42,262 bases of DNA from Atopostipes sp. (GTDB lineage: Bacteria; Bacillota; Bacilli; Lactobacillales; Carnobacteriaceae_A): assembly GCA_029257245.1 (NCBI GenBank), contig JARICH010000014.1:1-42262 (forward strand), given 5' to 3'. The notes under the pieces were generated by a model that made no database searches, was not told where the DNA came from, and saw only the letters and a program-made list of their open reading frames with translations. A program made the translations under genes and the position numbers. Below, in pieces: positions 1 to 42,262 of the stretch; positions within the stretch are counted from its first letter, which is position 1; each line of letters starts with the position of its first letter.

Positions 1-1049
1 GATATTACTGGGTAGTTGAAAATGCTAAGGGAACAATTACAAGTGCAAGAGCGGTTCCTTTTGGATTGACTCTTCCATTTACAAATCTAACAGGAGATGG
101 TTTTTTAAGAGCAATTAAAGTCTATCCAAAGAACACATTGACAACAAGTGTACCTGATATTGAAAAAACAGTTGATGAATCAAATGTAGCAATTGGTCAA
201 ATAAATACCTGGAAAATTACACTAAATATTCCAGTAGGTATCGAAGATTATGACAAATTTGAGTTTTATGATCAATTAGATACTCGTCTTGATTATGTTG
301 CTGATTCATTAGTTATAAATGCTGGAAACATCAACTTATTAGCAGGCGATGATTACAACCTTACCTTAGCTAATGGTCGACTAGATGTTAAATTTACAGC
401 GGCCGGTCTTGCTAAATTAGCCAATATAACATCAGATCCAAAAGTCGTCACATTTACTCTTCAAACAAAAGTAAATAGCACAGCGATTATGGGACAAGAA
501 ATTCCAAACAGTGCCACTTTAACATTCAATAACAGTCACGGTTCTGATAAAACGAAAACACCGGATGACATTCCAGAAGTACACACAGGTGGTAAAGCTT
601 TCGTGAAAAAAGCGAATGGCGAAAATGGTGCAATTTTAGCAGGTGCAGAATTTAAGATTAAAAGAGGCGAACAATTTGTCAATCTAGCGGCAGATGGCAC
701 AGTTACTTTTGGTGGTAATGGAACAGTCTTCAAATCAGATGCCAATGGCAAGTTTGAAGTCAAAGGACTACCATACGGAAGCTACGTTTTAGTAGAAACA
801 AAAGCTCCAACAGGATACGCTCTACCAACAAATCCTGAAACTCCATTTGAAGTGGATGCAAGTTCATACTACTCAGATCCAACTAAAGTTGAAACAGGAA
901 GTGCACCAGCAGATGTGATTAAAACAATTCTTAACCGCAAAATGACAATCCCACAAACAGGTGGTATTGGTACCGCACTATTCACAATAATTGGTGCAGT
1001 GATGATGGTATTCTCAGCCGCTTTTTACAGAAAAACGAAAAAAGCTTAA
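1..1049 (+). CDS. Backbone pilin, LPXTG-type (5' partial)
   Basis: The frame is open from base 3, so the gene starts upstream of the window; the first in-window start-like codon (TTG at 66) is internal. The product is a sortase-anchored major pilin. Seen: a pilin motif VYPKN at 120-134, whose lysine (codon 129-131) would be joined to the next subunit; a region resembling the D2 isopeptide-forming fold; a Cna-B/SpaA-like domain ending in an E-box (YxLxE..AP.GY type, about 770-830); the sorting signal IPQTG at 948-962; a hydrophobic segment; and a basic tail RKTKKA. Pilin motif, E-box and sorting signal together define the backbone subunit of sortase C pili. The three sortase genes follow directly. 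The tip and basal pilins are probably upstream, outside the window. Confidence 0.9.
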   Translation, partial: YYWVVENAKGTITSARAVPFGLTLPFTNLTGDGFLRAIKVYPKNTLTTSVPDIEKTVDESNVAIGQINTWKITLNIPVGIEDYDKFEFYDQLDTRLDYVADSLVINAGNINLLAGDDYNLTLANGRLDVKFTAAGLAKLANITSDPKVVTFTLQTKVNSTAIMGQEIPNSATLTFNNSHGSDKTKTPDDIPEVHTGGKAFVKKANGENGAILAGAEFKIKRGEQFVNLAADGTVTFGGNGTVFKSDANGKFEVKGLPYGSYVLVETKAPTGYALPTNPETPFEVDASSYYSDPTKVETGSAPADVIKTILNRKMTIPQTGGIGTALFTIIGAVMMVFSAAFYRKTKKA

Positions 1050-1094
1050 AGAATATACTTTTAGTAAACAAGGATAACTAGCCAGAAAGAGTGT

Positions 1095-1135
1095 GGAGTT
1101 AAAACTATTAAAAACTAGTTTTAACTCCCTTTTTT
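1095..1135 (+). terminator. Intra-operon terminator between pilin and sortases
   Basis: A perfect 13-bp stem GGAGTTAAAACTA (1095-1107) pairs with TAGTTTTAACTCC (1116-1128) around an 8-nt loop and is followed by six T (1130-1135). It lies 46 bases after the pilin stop and just before the ribosome-binding site of the first sortase gene. It looks like a complete intrinsic terminator that would limit read-through into the sortases. Confidence 0.85.
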
Positions 1136-1155
1136 CCGAAAGGACTGTGATATCA

Positions 1156-2016
1156 ATGGAAAATAAAAAGCCTAATAAAACGATCACCCCCTACATCATG
1201 TTCGTTTTTTTTACGATCGGCTTTTTAATCATGATTTATCCGTTGATATCACGTACATATTATGATTATCGTGGGAATGAAGCTATCGATGATTTTCAGG
1301 AAGAACTTGCAGACATGCCGACAGTAGATCTGCAGGAAAAATTACAACTCGCTTACGCTTATAATAATGCACTGCTTTCTGGGGATGAGCGACCATTAGG
1401 CGATCCATTTAGTGAAGAAGAAAAAGAAGAAGGCGTTGCTGATTATGCTCATTTACTCGAGATGAATGAAAAAATAGGTGTTTTAACGATTCCAAGAATC
1501 AATACTATATTTCCGGTCTATGCCGGAGTTAGTGAGAAGGTACTGCAAAAAGGAGTCGGGCATATGGAAGGAAGCTCACTTCCAATTGGAGGTCTAAATA
1601 CCCATTCAGTTTTAACCGCTCACCGTGGTCTTCCTGAAAATAAATTGTTTACAGACTTAGATAAGATGCAGTTAGATGATTTATTTTTTATTGAAACAAT
1701 CGCTGGACAATTAGCCTATAAAGTTATTGAGATTCAAGTGATTGAACCGACAGCTATTGAAGAATTAAGTATCCAACAAAATAAAGACCTCGTTACTTTA
1801 TTAACTTGTACGCCATATATGATCAATTCCCACCGCTTGATTGTGCTAGGGGAGCGGACAAAATTACCTGTTAAAGAGCAAGAAAAACTCACCGAAATTA
1901 GTTGGTGGAATCGTTTGTTGAGTCTTTTGAGTGGTTACATTTGGATAGTCCTAGTGATGCTAGTCATGTTATTATTTATTGGAAGAAGGATCTGGAAAAA
2001 GATAAGGGGGGAGTAA
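1156..2016 (+). CDS. Class C sortase (pilus polymerase) 1
   Basis: 286-residue membrane-bound transpeptidase. The chosen ATG has AAAGGA at 1139-1144; the longer frame from GTG 1093 is rejected because it runs through the terminator stem. An N-terminal membrane segment (about residues 12-32) is followed by a lid motif DPF at 83-85, the blocking loop typical of pilus sortases. The catalytic residues are His156 (TAHRGLP), Cys218 (LLTCTP) and Arg227 (SHR). A second membrane segment near the C terminus leaves a basic tail. It probably links backbone pilins through the VYPKN lysine of the upstream gene. It is clearly paralogous to the third sortase (DPY lid, same EEEK/R-EEGV region and same TCTPYMINSHR core), so a duplication is likely. 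Confidence 0.93.
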   Translation: MENKKPNKTITPYIMFVFFTIGFLIMIYPLISRTYYDYRGNEAIDDFQEELADMPTVDLQEKLQLAYAYNNALLSGDERPLGDPFSEEEKEEGVADYAHLLEMNEKIGVLTIPRINTIFPVYAGVSEKVLQKGVGHMEGSSLPIGGLNTHSVLTAHRGLPENKLFTDLDKMQLDDLFFIETIAGQLAYKVIEIQVIEPTAIEELSIQQNKDLVTLLTCTPYMINSHRLIVLGERTKLPVKEQEKLTEISWWNRLLSLLSGYIWIVLVMLVMLLFIGRRIWKKIRGE

Positions 2017-2017
2017 G

Positions 2018-2938
2018 ATGAAAACCAAGAAAAGAATCAGCATCCTATTATTTATAATAGGCTTTGGTATCTTCTTGTACCCCTTCATCTCACGAACTTT
2101 TTATGATATTTACTTCCGAAGTGAAGCAGAAAAGATAACGGAGAGTTTTGTCAACGATGAGCTTTCTGAGACCCTTTATAATGAACAAGTCGCTTATAAT
2201 CAATCAGAAATTTCAAATCCAGAGGAAATTGAGCAAGCAGAAGTTAGTTTTGTGGAAGAGAGTTCATCCGAAGCGGAAAATATTGATTATTTAGCGAATG
2301 AAAATGTATTAGGAATTGTCTCAGCTCCGGCGATTAATTTAGTTTACCCAATCTATGATGGAGCCACTCATCAAAACCTATTAGATGGGGTCGCAAGAAT
2401 TGAAGGTACGAGTTATCCGGTTGGAGGAATCAATACAAATAGTGTCATTGCGGGCCATAATGGTTTAGCTGGTCGTACTTATTTTTCCAATATAAAAAAA
2501 TTAGCTACAGGAGATTTGATTAAAATACAAAACCGGAAAGAAATTTTAACTTATGAAGTGTATGGAACAGCAGTTATTGCACCTGATGATTTACCAGCAT
2601 TGGCAGTTGTTCCTGGACAAGACACTGTCACCTTATTAACTTGTACTTGGCCTCCACCAGGCACCCATCGTTATTTAGTTTACGCAAAGAGAGTCTCCAA
2701 TCAAGAGAAAGATGATCAAGTTTTCACTAGTAACCAAGAGTCAGGAATAGAAGGTCAAAAGGAAGCAGTAAATAATATCGAAGCTTCTCAGGAAATTACT
2801 TTTGATAGGGAATCAATTTTATTAAAATTAGAGGAAACTTTAGAAAAAATGGATCAGATGGCTAGACGTTATGGTGTACTCATATCGTTGACATTACTTG
2901 CTGGCTCAGCAGTCTATTTTATTTTTATACGAGAATAA
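2018..2938 (+). CDS. Divergent lid-less sortase
   Basis: 306-residue sortase. It starts one base after the previous stop, with GGGGGGAG overlapping that stop as the ribosome-binding site. The N-terminal membrane segment ends in YPFISRTFYD, as in the neighbouring class C enzymes. The catalytic residues are His147 (AGHNGL), Cys209 (LLTCTW) and Arg218 (THR). There is no DP-aromatic lid; its place is taken by an acidic, glutamate-rich stretch (about residues 55-85). Cys209 is followed by WPPPG, unlike the TPYMINSHR of its neighbours. A glutamine/glutamate-rich extension and a C-terminal membrane segment follow the catalytic domain. The role could be to attach a minor or basal pilin, or to anchor the finished pilus to the wall; that is inference. 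Confidence 0.88.
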   Translation: MKTKKRISILLFIIGFGIFLYPFISRTFYDIYFRSEAEKITESFVNDELSETLYNEQVAYNQSEISNPEEIEQAEVSFVEESSSEAENIDYLANENVLGIVSAPAINLVYPIYDGATHQNLLDGVARIEGTSYPVGGINTNSVIAGHNGLAGRTYFSNIKKLATGDLIKIQNRKEILTYEVYGTAVIAPDDLPALAVVPGQDTVTLLTCTWPPPGTHRYLVYAKRVSNQEKDDQVFTSNQESGIEGQKEAVNNIEASQEITFDRESILLKLEETLEKMDQMARRYGVLISLTLLAGSAVYFIFIRE

Positions 2939-2963
2939 GATATATAAGAGAGAAGGGAGAATA

Positions 2964-3830
2964 ATGAAAGACAATAAAAACATTTTTTTTAAAAATAAAG
3001 GACTATTAGTATTAGGCCTAGGGCTTCTTCTAGGTTTGGCTTTTATCCTCTATCCATTTTTCTCCCAACTTTTTTATGATTATGGAGCCATATCTGAAGT
3101 AACCGATTTTCAAGAAACCGTTCAAGCGATTGATCCACCGGAATTAAAAGAAGAAAATGTCCGCTTAGCGGAAGCATATAATGAAGCACTAGAGCCAAAT
3201 ATACGTTGGATTGATCCTTATTCAGAAGAAGAGCGTGAAGAAGGTGTGGAGACTTATGCGGAGATGTTAAAGGTCAAAGAAAAAATTGGAGTTGTCCATA
3301 TTCCAAAAATAAATATTTCCTTACCTCTTTATGCAGGTACTGCGGAAAGTATTTTACAAAAAGGTGTTGGGCATTTAGAAGGAACTTCTTTACCGGTAGG
3401 AGGTAAGAGTACTCATAGTGTGGTGACAGCTCACAGAGGGTTACCAGAAGCCCGATTATTTACGGATTTAGATAAAATGGAGCTTGGCGATATCTTTTCT
3501 CTTGAAACAATGGCTGGAGAGTTATTTTATAAAGTGGATCAAATTGAGGTTGTTGCACCCGATGAAACGGATAAAGTAAAAATTATTGAAGGAAAAGATT
3601 ACTTAACTTTACTCACTTGTACTCCATATATGATTAATTCACATCGTTTATTGGTTAGAGGTGTTCGCACCAATCCACCAGCTGCTGAAGAATTAAAAGT
3701 AATAAAAAATCAACAAGAAAAAGATCTTTCTTATTACTTAAAGACTTATTGGCACTATCTGCTAATTGTTTTCATCAGCTTAACTAGTGTGATTGGAATT
3801 CTTATTTGGCAGGATAGACAAGAGAAATGA
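2964..3830 (+). CDS. Class C sortase (pilus polymerase) 2
   Basis: 288 residues from ATG 2964, which follows AGAAGGGAGA; an earlier in-frame start at 2898 lies inside the preceding gene and has no such site. Features: N-terminal membrane segment, lid DPY at 84-86, catalytic His157 (TAHRGLP), Cys219 (LLTCTP), an SHR arginine nine residues later, and a C-terminal membrane segment (LLIVFISLTSVIGILIW). Close paralogue of the first sortase gene. Two class C enzymes in one locus usually divide the work between backbone polymerisation and accessory pilin addition. It is the last gene of the locus and is followed by a terminator. Confidence 0.93.
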   Translation: MKDNKNIFFKNKGLLVLGLGLLLGLAFILYPFFSQLFYDYGAISEVTDFQETVQAIDPPELKEENVRLAEAYNEALEPNIRWIDPYSEEEREEGVETYAEMLKVKEKIGVVHIPKINISLPLYAGTAESILQKGVGHLEGTSLPVGGKSTHSVVTAHRGLPEARLFTDLDKMELGDIFSLETMAGELFYKVDQIEVVAPDETDKVKIIEGKDYLTLLTCTPYMINSHRLLVRGVRTNPPAAEELKVIKNQQEKDLSYYLKTYWHYLLIVFISLTSVIGILIWQDRQEK

Positions 3831-3841
3831 TTGAAAAATAG

Positions 3842-3879
3842 AGACTACGTGAAGAGATTCTTCTTCTAGTAGTCTTTTT
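3842..3879 (+). terminator. Terminator of pilus/sortase locus
   Basis: AGACTAC (3842-3848) pairs with GTAGTCT (3869-3875), with an inner GAAGA/TCTTC pairing, followed by a run of T. It closes the sortase cluster. Confidence 0.75.
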
Positions 3880-3967
3880 AGTTGAATCTAATTAACTATT
3901 GAATTAAATGGCTAAATCAATTAATCTGAAGGAAAGATTCAAGATGAAAAAAAAGGAGTCAAAATGA

Positions 3968-4678
3968 ATGACAAAGAATTTTGATCGTTTTATCAGTGAG
4001 TACAACAAACTACATGATGCTTTGAGAGATCGTGCGAATCGAGAAGATGATTTCTTTTCCTTATTAAAGAGTTTAGAGCGGGATGTCATCATCGCACGCT
4101 ATAAAGATGAATTGCATTTGATACGTAAATTAAGAAATCTATTGGTTCATGAAAAAAAGACTATTCAATATGACATCGCAGAACCATCTGAGGTTGTCAT
4201 TAATCAAATGAACTTTATACGAAAGCAAATTATTCAGCCAGCAACCGCAGCTGATCATTTTAGTCGCAAAGTTTTTTCTTTTAATATTGATGATTCATTA
4301 GAACGATTGTTGTATTTTATCAATCAAAAACATTTGTATCAATTTCCAATCTTTGATGAAGACGGATTGGCCGGTGTTCTTTCTCATAATGGGATTACTA
4401 ATTGGTTAGCCCATGATTTTTCGAAAAATTCAATTGATTTTAATCAAATCACTATTAGAGATATTGTAGCGGATGAGGATAGTTATTATCATTACGAAGT
4501 GATCCCATCGAATACGAGTCTTTTTGATGTGGAAGCGATGTTTTCAAGTAATTTATTTGTAGGAAGAAGTCAGTATATTATTCTAATTTCGGATAAGGAT
4601 AAAATAGAAAAATGGGAAGATCTTCAAGGAATTATCACGCCTTGGGATTTACCAGAATTAATGGGGCTCTTAGGATAA
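3968..4678 (+). CDS. HEPN-like/CBS-domain protein
   Basis: 236 residues, ATG 3968 with AAGGAG at 3953-3958. The N-terminal ~95 residues are predicted helical and charged and contain KLRNLLVHEKK, in which Arg56 and His61 form an RxxxxH pattern like the active-site motif of HEPN domains. The rest (about 95-236) resembles a CBS pair: 'LYQFPIFDEDGLAGVLSH' near 109-126 and a second, weaker unit with DLFVGRS-type sequence ending in GIITPWDL. CBS pairs usually bind adenine nucleotides. Similar CBS proteins with a helical front are common in Firmicutes but their function is not known to me. It stands alone between the pilus terminator and the YczE-like gene. Whether the HEPN-like part is an active RNase is untested. 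Confidence 0.7.
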   Translation: MTKNFDRFISEYNKLHDALRDRANREDDFFSLLKSLERDVIIARYKDELHLIRKLRNLLVHEKKTIQYDIAEPSEVVINQMNFIRKQIIQPATAADHFSRKVFSFNIDDSLERLLYFINQKHLYQFPIFDEDGLAGVLSHNGITNWLAHDFSKNSIDFNQITIRDIVADEDSYYHYEVIPSNTSLFDVEAMFSSNLFVGRSQYIILISDKDKIEKWEDLQGIITPWDLPELMGLLG

Positions 4679-4733
4679 AAAATTTACCGAATTTTTATGC
4701 TAAAGAGTGTAAACAAAGTGGAGGAGAAGCGAG

Positions 4734-5378
4734 TTGAACAAGACAGTAAGAGGGCGAGTTATTATTTATCTTCTAGGTGTTTTTCTTATGTCACTTGGGG
4801 TTAGTTTATCAATTCACGCAGACTTAGGCGTGTCACCTGTTTCCTCATTGGCTTATGCTATTTCATTAGTGACAGGTTTTACTGTGGGGACCATCACTAT
4901 TCTGACGCATTTTATCTACATAGGACTTCAAATTCTTATTTCTAAGAAAATTGACATGAAAGATGTTCTCATACAACTACTTATCGCATTTTTATTTGGT
5001 TTTTTTATTGATACATCTTTATTTTTAGTTCGTAAATTTATACCTGTTCCAGCTACATTGCTTTTGCGCTGGTTTTATTTATTCATTAGTTTAGTCGTTG
5101 TTGCATTTGGTTTAACAGGCTATACAAACATGAAATTTACTTTGATGCCTTACGATGAATTAACTCATGTGATTAGCAGTCATTATCAAATATCCTATGG
5201 TCGTGCCCGGGTAATTGGCGATTCATCCAATGTTATCTTAGCCTTAGCCATTGGCTTTATCTTTTTATCCTCTTGGGGCTCTGTTGGTCTAGGGACAATT
5301 GTGGCAGCCCTAATGGTGGGACGAATGATAAATATATTATTAAGAATAAATGAAACATACGAATTTATTATTTTATAA
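4734..5378 (+). CDS. YczE/YitT-like integral membrane protein
   Basis: 214 residues from TTG 4734, preceded by GGAGGAG at 4720-4726; no ATG fits the ribosome-binding site better. It has about five hydrophobic membrane segments. The opening (LLGVFLMSLGVSLSIHADLGVSPVSSL, given here only as the LGVSPV core) is typical of the YczE/YyaS family of Firmicutes membrane proteins, whose transport substrate is not established. The later motif PYDELTH and the G-rich region near GSVGLGTIVAALMVGR also fit the family. It lies 55 bases after the HEPN/CBS gene and could be co-transcribed with it, as no terminator is visible between them. Confidence 0.75.
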   Translation: MNKTVRGRVIIYLLGVFLMSLGVSLSIHADLGVSPVSSLAYAISLVTGFTVGTITILTHFIYIGLQILISKKIDMKDVLIQLLIAFLFGFFIDTSLFLVRKFIPVPATLLLRWFYLFISLVVVAFGLTGYTNMKFTLMPYDELTHVISSHYQISYGRARVIGDSSNVILALAIGFIFLSSWGSVGLGTIVAALMVGRMINILLRINETYEFIIL

Positions 5379-5384
5379 AATAAA

Positions 5385-5434
5385 AAAGAATCCGGGGACG
5401 AAGTCAAAATGCTTCATTCTCGGATTCTTTTTAA
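5385..5434. terminator. Bidirectional terminator
   Basis: AAAGAATCCG (5385-5394) pairs with CGGATTCTTT (5421-5430), with A and T runs on either side. It sits between two convergent genes and can serve both. Confidence 0.8.
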
Positions 5435-5449
5435 GTTTAGTATTGTTAA

Positions 5450-6181
5450 TTAGAGTAAAAGGAAGAGGAACAATGAAAGGATAATACCCACTAGAAAAGC
5501 TGTATTTCTACTATCTTTTTCGTTTGGTAGTTCATGTTTAAAGACCATGAGAATCATGGCTCCGGTAATGAGTGCTTCGATAATAATGAAAATGTTCTCA
5601 GAAATATTAAAGAAAAGAGCAATAAAGTAGCCAATGAATAAACCCAATGCAATAGGATAGCGGGCGCGGTCATTATATAGTGCAGGTGACACATGATAGA
5701 TTCCCCACTTTAAAGCAACAAAGTGAATGAAATAAGCAAGTAAGAATATTAGCTGGTAACTGATACTGTTTAAGTTATAAGAACCTACCACATAACCAAT
5801 CATTATATTATAAGCCACAACAAAGAAAACATTCGCCCAGTAAATCGACCGTTCCATCGTCTTCTCATATACTTTTGTAGGCAGTTGATCGGTATAGACT
5901 AAAATTTGATCAAATAAATAAAAGAATATAAATCCAATTAAAGCCACAATATAAATAGCGAAGCTACTACCTAGAAGATTTATATCATAATAACTATCCA
6001 TTAAAACTGCTTGACCATGGGCAAGTTGAGGTAACATATGAATAAAAATATAGACTACACCGATACCTGCAGCGAAAGAATTAAGAATGGCTTCGTCAAT
6101 CTTGTGAAGTAAATTCAAATCAAGAAAATAAACTAGACTAAAAATTAAAATAGAAGAAAAACCTAAAATTGTTGACATCAT
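5450..6181 (-). CDS. Polytopic membrane protein, ZIP-like
   Basis: 243 residues with seven or eight hydrophobic segments and almost no soluble part. I do not recognise it with certainty. The segment FAAGIGVVYIFIHMLPQL resembles the second helix of ZIP metal transporters, and ITGAMILMVFKHELPNE resembles the late ZIP helix ending in a (H/E)xLPE-like turn. The central histidine and glutamate pattern (HNxPEG) that binds metal in ZIP proteins is not present. So this is either a remote, non-canonical ZIP relative or an unrelated membrane protein with similar helices. It is 20 bases downstream of the 101-residue gene on the same strand, so the two form an operon. The start follows only a weak site (GGATTGAG). 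Confidence 0.6.
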   Translation of the reverse strand: MMSTILGFSSILIFSLVYFLDLNLLHKIDEAILNSFAAGIGVVYIFIHMLPQLAHGQAVLMDSYYDINLLGSSFAIYIVALIGFIFFYLFDQILVYTDQLPTKVYEKTMERSIYWANVFFVVAYNIMIGYVVGSYNLNSISYQLIFLLAYFIHFVALKWGIYHVSPALYNDRARYPIALGLFIGYFIALFFNISENIFIIIEALITGAMILMVFKHELPNEKDSRNTAFLVGIILSLFLFLLL

Positions 6182-6201
6182 TGTATATACTCAATCCAAT
6201 C

Positions 6202-6507
6202 CTATTTATTTTGATAATTATTAAAAATCATCCGTAAGAAAAAGTAACTAATTGTCGAACTAATGTAACCGATAATAGCTATAGGTTCTAATAAGATGAA
6301 AAGCACTAAAATCATCATGCTCATAATCAGCGTAAGTAAAAACCAGCCTTCTTTTGTACGTAAATTAATATTTTCTTTCGAAACAATTCCACCAAGAATA
6401 AAGCCCCAAGCAAACTGAGAAGACAGACTAAAACTTAAGAGGCCAACTATTGCCAATATTAATCGAATGGCAGATTCCATTTTAAAACTATTTTTTACTT
6501 GTCGCAT
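6202..6507 (-). CDS. Small three-helix membrane protein
   Basis: 101 residues with three hydrophobic stretches (about 14-40, 55-73 and 74-93) and a short charged loop containing SKENINLRTKEG. The start has AGGAAAGG just upstream on the minus strand, and a good promoter lies about 60 bases further up. No family recognised. It is the first gene of a two-gene unit with the ZIP-like protein, which suggests a shared membrane function, but nothing in the sequence says which. Confidence 0.6.
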   Translation of the reverse strand: MRQVKNSFKMESAIRLILAIVGLLSFSLSSQFAWGFILGGIVSKENINLRTKEGWFLLTLIMSMMILVLFILLEPIAIIGYISSTISYFFLRMIFNNYQNK

Positions 6508-6566
6508 CGCTGACTACCTTTCCTTTTATCAAACGTGAAAAATTTAATAATTATGTAATATTCATT

Positions 6567-6595
6567 ATTTTACCATACTTTAGTAAATACTTAAA
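6567..6595 (-). promoter_or_regulatory. Sigma-A type promoter for the minus-strand membrane gene pair
   Basis: On the minus strand TTTAAG (6590-6595) is 17 bases from TAAAAT (6567-6572), which is preceded by TGG, an extended -10. It points at the 101-residue gene. Confidence 0.6.
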
Positions 6596-6676
6596 ATATA
6601 AAAGGGATTACTACAGTCTTTAAGCGACTTTTTTGAAAAAACGTCCAAAAAATCAAGAATAAAAATGCGTCTTTAG

Positions 6677-6693
6677 ATTACAATTAGTTAACA
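6677..6693 (-). promoter_or_regulatory. WalR-type box upstream of M23 hydrolase gene
   Basis: Read on the minus strand this is TGTTAACTAATTGTAAT, which is TGTTAA, five bases, TGTAAT. This fits the WalR (YycF) consensus TGTWAH-N5-TGTWAH at all twelve positions. It ends 14 bases before the -35 of the promoter of the downstream gene. WalR is known to control cell wall hydrolase genes in Firmicutes; binding here is inferred. Confidence 0.6.
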
Positions 6694-6707
6694 AAGCTTA
6701 GAATAGA

Positions 6708-6736
6708 TTGGAATTGTAACTTATCACTGGTATTAT
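6708..6736 (+). promoter_or_regulatory. Promoter of M23 hydrolase gene
   Basis: TTGGAA (6708-6713) is separated by 17 bases from TATTAT (6731-6736). The start codon follows about 57 bases later, leaving a short leader. Confidence 0.6.
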
Positions 6737-6792
6737 TTGAAAGTGAGATAAAACAGAAAGAAATTATTTTATTGAGTAGAGGAGAATAATGA

Positions 6793-8196
6793 TTGAATAA
6801 AAAAAAGGTACTATCAATACTATCTTCTACAGCAATTTTATTTAGCTTGGCATCAACACCCTTCACAGTCAACGCAGATAATGGAAGAGTTGCTGAATTA
6901 GAGCAAGAACAAAAAGAATTACAACAAAAGTCAAATAACCTATCTGATGGAATTAATGAAGCAGAAAAAACAATGAGTTCATTAGATACAGAACGTCAGG
7001 GATTAATGGATGAAATCACAGAGATTCAAGAGAATATCTCTGACTTAATAGGAAATATTGAAGAGCAACAAGAAGAACTTGAACGTCTAGAGGACGAAAT
7101 TGAAAAATTAAATGAAGAAATTGAAATATTAGAAGAAAAAATTAATGAGCGGGATAAGGTTTTAGCTGCTCAAGCTAGAGGATTACAAACCGGTGGTTCT
7201 CCTGAGAATTTGGTTGATTTAGTATTAACTGCTGAAAGTTTGACAGATTTAATAGGTAAGATTGAAGTGGTTAACTTAGTGGTTAAGAATAATAATACCA
7301 TTATGGAAGAACAAATAAGTGATCAAGAACAGGTTAAGGAACATAAAGAGAGTGTCGATCTGGCTAAAACTAAAACAATTGCAGTGAAAGAAAGCTTAGA
7401 AGCCGATCGTTCCAACTTAGAGACTGAAAAAGAATCACTAGATGGTAAGGTTCAAATTGTCTCTGAAAAGTATAATTTAACCGCTGCTGAAAAAGATAGC
7501 TTGTTATCTAACCAGAGTCAAATTCAAAGTGAAGCTAGTCGTCTACAAAATGAAATCGCAGCTGAAAAAGAGAAAATAGCAGCAGAAGAGAAGAGAATAG
7601 CAGATGCCAAAGCGGCTGAAGCAGCTAAAGAGGCCGAAAAAGCTAAAGAGGCCGAAAGAGCACGAGCAAAAGCTGAAGAAAAAAATAATGTAGCTACATC
7701 TTCATCCGGTCAATCAGCAAGTTCTAGCAAACCAAGTGCTCCAAGTGCTCCAAGTACTCCAAGTGCTCCAAGTACACCGAGTACTCCAAGCGCGCCGAGT
7801 ACACCGAGTGCAAGTGGCTGGGGAAGACCGGCCAATGGTTATGTCACTTCAGAATTTGGTTATCGAATTCATCCAATCTATGGTACTCGAAGATTACATG
7901 GAGGAATTGATATCGGTGGAGGTGGACCGATTAGAGCCGCAAAATCAGGTCAAGTTGTCATTGCGGGGTATTCACCTTCTTGGGGGAATTATGTAACCAT
8001 TGATCATGGTGGAGGTATTACAACCCTCTATGCTCATATGACACCAAGTCTACAAGTTTCGGCAGGCCAGTCTGTTTCACAAGGCCAGCAGATTGGGACG
8101 ATGGGTACAACCGGTTCATCAACTGGAGTACATTTACATTTTGAAGTTCATCAAAATGGGAGTCGAGTCAATCCTAGAAACTATGTGAATTTTTAA
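6793..8196 (+). CDS. Secreted coiled-coil M23 endopeptidase
   Basis: 467 residues from TTG 6793, with AGAGGAG at 6778-6784; the ATG at 6789 hits a stop after three codons. A signal peptide ends near VNA-D (about residue 28). A long coiled coil rich in Glu, Lys and Gln (about 30-230) and an Ala/Glu/Lys helix (to about 300) follow. Then comes a Ser/Pro/Thr linker built of nine-base repeats, and a C-terminal LytM/M23 domain (about 345-467) with the zinc ligands His369 and Asp373 (HGGID) and the HLH motif (447-449). M23 enzymes cut peptidoglycan cross-bridges or stem peptides. The coiled-coil-plus-hydrolase layout recalls PcsB and EnvC-like proteins that are controlled by FtsEX, with NlpC/P60 or CHAP replaced by M23. 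FtsEX genes are not in the window. Confidence 0.92.
   Translation: MNKKKVLSILSSTAILFSLASTPFTVNADNGRVAELEQEQKELQQKSNNLSDGINEAEKTMSSLDTERQGLMDEITEIQENISDLIGNIEEQQEELERLEDEIEKLNEEIEILEEKINERDKVLAAQARGLQTGGSPENLVDLVLTAESLTDLIGKIEVVNLVVKNNNTIMEEQISDQEQVKEHKESVDLAKTKTIAVKESLEADRSNLETEKESLDGKVQIVSEKYNLTAAEKDSLLSNQSQIQSEASRLQNEIAAEKEKIAAEEKRIADAKAAEAAKEAEKAKEAERARAKAEEKNNVATSSSGQSASSSKPSAPSAPSTPSAPSTPSTPSAPSTPSASGWGRPANGYVTSEFGYRIHPIYGTRRLHGGIDIGGGGPIRAAKSGQVVIAGYSPSWGNYVTIDHGGGITTLYAHMTPSLQVSAGQSVSQGQQIGTMGTTGSSTGVHLHFEVHQNGSRVNPRNYVNF
7735..7806 (+). repeat. Eight 9-bp tandem repeats in M23 linker
   Basis: Eight units of nine bases of the type AGTGCTCCA or AGTACTCCA/AGTACACCG encode SAP and STP triplets. 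The copies differ mostly at third codon positions. They form the flexible linker before the M23 domain, and copy number may vary between strains. Confidence 0.9.
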
Positions 8197-8211
8197 TTTA
8201 AAATAAATTCA

Positions 8212-8244
8212 AACACTGGATCAATTGTATGATTCAGTGTTTTT
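8212..8244 (+). terminator. Terminator of M23 gene
   Basis: AACACTGGATC (8212-8222) pairs with GATTCAGTGTT (8231-8241) with one G-T pair, followed by T residues. Confidence 0.8.
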
Positions 8245-8299
8245 GTTATCAAGGATAATCATTTTAACAGAGTAAAAAATAAATATAGAGGTGACCAGG

Positions 8300-9073
8300 A
8301 TGCAACACATTATGTCCATTAATAATCCACAAGTTAAAAGTTGGCGAAAACTAAAAAATAAAAAAGAACGAAACAAGAAAAAAATCTATATGATTGAAGG
8401 ATTTCATTTAATTGAAGAAGCAATGATTCATGAGAGTGAAAATATTAAGAAAATCATTTTGAGAGATGATTTACTTGAAGAGCCAGAAATTAAAAAGATT
8501 TTGCAAGAATTTGATGAAAGAAAATTGGTCCTTGTTACAAAAGAAATAGCGGATGGCTTAGCTGAAACAGAGACGAGTCAAGGTGTTTTTGCGGTCATGG
8601 CGATTGCTGAGCAGAAAGAAATAGGAGCTATCCATGGTCCTTTTCTATTGTTAGATGCAGTACAGGACCCTGGGAACGTCGGAACAATGATTCGAACTGC
8701 GGATGCAGCAGGTTTTCAAGCAGTTATTCTTGGAAAAGGAACGGTTGATTTGTATAATGATAAGACATTGAGAGCTGCTCAAGGAAGTCATTTTCATTTA
8801 GAGGTTTATGAGGCAGACTTAATTGATTTTATAGAAGTATTTAAAAAGCAAGGCTTCCCAGTATTTGGAACAGCATTGAATCAAAAAGCTAAGTCTTATA
8901 AAGATGTTCAGGTCGATCAAGCTTTTGCATTGCTTGTTGGAAATGAAGGGGCTGGTATTAGCGATGAACTAATGGAATTAGTCGATCAAAATATTTATAT
9001 TCCAATGAAAGGCCAGACTGAATCTTTGAATGTTGCTATTGCATCCAGTATTTTAATGTTTTATTTAAATTAA
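8300..9073 (+). CDS. SpoU/TrmH-family RNA 2'-O-methyltransferase
   Basis: 257 residues from ATG 8300. The site GAGGTGA (8288-8294) lies directly before it, so the GTG at 8291 is part of the ribosome-binding site and not the start. An N-terminal L30e-like RNA-binding region (about 1-100, with NKKERNKKKIYMIEG) precedes the knotted SPOUT methyltransferase domain. Motif 1 is DPGNVGTMIRTADA, motif 2 is LVGNEGAGIS, and motif 3 is IPMKGQTESLNVAIA with the conserved SLN. It uses S-adenosylmethionine to methylate a ribose in RNA, probably 23S rRNA; the exact nucleotide cannot be told. Such a gene often lies a few genes before pheS in Firmicutes, as here. Confidence 0.92.
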   Translation: MQHIMSINNPQVKSWRKLKNKKERNKKKIYMIEGFHLIEEAMIHESENIKKIILRDDLLEEPEIKKILQEFDERKLVLVTKEIADGLAETETSQGVFAVMAIAEQKEIGAIHGPFLLLDAVQDPGNVGTMIRTADAAGFQAVILGKGTVDLYNDKTLRAAQGSHFHLEVYEADLIDFIEVFKKQGFPVFGTALNQKAKSYKDVQVDQAFALLVGNEGAGISDELMELVDQNIYIPMKGQTESLNVAIASSILMFYLN

Positions 9074-9097
9074 ACAAAAGATAAAGGAGTCATAACA

Positions 9098-10039
9098 ATG
9101 AAGAAAATTGCTCTTTTAACTAAATTATCAAGGGAAGAAAAAGAAGAAATAAAAAGAATTGCTCCTGACTATGAATTGATTGAAACGATTGAAACACACG
9201 ATTTATCCAAAACTGAGATTGTTTTTGGATGGAATCAGAACTTGGAAGAGAGTATTGCGAAAGAAAAATCTGCTATTCAGTGGATTCAATATCCTTATGC
9301 AGGGGTTAACCATCTGCCGCTCAACTTATTGGATGAGAAAAATATCAAATTGACTAGTGGGAGCGGAACAAATGCTCATGCAGTAGCTGAAGCTGCAATC
9401 GCTATGCTACTAGGAATTACCCGCAATATTATCCGCTCAACTAAACAACAAGAAGCAAAAGAGTGGATTCGACCAGAAAAAGGCTACGAATTAAAAGATA
9501 AAACGATTTTAATTGTAGGTGCTGGAAATATCGGTGAACGGATTGGTGCCATTGCTAAAGCCTTGCTAATGAAGACCATCGGAATTAATCGTTCAGGTCG
9601 CAAAGTTAATTATATGGATGAACAATATCAACAGAATGATTTAGCCGAGATTATGAATCAAGCAGATATTGTCATCAACATCTTGCCGGCAACCAAAGAA
9701 ACTTATCACTTGTTTGATGCCCGTCTTTTTTCTAAGATGAAAGATGAAACTATTTTTATTAATGTGGGTCGAGGAGAAACTGTGGTCACGGAAGATCTAT
9801 TGGAAGCTCTGAATGAGAATAAAATTTCTAGAGCTGCTTTGGATGTCTTTGAAGAAGAACCATTAGCTAAAGATCATCCATTGTGGGAACATGAAAATGT
9901 ATTAATTACGCCACATATTGCAGGGCAAGTAGAGAGCCAATTGGATTATATTTACCCAATATTCATTGAGAACCTTCAAGCCTATTTAAAAAATGGTGAA
10001 TTACCTGTTAATTTTATCGAACTAAAAGAAGGTTATTAA
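9098..10039 (+). CDS. D-isomer-specific 2-hydroxyacid dehydrogenase
   Basis: 313 residues, ATG 9098 with AAAGGAG about nine bases ahead. A split substrate-binding domain surrounds an NAD(P)-binding Rossmann fold that opens with GAGNIGERIGA. The three catalytic residues of the family are visible: Arg in NVGRGE, Glu in FEEEPL, and His in TPHIAG. It reduces a 2-keto acid with NAD(P)H; the substrate (glyoxylate, hydroxypyruvate, phenylpyruvate or other) cannot be told. The short N-terminal domain (KIALLTKLSREEKEEI) and GYELKDKTILIVG region match the group often annotated as phosphoglycerate dehydrogenase-like. It follows the methyltransferase gene by 24 bases, so the two are probably co-transcribed. 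Confidence 0.9.
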   Translation: MKKIALLTKLSREEKEEIKRIAPDYELIETIETHDLSKTEIVFGWNQNLEESIAKEKSAIQWIQYPYAGVNHLPLNLLDEKNIKLTSGSGTNAHAVAEAAIAMLLGITRNIIRSTKQQEAKEWIRPEKGYELKDKTILIVGAGNIGERIGAIAKALLMKTIGINRSGRKVNYMDEQYQQNDLAEIMNQADIVINILPATKETYHLFDARLFSKMKDETIFINVGRGETVVTEDLLEALNENKISRAALDVFEEEPLAKDHPLWEHENVLITPHIAGQVESQLDYIYPIFIENLQAYLKNGELPVNFIELKEGY

Positions 10040-10211
10040 AGAATTAGATTAAGATTTCCTTAAGTTTTTTCAAGAAAGACAAAAAAATAGTAAATAAGGC
10101 TTTTATTTTCCTGTCATCACTGTATAATAGAACAAGTTGTATCATGATATTAGTAAATAAATGAACTTAGATAAAAATTGACAGTCAACTAGGTGAAAAG
10201 GAGAATGTTTG

Positions 10212-10736
10212 ATGGAGTTAATCCAAGCAGAATGGGAAAATGATCGCGAATATATGAGTATTATTGAAGACTTATTAGAAAATTCAGAGTTATTAAAACT
10301 CGATCAGATTACTCATCACCACTATACAACACGCTTATTACATAGTTTGTTTGTATCCTATACTAGTTATAAATTAGCTAAATCACTTGATTTAGACTAT
10401 GTGGCTACAGCGAGAGCAGGCCTCTTACATGATTTTTTCCTAGAAGAGCGAGATGAATTACAAGAGTTAGGGCTTGGGTCACATAATTCTGCGCATCCAA
10501 AAGTTGCTTTGAAAAATGCCAAAAAAATTACGAGTATCAATAGAAAAGAAAAAGATATCATTTTAAAACATATGTTTTTAACAACTATGCGAAGTGGTAT
10601 TCCGAAGTACAAAGAAAGTTACTTGGTCAGCTTTGTGGATAAATATTGTGCAATGATTGAAGTTTCGAAACCAAGTCGTCATTGGGCGAGAAATGTATAT
10701 TCTTTAGTTCAATCAAAAGTATCTTATACTAATTAA
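10212..10736 (+). CDS. HD-domain phosphohydrolase
   Basis: 174 residues from ATG 10212 with AAAAGGAG before it (a TTG directly before the ATG is less likely). The metal-binding pattern of an HD domain is present: His in HSLFVSY, the HD pair in LLHDFF, a downstream conserved His in LKHMF, and an Asp in FVDKYC. HD proteins of this size hydrolyse phosphate esters or nucleotides; the substrate is not known. A TATAAT at 10123-10128 may be its -10 element. It is followed by its own terminator. Confidence 0.8.
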   Translation: MELIQAEWENDREYMSIIEDLLENSELLKLDQITHHHYTTRLLHSLFVSYTSYKLAKSLDLDYVATARAGLLHDFFLEERDELQELGLGSHNSAHPKVALKNAKKITSINRKEKDIILKHMFLTTMRSGIPKYKESYLVSFVDKYCAMIEVSKPSRHWARNVYSLVQSKVSYTN

Positions 10737-10748
10737 ATAATAGAAAAC

Positions 10749-10779
10749 AAACGATCTGTTTCGAATAGATCGTTTTTTT
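10749..10779 (+). terminator. Terminator of HD-domain gene
   Basis: AAACGATCT (10749-10757) pairs with AGATCGTTT (10767-10775) followed by a T run. It separates the gene from mgtE; there is no Mg-sensing leader in the 92 bases before mgtE. Confidence 0.85.
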
Positions 10780-10827
10780 GTTATACTAAATAAGTATAAG
10801 ATTATTGAATGTAGAGGGGTTGTCAGG

Positions 10828-12192
10828 ATGCAAGAGAGATACGATGAGGAACAGTTTGAGCAATTATTTGAGATGGTGAATACTAACCAACGAGATGAGT
10901 TTCGTGAAATGTTTTTACCATTGCATGAAAGAGATCAACTGAATTTGTTTCATTTACTTTATCCTAAAAACAAAGCTAAAATTTCGGAATTCCTATCAGC
11001 AGAAGAGTTTGCGGAAATTTTTGAATGGATGGATGTTCAAGATCAAAAAGATGCTGTTAAATATTTACCGGAAGATTATATTCTATCGATGTTTAATGAT
11101 TTGCCAGCAGATACACTAGCAAATTTTGTTTATTTAAACAATCGGACGGATACAAATATTGAAGCTGTTTTAAATAAGATGGATGATCAAAAGTATAAAC
11201 GAGTCGTCGAGATTCTATCTTACGAGCAAGAAACTGCCGGATCGATTATGACGAAAGAGTATTTTTTCTTATATGAGGAAAATACCGCGCAAGAGGTTAT
11301 TGAGAAAATTCGTCGTTATGCTGAACAAGTCGAAACGGTTTATTACTTATATGTAGTGGATCGAAATCATCACTTAGTTGGGGTCCTTTCATTGAGAGAC
11401 TTACTTTTAGCACCTAAAAATATGAAAGTCAACGAATTTATGAATACCTTAGTTCTTTCTGTACCGGTTGACATGGATCAAGAAGAAGTGGCCAAATTAA
11501 TTCGCGAATATGATTTAATTGCTATGCCAGTCGTTAGCCACGATGGTCGATTAGTTGGTATTATTACCGTTGATGATATTATTGATGTTATGGAATTAGA
11601 ATCAGAAGAAAATTTTGCGGATTTTGCGGGGGTTTCTTATTCATCAGCTGAACGTGAGACAATGACTCCTATGGATGCAGCTAAACAAAGAAGTCCTTGG
11701 ATTATTTTGCTCTTGTTTTTAAGCTTGTTCACAGGTGGTTTAATTAATCGGTTCGAAGAAACCCTAGCAGCAGTTGTTTCACTAGCCGCTTTTATCCCAT
11801 TAATCATGGACTCGGCGGGTAATGTGGGAACCCAATCGTTAGCGGTCGCCATTCGAAATATGGAAAGTGATGAGAAAGATTCTGCGAAGTTATTATCCAC
11901 ATTAAAAAATGAAGCCAAAATAGGAAGTATCATGGGAATCTTCTCGAGTATTGCGATTTTCTTATTAATCGGATTATTATACCAAGATTTCGTCTTAGGC
12001 TTCGTGGTTGGAGTATCCATTCTTCTATCTATTGTTGTATCAGCCGTTGTAGGAACCCTTATTCCAACGCTCATCAAAAAATTACACTTTGATCCTGCTG
12101 TTGCAAGTGGTCCTTTTATTACGACAATAAACGATATGACTGGCTTGGTTATTTATCTTGGTGTAGCAACGCTCTTACTTGAATATTTATAA
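10828..12192 (+). CDS. mgtE: Magnesium transporter MgtE
   Basis: 454 residues, the usual MgtE length, ATG 10828 with GAGGGG at 10814-10819. An N-terminal helical Mg-sensing domain (about 1-130) is followed by a CBS pair (about 135-255, with VDRNHHLVGVLSLRDLL and HDGRLVGIITVDDII) and five membrane helices (about 285-454). The pore region has the family motifs GNVGTQSLAVAIRNM and NDMTGLVIYL. It is a dimeric gated Mg2+ channel that closes when the cytosolic domains bind Mg2+. It seems to be a single-gene unit, with TATACT at 10782-10787 as a possible -10 element. Confidence 0.95.
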   Translation: MQERYDEEQFEQLFEMVNTNQRDEFREMFLPLHERDQLNLFHLLYPKNKAKISEFLSAEEFAEIFEWMDVQDQKDAVKYLPEDYILSMFNDLPADTLANFVYLNNRTDTNIEAVLNKMDDQKYKRVVEILSYEQETAGSIMTKEYFFLYEENTAQEVIEKIRRYAEQVETVYYLYVVDRNHHLVGVLSLRDLLLAPKNMKVNEFMNTLVLSVPVDMDQEEVAKLIREYDLIAMPVVSHDGRLVGIITVDDIIDVMELESEENFADFAGVSYSSAERETMTPMDAAKQRSPWIILLLFLSLFTGGLINRFEETLAAVVSLAAFIPLIMDSAGNVGTQSLAVAIRNMESDEKDSAKLLSTLKNEAKIGSIMGIFSSIAIFLLIGLLYQDFVLGFVVGVSILLSIVVSAVVGTLIPTLIKKLHFDPAVASGPFITTINDMTGLVIYLGVATLLLEYL

Positions 12193-12209
12193 TTAAAAAT
12201 ATTTAAACT

Positions 12210-12243
12210 TTGACTACCCTTTAATTAAAAAGTTTGCTATACT
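12210..12243 (+). promoter_or_regulatory. Promoter of pheST leader
   Basis: TATACT (12238-12243) is preceded by TGC, an extended -10. A TTGACT lies at 12210-12215 but is 22 bases away, too far for a normal -35, so the extended -10 is probably the main element. Confidence 0.5.
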
Positions 12244-12281
12244 GGTTGCTGAAAATAAAATTAAATAATAAATGAATTGAA

Positions 12282-12544
12282 GATAGAAAAGAGTAACTTA
12301 GAAAAAAAATACAGAGAATAAATACAGTTTGCTGAGAGTATTTAAATTGGAAACTAAGTGAAGTTCACTTCTATCACTCGAAATAGTATACAAAAGTAAA
12401 AGAATTATTTCGAATAAAAGGCTGATCGCCCGGTTTGCGCCGTTATGCAATCAAGTGCAATTAAGATTTTTGAGGAATTCTTAATTGAACTAGGGTGGTA
12501 CCGCGTCTAATCTCGTCCCTTTTAGGGGATGGGATTATTTTTTT
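12282..12544 (+). promoter_or_regulatory. T-box riboswitch, Phe-specific
   Basis: Fills the 373-base stretch before pheS. Stem I is formed by GATAGAA (12282-12288) with TTCTATC (12369-12375) and ACTTAG (12296-12301) with CTAAGT (12354-12359). Between them is the specifier loop with an AGTA/GAA loop-E-like pattern, and the codon TTC at 12364-12366, a phenylalanine codon followed by A. The T-box AGGGTGGTACCGCG is at 12492-12505, and the terminator hairpin 12508-12537 ends in seven T. Uncharged tRNA-Phe would pair with the specifier and the T-box and let transcription reach pheST. The specifier agrees with the downstream genes. Confidence 0.93.
12508..12544 (+). terminator. T-box regulated terminator
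   Basis: TAATCTCGTCCC (12508-12519) pairs with GGGGATGGGATTA (12525-12537), followed by seven T. This is the terminator that competes with the T-box antiterminator. Confidence 0.88.
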
Positions 12545-12565
12545 ATTTAAGAAGGGGAGAGAAAA

Positions 12566-13618
12566 TTGGACTTAAAATCAAAATTAGAAGAATTAGCTTC
12601 GAGCTCATTAGAGAAAATCGAACAAATTGAAGAGATTCAAGAGATCGAACAATTAAGAGTGAACTTATTAGGTAAAAAAGGGCAGTTAACAGATTTATTG
12701 AAAAGCATGCGTAATCTAGAAGCAAGTGAACGCCCAATTATAGGGAAATTAGCAAATGAAATCAGAGATGATTTAACGGCAAAAATTACTAGTAAAAAAG
12801 AAGAATTAGAAGAAATTGCATTAAATGAACGACTGGAAGCTGAAACAATTGATGTTACATTACCAGGACGTCAGATTAAAAGAGGACAACGACATGTTAT
12901 TCATCAAGTAATGGACGACTTAGAAAATCTCTTCTTAGGAATGGGATACAGTATTATCGGGGGAACAGAAATTGTTTCTGATTACTTAAACTTTGAACGA
13001 GTGAATGTGCCACAAGATCATCCAGCTCGTGATATGCAGGATTCTTTCTATATTAATGAACATTATTTACTACGTACGCAAACGTCGGCTGTTCAACCAT
13101 TAATTATTGAAGCGCATGATTTTTCGACAGGTCCATTAAAAGTAATTAGTACTGGAAAAGTTTATCGACGTGATTCAGATGACGCAACGCACTCCCATCA
13201 GTTCCATCAAATTGAAGGCATTGTTGTAGATGAAAATATTACGATGGCTGATTTAATGGGTACATTAGAAGTTATGTCGAAAGAAATGTTTGGAGAAGAC
13301 CGTGATGTGCGCTTTAGACCGAGTTATTTCCCCTTTACAGAGCCTTCTGTTGAAGTGGATGTCAGTTGCTTCAATTGTGGTGGAACTGGTTGTCATGTCT
13401 GTAAAATGAGTGGTTGGATTGAAATTCTTGGTGCAGGTATGATTCACCCGAACGTATTAGAGATGAGTAATGTGGATTCAGAGAAATATTCTGGCTTTGC
13501 CTTTGGAGCAGGTCCAGATCGGATGGTCATGTTAAAATATGCAGTGGATGATATCCGCCATTTCTACTTAAATGATCAGCGATTCTTAAGTCAATTTAGC
13601 ACGAAAGGGGAAAATTAA
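12566..13618 (+). CDS. pheS: Phenylalanyl-tRNA synthetase alpha subunit
   Basis: 350 residues from TTG 12566, preceded by GAAGGGGAGAG. An N-terminal coiled-coil arm (about 1-90) that contacts tRNA precedes the class II catalytic core. Motif 2 is [23 protein letters not shown]-like (core YRRD, HSHQFHQ), and motif 3 is [24 protein letters not shown] is also typical of the alpha subunit. A CFNCGG..CHVC patch (about residues 270-280) offers four cysteines, as in many Firmicutes PheS. It charges tRNA-Phe as an alpha2-beta2 enzyme with PheT. The stop codon overlaps the pheT start. Confidence 0.97.
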
Positions 13619-16026
13619 TGTTAATTTCATATAATTGGTTAAGCGAATATTTAGATTTATCCGCTATTTCTCCAGCTGAGCTAGGAGAAGAGTTTACGCT
13701 AGGTGGTTTAGAAGTTGAATTAACAAATGATTTAGGAAAAGGATTTAATCATTTAGTAGTAGGTGAAATTCTTTCCGCAGAAGCGGTCGAAGGCTCAGAG
13801 CATTTAAAGAAAACAAAAGTAGATGTGGGCAATGAAATTTTACCAATTATTTGTGGGGCACCGAATTGTCAAAGAGGACAAAAAGTAGTCGTTGCGAAAG
13901 TTGGAGCAATTCTGCCGGGTAATTTTGAAATTCAATCAACAGAAATTATGGGTGAACAGTCAGAAGGAATGATTTGTTCATTAGATGAACTTGGATTTTC
14001 AGATTCCGTTATCCCTAAATATGCGGAAGATGGTATTTATATTTTAAATGATGACGCGGTTATCGGAGAAGATGCACGACCATATCTTGGCTTAGATGAC
14101 ACAATTATTGAATTTGATCTAACACCTAACCGAGCTGATGCGATGAGCATGCGTGGGGTAGCTTATGAGGCAGCAGCCTTACTAAGTCAAAAGCCTGTAT
14201 TTCAAGAAATTCATTTAGAAGAAGATTCATCCGAATCAGTTACTGATTATCTTTCAGTTGCAGTTGAAGATACGGAGGACACACTGGATTATAAAATGCG
14301 TTTGGTTAAAGATGTGGAGATTGGTGAGAGTCCTGTGTGGATGCAGAAAAAATTAATGCATTCGGGAATCCGTCCAATTGATTTAGTGGTTGATGTTACG
14401 AACTATGTGATGTTGGAATTAGGTCAACCTTTACATGCCTTTGACTATGACAAACTAAATTCAAAAGAAATCTTTGTACGACGTGCAGAAGATGGAGAGA
14501 AATTTACAACTTTAGATAATCAGGAAAGAAGCTTAAGTCAAAATAATTTAGTCATTACGAATGGAGAAAAACCTGTTGCATTAGCAGGGGTTATGGGCGG
14601 AGCGAATTCACAAATTACGGAAGAGACTTCTGTGATTGCGATTGAATCGGCTGTCTTTAAACCAGCACTCACTCGACGAACAGCTGCAGCTTTAAATTTA
14701 AGAAGTGAAGCAAGTAGTCGTTTTGAGAAGGGAATTAACCGCGCAACCGTTCAAGAAGCAGCAGATTTAGCGGCCCAATTAATTGCAGAATTAGGCGGCG
14801 GACAGATTATTTCTGGTACAGCTGAGATTGAAGGGAAGCCAGTAGAAAAAGTAGAAGTTAAAACAACGATTAAAAAAATAAATGGATTAATGGGTAGTTC
14901 ATTGACAGAAAATGAAATATCATCCATTCTAAATCGTTTAGCTTTTGAGCATTCTATAAAGAATGGAGAGATTATTGCTGAGATTCCTCCACGTCGTTGG
15001 GATATTAAAATTCCTGAAGACTTAGTTGAAGAGGTCGCGCGTATCTATGGCTATAATAATATACCCGTACATTTACCGGTTACTGAATCGATTCCGGGAC
15101 AGTTAACTAGTGCACAGGCTATCCGTAGAGAAATCGCTTATTTGTTAGAGAGTCACGGTTTACAAGAAGCAATTAGTTATGCATTACTAACGGAAGAAAA
15201 AGCCAAAAAGTTTGCGATCCATTCAGGAGATTCAGCTTCTTTACAAAATCCATTAAGTAAAGAACGAACAACTTTACGTCAGAATATTATCGCCGGTTTA
15301 ATTGAAAATGCTAAGTATAACAAAGCGCATCAAGTCGATAATATTGCATTATACGAAATGGGTCATGTTTTTTATCAGGAATCAGCTGAAGACTTCAGAG
15401 AGTATAATCATCTAGCGGCTTTATTAACAGGAGAACCAACAACCGAATGGTTTGGAAAAGATGAAGCAATCGATTTTTATACAATCAAAGGATTAGTCGA
15501 AACACTACTATCACTGTTTGACTTTAAGGAATCAATTTCTTATGAACTAGCAAAAGATCGGGAGGGTATGCACCCAGGTCGAACAGCCGAAGTTTATTTA
15601 GGACAGGAATTAATTGGTTACCTGGGACAGATTCACCCAAGTCTTGCTAAAAAGAATGATTTACAAGATACCTTTGTTTTTGAGCTTTCTTTGGATCAAA
15701 TTAGTGCAGCAGAAAAAATAGAAAAACAGTATCTGCCATTAAATCCTTATCCAGGTTCTTCACGGGACATTGCTTTGTTAGTAGATGCCACTGTCAGTCA
15801 TGCGGAGATAAAATCGGTTATTGAAGCCAATGGAGGAGATTATCTAACTGACATTCACCTTTTTGATTTATATGATGGAGATAATATTGCAGGAGATAAA
15901 AAATCTGTTGCCTACTCTTTATCCTTTGAAAATCCGTTAGCTACACTCAAAGAAAAAGAAGTTAGCCAAGCCTTTGAAAATATAAAAGCCGCTTTATTAA
16001 ATCAATTTAACTTAGAAATAAGATAG
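13618..16026 (+). CDS. pheT: Phenylalanyl-tRNA synthetase beta subunit
   Basis: 802 residues, the normal length; the ATG overlaps the pheS stop by one base (TAATG), so translation is coupled. Domains in order: an EMAPII-like tRNA-binding domain (about 40-155, with ICGAPNCQRGQKVVVAK), the B3/B4 editing domain (about 210-385), the B5 domain (about 400-480), a catalytic-like core, and a C-terminal FDX-ACB anticodon-binding domain (about 705-802, YPGSSRDIALLVD onward). The editing domain would clear mischarged Tyr-tRNA-Phe. Second and last gene of the T-box operon. Confidence 0.97.
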   Translation: MLISYNWLSEYLDLSAISPAELGEEFTLGGLEVELTNDLGKGFNHLVVGEILSAEAVEGSEHLKKTKVDVGNEILPIICGAPNCQRGQKVVVAKVGAILPGNFEIQSTEIMGEQSEGMICSLDELGFSDSVIPKYAEDGIYILNDDAVIGEDARPYLGLDDTIIEFDLTPNRADAMSMRGVAYEAAALLSQKPVFQEIHLEEDSSESVTDYLSVAVEDTEDTLDYKMRLVKDVEIGESPVWMQKKLMHSGIRPIDLVVDVTNYVMLELGQPLHAFDYDKLNSKEIFVRRAEDGEKFTTLDNQERSLSQNNLVITNGEKPVALAGVMGGANSQITEETSVIAIESAVFKPALTRRTAAALNLRSEASSRFEKGINRATVQEAADLAAQLIAELGGGQIISGTAEIEGKPVEKVEVKTTIKKINGLMGSSLTENEISSILNRLAFEHSIKNGEIIAEIPPRRWDIKIPEDLVEEVARIYGYNNIPVHLPVTESIPGQLTSAQAIRREIAYLLESHGLQEAISYALLTEEKAKKFAIHSGDSASLQNPLSKERTTLRQNIIAGLIENAKYNKAHQVDNIALYEMGHVFYQESAEDFREYNHLAALLTGEPTTEWFGKDEAIDFYTIKGLVETLLSLFDFKESISYELAKDREGMHPGRTAEVYLGQELIGYLGQIHPSLAKKNDLQDTFVFELSLDQISAAEKIEKQYLPLNPYPGSSRDIALLVDATVSHAEIKSVIEANGGDYLTDIHLFDLYDGDNIAGDKKSVAYSLSFENPLATLKEKEVSQAFENIKAALLNQFNLEIR

Positions 16027-16036
16027 GTGAAATATA

Positions 16037-16092
16037 ATAGTTAGTCTCATTGACCAATAGAATTTGCTGAGACTAACTATTTATTTTGTTTT
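16037..16092 (+). terminator. Terminator of pheST operon
   Basis: A perfect 13-bp stem: ATAGTTAGTCTCA (16037-16049) pairs with TGAGACTAACTAT (16068-16080), followed by a T-rich tract. Confidence 0.82.
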
Positions 16093-16181
16093 TACTCATT
16101 ATTTAAAAAGAATAAAGATGAAAACAAATGACTTTATTGGTATTATAATAAAGTAAATCAGATTATGAGGGGTGTGTGTAA

Positions 16182-16448
16182 ATGGACGGAGAAAGAAAAA
16201 GAGTGAAGGTTATAATTAATGAAAAAGAATACACAATTACTGGAACGAAATCCGCTGCACATGTCCAACTCGTAGCGAAAACAATTAATGAACAATTAGA
16301 AAAGATTAATGAGCTATCGGCTAATCTATCAAAAGAAGAGCAAGCGATTCTCATCGCGGTGAATGCAGTCTCGGACCAAATCGATAGTCATAAACAAATG
16401 CTCCAATTGGAAAATAAATATAATGAACAAAGCGACGAACAGTCGTGA
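16182..16448 (+). CDS. zapA: Cell division protein ZapA
   Basis: 88 residues, ATG 16182 behind GAGGGG. The N-terminal beta region RVKVIINEKEYTITGTKSAAHVQ and the long C-terminal helix (about 30-85) are the ZapA layout. ZapA is a small cytosolic protein that bundles FtsZ filaments at midcell. It heads the cluster zapA-cvpA-mutS2, a conserved order in Firmicutes, with cvpA only 13 bases downstream. A TATAAT at 16144-16149 may be its -10 element. Confidence 0.92.
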   Translation: MDGERKRVKVIINEKEYTITGTKSAAHVQLVAKTINEQLEKINELSANLSKEEQAILIAVNAVSDQIDSHKQMLQLENKYNEQSDEQS

Positions 16449-16461
16449 GGAGGAATAGGAT

Positions 16462-17103
16462 ATGTTAAGCCTAGTGATTTTATTCATACTTTTTATAGGA
16501 GCTTACAGTGGATATCAAAATGGATTAATCACTGGATTAATTCGAACAATTGGTTATACGCTCTCACTTATTTTTGCATTAACTTATTATGAACGATTAA
16601 GTGAGCTTGTTTATTTGATTGTTCCTTATCCATCACCATTTTCTCCTGTTGAAAATCCTTATCATTATTATGAGATGGATATGATTTTTACCCTGGATCA
16701 ATCTTATTATTATTTAGTATCACTCTTAGTAATTTTAATCATTGGTTGGATAATTACTCGTTTTATTAGTCAGTTTTTATCATATTTTGCAGAGGAATTG
16801 TTTGTCCCTGAACCTTTTAATGGAGTTGGTGGATCAATCATTGGATTTTTAATTAACTATTCAGCTATTTTTTTAGTTCTTTTTATACTATCGACTATCC
16901 CATATGATGGGATTCAAGATCGATTAGCTGATAGCACCCTAGCTGATAGTATGTTAATGTCGACACCTATTTTATCTAAAACAACTAAAAAACAATTTGT
17001 TTTAGATGTTTATGATGATGAAATAAAAAACTTACCGACAATGGAACTAGAAGAGTTAAGAGAAAAAGTAGATACAGAAGAAGCAGATGAAAGCGGAGAA
17101 TAG
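16462..17103 (+). CDS. cvpA: CvpA-family membrane protein
   Basis: 213 residues, ATG 16462 with GAGGAGG overlapping the zapA stop region. Four hydrophobic segments lie in the first 150 residues; the family signature is the N-terminal IGAYSGYQNGLITGLIRTIGYTLS-like stretch with G..NGL. The acidic cytosolic tail (LEELREKVDTEEADESGE) is soluble. CvpA proteins are linked to colicin V production in E. coli and to envelope stress elsewhere; the molecular job is unclear. A terminator separates it from mutS2. Confidence 0.87.
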   Translation: MLSLVILFILFIGAYSGYQNGLITGLIRTIGYTLSLIFALTYYERLSELVYLIVPYPSPFSPVENPYHYYEMDMIFTLDQSYYYLVSLLVILIIGWIITRFISQFLSYFAEELFVPEPFNGVGGSIIGFLINYSAIFLVLFILSTIPYDGIQDRLADSTLADSMLMSTPILSKTTKKQFVLDVYDDEIKNLPTMELEELREKVDTEEADESGE

Positions 17104-17114
17104 TTAAGAGTAAA

Positions 17115-17161
17115 AGTGTTGTAAGATGTGTGTTATCATTATCTTACAGCACTATTTTTTT
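17115..17161 (+). terminator. Terminator after cvpA
   Basis: AGTGTTGTAAGAT (17115-17127) pairs with ATCTTACAGCACT (17141-17153) with one G-T pair, followed by T residues. It overlaps the longest open frame of mutS2 and so argues for the later mutS2 start. Confidence 0.8.
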
Positions 17162-17185
17162 ATAAATTACGAGGTGTATAAAATA

Positions 17186-19552
17186 ATGAAACAAATCGAT
17201 ATAAAATCAATGGAGACTTTAGAATATCCAAAAATAATTAACCAATTAAGTGAATTCACCGTCTCAAGTTTAGCGAGAAAAAAAGCAAGAGAAATCTTAC
17301 CAGCTAAAGAATACGGTGAAGTAAGTAAAGAGCTGGAGAAAACAGACGATACAGTAAAGATTCTGCGGTTAAGAGGTGGCTTACCATTAGGAACTTACCA
17401 TGACGTGCGTCCCCAATTAAAAAGAATGGAAATCGGAGCGGTTTCTTCTGGTCAAGAGATTGTAAAAATTGGTCAATTACTAAAGGGAACACGCGAAATT
17501 TATGAGTTTTTAGCAGATTTAAAAGAAGAAAAGATTGAGCTCAACCATCTTTATTCAATAGGTGAGCGAATTGTAGTTCTGCCAAAGTTAGAAAGTAGAA
17601 TTTATTCGACCTTAAGTGAAAATGGAGAAGTTTTAGACAGTGCCAGTCAGAAATTAAGAGGCATTCGTACAAGTATTCGACAAACAGAATCAGGGATTAG
17701 AGATCGATTAAATAGTATTATACGTGGTTCACAAGCAAAATATTTAACCGATTCTCTCATTACGATGCGAAACGACCGTTTTGTTATCCCGGTTAAAGCA
17801 GATAATCGCAATGTATTTGGTGGTGTGGTCCATGGGCAAAGCTCAACAGGACAAACATTATATGTTGAACCACAAAAAGTATTGGATTTGAATAACCGCT
17901 TGAAGGAATTAGAAAGTGAAGAAAAATATGAAGTTGAACGAATTTTATTAGAATTGAGTATGGATGTAGTTGCTTATGCAAATGGAATTATTCGCAACTT
18001 AGAAATCATGATTACACTTGATTTACTACAAGCAAAAGCTCTGTATGCCCGTGAGATCAAAGCAACGAGACCAAGCGTTCGTGAAGATAATGAGATTGAA
18101 CTTTTCCAAGCACGTCATCCATTAATTCCTGAAGATGAAATTGTGCCCAATGATATCCGTTTAGGTAATTTATTTAAAACCGTTGTTGTAACCGGCCCAA
18201 ACACAGGTGGAAAAACCGTTATTTTAAAAACTTTAGGATTGCTACAGCTGATGGGCCAGGCCGGATTATATCTTCCAGTTGAAGAAGGAAGTAGCATAGG
18301 CGTATTTAACCATATTTTATCTGATATTGGGGATGAGCAGTCCATTGAGCAGAGTTTATCAACATTCTCTTCTCACTTAACTACGATTGTTTCAATCTTC
18401 GAAGTAATGGATGAAAATAGTTTAGTTATTTTAGATGAACTGGGAGCGGGTACTGACCCTCAAGAAGGAGCAGCACTTGCTATTTCAATGTTGGATAGTA
18501 TTGGTGCAGTGGGTAGTTTTGCTATGATTACTTCTCACTACCCAGAATTAAAACTTTATGGTTATAATCGTGCAGATACGATGAATGCGAGTATGGAGTT
18601 TGACATTAAAACACTGAAACCTACTTATAAATTTAAAATGGGAATTCCAGGACGAAGTAATGCCTTTGAAATTGCTCAGCGATTGGGCATGAACAAGGAA
18701 ATTATCGACAATGCACGAGAATTAATGACCAGTGAAAGTCAGAACCTGGATGAAATGATTCGTGACTTGGATGATAAGCAAAAAGAAGCAGAAGAAACGA
18801 GTAGAGATTTACGACGGCAGTTACTTGAGGCCGAGAAACTTCATCGTGAACTAAAAAATACACATGAAGATTATCAAAAAGAAAAAGAAAAACTTAAAAA
18901 AGAAGCTCAAGCAGAAGCAAATCAGATTGTAGATCAAACCAAAGAAAAAGCCGATCGGATTATTGAAGATTTACGAGCGAAACAATTAGCATCCGCTGAC
19001 AGGAGTGCGATTAAAGAACATGAATTTATTGATGCGCAAAGTCAATTATCAGACCTGAAACAAGAAGAAGAGCGACTCAAGAAAAATAAAGTCTTGCAAA
19101 AAGAAAAAGATAAGCAAAGTTTCAAAGAAGGTCAATCAGTGATTGTCCATAGCTTAGGACAAAGAGGAACCTTAGTCGCCAAAGAAGACGGGGAATGGAT
19201 TGTTCAGATGGGAATGCTGAAAATGAAACTAGCTGAATCTGATTTGAGTGTTTCACAGGAAGAAGAAAAAGAAACAAGAGGCACATCATTTTATGGGGCA
19301 AGCAGTTCTGTTCGTCCTGAATTAGATTTACGGGGCGAGAGAGTAGAAGCGGCCCTTTCAAAATTAGATCAATATCTCGATCAAGCGTTACTTGCTAATT
19401 ATAAAAAAGTAACCATTATTCATGGCCATGGAACGGGTGCTGTTCGTAAAGCGGTGCAAGAGGCACTTAAGAAAAATTCACGCGTTAAAAATTATCAAGC
19501 GGCTCCGGCAAACCAAGGTGGAAATGGTGCAACAATTGTAGATTTCAAATAA
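17186..19552 (+). CDS. mutS2: MutS2, ribosome-rescue/recombination ATPase
   Basis: 788 residues from ATG 17186, with CGAGGTG about nine bases upstream; the earlier GTG at 17126 lies inside the terminator. Order: core and lever helices (about 1-310), a MutS-type ATPase with Walker A GPNTGGKT and the Walker B region VILDELGAGTDP, a long coiled coil rich in Glu/Lys (about 510-640), a KOW-like segment (GQSVIVHSLGQRGTLVAK), and a C-terminal Smr domain (about 715-788) with LDLRGERVEAAL and HGHGTGAVR. MutS2 suppresses homologous recombination in some species and splits collided ribosomes in B. subtilis. It lacks the mismatch-binding domain of MutS1. Confidence 0.95.
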   Translation: MKQIDIKSMETLEYPKIINQLSEFTVSSLARKKAREILPAKEYGEVSKELEKTDDTVKILRLRGGLPLGTYHDVRPQLKRMEIGAVSSGQEIVKIGQLLKGTREIYEFLADLKEEKIELNHLYSIGERIVVLPKLESRIYSTLSENGEVLDSASQKLRGIRTSIRQTESGIRDRLNSIIRGSQAKYLTDSLITMRNDRFVIPVKADNRNVFGGVVHGQSSTGQTLYVEPQKVLDLNNRLKELESEEKYEVERILLELSMDVVAYANGIIRNLEIMITLDLLQAKALYAREIKATRPSVREDNEIELFQARHPLIPEDEIVPNDIRLGNLFKTVVVTGPNTGGKTVILKTLGLLQLMGQAGLYLPVEEGSSIGVFNHILSDIGDEQSIEQSLSTFSSHLTTIVSIFEVMDENSLVILDELGAGTDPQEGAALAISMLDSIGAVGSFAMITSHYPELKLYGYNRADTMNASMEFDIKTLKPTYKFKMGIPGRSNAFEIAQRLGMNKEIIDNARELMTSESQNLDEMIRDLDDKQKEAEETSRDLRRQLLEAEKLHRELKNTHEDYQKEKEKLKKEAQAEANQIVDQTKEKADRIIEDLRAKQLASADRSAIKEHEFIDAQSQLSDLKQEEERLKKNKVLQKEKDKQSFKEGQSVIVHSLGQRGTLVAKEDGEWIVQMGMLKMKLAESDLSVSQEEEKETRGTSFYGASSSVRPELDLRGERVEAALSKLDQYLDQALLANYKKVTIIHGHGTGAVRKAVQEALKKNSRVKNYQAAPANQGGNGATIVDFK

Positions 19553-19573
19553 AGAATGACTCAGAATCAGATT

Positions 19574-19607
19574 TTTGGATATAAGAAAAATCTTATGATA
19601 AACTAGT
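19574..19607 (+). promoter_or_regulatory. Likely promoter of trxA
   Basis: TTGGAT is followed after 18 bases by TAAACT, which has TGA directly before it (extended -10). It lies 50-80 bases before the trxA start, so trxA can be made apart from mutS2. Confidence 0.45.
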
Positions 19608-19655
19608 TAATAGTAAGAAATAGAAAAAGAAAGATTATATCAGGAGGAAATAACA

Positions 19656-19967
19656 ATGGTTAAAGCATTAACAGACGAAACATTTTTAGATGAAACAAGC
19701 GAAGGTGTATCATTAATTGATTTTTGGGCAGAATGGTGTGGACCATGTAAAATGCAATCACCAATTATTGAAGAGATGGATGAAGAATCAGACGGATCAG
19801 TAAAATACTTTACTTTAGACGTTGACGCAAACCAAGAGATTGCGGGTCAACTAGGAATTATGAGTATTCCAACATTGTTAGTTAAAAAAGATGGACAAGT
19901 AGTTGACGCAATGATTGGCTACCACTCAAAAGAACAAATCACTGAAAAATTAGATCAATATCTTTAA
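19656..19967 (+). CDS. trxA: Thioredoxin
   Basis: 103 residues, ATG 19656 behind AGGAGG. The redox centre WCGPC (about residues 28-32, in FWAEWCGPCKM) and the cis-proline SIPTLL (about 76) are intact, and the length is normal. It is a cytosolic disulfide reductase serving ribonucleotide reductase, Msr and peroxidases. The position after mutS2 is conserved in Firmicutes. A strong terminator follows. Confidence 0.96.
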   Translation: MVKALTDETFLDETSEGVSLIDFWAEWCGPCKMQSPIIEEMDEESDGSVKYFTLDVDANQEIAGQLGIMSIPTLLVKKDGQVVDAMIGYHSKEQITEKLDQYL

Positions 19968-19987
19968 ATAGTAAAGAATAAAATATT

Positions 19988-20026
19988 AGCATGCACAAAC
20001 AAATGTTTGTGCATGCTTTTGTTTTT
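19988..20026 (+). terminator. Terminator of trxA
   Basis: A 14-bp stem: AGCATGCACAAACA (19988-20001) pairs with TGTTTGTGCATGCT (20004-20017), followed by a T-rich tail. Confidence 0.85.
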
Positions 20027-20046
20027 CCTTTTTTTATTGGTAAAAT
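20019..20046 (+). promoter_or_regulatory. Likely promoter of murI operon
   Basis: TTGTTT (20019-20024), 16 bases, TAAAAT (20041-20046) with TGG before it (extended -10). It lies directly after the trxA terminator and 38 bases before the murI start. Confidence 0.45.
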
Positions 20047-20083
20047 AGAGCTAGCTTATATTCTAAAGTGAAAGAGGTGTGGG

Positions 20084-20899
20084 ATGAAGAATCAGCCAAT
20101 TGGTTTCTTAGATTCGGGCGTAGGGGGTCTAAGTGTTGTAAAAGAAGTAATGAAAAAATTACCAAATGAAAATATAATATTTGTAGGAGATTCGGCCAGA
20201 AACCCATATGGAAATCGAACAAAAGAAGAAGTTATTCAGTATAGTAAAGAGCTTAGTCATTTTTTGTTAAAGAAAAACATTAAAATGTTAGTGATTGCTT
20301 GTAATACAGCAACTGCTGCTGCGTTAGATGTTTTAAAGGAAGAGTTAGATATTCCAGTTGTTGGAGTGATTGAACCCGGAAGTAAGTCGGCGATTAAAAA
20401 GACTAAAAATAATGAGATTGGTGTAATAGCTACCGTACGGACGGTTGAATCAGCAGAACATCGAAATCAAATCAGTCATTTGAATCCATCGGCAAAGGTA
20501 CATACACTTGCAGTCCCTAAATTTGTTGAAATTGTTGAAAATAATGATTTAACAAGCAACTATGCAAAGAGTGTGATCGAAAGGGAACTAAAAGAATTGA
20601 AACAAACTGCAATAGACACTCTAATTTTAGGTTGCACACATTATCCATTATTAGCTGACTTGATTCAGGATTATTTAGGAGAAGACGTCAGCCTAGTTGA
20701 TCCAGCCATAGCAACGACTCAATTAATTAAAGACTATCTAATGACCTATGATTTATTAAATCCATCTAAGGAAAAGTCAACAGACTCTGTCTTTTATACA
20801 ACAGCAAAGACAGAAAAGTTTGAACAAATTGCTCGAAATTGGATTCCAATCGGTCAATTTAGAGTTGAAAACATCAGTGTAGAGGAGTTACAAAAATAA
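20084..20899 (+). CDS. murI: Glutamate racemase
   Basis: 271 residues, ATG 20084 with AAAGAGG ahead. It converts L- to D-glutamate for the second position of the peptidoglycan stem peptide. The two catalytic cysteines are Cys73 (ACNTATAA) and Cys184 (GCTHYPLL); the opening GFLDSGVGGLSV and GDSARNPYG are family signatures. It heads a four-gene set (rdgB, phosphodiesterase, cbpB), and rdgB starts with the base after its stop. Confidence 0.96.
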   Translation: MKNQPIGFLDSGVGGLSVVKEVMKKLPNENIIFVGDSARNPYGNRTKEEVIQYSKELSHFLLKKNIKMLVIACNTATAAALDVLKEELDIPVVGVIEPGSKSAIKKTKNNEIGVIATVRTVESAEHRNQISHLNPSAKVHTLAVPKFVEIVENNDLTSNYAKSVIERELKELKQTAIDTLILGCTHYPLLADLIQDYLGEDVSLVDPAIATTQLIKDYLMTYDLLNPSKEKSTDSVFYTTAKTEKFEQIARNWIPIGQFRVENISVEELQK

Positions 20900-21496
20900 A
20901 TGGAAAAAACAATTATTATTGCAACAAGTAATGAAGGAAAAGCGAAAGAATTTAAAGATTTATTTGCTAGTTATGGCTACGAAATTAAAACACTTTTAGA
21001 TTTTCCCGAAATCGGTGATGTTCCTGAAACCGGAAACACATTTGCAGAAAATGCATTTCAAAAAGCTTCCGCCATTTCAAAGGAACTAAATACGATTGTT
21101 TTAGCGGATGATTCTGGTTTAGAGGTAGATGCATTAAATGGTAAACCTGGCATTTACTCGGCACGTTTTGCAGGAGAGCATGGAAATGATGTAAAAAATA
21201 ATGAAAAGTTACTTGCTGCTTTAGAGGGACTACCTTTAGAAGAAAGAACAGCTAATTTTCATTGTTCCTTAGTTATGGTGGGACCAGATAAAGAAGCTTT
21301 ACATGTTGAGGGTGAGGTTAGCGGTCAAATATTAGAGGAAGAAAAGGGCCAACATGGTTTTGGCTATGATCCTTTATTTTATCTACCAGAACTAGATCGA
21401 ACCATGGCAGAATTACCTAGTGAACAAAAAAATAAAATTAGTCATCGTGCACAAGCAATTGAAAAATTAAAAGAACATTTGGACGAATGGCTATAA
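20900..21496 (+). CDS. rdgB: XTP/dITP diphosphatase (RdgB/HAM1)
   Basis: 198 residues, starting directly after the murI stop. Family motifs: ATSNEGKAKEFKDLF at the N terminus, ADDSGLEVDALNGKPG in the middle, GFGYDPLF and SHRAQA near the end. It removes non-canonical purine nucleotides (dITP, XTP) so that they are not built into DNA or RNA. The fused genes murI-rdgB occur as one protein or as neighbours in several lactic acid bacteria. Confidence 0.95.
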   Translation: MEKTIIIATSNEGKAKEFKDLFASYGYEIKTLLDFPEIGDVPETGNTFAENAFQKASAISKELNTIVLADDSGLEVDALNGKPGIYSARFAGEHGNDVKNNEKLLAALEGLPLEERTANFHCSLVMVGPDKEALHVEGEVSGQILEEEKGQHGFGYDPLFYLPELDRTMAELPSEQKNKISHRAQAIEKLKEHLDEWL

Positions 21497-21515
21497 TATA
21501 AAAGGAGATTCACAA

Positions 21516-22025
21516 TTGAAAGCATTAATTGTAAGCGACAATCATGGAAATTTAGAAGTTTTAGAAGAGCTCGTTCATTTATATGAAGATGAGATTGATT
21601 TATGGCTTCATTGTGGTGACTCTGAATTTATGACGTCAAATAAGATCTGGGATTACTTTCAAACAGTCAAAGGGAACATGGATATTGATTATTCTTTGCC
21701 AGCGATTCATGAAGAACAACTTCTTGATGAAAAAATTCTAGTAGTACACGGACACCAGCAACGTGTTGGCTTTACTTTGGATTATTTGAATGATTTAGCG
21801 AGAGATAAAAAAGCTGATCTTGTTTTTTACGGGCATACTCATATTGCAAAAGTTGATCAAATAAAAGATAGATATTTCATTAACCCAGGGAGTATTGCTC
21901 AGCCTAGAGGAGACTTTAGACGAGGAAGTTATGCAATTTATGAAAAAAATAAGGATGGAAGATGGCTAAACTACTATGATTGGAATCATCAACCAATTCC
22001 AGAATTATCTTTGGAATTAACTTAG
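21516..22025 (+). CDS. YfcE/MJ0936-type metallophosphodiesterase
   Basis: 169 residues from TTG 21516 with AAAGGAG upstream. Metal-binding motifs of the calcineurin-like fold are present in order: VSDNHGN (D-x-H), HCGDSE (GD), GNMD (GN(M/C)D), VVHGHQ, and FYGHTH. Proteins of this subgroup hydrolyse phosphodiesters of unknown cellular substrate. It lies 19 bases after rdgB. Confidence 0.9.
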   Translation: MKALIVSDNHGNLEVLEELVHLYEDEIDLWLHCGDSEFMTSNKIWDYFQTVKGNMDIDYSLPAIHEEQLLDEKILVVHGHQQRVGFTLDYLNDLARDKKADLVFYGHTHIAKVDQIKDRYFINPGSIAQPRGDFRRGSYAIYEKNKDGRWLNYYDWNHQPIPELSLELT

Positions 22026-22060
22026 TCTCTAATGATTTAATTTAGAAAAGAGGTTATTAA

Positions 22061-22552
22061 TTGATAAGTGAACGAATGGAAAAAATGTTATTAAATGATG
22101 TGAATACATTAATTAAACCAGCAGATGAATTAGCAGTGATTGCAGCCAATCATAGTTTAGATCATGCATTGCTTTTAATGACGAAAAATAAGTATACGCT
22201 AGTGCCTGTGATTGATAAGCACTCGAAGTTACAAGGTCTTATTTCTATGGCTTTAATTATTGAAGCAATTATGGATATCGAAGATGTTTATTTTGATAAA
22301 CTAGCTGATATCACAGTAGAAGAGGTTATGGAAAAAGATTATCCATCGGTTACCGATGATTATGATTTAGAACATGTCATTCGCTTGTTAGTAAATAATG
22401 CCTTTGTATCTGTAATTGATAAAGAAGGAGTACTCTTAGGTATTATTACACGACAAGAGATATTAAGAGGAACTAATCGAATTCTACATAACTTTGAGAC
22501 AGTTTATCAAGTAGAAGAGAAAGAAAAAGTAATTGAAAAAAGACTTGTTTAA
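22061..22552 (+). CDS. cbpB: CBS-domain c-di-AMP sensor, CbpB/DarB-like
   Basis: 163 residues from TTG 22061 with AGAGG upstream. It consists almost only of two CBS motifs: first about 20-75 (KYTLVPVIDKHSKLQGLIS), second about 85-145 (NAFVSVIDKEGVLLGIITRQEILRG). Length and layout match YkuL/DarB of Bacillus and CbpB of Listeria, which bind c-di-AMP and, when free, bind the (p)ppGpp synthetase Rel. Ligand binding here is inferred from the family. It is the last gene of the murI cluster and stands before a shared terminator. Confidence 0.85.
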   Translation: MISERMEKMLLNDVNTLIKPADELAVIAANHSLDHALLLMTKNKYTLVPVIDKHSKLQGLISMALIIEAIMDIEDVYFDKLADITVEEVMEKDYPSVTDDYDLEHVIRLLVNNAFVSVIDKEGVLLGIITRQEILRGTNRILHNFETVYQVEEKEKVIEKRLV

Positions 22553-22554
22553 AC

Positions 22555-22586
22555 AAAAATCACGCCAAAGAAGGCGTGATTTTTTA
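22555..22586. terminator. Bidirectional terminator cbpB/mscS
   Basis: AAAAATCACGCC (22555-22566) pairs with GGCGTGATTTTT (22573-22584) around a six-base loop. The A and T runs make it work for both convergent genes. Confidence 0.9.
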
Positions 22587-22589
22587 TTC

Positions 22590-23480
22590 TTATTTTATTT
22601 CTACATCACTAAAAGGAAGGTCAATTCCATGATCAGTAAGTTCTTTAACATAAAATTCATAGAATTTATTCATAACACCGTATTGAGCACCCGCTTCAGT
22701 AAACATAGCAATACGTAAAGTTAACTGGTTTTTTGCATTAGAAGAAAATAAAATATCGCTTGGTGGAGTAGTAATTTCGGGAAATTGTGGAATATAACGA
22801 TCATTAGCTTGTGAAATAATTTGACGGACTTTTTCAATATCTGTGTCCGGATAAAGCCTGACAGTAATTAAAGCACGCATATCAGTTTTAGAGCGATTAC
22901 TAATAATTGCGATCTCACGGTTAGGAATAAAATGAACAGTTCCATCAAAATCTTGAACTTGTGTAGTTCTCAAACTGACATTTAATACCACGCCTGTTAT
23001 ATCATCTAAAGTAACCTCATCACCGATTTCAATTTGCTTTTCAAAGAGCATTGTAAATCCGTTCACTAGATCGGATACAAATCCTTGAGCACCTAAAGAG
23101 ATTGCCAAACCAACAACTCCTGCACTTGCTAGTAAGGTTCCAACAGGGAAGTTAAAGATTTCTAAAATCGTATAAATGAGAAAGAAATAATAAATTGTAT
23201 TAAAAATATTGAAAGTTACTCGATAAATTGTTTTATAACGATTGGTTCTTTGTAAGTGATTTTTAAAATAATTTTCAAAAAAGACCTTAATTGCCCAGAG
23301 GCTTATTTTTCGCAGAATATAAAAAACAACTAAGACAAAAAGTAAGCGAATCATCGTGGTCACCAATTGAGTGCGAATAATGGTCCAATCAAAAGTTGAA
23401 ATGAGTTCTTCAAAAAAACTAGGATTTTCAACTGCTTCAATATTTAATTGTCCCTCAGCTCCTTCAGCATAAAATAACAT
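22590..23480 (-). CDS. MscS-family mechanosensitive channel
   Basis: 296 residues; on the minus strand GGAGTGATC precedes the ATG. Three membrane helices (about 35-60, 80-105 and 115-140 in rough terms) are followed by the conserved third helix and beta domain start: SAGVVGLAISLGAQGFVSDLVNG, cited here by its core GAQGFVSD. The beta domain has QIEIGDEVTLDDITGVV, and the alpha/beta C-terminal part begins near ALITVRLYPDTDIEKV. It releases solutes on hypo-osmotic shock. Monocistronic. Confidence 0.92.
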   Translation of the reverse strand: MLFYAEGAEGQLNIEAVENPSFFEELISTFDWTIIRTQLVTTMIRLLFVLVVFYILRKISLWAIKVFFENYFKNHLQRTNRYKTIYRVTFNIFNTIYYFFLIYTILEIFNFPVGTLLASAGVVGLAISLGAQGFVSDLVNGFTMLFEKQIEIGDEVTLDDITGVVLNVSLRTTQVQDFDGTVHFIPNREIAIISNRSKTDMRALITVRLYPDTDIEKVRQIISQANDRYIPQFPEITTPPSDILFSSNAKNQLTLRIAMFTEAGAQYGVMNKFYEFYVKELTDHGIDLPFSDVEIK

Positions 23481-23669
23481 ATTAGATCACTCCATTTATT
23501 TATAATTTGCTCAGCATACTCTTACTATACTATATGAATTTCATTGATAATCAACTCTAACAAATAAATATTAATAAAGTCTCCTAGTAAGACTTTTATC
23601 ATTTGCAAAATCTAACCCTATAATGGTATGCTAAACACATCAATAATACAAAAAGAGAGAGTGATAAGA

Positions 23670-24077
23670 ATGAATTTATCAGGTGGAGAAATTGCTGGAA
23701 TAATCGCAGCACTAGGATTTGCAATCTTTTCAATATCCTTAGCGATCACTATATATAAAGCGGGTAATGTTGTAAAAGAAATCAATACAACGGTTGAGGA
23801 AGTCAATGAAACAATTACAATCTTAACAAAGAATACCGATCATTTACTTGTAGAAGTGGAAGGACTCTTGAATAAATCAAATCGAACCTTGGATGACGTG
23901 AATGGAAAACTAACCATGACCGATCCTTTATTTAAGGCAGTTGGCGATTTAGGTACATCCGTGTCTGATTTAAATGCGGCAACCAAAAACTTAACTGGGC
24001 AATTAAGCAATAAATCACAGGTTGGTTCAAGTCTTGGAATGTCCCAAAAAATTACCAAGAAAGTAGCTAAGTTGTAA
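23670..24077 (+). CDS. DUF948 general stress protein, YtxG-like
   Basis: 135 residues. The ATG at 23670 follows GAGAGTG, while the longer frame from 23628 has no site. One N-terminal membrane helix (about 8-30, GIIAALGFAIFSISLAITIY) precedes a helical amphipathic region rich in N, T and V (VVKEINTTVEEVNETITILTKN), as in DUF948 proteins. It stands 26 bases before the YtxH-like gene; the pair ytxG-ytxH is conserved in Firmicutes and often stress-induced. No clear SigB promoter was recognised. Function unknown. Confidence 0.8.
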   Translation: MNLSGGEIAGIIAALGFAIFSISLAITIYKAGNVVKEINTTVEEVNETITILTKNTDHLLVEVEGLLNKSNRTLDDVNGKLTMTDPLFKAVGDLGTSVSDLNAATKNLTGQLSNKSQVGSSLGMSQKITKKVAKL

Positions 24078-24103
24078 CTATTAAAAGTAAAGGAGTCTTT
24101 TAA

Positions 24104-24457
24104 ATGAGTAAAAATAATGATTTATCGACAAAGGATTTTGTTCTGGGTGTTGTCTTTGGAGCGACTGTTTCAGCAATCGCTGCATTATTATTTGCACCAA
24201 AGTCAGGAAAAGAATTAAGAAAAGATTTAGGTGAAACCACAAGCAAAACTTTAGAAAGCACGGATGAATATTTAGATCTTGCTCGAGAAAAAGGAAGCAA
24301 AGTAATGCATGATATGGAAGATGCTGCATCGACTTACTTTAGTATCGCTGAGAATAAAATGAAGTCCGCTTTTACCAAAGCTGAAAATCAGCTAGATGAA
24401 ACAACCGACAACTTAGATGAGCTAGTGGAAGATACTATTGAAGAAATTAAAAAATAA
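24104..24457 (+). CDS. YtxH-like membrane-anchored protein
   Basis: 117 residues, ATG 24104 with AAAGGAG. The N-terminal hydrophobic helix FVLGVVFGATVSAIAALLFAPKSGKELRKDLGE is the hallmark of the YtxH family, given here by its core LLFAPKSGKELR. The rest is a long charged amphipathic helix with many D/E and K. Its partner is the preceding DUF948 gene. The exact job is not known; the family is annotated as stress or gas-vesicle-like protein. Confidence 0.85.
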   Translation: MSKNNDLSTKDFVLGVVFGATVSAIAALLFAPKSGKELRKDLGETTSKTLESTDEYLDLAREKGSKVMHDMEDAASTYFSIAENKMKSAFTKAENQLDETTDNLDELVEDTIEEIKK

Positions 24458-24470
24458 ATAAAAAAATTAA

Positions 24471-24515
24471 AAAAACAGCTGATAGGAATTCTTACAAAAC
24501 CCATCAGCTGTTTTT
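24471..24515. terminator. Bidirectional terminator ytxH-like/pepQ
   Basis: AAAAACAGCTGAT (24471-24483) pairs with ATCAGCTGTTTTT (24503-24515). It lies between convergent genes. Confidence 0.87.
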
Positions 24516-24540
24516 AATTGTATTAAAGTAAAATAAATGA

Positions 24541-25635
24541 TTAGGAAATAATATGCAAGTCTTTACTGGTAGTTGTGAAGGACTGACAAGCATCTTTTGT
24601 TACGTAAACACAATCTTCTAAACGAATCCCAATCTCATCTTCAATATAAATACCGGGTTCGATTGAAAAACACATTCCTTCTTTTAAGATGGTGTCATTT
24701 GCCTCGTTAATACTAGGAAATTCATGGGCTGTTTTTCCGATACCATGACCTAAGCGGTGAGTAAAGTAATCGCCATAACCAGCATCTTCGATAACTTTTC
24801 GTGCGATTTGGTCTAGTGTACCTGCCCGTATTCCTGGTTTGACAGCTTCTTGCGCTTTTTCTTGAGCCTTTCGTACAATAGCATATAGCTCATTTGCTCT
24901 TTCATTAGGTTCACCGAATGCCACCATTCGAGTAACATCACTCGCATATCCATCAATAATAACCCCTAAGTCAAATAAGACGAGCTCATTTTTCTTCAGT
25001 TTTCTTTCACCTGGGTTACCGTGTGGACTTGCTGCATGATCACCAAACAAGACAAGTGTTGAGAAACTCATTTCACTGACGCCTCTTTTTTTCATTTCCA
25101 TATCAATTTCAGCAGCAACTTCTTGTTCTGTAATACCTTCTTTAAGTAATTTTCTACCGATTTCAAGCGCTTCATCTGCTAACTTTCCAGCGACAAGCAT
25201 CTTTTCAATTTCATCCTCTGTTTTGACTAAACGCATTTGTTCAATAAAACTAGTGATATTTGTAAAATTATCCGTGTTAAAATAATTTTGTAAATTGAAA
25301 TAACGCTCAACTGTTAAATTACCCTCATCCACAGCAATTAGATTCACCTGATCGACGAGCTTTTCTGCTTCATTTTGGATAATTAACCATGGATCTTCAT
25401 CATCTGTATAAGAATAGACATTATCAACATTTGACTGTTGCACTGCTTCACTTTCTTCTAAACTGGGTACAAAAAGAAAATGATCGTCTTGTGTAACGAC
25501 GTAAGCGACTATTCTTTCATGAGGATTGCTTTCAAAGTTTGTAAAATAGGCAACACTGTTTGGATTATCTTGATATACAAGATCAATCTTCTGATCAACC
25601 ATTTGTTTTTGTAATGCCATTAATTTTTTATTCAT
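24541..25635 (-). CDS. pepQ: Xaa-Pro dipeptidase (M24)
   Basis: 364 residues; TTAGGAGC precedes the ATG on the minus strand. An N-terminal creatinase-like domain (about 1-125) precedes the pita-bread M24 domain. Metal ligands seen: Asp in LFDLGVIIDGYASDVTR (two), His in HRLGHGIG, Glu in SIEPGIY and Glu in GIRLED. It cleaves dipeptides ending in proline inside the cell. It is divergent from ccpA, an arrangement known from lactobacilli, so carbon control by CcpA is likely through the shared intergenic region. Confidence 0.92.
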   Translation of the reverse strand: MNKKLMALQKQMVDQKIDLVYQDNPNSVAYFTNFESNPHERIVAYVVTQDDHFLFVPSLEESEAVQQSNVDNVYSYTDDEDPWLIIQNEAEKLVDQVNLIAVDEGNLTVERYFNLQNYFNTDNFTNITSFIEQMRLVKTEDEIEKMLVAGKLADEALEIGRKLLKEGITEQEVAAEIDMEMKKRGVSEMSFSTLVLFGDHAASPHGNPGERKLKKNELVLFDLGVIIDGYASDVTRMVAFGEPNERANELYAIVRKAQEKAQEAVKPGIRAGTLDQIARKVIEDAGYGDYFTHRLGHGIGKTAHEFPSINEANDTILKEGMCFSIEPGIYIEDEIGIRLEDCVYVTKDACQSFTTTSKDLHIIS

Positions 25636-25726
25636 TTTAAAGCTCCTAACTTCTTTTGCTGTCTATTATACCATGTAAAAGAGCGAGACAAAAACTCAAA
25701 TAAGTAAAAAAATACTAATTTACTTA

Positions 25727-25740
25727 TGTTAGCGCTTTAA
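25727..25740. promoter_or_regulatory. Candidate cre site between pepQ and ccpA
   Basis: TGTTAGCGCTTTAA resembles the CcpA operator consensus TGWAANCGNTNWCA with two mismatches and has the palindromic core AGCGCT. It lies just upstream of the ccpA -35. Autoregulation of ccpA and control of pepQ would fit its place. Confidence 0.5.
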
Positions 25741-25745
25741 ATCAA

Positions 25746-25774
25746 TTGTAATAGCTTTCAAAATTTGGTAAACT
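25746..25774 (+). promoter_or_regulatory. Promoter of ccpA
   Basis: TTGTAA (25746-25751), 17 bases, TAAACT (25769-25774); the start codon follows 51 bases later. The cre-like site ends six bases before the -35. Confidence 0.65.
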
Positions 25775-25825
25775 GCTAGGAGAGTAAACTAATATAAAAT
25801 TCAGATAGAGAAAAGAGGATACAAG

Positions 25826-26815
25826 ATGGCAAAACAGACTGTCACGATTTATGATGTTGCTAGAGAAGCTGGCGTATCAATGGCAACTGTATCAAGAGTA
25901 GTTAACCACAATCCAAATGTTAAACCATCGACTAGACAAAAAGTAGAAGATGTTATTAAACGTTTAAAATATAGACCGAATGCTGTTGCTAGAGGTTTAG
26001 CAAGTAAAAAAACGACAACGGTGGGAGTCATCATACCAGATGTAACAAATTTATATTTTTCATCCCTAGCTAAAGGTATTGATGATATTGCTTCGATGTA
26101 TAATTATAATATTATTTTGGCTAGTTCAGATGGCGATACCGAAAAAGAGATTCGGGTTTTGCATACTGTCTTAGCTCAACAAGTAGATGGTGTAATTTTT
26201 ATGGGGAATAAACTAAAAGAGGAAGTTCGAAAAGAAATCGAATTAACCGACACCCCTGTTGTATTAGCTGGAACACTTGATGAAAAAGATAAATTACCTA
26301 CAATAGGAATTAATTATAAAGAGGCAACAAAAGATGCAACGAAGTTCTTGATCAATCAAGGCCATGAAAAAATAGCCCTAATTGGCTTAGATATGCAATC
26401 TAAAAAGCATAGCTTGATTTTAGAAGGCTATCAAGAAGCATTAGGAAATTTAGAAGAAACAAGTATTCGAGTAGATGAAGACTTAACAACATTTGAACCG
26501 AATGAAGTTGTTGATCAATTAGTGGAAGGTCAATTAAATGCTGCAGTAGTTGAAGATGATCGAATTGCTGTATATTTATTAAATCAGTTATTTGCTCAGG
26601 GGATAAGCGTACCAGATGATTTTGAAATCATTACCTTAAATAATTCACCTCTCGTAAAAATAGCGCGACCGAATTTAACCAGTATTTCTCAGCCACTGTA
26701 TGATATTGGAGCAGTTGCCATGCGACTGTTAACAAAATTAATGAATGAAGAAGAAGCAGAAGAACTAAATATATCTCTGCCTTATAAAATTAGAGAAGCG
26801 GGAAGTACAAAGTAA
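25826..26815 (+). CDS. ccpA: Catabolite control protein A (LacI family)
   Basis: 329 residues, ATG 25826 behind AAGAGGA. The N-terminal helix-turn-helix TIYDVAREAGVSMATVSRVVN is the LacI-family DNA-binding unit, with the hinge helix NAVARGLASK (about 50-60). A periplasmic-binding-type effector domain begins near TTTVGVIIPDVTN. CcpA with HPr-Ser46-P represses or activates genes of carbon metabolism. Length and the tail SISQPLYDIGAVAMRLLTKLMN match CcpA of lactic acid bacteria. It is a single-gene unit. Confidence 0.95.
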   Translation: MAKQTVTIYDVAREAGVSMATVSRVVNHNPNVKPSTRQKVEDVIKRLKYRPNAVARGLASKKTTTVGVIIPDVTNLYFSSLAKGIDDIASMYNYNIILASSDGDTEKEIRVLHTVLAQQVDGVIFMGNKLKEEVRKEIELTDTPVVLAGTLDEKDKLPTIGINYKEATKDATKFLINQGHEKIALIGLDMQSKKHSLILEGYQEALGNLEETSIRVDEDLTTFEPNEVVDQLVEGQLNAAVVEDDRIAVYLLNQLFAQGISVPDDFEIITLNNSPLVKIARPNLTSISQPLYDIGAVAMRLLTKLMNEEEAEELNISLPYKIREAGSTK

Positions 26816-26831
26816 TAAAGTTTCCCGTTAA

Positions 26832-26880
26832 ACAATAAAAAGCGTAGATAGGTATTTCTCCTATCTACGCTTTTTATTGT
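26832..26880. terminator. Bidirectional terminator ccpA/PBP
   Basis: A perfect 21-bp stem (26832-26852 with 26860-26880), core GCGTAGATAGG and CCTATCTACGC, loop of seven bases, A and T runs at the ends. Confidence 0.92.
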
Positions 26881-26886
26881 TATTTA

Positions 26887-29451
26887 CTACTCAGCTTCTT
26901 CTTCAGCTTCTTCTTCAGCTTCTTCTTCGGCTTCTTCTTCAGCCTCTTTTTCAGCTTCTTCTTTTTTCTTTTTCTCTTCTTTTTCTTTCTCTTCTTTCTC
27001 TTTCTCTTCTTTCTCTTTTTTCTTCTTCTCTTCGTCTTTCTTGTTTTCGTCTGTTTCTTTTCTAGGTCTTTTAGGTTGAGCAGTCCGTCCTGTCCAAAAA
27101 CCTTGAAGTTCACTATTGGTTGCACCAATTGCAAAATTATAAATTGTTGTGCCAGGAACATTGTCTTTAGCGAAAAATTCTGTTTTGTTTTCACCTGAAA
27201 TTCTAGCACTTTGACCATTAGGAAGAGTGACTGACCCGGATTTCATGCCAGTTAACGCACTAACCGATTGTCTGACGACGCTACCATCAGAAGGTTGACT
27301 CATTCTTTCTGATAAACCAATTAAATCTGAGTTCGTATCATAGACTGCATTCATTACATTTGACCAATTACGGATATTCCTTCTTGAAGGACTTAAACCA
27401 CCAAAATTAGATAAATGTAGTTTTTGATTATCGTAGCCCATCCAGGAAACATAAGAAATTTTAGGGGTTACTCCTGCATACCAAACATCCATAAAATCAT
27501 TGGTTGTACCTGTTTTTGAAGCTAAATCAGGATTAAATTTTAGATAGGAATTTACACTCCGAGCAGTTCCGACTTTAGAAACATCTCTTAGCATGTCGTA
27601 TAAAAGATAGTTTGTTGCTTCAGACCAGACACGCGTAGGGTTTGTTTCATGTTCATAAATCACTTCATCATTTTTATTTATAATCTTTTCAATGACATAA
27701 GGTTCATTATAAACCCCTTTATTTCCAATTGCTGCATAAGCCGCAGCCAGTTCAGTAGGAGTTGGACCTTTATTATATGCACCTAAGGAAGTAGATGCTT
27801 GACCAAATTCATAATCTTCTATAGCTTCTGAGCCAATTCCCATTGCTCGAACATATTTTTCAGGATTAATATTATTTTTTAACATAGCCATATAAATTTT
27901 TGTGTTCGGGATATTTTGTGATACAGCTAGCCAACGTCGCGCGCTATCCCAGGAATTAGTTGTTCTACCATAGTTGGTAATGGGATGAGTGCCTGATCCA
28001 CCATCGGGTACAAATAATTCAGTGTCAGGAATAATTGTTGCTGGCGTAATAAAGTTCTCGGCAAGAGCAGGCCCATAAGTTACTAAGGGTTTGATGGCTG
28101 AGCCAGTTCCCCGACGCATGTCAAATGCGTTATTGTATTCATTAATCTCATAATCTCTCCCACCGACAAAGGCAACAACTCGACCGGTTGAGTTTTCAAT
28201 TAAAGAACCACCAACTTGTACAGGGTATTCAGTTGTAACATTTTCACCCTCGTCATTTTCAACGGTTATCGTTCGAGTATCTCCGAATGAACTTTGGGTT
28301 TCTCTGATTTTGTTTTCGATTGCGTTATGAACAAGAGGATCAATTGTACTATATACTTCATAGCCACCATTTCTTAATTCAGCATCGGCTTTTTCTTCAT
28401 AGTCAGCTTTTAACTCAGGCTGATCGATTAAATCATCCATGGTTCGTTCATCATTTTCTAAAAGTTGTTTAACTATAATTTTACGAGCTTCACGTTCCAC
28501 TAGATCGTAAACATATGAACGGCTAGGATTTTTCTCTTCTTCACCTGTGCTAACTAAGAAATCTGCTTGTAAATCGTAGCTTCTTGCTCCTTCGTAATCA
28601 ATTTTATTAATATAACCTTCTCTGTGCATACTATAGAGAACATCTTTTTGGCGAGCTAAACCTGCTGTCATATCTTCTTTAAGCTCTCCATATTGGGTAT
28701 AAGGACTATAAGAAATAGGACTTTTAGGAAGACCTGCTAAAAAAGCTGCTTGCGGTAAATTAAGTTCATCAGGTTCGACACCAAAAATACCTTGCGAAGC
28801 TTCAACAATGCCCGCGATATTTTGCCCTAAATTATTTCGGCCAAAAGGTGAGACATTGATATAAGCTTCTAGAATCTCATCTTTATTAAATTTGTTTTCA
28901 ACATCCATTGCGTAGAGCATCTCAGTTGCTTTACGTGAATGAGTGACTTCGCTTGTTAAAACCTGTTGTTTGATTAACTGCTGAGTAATTGTTGAGCCAC
29001 CTGTGACTGAGTCAGCACCTGAGAGTTCTTGTGCAGCAGCCCGTATAATTGCTTTAGGAACAATCCCTTTATGTTCGTAAAAGTTCTCATCTTCTGTCGC
29101 AATAATTGCATTAATCAAAATTGGTGAAACTTGATCGAGACTAGTGGGGGTTCTTAGTAGGTCTGATCGTAAATCACTTATTTTAGAATGATCAACATAG
29201 TACATAGTAGATTTTTGATTATAATTATAAAGGCTTGTTTGTAATTCAGACTGACTTAGTTTGGGCGAGTCTTCGACCAATGAAGCAAAATACCCTAAGG
29301 CAATGCCCCCAACTAAACTAGCAAGAACAAAAACAAAAAGAGTCACTACTGCAAAAAAGCCTTTAGTGACTTGATAACTCGAATTAAAATAAACGAAAAA
29401 CTTATTTAGTATATTATTATTTGAAATATTTTCTTTAGACTTCGAACTCAT
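26887..29451 (-). CDS. Class A penicillin-binding protein (PBP1A type)
   Basis: 854 residues; the ATG has a perfect AAGGAGG on the minus strand. A cytosolic start and one membrane helix (about 30-56) precede a GT51 glycosyltransferase domain with catalytic Glu120 (ATEDENFYEHKG) and GGSTITQQ (151-158). The transpeptidase domain has SAIK (Ser451-Lys454), SQN (511-513) and KTG (646-648). It polymerises and cross-links peptidoglycan outside the membrane. About the last 65 residues form an extracellular tail of Lys/Glu and Glu/Ala repeats, unusual in composition and encoded by short tandem repeats. Orthology to PBP1a of streptococci or enterococci is likely but not certain. Confidence 0.93.
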   Translation of the reverse strand: MSSKSKENISNNNILNKFFVYFNSSYQVTKGFFAVVTLFVFVLASLVGGIALGYFASLVEDSPKLSQSELQTSLYNYNQKSTMYYVDHSKISDLRSDLLRTPTSLDQVSPILINAIIATEDENFYEHKGIVPKAIIRAAAQELSGADSVTGGSTITQQLIKQQVLTSEVTHSRKATEMLYAMDVENKFNKDEILEAYINVSPFGRNNLGQNIAGIVEASQGIFGVEPDELNLPQAAFLAGLPKSPISYSPYTQYGELKEDMTAGLARQKDVLYSMHREGYINKIDYEGARSYDLQADFLVSTGEEEKNPSRSYVYDLVEREARKIIVKQLLENDERTMDDLIDQPELKADYEEKADAELRNGGYEVYSTIDPLVHNAIENKIRETQSSFGDTRTITVENDEGENVTTEYPVQVGGSLIENSTGRVVAFVGGRDYEINEYNNAFDMRRGTGSAIKPLVTYGPALAENFITPATIIPDTELFVPDGGSGTHPITNYGRTTNSWDSARRWLAVSQNIPNTKIYMAMLKNNINPEKYVRAMGIGSEAIEDYEFGQASTSLGAYNKGPTPTELAAAYAAIGNKGVYNEPYVIEKIINKNDEVIYEHETNPTRVWSEATNYLLYDMLRDVSKVGTARSVNSYLKFNPDLASKTGTTNDFMDVWYAGVTPKISYVSWMGYDNQKLHLSNFGGLSPSRRNIRNWSNVMNAVYDTNSDLIGLSERMSQPSDGSVVRQSVSALTGMKSGSVTLPNGQSARISGENKTEFFAKDNVPGTTIYNFAIGATNSELQGFWTGRTAQPKRPRKETDENKKDEEKKKKEKEEKEKEEKEKEEKKKKEEAEKEAEEEAEEEAEEEAEEEAE
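26891..26962 (-). repeat. Six 12-bp repeats at 3' end of PBP gene
   Basis: Six units of 12 bases (type TCAGCTTCTTCT on the plus strand) encode repeats of E-E-A-E in the PBP tail. Four nearly identical units are followed by two that have diverged. A second purine/pyrimidine-skewed run (about 26963-27040) encodes the K/E part. Such repeats are prone to slippage, and units of 12 bases keep the frame. Confidence 0.9.
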
Positions 29452-29579
29452 TTCTTAACCTCCTTAACTAAATATAAAAATTAGTTAGTATAATAAATTT
29501 TATTATAGCAAACCAGTATTGTATTAGCAAAGCATCTGTGAATAAAAGAAAAGAAAGGAGAATAAAAAATAAAGTTAAT

Positions 29580-29608
29580 ATATTACAAAAAAAATAAATT
29601 TGTAATAT
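29580..29608. promoter_or_regulatory. Perfect inverted repeat upstream of NlpC/P60 gene
   Basis: ATATTACAAA (29580-29589) and TTTGTAATAT (29599-29608) are perfect 10-base arms around a nine-base A/T spacer. No T tract follows, so it is not a normal terminator. It lies 44 bases upstream of the likely -10 and may be an operator. The AT-rich sequence raises the chance of coincidence. Confidence 0.4.
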
Positions 29609-29612
29609 GAAA

Positions 29613-29629
29613 GATACAATCTCATAACA
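29613..29629 (-). promoter_or_regulatory. WalR-like box upstream of NlpC/P60 gene
   Basis: Read on the minus strand: TGTTAT-GAGAT-TGTATC, which fits the WalR consensus at 11 of 12 positions. It has the same orientation as the perfect box before the M23 gene and ends where the -35 of the promoter would begin (the -10 TATAAT is at 29652-29657). Confidence 0.4.
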
Positions 29630-29716
29630 ATAACATGGTATAGTTTAATCATATAATAAAGAAAAGTGAAATAAATAAAATACATGACAAAAAATATACA
29701 TTCGGAGGTACAAGCA

Positions 29717-31138
29717 TTGAAGAATAAATTACTTAGAACACTCCTAACATCCTCTATATTAATCAGTTCAGTGGTAAGTGTAGCACCTGTTCTCGCGAAC
29801 GATTTAGCTACTGAAATAGAAGAAGCTGAGAATCAAGCAAGAGAAGATCAACAAGCTGCTGATAGTTTAGAGTCCTTAATGAATCAAATTACAAATGAAA
29901 TGACTAGTACGCAATCCGCATTAAATCATTTAAATAGTGAAATTGAGACGAATGAACAATTTTTAAAAGATGCAGTGCAAGAATTAGAAAAATCTCAGCA
30001 AGAAATGATTATACTAGAAGATGAAATCAGTCTCTTAGAAGAAAATATTGAAAAACGATCTGAACAACTAGAAGAACAAGCAAGAAAAGTTCAGGTTAAT
30101 GGGAATTCTACCTCTTATATTGATTTTGTTTTAATGGCTGAATCATTGACTGATGTCTTTGCACGGATCGATGTCGTTTCTACAGTCGTTAATACAAGCA
30201 GTCAGATGATTGATGATCAAATAAGAGACAAAGAATCCGTTGTTGAAAAAACAGCAGAAACAGAAAGAAAAATTGTTCAGCAAAATGCATTAGCAGAAGA
30301 ATTGGAAAACAGCTCTGCTCAATTAGAAAGTCAGAGAATCTCACAAGAAGCGTTAGTTGCACAATTAGAGATGGAGCAAACAACAGTAGCTAGTGAAAGA
30401 GAAGTCCTACTTGCCCGACGTAATGATGCGCTAAGACGTGCTGAAGAACTAGAAACTGACCAAGAAGTTGCGCGATTAGCTGCAGCCGAGGCAGATCAAA
30501 ATAGACAAGAAGAAAACTTATCACGTCCAGCTTCTTCTCAAATTGGAACTGTAAGTGAAACAACAAGTACAAATAATGAATCAAGTAACAGTGAATCAAG
30601 CAATAATGAATCAACAACTAGTCCATCGACTAGCTCAACAAATAATTCTAATAATAATCAATCTGAAAATAATCAACCAGCAACTCCAGCTCCTGCACCG
30701 GAACAGGAACCAGAGCCAGCCAGACCAAGTCCAAAACCTGAGTCAAAACCAAAACCAAAACCAAAACCAGATCCTGCACCAGTTCCGGCACCGTCAGGAA
30801 ATGTTTTATCGATAGCTAGTCAGTATATAGGAACACCTTATTTATACGGTGGAACTACTACAAGAGCCTTCGATTGTTCTGGTTATACTAGTCATGTTTT
30901 TTCTCAAGCAGGTAAAAGTATTCCGCGAAACTCAGCAGCTCAATATGCAAGATCGACAAAAGTTTCAAACCCACAGCCAGGAGATTTAGTGTTCTTTGGT
31001 AGTGGATCAGTTAGCCACGTAGGAATCTACGTAGGAGGCGGACGTTTTATTGGGTCACAGACAAGTACTGGAGTAGCCTATGCTAGTTTAACTAGCGGAT
31101 ACTGGAGTACACGTATCATTGGATACGGACGTTATTAA
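29717..31138 (+). CDS. Secreted coiled-coil NlpC/P60 hydrolase
   Basis: 473 residues from TTG 29717, which has GGAGG at 29704-29708 and opens a clean signal peptide (MKNKLLRTLLTSSILISS, cut near VLA-N). An earlier ATG at 29684 has no ribosome-binding site and would spoil the signal. A long coiled coil (about 30-265) is followed by a low-complexity Ser/Asn/Thr stretch, a Pro/Lys/Glu linker (KPKPKPKPDPAPVPAP), and a C-terminal NlpC/P60 domain with catalytic Cys387 (FDCSGY) and His434 (SHVGIYVG). It probably splits peptidoglycan during cell separation, as PcsB- or P60-like enzymes do. The layout is like that of the M23 protein at 6793, with a different catalytic domain. Confidence 0.92.
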   Translation: MKNKLLRTLLTSSILISSVVSVAPVLANDLATEIEEAENQAREDQQAADSLESLMNQITNEMTSTQSALNHLNSEIETNEQFLKDAVQELEKSQQEMIILEDEISLLEENIEKRSEQLEEQARKVQVNGNSTSYIDFVLMAESLTDVFARIDVVSTVVNTSSQMIDDQIRDKESVVEKTAETERKIVQQNALAEELENSSAQLESQRISQEALVAQLEMEQTTVASEREVLLARRNDALRRAEELETDQEVARLAAAEADQNRQEENLSRPASSQIGTVSETTSTNNESSNSESSNNESTTSPSTSSTNNSNNNQSENNQPATPAPAPEQEPEPARPSPKPESKPKPKPKPDPAPVPAPSGNVLSIASQYIGTPYLYGGTTTRAFDCSGYTSHVFSQAGKSIPRNSAAQYARSTKVSNPQPGDLVFFGSGSVSHVGIYVGGGRFIGSQTSTGVAYASLTSGYWSTRIIGYGRY

Positions 31139-31143
31139 AAAAT

Positions 31144-31190
31144 AAAAAACATCTTTCAAGTTCTATTAAGAACTTGAAAGATGTTTTTTT
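31144..31190. terminator. Bidirectional terminator NlpC/P60 gene and pepF
   Basis: A 21-base stem: 31144-31164 pairs with 31169-31189 (core CATCTTTCAAGTTCT / AGAACTTGAAAGATG), four-base loop. It lies between convergent genes. Confidence 0.92.
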
Positions 31191-31206
31191 ATGTTGATTA
31201 ATAGTT

Positions 31207-33012
31207 TTAGATATAATCTTCCGTTAATTCTAGGAAATAATCGATATCCTCATGAACTTGTTCAATGGCATCTTGCCAAAAATCAGTTTCAGTTAAATCG
31301 ACTGCTAAATGTTTTTGAGCAAGATCTTCTGTTGACATGCTAGCTGTATCTCTTAATAATGCAATATAGTCTTCTTCAAAATCCACTCCAGAATCAAGAG
31401 CTCTTGCGTAAATTCCTAAACTAAAGAAATAACCAAAAGTATATGGGAAATTATAGAAAGGTACGCCTGTACTATAAAAATGAAGCTTCGCCGCCCAAAA
31501 CATTGGGTGATAAGTTTCTAAGGAATTTTCGTAAGCTTCTTTTTGAGCATCTAACATCAGTTCCGATAATCGGTCTGCGGATACGATCCCTTTTAGCCGT
31601 TCTTCATAGAAACTTTTTTCGAAAAGATAACGGGCATGAATATTCATCATCATCACAGCACTTTGAGCAATTTTCTGGTCTAATAAGCTAATTTTTTCTT
31701 CTGTCGAGCTTGCGTTTTGAATGGTTGCATCTGCAACGACCAATTCTGCATAAGTGGAAGCTGTTTCTGCGACATTCATCGCATAGCTTTGGTTCAAGGA
31801 AGGTAGATCACGTAAAACTGAGCTGTGGAAAGCATGGCCAAGTTCATGAGCTAAAGTAGCGACATTATCAGAACTACCTGAGAAAGTCATGAAAATTCTT
31901 GATTCTTCGGATTCAGGAAGATTTGCACAGTAACCACCGGGTCTCTTTCCAGGACGATCTTCAGCTTCAATCCATTGCTCAGAAAATGCTCGTTGTGCTA
32001 AATCGGCCATTTTAGGATTAGAATGATTAAAGTTTTCTATAATAAAGTCAGCAGCCTCAGAAAAAGAATATCTTTTTTCTTCATATTCACCTAGGTTGAT
32101 TGAAGCAGTGACATCGAGCCAAGATAGTTTATCTACTTTTAATAATTCAGCTTTACGCTCTAGATATTTAACTACTTTTCCTTTGTTTTCGGAAATAGTA
32201 TCCCACATGGCATCGAGCGTTTTGCTTTCCATTCGATTATATTCGAGTGGAGTAGTCATGAAATCCTTGATATTATGGGCTTCATAATCAGCGAGCCGAA
32301 AACCGGCTAAGTGATTTAAAGTCGTTGCAAAAAGATCAGCTTTTTCAGACCAAGTTTTCTCCCATATGGCTAACATTTCTTGACGTTTTTCAAAATCTTT
32401 CTCAGCATTAATTATATTTTCAGCTTGTCCTGCTGAATAAGAAGTAATTTCTCCATCTTTTTCTAAAGGAACTTCAATACTTGCGACTAATTCATCATAC
32501 ATATTCCCCCAAGCATGGAAACCATCAATTGAAAGATTATTCAATAATTCTTCTTCTTTAGTGGATAACAATTTTTGTGCTTGATTTCTAATTTCAGTTA
32601 ATGGAAAAGAGGAAGGTTTAAAAGTTTTTTTGTCAAGCATCTTATTAAAATGATCATCTGAAATTTCAGCGATTTTCTTTTGTAAACTAATAAAAATATT
32701 GTTTAAATCTTTTGATAAATTGGATACTTTATTCAAATTAATTCTTGCTTTTGTATCGCTAACATCAGCAGAAGCTAGACCAGACATGAAAGTTCGGCTT
32801 TCACCGATTCTTTTAACCAAATCTTCACGTACAGTTAGAATTTCTTCGAAGACTTTAAATTCTGGCGCATCTTCCGTAATTTCCCAATTCTTCACCAATC
32901 GTTCAAAGTCTGTTAGTTTTTCACTCAAGCTTTCTACTTCTTGGTAAAATTCTGTGGAATCACTCCCACCTGGAAATACGCTTTCCATATCCCAAGTATT
33001 TTGATATTTCAT
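31207..33012 (-). CDS. pepF: Oligoendopeptidase F (M3 family)
   Basis: 601 residues, full length for PepF; AAAGGAAG precedes the ATG on the minus strand. The zinc motif HELGH is at 389-393 (ATLAHELGHAFHS), with the third ligand Glu expected in the NVAETASTYAELV stretch. No signal peptide, so it acts in the cytosol on oligopeptides of about 7-17 residues. Neighbours are unrelated, and it appears monocistronic. Confidence 0.94.
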   Translation of the reverse strand: MKYQNTWDMESVFPGGSDSTEFYQEVESLSEKLTDFERLVKNWEITEDAPEFKVFEEILTVREDLVKRIGESRTFMSGLASADVSDTKARINLNKVSNLSKDLNNIFISLQKKIAEISDDHFNKMLDKKTFKPSSFPLTEIRNQAQKLLSTKEEELLNNLSIDGFHAWGNMYDELVASIEVPLEKDGEITSYSAGQAENIINAEKDFEKRQEMLAIWEKTWSEKADLFATTLNHLAGFRLADYEAHNIKDFMTTPLEYNRMESKTLDAMWDTISENKGKVVKYLERKAELLKVDKLSWLDVTASINLGEYEEKRYSFSEAADFIIENFNHSNPKMADLAQRAFSEQWIEAEDRPGKRPGGYCANLPESEESRIFMTFSGSSDNVATLAHELGHAFHSSVLRDLPSLNQSYAMNVAETASTYAELVVADATIQNASSTEEKISLLDQKIAQSAVMMMNIHARYLFEKSFYEERLKGIVSADRLSELMLDAQKEAYENSLETYHPMFWAAKLHFYSTGVPFYNFPYTFGYFFSLGIYARALDSGVDFEEDYIALLRDTASMSTEDLAQKHLAVDLTETDFWQDAIEQVHEDIDYFLELTEDYI

Positions 33013-33142
33013 TTAGATCTTCCTTTCATATTTTACTTTATTAGTTTCTATTTTACCGAAAATAGGATAAAATAACGAATATTGCGAGTAATAATGGTAA
33101 TATAAAGATGGAAACTCTATCGATTTAGATTAGGATGATTAA

Positions 33143-33634
33143 ATGAATCAAAAAATAAATTGGAAAGACAATTTGTACTTAGCAGTCCCTTTTGTAATCA
33201 TGTTTATTTTATATCAAAGTAGCTCCATGACTTATGAAGAACAGAGCTTGTTGGTAACGATGGAATCAGTTTTGGACAAGCAGCCATTTTATAATTTCTT
33301 CTCTTCGATTGAGTTTTTTTACGGAGGAGAACTCATTGCGATTCAGGAAATCGGCTATTATTCATTTGTTGAATTTTTTATACGCAAAGGAGCCCACTTT
33401 TTTACTTACTTTTGGATTGGTTTTTTCTGGCTACTCGGCCTAAGGAAAAGAGTGCGCCATGAATGGTTGACGATTCTATTATCTGTATTACTAGCAATTG
33501 GCTACGCATCTTTTGATGAACTCAGACAGAGCTTTAATCCTGGACGAACGGCTTTGATGGCTGATGTATTATTGGATAGTGCAGGGGCAAGTGTTGGTGT
33601 TTTATTAGCCAATATTCTAACTAGAAAAAAATAA
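33143..33634 (+). CDS. VanZ-like membrane protein
   Basis: 163 residues, ATG 33143 with AGGATG shortly before. Four hydrophobic segments; the VanZ-family signature is the pair KGAHFFTYFWIGFFWLLGL and YASFDELRQSFNPGRTALMADVLLDSAGASVG (short cores: DELRQSF and GRTALMADVLLDSAG). VanZ-like proteins are widespread and mostly uncharacterised; only the VanZ of Tn1546 is linked to teicoplanin resistance, so no resistance claim follows. The next gene is 46 bases downstream. Confidence 0.88.
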   Translation: MNQKINWKDNLYLAVPFVIMFILYQSSSMTYEEQSLLVTMESVLDKQPFYNFFSSIEFFYGGELIAIQEIGYYSFVEFFIRKGAHFFTYFWIGFFWLLGLRKRVRHEWLTILLSVLLAIGYASFDELRQSFNPGRTALMADVLLDSAGASVGVLLANILTRKK

Positions 33635-33680
33635 TATAATTTATTATAAAATCGTTTTAACTTAAATGGGAGAGAATAAA

Positions 33681-34391
33681 ATGAGAGAAAAAAACAAAAA
33701 TATACCTAATTATTTATCAAAATATCGTACAAATTTAATATTAAGTCCTGAGGTAATTCGAAATGCGAGCGGGATTATTGTCAATGGCCGGCGTTATAAG
33801 TCTTTTTTATTTTCATCGGATGTGGCTACCATTATGTATAGTGATGCCGATGCAGTACTAGCTGTTTATCCTTATAGCCCGCATCCATCTATTATTCGAT
33901 CCTTAAGTATCGTTTCGCAAGTACCATTAGCTGCCGGAGTGGGTGGCGGCATTACTCAAGGTCAACGATCAGTAGATGTAGCAAAGTTCGCTGAATCATA
34001 TGGCTGTTTCGCCGTTGTTTTAAACTCAGCAGTAAAAATAAATACAGTTAAAGAATTAGCAAAAGTAATAGATATCCCTATTATTTACACAGTCATTTCA
34101 GAGTTCCAAGATTTAGATGCATATTTCGAGGCTGGAGTTTCCATTCTTAATATTAGTGGGGCACAAAAAACAGCAGCTATTGTAGGTCACTACAGAGAGC
34201 TTTATCCGGAAATTCCGATTATTGCAACGGGTGGAAGAAATGATGAAGATATCATGGAAACAATAGAGGCAGGGGCAAATGCAATCACTTATACACCTCC
34301 GTCAACGAAAGAAGTTTTTAAAGAAAGTATGAATCACTACAGAAAAGATTTACAGGAAGAATATATGGCGGAACATCCTGGGGAAGAATAA
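33681..34391 (+). CDS. TIM-barrel protein of unknown substrate
   Basis: 236 residues from ATG 33681, with GGGAGAG at 33668-33674; the ATG at 33666 lies before that site and is less likely. The sequence folds as an (alpha/beta)8 barrel by pattern: VPLAAGVGGGITQGQRSVDVA, VVLNSAV, IIYTVISEF, LNISGA, and a phosphate-binding-like end IIATGGRNDEDIMETIEAGANAITY (core ATGGRNDED). Such barrels appear in lactic acid bacteria under the label hydrolase or beta/alpha barrel protein. I cannot assign a reaction. Confidence 0.7.
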   Translation: MREKNKNIPNYLSKYRTNLILSPEVIRNASGIIVNGRRYKSFLFSSDVATIMYSDADAVLAVYPYSPHPSIIRSLSIVSQVPLAAGVGGGITQGQRSVDVAKFAESYGCFAVVLNSAVKINTVKELAKVIDIPIIYTVISEFQDLDAYFEAGVSILNISGAQKTAAIVGHYRELYPEIPIIATGGRNDEDIMETIEAGANAITYTPPSTKEVFKESMNHYRKDLQEEYMAEHPGEE

Positions 34392-34435
34392 ATACAGAAT
34401 GAAAAGAGAATTCAAGGATATTTATTAGACAGTCA

Positions 34436-34464
34436 TTCAAAAAAGTTTGAAAGTTTGCTATAAT
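34436..34464 (+). promoter_or_regulatory. Promoter of yebC
   Basis: TTCAAA (34436-34441), 17 bases, TATAAT (34459-34464) with TGC directly before it (extended -10). The start codon lies 45 bases downstream. Confidence 0.65.
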
Positions 34465-34508
34465 ATACTTGTTAATAATGAGAAGATTAAAAATAAGGAC
34501 GTGAAATA

Positions 34509-35237
34509 ATGGCAGGTCATTCAAAATGGAACAATATAAAACAGAGAAAAGGTGCACAAGATAAGAAAAAAGGGAAAATTTTCCAGCGTTTAGTAAAAGA
34601 AATTTATCAAGCGGCTAAAGATGGTGGAGCTGACATGGGGACAAACTCTGCATTGCGCTTAGCAGTGGATAATGCGAGAGATAATAATATGCCTAAAGAT
34701 AATATTGATCGGGCAATTAAAAGAGCAACAGACCCTAGCGCAAGTGCAAACTATAGTGAAATCATCTACGAAGGGTATGGACCAAATGGTGTAGCTATTC
34801 TAGTCGAAACTTTAACAGATAATACCAATCGAACAAGTACGAGTGTGCGAACAGCTTTTACTAAAAATAAAGGTACACTAGGTGAAAAAGGTACGGTTAG
34901 TTACATGTTTGAACGCAAAGGCTATATTGCAATTGAACGCGAAGGTTTAGATGTAGATGAAGATACGATGTTAATGACCGTGCTTGAAATAGGTGCGGAA
35001 GATTTAGAAACTTCTGAGGAAGTTTTTGAAATTTATACTGCTCGGGAAGATTTTGCAGCGGTTCGTGAAGAACTTAAAAAAGACTTTGAGTTAGCAGAAG
35101 CTGATTTAATAATGGTGCCAAATATTCATGTACCCGTTGACGAAGAGACAGCTGAAAAGATTCATCAGTTGGTTGATGTTCTAGAAGACGACGATGATGT
35201 GAATGATGTTTACCACAATGCAGAATTTGCTGAGTGA
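34509..35237 (+). CDS. yebC: YebC/TACO1-family protein
   Basis: 242 residues, ATG 34509 with AAGGACG before it. The family opening MAGHSKWNNIKQRKGAQD and the motif YEGYGPNGVAILVE are intact; three domains with an acidic C-terminal part. Long annotated as a transcription regulator; recent work on YebC-type proteins points to a role at ribosomes stalled on proline-rich sequences. The direct role here is inferred from the family. It is a single-gene unit with its own promoter and terminator. Confidence 0.94.
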   Translation: MAGHSKWNNIKQRKGAQDKKKGKIFQRLVKEIYQAAKDGGADMGTNSALRLAVDNARDNNMPKDNIDRAIKRATDPSASANYSEIIYEGYGPNGVAILVETLTDNTNRTSTSVRTAFTKNKGTLGEKGTVSYMFERKGYIAIEREGLDVDEDTMLMTVLEIGAEDLETSEEVFEIYTAREDFAAVREELKKDFELAEADLIMVPNIHVPVDEETAEKIHQLVDVLEDDDDVNDVYHNAEFAE

Positions 35238-35255
35238 TTTTTTAAAAATAAATTT

Positions 35256-35302
35256 AAGATACTGAAACTCTTTTAATCAGAGAGTTTCAGTATCTTTTTT
35301 TA
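35256..35302 (+). terminator. Terminator of yebC
   Basis: AAGATACTGAAACTCT (35256-35271) pairs perfectly with AGAGTTTCAGTATCTT (35281-35296), followed by T residues. Confidence 0.9.
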
Positions 35303-35391
35303 TTTAATTAATGAAAACTGAAAATAATGGCAAATATTATCTTCAAGCGGAAAGATTGGAGAAATATAAAATAATTACTGAGAGGATTATT

Positions 35392-36456
35392 ATGGATTTA
35401 GAAAAATTTACTAAATTTTTGATTCAGCAGGCGAAAGAAAATGCCTCAAGTGACATCCATATTTTGCCGACGAAAGAAAGATATAATATCTATTTTAGAA
35501 TGAGTGGAAAATTAGATCGAAAATATAAGCTGACTACTGAAAATGGAATGCGTCTGATCCAATATTTAAAATATTTAGCCAACATGGATGTTGGAGACCA
35601 CAGAAAATCACAAGGGGGATCGCTAGTTTATCAACTAACAGAAACTTTAGAACAAGATCTAAGACTTTCAACGATTGCAAACTATCATGGGCAAGAATCT
35701 TTAGTGATTAGAATCCTTGAGAGTCAAGAACAAATCTTACTTGAAGAACATACATATTTATCAGAAGAATTAAGCAAAATAAAGAAATTAGTTGAATTTA
35801 AGAGTGGATTAATATTGTTTTCTGGCCCAGTTAATTCAGGGAAAACCACAACCATTTATCAGCTCATTCGAGAAAGACAAAAAAAGACAGATTTGCAAGT
35901 GATCACTATTGAGGATCCTGTGGAGATAGAAGAAGAAAGTTTTTTTCAGATTCAAGTAAATGAAGAATCTGGAAATAGTTATGAAGAATCATTAAAAGCT
36001 AGCTTACGACATCATCCAGATTTAGTGGTCGTTGGAGAGATTAGAGACGAGGAAACAGCAAGAATGGCTGTGCGCGGTGCTCTAACAGGACATTTAATCT
36101 TAGCCTCTGTTCATGCGAAAAATGCTGAAGGTGTAATGAGTCGAATGATGGAATTAGGAATATCACAAGAATTATTAAAACAGACTTTAATCGGAATTAT
36201 TTTTCAAAAATTGTTACCTATTTATTGCGAGCTTTGTAAAGGAGATTGTATTGGCTATTGTATTCATAATGGACGCAATGGAAAAAGGTTTTCTTTATAT
36301 GATTTAATAGAAAACGAACAAATTCAAAGGTTAACTACTGATAATTTGCATGCTTCAGCTAAGAATCGGAATCGGAATTTCAATCATCTATTAAAGAAGG
36401 TGTACAGCTATGGCTTCATTACAGAACATACGCATAATCAATATATTATCCCCTAG
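35392..36456 (+). CDS. comGA: ComGA, competence pilus assembly ATPase
   Basis: 354 residues from ATG 35392, with AGAGG directly upstream; the frame open from 35311 has no site. It is the cytosolic secretion ATPase that drives assembly of the DNA-uptake (competence) pseudopilus. Walker A GPVNSGKT (145-152), the Asp box TIEDPVEIEEE, Walker B HPDLVVVGEIRD, and the His box LTGHLILASVHAKNA are all present. A cluster of four cysteines (CELCKGDCIGYC) is in the C-terminal part. It heads a seven-gene operon in which every gene overlaps the next. TTCAAG-17-TATAAA (35342-35370) is a possible promoter; no clear ComX or ComK box was seen. Confidence 0.95.
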   Translation: MDLEKFTKFLIQQAKENASSDIHILPTKERYNIYFRMSGKLDRKYKLTTENGMRLIQYLKYLANMDVGDHRKSQGGSLVYQLTETLEQDLRLSTIANYHGQESLVIRILESQEQILLEEHTYLSEELSKIKKLVEFKSGLILFSGPVNSGKTTTIYQLIRERQKKTDLQVITIEDPVEIEEESFFQIQVNEESGNSYEESLKASLRHHPDLVVVGEIRDEETARMAVRGALTGHLILASVHAKNAEGVMSRMMELGISQELLKQTLIGIIFQKLLPIYCELCKGDCIGYCIHNGRNGKRFSLYDLIENEQIQRLTTDNLHASAKNRNRNFNHLLKKVYSYGFITEHTHNQYIIP

Positions 36457-37471
36457 CATCGAGAAAGAAAGAGCACTCTTTTTAAAAAGACTTGGAGCAT
36501 TACTTGAAGAAGGTTACTCAATAAAGAACAGTTTAAAATTTATGTCAATGTTTGAAAAATCTCAGACTAAAGCCTGGGTAACTAGCTTAGAAGAAGGACT
36601 TGTACAGGGGAATACCTTACATGTTGAATTAGAAAAGATTGGCTATTCAAATAAAATTTGTTCGCAAATTTATTTAGCTAGTCAATCGGGTGCTTATGCT
36701 AAAACAATTCTTCAGTGTGGAGAGGATCTCATCGAACAAGAAAAATTTAAAAAGAGACTTTGGTCTTTATTATCCTATCCTCTTATACTATTAACTTTTT
36801 TATTTTTAATGCTAATGCTTATGCGATTTTTAATCTTACCAAATATGCAAAGTATGTTTTCATCGAATACATCCGGAGCAAATATCTATGCTGATTCTTT
36901 TGTGGCTTTTATTTATTATTCGCCACAAATTATGATAGCTAGTGTCAGTCTACTAGTCATCATCTATATTTATTTAGGAAAGAAACTTACTCATTTTACA
37001 ACTCTTGAAAAAATTCGTTTTTTCTCTAACTGGCCAATTATGAGAAAATATTCAACGAATTACTGGACGAACTTTATTTTTTTGGAATGGGGGCAACTAT
37101 TAAAAAAAGGAATAAGTTTTCATGAAATTATCGCGATGATGTCTGAAGAAGGAGCATCATCAGTACTAAAAGAGACAGGAGAGCTTTTATCAGAAGAGAT
37201 GGTTCAGGGGAAAACAGTAAAAGAAGCTTTGGAAATTTTACCTTTTTTTGAAGAAGAAGCCTTCATTGTGATTAACCATGGAGAAAATTTAGGGAAATTA
37301 GGCTCAGAAATGTTGATTTATGCTAGCTATTGTGAGGAAGCTTTAACAGAACAACTAGAAAAAACATTGTCGAAATTACAACCACTTATTTTTATATTTA
37401 TTGCATTAATGATTATTGCGATCTATGCAGCGATGATTTTACCAATTTATACTCTAATGGAGGGAATCTAA
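36410..37471 (+). CDS. comGB: ComGB, polytopic membrane platform
   Basis: 353 residues, ATG 36410 with GAAGGTG about ten bases before it; it overlaps comGA by 47 bases in another frame. The GspF/PilC fold is present: two similar halves with KRLGALLEEGYSIKNSL and EWGQLLKKGISFHEII, and membrane helices near 120-145, 170-190 and 325-350. It is the inner-membrane platform of the competence pseudopilus and partner of ComGA. Confidence 0.93.
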   Translation: MASLQNIRIINILSPSIEKERALFLKRLGALLEEGYSIKNSLKFMSMFEKSQTKAWVTSLEEGLVQGNTLHVELEKIGYSNKICSQIYLASQSGAYAKTILQCGEDLIEQEKFKKRLWSLLSYPLILLTFLFLMLMLMRFLILPNMQSMFSSNTSGANIYADSFVAFIYYSPQIMIASVSLLVIIYIYLGKKLTHFTTLEKIRFFSNWPIMRKYSTNYWTNFIFLEWGQLLKKGISFHEIIAMMSEEGASSVLKETGELLSEEMVQGKTVKEALEILPFFEEEAFIVINHGENLGKLGSEMLIYASYCEEALTEQLEKTLSKLQPLIFIFIALMIIAIYAAMILPIYTLMEGI

Positions 37472-37776
37472 TGAAAAAAATAAGAACTAAGTTGAAAGAA
37501 GAAAAGGGCTTTACTTTAATTGAAATGTTAATTGTAATTCTAATTATATCCATACTTTTAATTTTAGTAGTAACCAATTTAGATGGTGTTAATGATCGCA
37601 TTATGAAAACAAAAAATGAAGGAATTATTCAGACAGTCGAATCACAGATGGTTATTTATGAGATGGAAACAGGAACAAAAGCAACGGTTGGAGAACTTCG
37701 AAAAGACTCTTATATTACAGAGGACCAAATGAACGCATATGAGAAAGCTATTAAAGATAAAAGCAGTCAACCATGA
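37471..37776 (+). CDS. comGC: ComGC, major competence pseudopilin
   Basis: 101 residues; the ATG overlaps the comGB stop by one base (TAATG). The prepilin cleavage and methylation signal is KGFTLIEML, with cleavage after Gly and Glu at +5, followed by a hydrophobic helix (VILIISILLILVV). The soluble part is short. ComGC forms the main shaft of the transformation pilus and is processed by ComC, which is not in this window. Confidence 0.94.
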   Translation: MKKIRTKLKEEKGFTLIEMLIVILIISILLILVVTNLDGVNDRIMKTKNEGIIQTVESQMVIYEMETGTKATVGELRKDSYITEDQMNAYEKAIKDKSSQP

Positions 37777-38237
37777 TCGAACAAGAAGAAGGCTTTACAC
37801 TAATCGAAACTTTAATCACTTTGTTTATTACTTCTTTCTTAATTTTACTACCAAGTCTATCAATTAGTCAGATGGTGGATGCGATAGAAACTGATTTATT
37901 TTTCCGAGAATTAAGTTCACAGATTACCTTAATTCAAAACCATGCGATTTTAGTGAATGAGACTACTCGAGTAGAATTTTCACCTACAAGAAACTGCATT
38001 CGTTTTAAAGTCAATAATGGTTATGGAGTAGTTCATCCACTTGACGATGAAATATCCTTAGATGGAAGCCCGTGTAAATTATCTACAGAAAAATTTCAAA
38101 CCGTGGAGTTTAAAAAAACTACTGGAAACATAGCGATATTAACTGATAGTTGGCGCATTAAATTTTCCACAAATAAAGGTTTATATGAATTAGTTTTTAA
38201 ATTAGGGAGTGGTCGTTTTGATATACGGAAAATCTAA
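37773..38237 (+). CDS. comGD: ComGD, minor pseudopilin
   Basis: 154 residues; it overlaps comGC by four bases (ATGA). The prepilin signal EGFTLIETL precedes a hydrophobic helix (LFITSFLILLPSL). Order and size identify ComGD, a minor component of the competence pilus. Confidence 0.88.
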   Translation: MIEQEEGFTLIETLITLFITSFLILLPSLSISQMVDAIETDLFFRELSSQITLIQNHAILVNETTRVEFSPTRNCIRFKVNNGYGVVHPLDDEISLDGSPCKLSTEKFQTVEFKKTTGNIAILTDSWRIKFSTNKGLYELVFKLGSGRFDIRKI

Positions 38238-38532
38238 GACAAATGAAGAAGGGTTTTTACTATTAGATAGTTTAGCTACTCTAAGCATAATCATGATTAT
38301 TATATTATTTTTAAATCCACTCATCACTGATTGGTTAAGTCAACGACAAAAAGCAAAGGATTTAGTAGAAGAGACTCGATTGATCTATGAAGAATCAATG
38401 GAGATAAACAATAGGCAAATTGATGATTTTAATTATAGAAGAGATGATTTTCAACTAGAAAATTATGAGCAGAGAGCAAATAAAACAGGACTAGGAGTCA
38501 GAATCTATGACGGAAAATTTGAGTACGAATGA
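38218..38532 (+). CDS. comGE: ComGE, minor pseudopilin
   Basis: 104 residues from TTG 38218, with GGGAGTGG at 38205-38212; the alternative GTG at 38209 lies inside that site. It overlaps the end of comGD by 20 bases. Signal-like stretch EGFLLLDSL in place of FTLIE, followed by a hydrophobic helix (SIIMIIILFLNPLI). Short and weakly conserved as usual for ComGE; identified mainly by position. Confidence 0.8.
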   Translation: MIYGKSKTNEEGFLLLDSLATLSIIMIIILFLNPLITDWLSQRQKAKDLVEETRLIYEESMEINNRQIDDFNYRRDDFQLENYEQRANKTGLGVRIYDGKFEYE

Positions 38533-39118
38533 GGCTGGTTTTACATTGTTGGAGTCGTTAATTGCCTTAATGTTATCCAGCGTGATTTTATTACTCTTAA
38601 CATCAATAATAATCCATCTAAATAAAGTAAATGAACTGATTATAAAAGATGCCCAAACCGTCTCAGGCTCGGAAAGCAAAGTTTATGGAAGTCGTCAAAT
38701 TGAATGGCATATTTTTTTAGCCCAACTGGAATCTTATTTAGAAAATACTAAATTAATTGAGTCGAACACACAAGAAATTATTGTGCGAGAGAGAAATATA
38801 GCTAGTGGAAAAGAACAAAATATTCGTTATGGTCAATCCAAAACGGGTTATCAAAATTTTTATCGACGATCTAATAATGGTTATCACGAAATGTTAACAG
38901 CGATTAAAAGATTTGAACTAAAGGTTGATAGGAATTGTCTTGAACTTCTTTTTGAATTTCAAAATGGAGAACATTATAAAGGAAGGATATGGATTGATGA
39001 TTGGCAAGAGCAAGAAGAAAAAGAAAGTGAATTCGATACAGGCAGAAGAAGGCTATCTCTTGCTGTCGACTATTTTTGTGTTAATCCTCTCTGGCATAAT
39101 GATGCAGAGCATTATTAA
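38507..39118 (+). CDS. comGF: ComGF, minor pseudopilin
   Basis: 203 residues, ATG 38507 with AGGAG about nine bases before it; overlaps comGE by 26 bases. Prepilin signal AGFTLLESL and a hydrophobic helix (SVILLLLTSIIIHL) at the N terminus. The C-terminal part has the ComGF-like pattern FYRRSNNGYHEMLTAIKRFEL. It is longer at the C-terminal end than common ComGF proteins because the reading frame runs through the start of comGG. Confidence 0.86.
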   Translation: MTENLSTNEAGFTLLESLIALMLSSVILLLLTSIIIHLNKVNELIIKDAQTVSGSESKVYGSRQIEWHIFLAQLESYLENTKLIESNTQEIIVRERNIASGKEQNIRYGQSKTGYQNFYRRSNNGYHEMLTAIKRFELKVDRNCLELLFEFQNGEHYKGRIWIDDWQEQEEKESEFDTGRRRLSLAVDYFCVNPLWHNDAEHY

Positions 39119-39461
39119 AATATCAACTCATCATATTGTTCAATTAAATCAAATTTCTAGAGCTTATCAAGCGAAAACAGCTTTAAATCTAGCTGAAAAT
39201 ATATTAAAAGATGAAATCATAAAAGAACAAGCTCTTATAAAAAAAGCTGAATTATCAAGCTCCGTTGGCAAGATTTTAGTCGTGAAAGATTCTGATGAAA
39301 GTTATCAGCTAACAATAATTACAGAGACAGGAGAAAAATTCACAAAAAATATAGGAGTGGACTACTTAGATAAATCAGATTTTGAGTCTGTAGATTTAGA
39401 AACAAATTTATCCCCCCTTTTAGAAGAGGAAAGTGGAGATGAAGATATTTTAACTAACTAA
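38997..39461 (+). CDS. comGG: ComGG, last pseudopilin-like gene
   Basis: 154 residues from ATG 38997, with GGAAGGA at 38981-38987; the open frame begins earlier, inside comGF, but without such a site. It overlaps the end of comGF by 122 bases. Near the N terminus is a prepilin-like EEGYLLLSTIFVLILSGIMMQSI. ComGG is not cleaved in a classical FTLIE context in all species; assignment is mostly by position as seventh gene. A terminator follows. Confidence 0.8.
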   Translation: MIGKSKKKKKVNSIQAEEGYLLLSTIFVLILSGIMMQSIIKISTHHIVQLNQISRAYQAKTALNLAENILKDEIIKEQALIKKAELSSSVGKILVVKDSDESYQLTIITETGEKFTKNIGVDYLDKSDFESVDLETNLSPLLEEESGDEDILTN

Positions 39462-39473
39462 ACAAATAGCCTT

Positions 39474-39507
39474 AAAAGACTTCTAACAAAAAAGAAGTCT
39501 TTTTTTA
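39474..39507 (+). terminator. Terminator of comG operon
   Basis: AAAAGACTTCT (39474-39484) pairs with AGAAGTCTTTT (39493-39503), followed by T residues. Confidence 0.85.
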
Positions 39508-39648
39508 ATAATTAGACTCTAAAATTCTGTTGTTATCAGAAAAAAATAATAAAAATTTAAAAATGATTAACTATATTTATCATGCTTTATTTGTTATACT
39601 AAAAAGCAGTGTATAAGTTTTAAAAGACTTTAACAGGAAGGTGTTAAT

Positions 39649-40710
39649 ATGATACGTGTAGATAAAGTAAGAGAAAAATTAGCCGATAAAAAAATTGATG
39701 CTTTTTTAGTAACTAATATGCATAATATTCGCTACTTAGCAAAATTTACTGGGTCAACGGGACTAGTATTAATTACTCAAGAGCAGGCCTATTTTATAAC
39801 TGATTTTAGATATACTGAACAGGCAGCAACTGAAGCCATTGGCTTTGAGATTGTGAAAAATGAAGGCTTGATTTATAAAGAAGTTGCCCGAATAGTAGCA
39901 GAAGACGGAATTAAAAATTTAGCTTTTGAGGAAACGGATGTCAGTTATTCTTTATATAAACAATTAACGGATTTAATTAGTGCTGAACTTCAACCACTTT
40001 CAGGTATTGTAGAAAAAATACGAGAAGTAAAATCTGAGGATGAAATTGAGACGATTCAAAAAGCGGTAGAAATCACAGAAAAAGCCTACGATTATATATT
40101 AGGTTTTGTAAAAGCAGGGGTTACGGAAATTGAGCTCGCTAATAAATTAGATTTTTATATGAGAAAATTAGGGGCAAGTGGCGTATCATTTGATACGATT
40201 GTAGCCAGTGGTGTTCGATCAGCTATGCCACACGGGGTTGCAAGTAATAAAGTAATCGAAGAAGGAGATATGGTAACCATCGACTTTGGTTGTATCTATA
40301 ATGGCTATGTCTCTGATATGACTCGAACCTTTGCTGTGGGGGATCCCGGCGTCAAATTGAAAGAAATCTATGAGATTGTTTACCAAGCAAATAAAAAAGT
40401 TACAGAAGCAGCAAAGGCTGGAGTAACAGGTGCTGAATTAGATAAAGTTGCACGAGATTATATCGCCCAGCATGGTTATGGAGACCAGTTCGGTCATTCA
40501 ACTGGACATGGAATTGGTTTAGAAGTCCATGAAGGACCAGCTATCAGTAGTAAGAATGATGAACCGTTAGTAGTGAACAATGTCATCACAAATGAACCGG
40601 GTATTTATTTACCAGGACTAGGTGGCGTTCGGATTGAAGATGATTTAGTTATAACCAAAGATGGAAATCGTAATTTAATGACTTCATCAAAAGAGCTCAT
40701 CATTTTATAA
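39649..40710 (+). CDS. Xaa-Pro aminopeptidase, M24 (PepP-like)
   Basis: 353 residues, ATG 39649 with AGGAAGGTG before it. Creatinase-like N-terminal domain (about 1-125) and an M24 catalytic domain with metal ligands Asp in TIDFGCIYNGYVSDMTR (two), His in FGHSTGHGIG, Glu in ITNEPGIY and Glu in GVRIEDD. It removes the N-terminal residue before a proline. It is a paralogue of the pepQ product at 24541. The place directly before efp is the well-known yqhT-efp order of Firmicutes. Confidence 0.92.
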   Translation: MIRVDKVREKLADKKIDAFLVTNMHNIRYLAKFTGSTGLVLITQEQAYFITDFRYTEQAATEAIGFEIVKNEGLIYKEVARIVAEDGIKNLAFEETDVSYSLYKQLTDLISAELQPLSGIVEKIREVKSEDEIETIQKAVEITEKAYDYILGFVKAGVTEIELANKLDFYMRKLGASGVSFDTIVASGVRSAMPHGVASNKVIEEGDMVTIDFGCIYNGYVSDMTRTFAVGDPGVKLKEIYEIVYQANKKVTEAAKAGVTGAELDKVARDYIAQHGYGDQFGHSTGHGIGLEVHEGPAISSKNDEPLVVNNVITNEPGIYLPGLGGVRIEDDLVITKDGNRNLMTSSKELIIL

Positions 40711-40795
40711 AATCTGTCAAGGTATTTTAGAAAAGGAAAGCATTTTATGGTAGGATATAAAGTAGATAAATTGAGAGAAGATAAGGGTGATTTAA

Positions 40796-41353
40796 ATGAT
40801 TTCATCAAATGAATTTAAAAGAGGCCTAACGATTATATATAAAGATAATCTATGGCAAATTGTTGAGTTTGAACATGTTAACCCAGGAAGAGGACAGGCT
40901 TTTGTCCGTAGTAAATTGAGAAATTTGCGAACAGGTGCGAATCAAGAAGTCACATTTCGTGCTTCTGAAAAAGTAGAGACTGCTCACATTGATCGAAACC
41001 AAATGCAGTATCTTTATGAAGATGATGGAATGCACATTTTTATGGATGTTTCGACCTATGAACAAGTAGGTGTTCCAGAAGCACAAATTAAAGATGAATT
41101 AAAGTTTTTAAAAGATAATATGGAAGTTCAACTGGTTAGTTACGAAGGAGAAGTCATTGGATTGGAGTTGCCAAGTAAAGTAGAGCTAGAAGTTATTGCT
41201 ACTGAACCTGGTATTCGAGGCGACACGCAAAGTGGTGGATCTAAACCAGCGACTCTTGAAACTGGTGCAGTAATTATTGTGCCTCTTTTTGTGAATGTTG
41301 GAGATATACTCGAAGTAAATACGGAAGATAGTAGCTATAGTTCACGTGTTTAA
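40796..41353 (+). CDS. efp: Elongation factor P, with Arg at the tip
   Basis: 185 residues, normal length, ATG 40796 with AAGGGTG before it. Three beta-barrel domains: KOW-like domain I (1-65), OB domain II (about 66-128) and domain III (129-185, ending [17 protein letters not shown]). EF-P binds between P and E sites and relieves stalling at polyproline. The loop tip that is modified in most bacteria reads NPGRGQAF: Arg32 (codon AGA) stands where B. subtilis and E. coli have lysine. All other conserved features, such as the [15 protein letters not shown] stretch, are intact. Confidence 0.96.
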
Positions 41354-41371
41354 TTCTAAAGGAGGATTAAA

Positions 41372-41788
41372 ATGATTGAGACCTCAGGAAAGAATAATCC
41401 ATTAGGGGAAATTAAAGTTTCAGCAGAAGTGCTAGAAGTCATTGTTAGCTTCGCCACTTTAGAAGTTGATGGTGTCTATGGAATGCATAAAAATTTAACG
41501 AGTGATATCCGAACAATGTTTGGTCGTAATGAACATACAAAAGGTGTCACACTTCATGCGGATGAGTTCGGAACAGAAATTGATATTTATTGTTATTTTG
41601 ACTACGGCGTTAATGTACCTAAAGTAGCTATAAATATTCAAGAAAATGTAAAAGAACAAATTTATCATATGACTGAGATTGAAATTGATGAAGTCCATGT
41701 TCACATTGTAGGGATTATACCAAAAGAATCAACAGCGATAGATGTATTGAGAGCTAGCGATTTAGAATTAGGGGAAGAGATGAATTGA
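41372..41788 (+). CDS. yqhY: Asp23/Gls24 family protein (YqhY)
   Basis: 138 residues, ATG 41372 with AAAGGAGG before it. The Asp23 domain is recognised by LGEIKVSAEVLEVIVSFATLEVDGVYGM (core SAEVLE and EVDGVYGM) and VNVPKVAINIQENVKEQIYHMTEIEIDEVHVHIVGI. In B. subtilis, loss of the homologue disturbs acetyl-CoA carboxylase control. Its place between efp and nusB is conserved. The stop overlaps the nusB start (ATGA). Confidence 0.92.
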   Translation: MIETSGKNNPLGEIKVSAEVLEVIVSFATLEVDGVYGMHKNLTSDIRTMFGRNEHTKGVTLHADEFGTEIDIYCYFDYGVNVPKVAINIQENVKEQIYHMTEIEIDEVHVHIVGIIPKESTAIDVLRASDLELGEEMN

Positions 41789-42262
41789 TGACTGTAAGAC
41801 GAACGATTAGAGTAAAAGCTTTTCAAGCACTATTTCAGCTAGCACACAATTATAAGATAAGTAAAGAAGATGCAATAAAATTTGCTATTAACTATTCTTT
41901 AGAGTTAGAGGAAGAAGAGTTAGAGGAATTAAGTGAATTAGAAGCTTTAAAAGCTAGTTTACCTATAGATAATCCAAGTGATGAACTAGCAGTTGATAGT
42001 TTAATTTATTTGAAAGATTTAGTTTTAGGAGTCAAAGCTAAAGAAGAATTTCTAGATGAAGAAATCAGCAAGCGACTGCAAAACTGGTCGATTCACCGAA
42101 TAGAATTAACTACTTTGCTTATTTTAAGAATTGCGGCATATGAGTTATATTTTCATGAAGAAATTGATCCAAGTATTGTCATGAATGAAGCGATTGAATT
42201 AACAAAATCCTTTAATAACGAAAATGCAAGTAAATTTGTTAATGGAGTGCTTCAAGGGATTT
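41788..42262 (+). CDS. nusB: Transcription antitermination factor NusB (3' partial)
   Basis: The ATG at 41788 shares four bases (ATGA) with the yqhY stop; the frame is open to the end of the window, 158 codons. The opening MTVRRTIRVKAFQALFQL and the end EAIELTKSFNNENASKFVNGVLQGI (core KFVNGVLQGI) are NusB signatures. NusB with NusE (S10) binds boxA and supports rRNA transcription. Its middle is richer in glutamate than usual (LELEEEELEELSELEA). Confidence 0.94.
   Translation, partial: MTVRRTIRVKAFQALFQLAHNYKISKEDAIKFAINYSLELEEEELEELSELEALKASLPIDNPSDELAVDSLIYLKDLVLGVKAKEEFLDEEISKRLQNWSIHRIELTTLLILRIAAYELYFHEEIDPSIVMNEAIELTKSFNNENASKFVNGVLQGI

Follow-up and report, generated by a model that had tools for sequence, protein, structure and literature searches.

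The window analyzed here, a stretch of 42,262 nucleotides from a draft genome of Atopostipes sp. (G000; 1.26 Mb in 120 contigs, 71% complete), encodes near its end an intact efp gene (40796..41353, + strand) for an elongation factor P (EF-P) of 185 aa. This protein qualifies as an EF-P based on a full-length match to the NCBIfam efp model above the curated cut-off (TIGR00038, 250 bits vs 185.8), is the single EF-P found in the G000 draft, and is 77.8% identical to the EF-P of its relatives G001 and G002. Its beta3-beta4 tip loop, which is of normal length, reads N29-P30-G31-R32-G33 (40880..40894, +), as compared to KPGKG in congeners, and the position that is modified in other EF-Ps is thus occupied by an arginine (Arg32, codon AGA, 40889..40891, +). 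A preliminary description of this DNA had pointed to this residue, and the codon and uninterrupted reading frame bear it out: the window does encode an EF-P with an arginine tip, and such an EF-P is uncommon.

The upstream neighbor of efp is a gene for an Xaa-Pro peptidase-like protein (39649..40710, +), found next to efp in relatives as well. The downstream neighbor (41372..41788, +) also lies in conserved synteny, and we take it to encode an Asp23-type protein, for which the NCBIfam match is weak and below cut-off. It is followed by a gene that continues past the end of the window (41785..42261, +), presumably nusB-like judging from its position. This order of peptidase, efp, Asp23-type gene, and nusB is common to the window and its relatives. 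The window includes two M24-type Xaa-Pro peptidase-like genes (24541-25635, -, and 39649-40710, +), of which just the latter adjoins efp. It also encodes a YebC/PmpR-family protein (34509-35237, +; 335 bits, cut-off 243); YebC2, a member of the same family, resolves polyproline stalls in B. subtilis. At the opposite end of the window, a gene at 3-3830 (+) encodes a surface protein with a C-terminal end resembling a sorting signal (IPQTGGIGTALF), and three related sortase-like proteins follow it in a row, all of these names being derived from the translations.

Within the family, the tip residue is a lysine in 25 of the 27 species and an arginine in two, namely G000 and G009, so that the possibility raised earlier of a residue common to the whole family does not hold. 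G009 belongs to another genus, is 99% complete, and displays a KHGRG loop in which the arginine codon is CGT, as opposed to AGA in G000 and AAA or AAG in the lysine-bearing relatives. A DNA pattern for arginine loops applied to 395 genomes of the order recovered the EF-Ps of G000 and G009 and no third arginine-tip EF-P, although this pattern is blind to loops of other composition. Across 398 genomes of the phylum, the same pattern identified g97, another Bacillota genus in which all four sampled species (L090-L093) encode a KPGRG protein confirmed as EF-P; for the pattern matches outside these three, an EF-P identity was not confirmed. One of them, a HYKHGRG match in G416, was dropped because the stretch around it contained no EF-P open reading frame. 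The KPGRG loop was also found in the EF-P of two Anaerolineales MAGs. Among the 1166 EF-Ps of a published collection, 14.75% carried an arginine, and a proline at position -2 was kept in 2.33% of those (PMC6544042), which makes an arginine tip together with a proline at -2 a rare combination. Separately, the EF-P of G004 (L037 1850-2416) is of a different type (HHKPGKGNTVMR), only 46% identical to the window EF-P and located in a different gene context, and is possibly a replacement of the usual efp of the family.

Given that a single base separates R32 from a lysine (AGA vs AAA) in a draft assembly of 120 contigs and 71% completeness, the arginine could in principle be a sequencing, assembly, or single-strain artefact. 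We consider this improbable, as the frame is intact, a second loop residue is changed as well (K29N), and a separate, 99%-complete genome (G009) has the same replacement with another codon. These two loop changes also stand out from the rest of the protein: across 66 columns that are invariant in 30 lysine-type relatives, G000 departs at two, K29N and K32R, both located in the beta3-beta4 loop (hypergeometric p ~0.007), and on this comparison they do not appear to be a random departure of the protein.

In a tree built from four genes, with positions 29, 30, and 32 of the loop masked, G000 is sister to the lysine-bearing G001 and G002, with the lysine-bearing G003 outside (support 98/94), and G009 is placed outside the genus of G000 (support 97/93), a placement weakened by long branches. 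Because lysine-bearing congeners flank G000 and G009 lies outside the genus, two independent lysine-to-arginine changes are the simplest reading. The dN/dS of efp between G000 and G001 is ~0.10, an approximate value since dS exceeds 1, and by this estimate efp is under purifying selection. This bears on a reading in which EF-P is losing its function and its loop drifting while YfmR or YebC2 carry the load. Both proteins can substitute for EF-P in B. subtilis (PMC11990639), and the concentration of changes at invariant residues within the functional loop would fit such a loss, yet the low dN/dS, the absence of any further loss of an invariant residue in G000, and an unreduced Pro-Pro content all argue against it, and we regard it as quite improbable. 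Specifically, the two arginine species had observed/expected Pro-Pro ratios of 0.59 and 0.70, vs 0.60-0.68 for the lysine species, in samples of 226 kb from G000 and ~320-400 kb from each of the other genomes. The depletion of Pro-Pro that a weak EF-P might leave behind was thus not seen in these sampled proteomes of arginine and lysine species, and therefore the need for an EF-P-like activity is not gone.

Searches for YmfI, EpmA, and EarP, as proposed in the preliminary description, detected none of these enzymes in G000. For the 5-aminopentanol pathway, YmfI (NF047420) was above cut-off in two of the 27 family genomes (G006 and G007) and in 59 of 128 order genomes, while full-length YnbB (PF06838) was detected in exactly the two family genomes that encode YmfI. 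Neither ymfI nor ynbB was found in G000 (71% complete), G001, or G009 (both 99%); absences in G000 alone are weak given its completeness, and we thus lean on G001 and G009. The best YmfI-like match in G000 is a FabG that is encoded within a fab/acc operon and shares 59% identity with its G006 counterpart, the comparison having been made to FabG only. In the lysine-bearing G013, ymfF/H-type genes are directly followed by ymfM-pgsA-cinA-recA (L137, contig C1, 7785-8082), so that the canonical ymfI slot stands empty, whereas ymfI adjoins ymfM in G007. EpmA was above cut-off in none of the 27 family genomes but did exceed it in two control genomes, and its sub-cut-off matches of ~505 aa look like lysyl-tRNA synthetase. 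Judging from these gene contents, the known lysine-modifying pathways (YmfI/YnbB and EpmA) are already missing in lysine-bearing relatives, including some of the same genus, and the arginine therefore abolished no pathway. The preliminary description was thus right in placing an arginine at the modified position, but not quite right in making this arginine what rules out a lysine modification here. Known EF-P modification systems are missing from more than half of bacteria (PMC6544042).

EarP was absent from the 13 family genomes searched (G000 and G009 together with 11 relatives), in a search that detected its positive control, the efp-earP-bearing Ilyobacter plasmid pILYOP01, at 331 bits; EarP was likewise not found in g97, in the Anaerolineales drafts tested, or in a Thermus composti control genome. 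With 71% of the G000 genome present, one could imagine that R32 is rhamnosylated by an EarP whose gene is not covered by the draft; this is highly improbable, however, since the 13 genomes lacking EarP include the 99%-complete G001 and G009 and the control was working, and since a proline at -2 has been described as incompatible with a rhamnosylation-type activation (PMC6544042). Modification of R32 by a different, undescribed enzyme had also been suggested; such an enzyme might, for instance, be another glycosyltransferase with arginine as substrate, and we view this reading as doubtful. Arginine arose twice independently in one family and is found without EarP in the four g97 species and two Anaerolineales MAGs, for which a shared enzyme is conceivable. 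On the other hand, no candidate adjoins efp in the window, where the peptidase, Asp23-type, and nusB neighbors are as in lysine species, and the loops NPGRG and KHGRG have no common recognition motif beyond GRG. The suggestion of an arginine-modifying enzyme is thus unsupported and keeps a small probability, and a single undescribed enzyme shared between R32 and the other arginine tips found without EarP is a little more doubtful still.

We consider it likely, with a probability of roughly 0.7, that efp was inherited vertically and encodes an ordinary EF-P in which an arginine, itself most likely unmodified, replaced the tip lysine after loss of the 5-aminopentanol pathway. The pathway would have been lost first in this lineage, and the change from lysine to arginine would have followed and become fixed once the lysine-modifying pathway was gone, leaving an EF-P that works with a bare arginine tip. 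Going from "no known enzyme" to "unmodified", we infer that R32 most likely carries no modification and that the protein is most likely active. The earlier idea that this EF-P may work unmodified is consistent with several reports: unmodified EF-P, K32R included, supports swarming in B. subtilis (PMC5885033), E. coli EfpL works with an arginine tip shown by MS to be unmodified (PMC11611912), and unmodified Arg32 EF-P has some, if minimal, function in N. meningitidis (PMC4739656). Against it, E. coli EF-P K34R retains only ~20% activity, vs 50% for the unmodified lysine (PMC6544042), so that an arginine without modification might serve poorly at the tip. A further point against it is that lysine is retained in 25 of 27 species, most without known pathways, which might reflect a lysine modification of an unknown kind in these species. 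Overall, a family in which the pathway has mostly been lost, lysine mostly kept, and arginine gained twice represents a natural test of two points, namely what role the modification plays and whether an unmodified basic residue suffices at the EF-P tip.

Among known systems, the 5-aminopentanol type of Bacillota (B. subtilis, S. aureus) has in common with the window EF-P its family, loop length, and proline at -2; the solved EF-Ps nearest to it in sequence, 6rk3 and 6rji, display a KPGKG loop. This type requires lysine 32 along with YmfI and YnbB, however, whereas the window EF-P carries Arg32 and neither enzyme was found in G000 or most of its family. Beta-lysyl EF-Ps combine a lysine tip with EpmA, whereas the window EF-P has an arginine tip and EpmA was not detected in G000. 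The EarP/rhamnosyl-arginine EF-Ps of Pseudomonas, Neisseria, and Ilyobacter have the same arginine tip, but with earP in the genome and no proline at -2, unlike G000, in which EarP was not found and P30 is kept. E. coli EfpL (YeiP) also works with an unmodified arginine tip, but has a longer loop and forms a separate clade, and the window EF-P scores 133 bits against its model (cut-off 216). Arginine tips without EarP are found in g97 and the two Anaerolineales MAGs, although arginine is present in all four g97 species seen while the closest congeners of G000 carry lysine. Thermus thermophilus EF-P (1ueb/4v6a) has an arginine tip as well, but in a KLGRGG loop without proline. Because other bacteria, such as Thermus, likewise combine an arginine tip with a lack of EarP, the window EF-P is a rare variant with known analogues rather than a new system.
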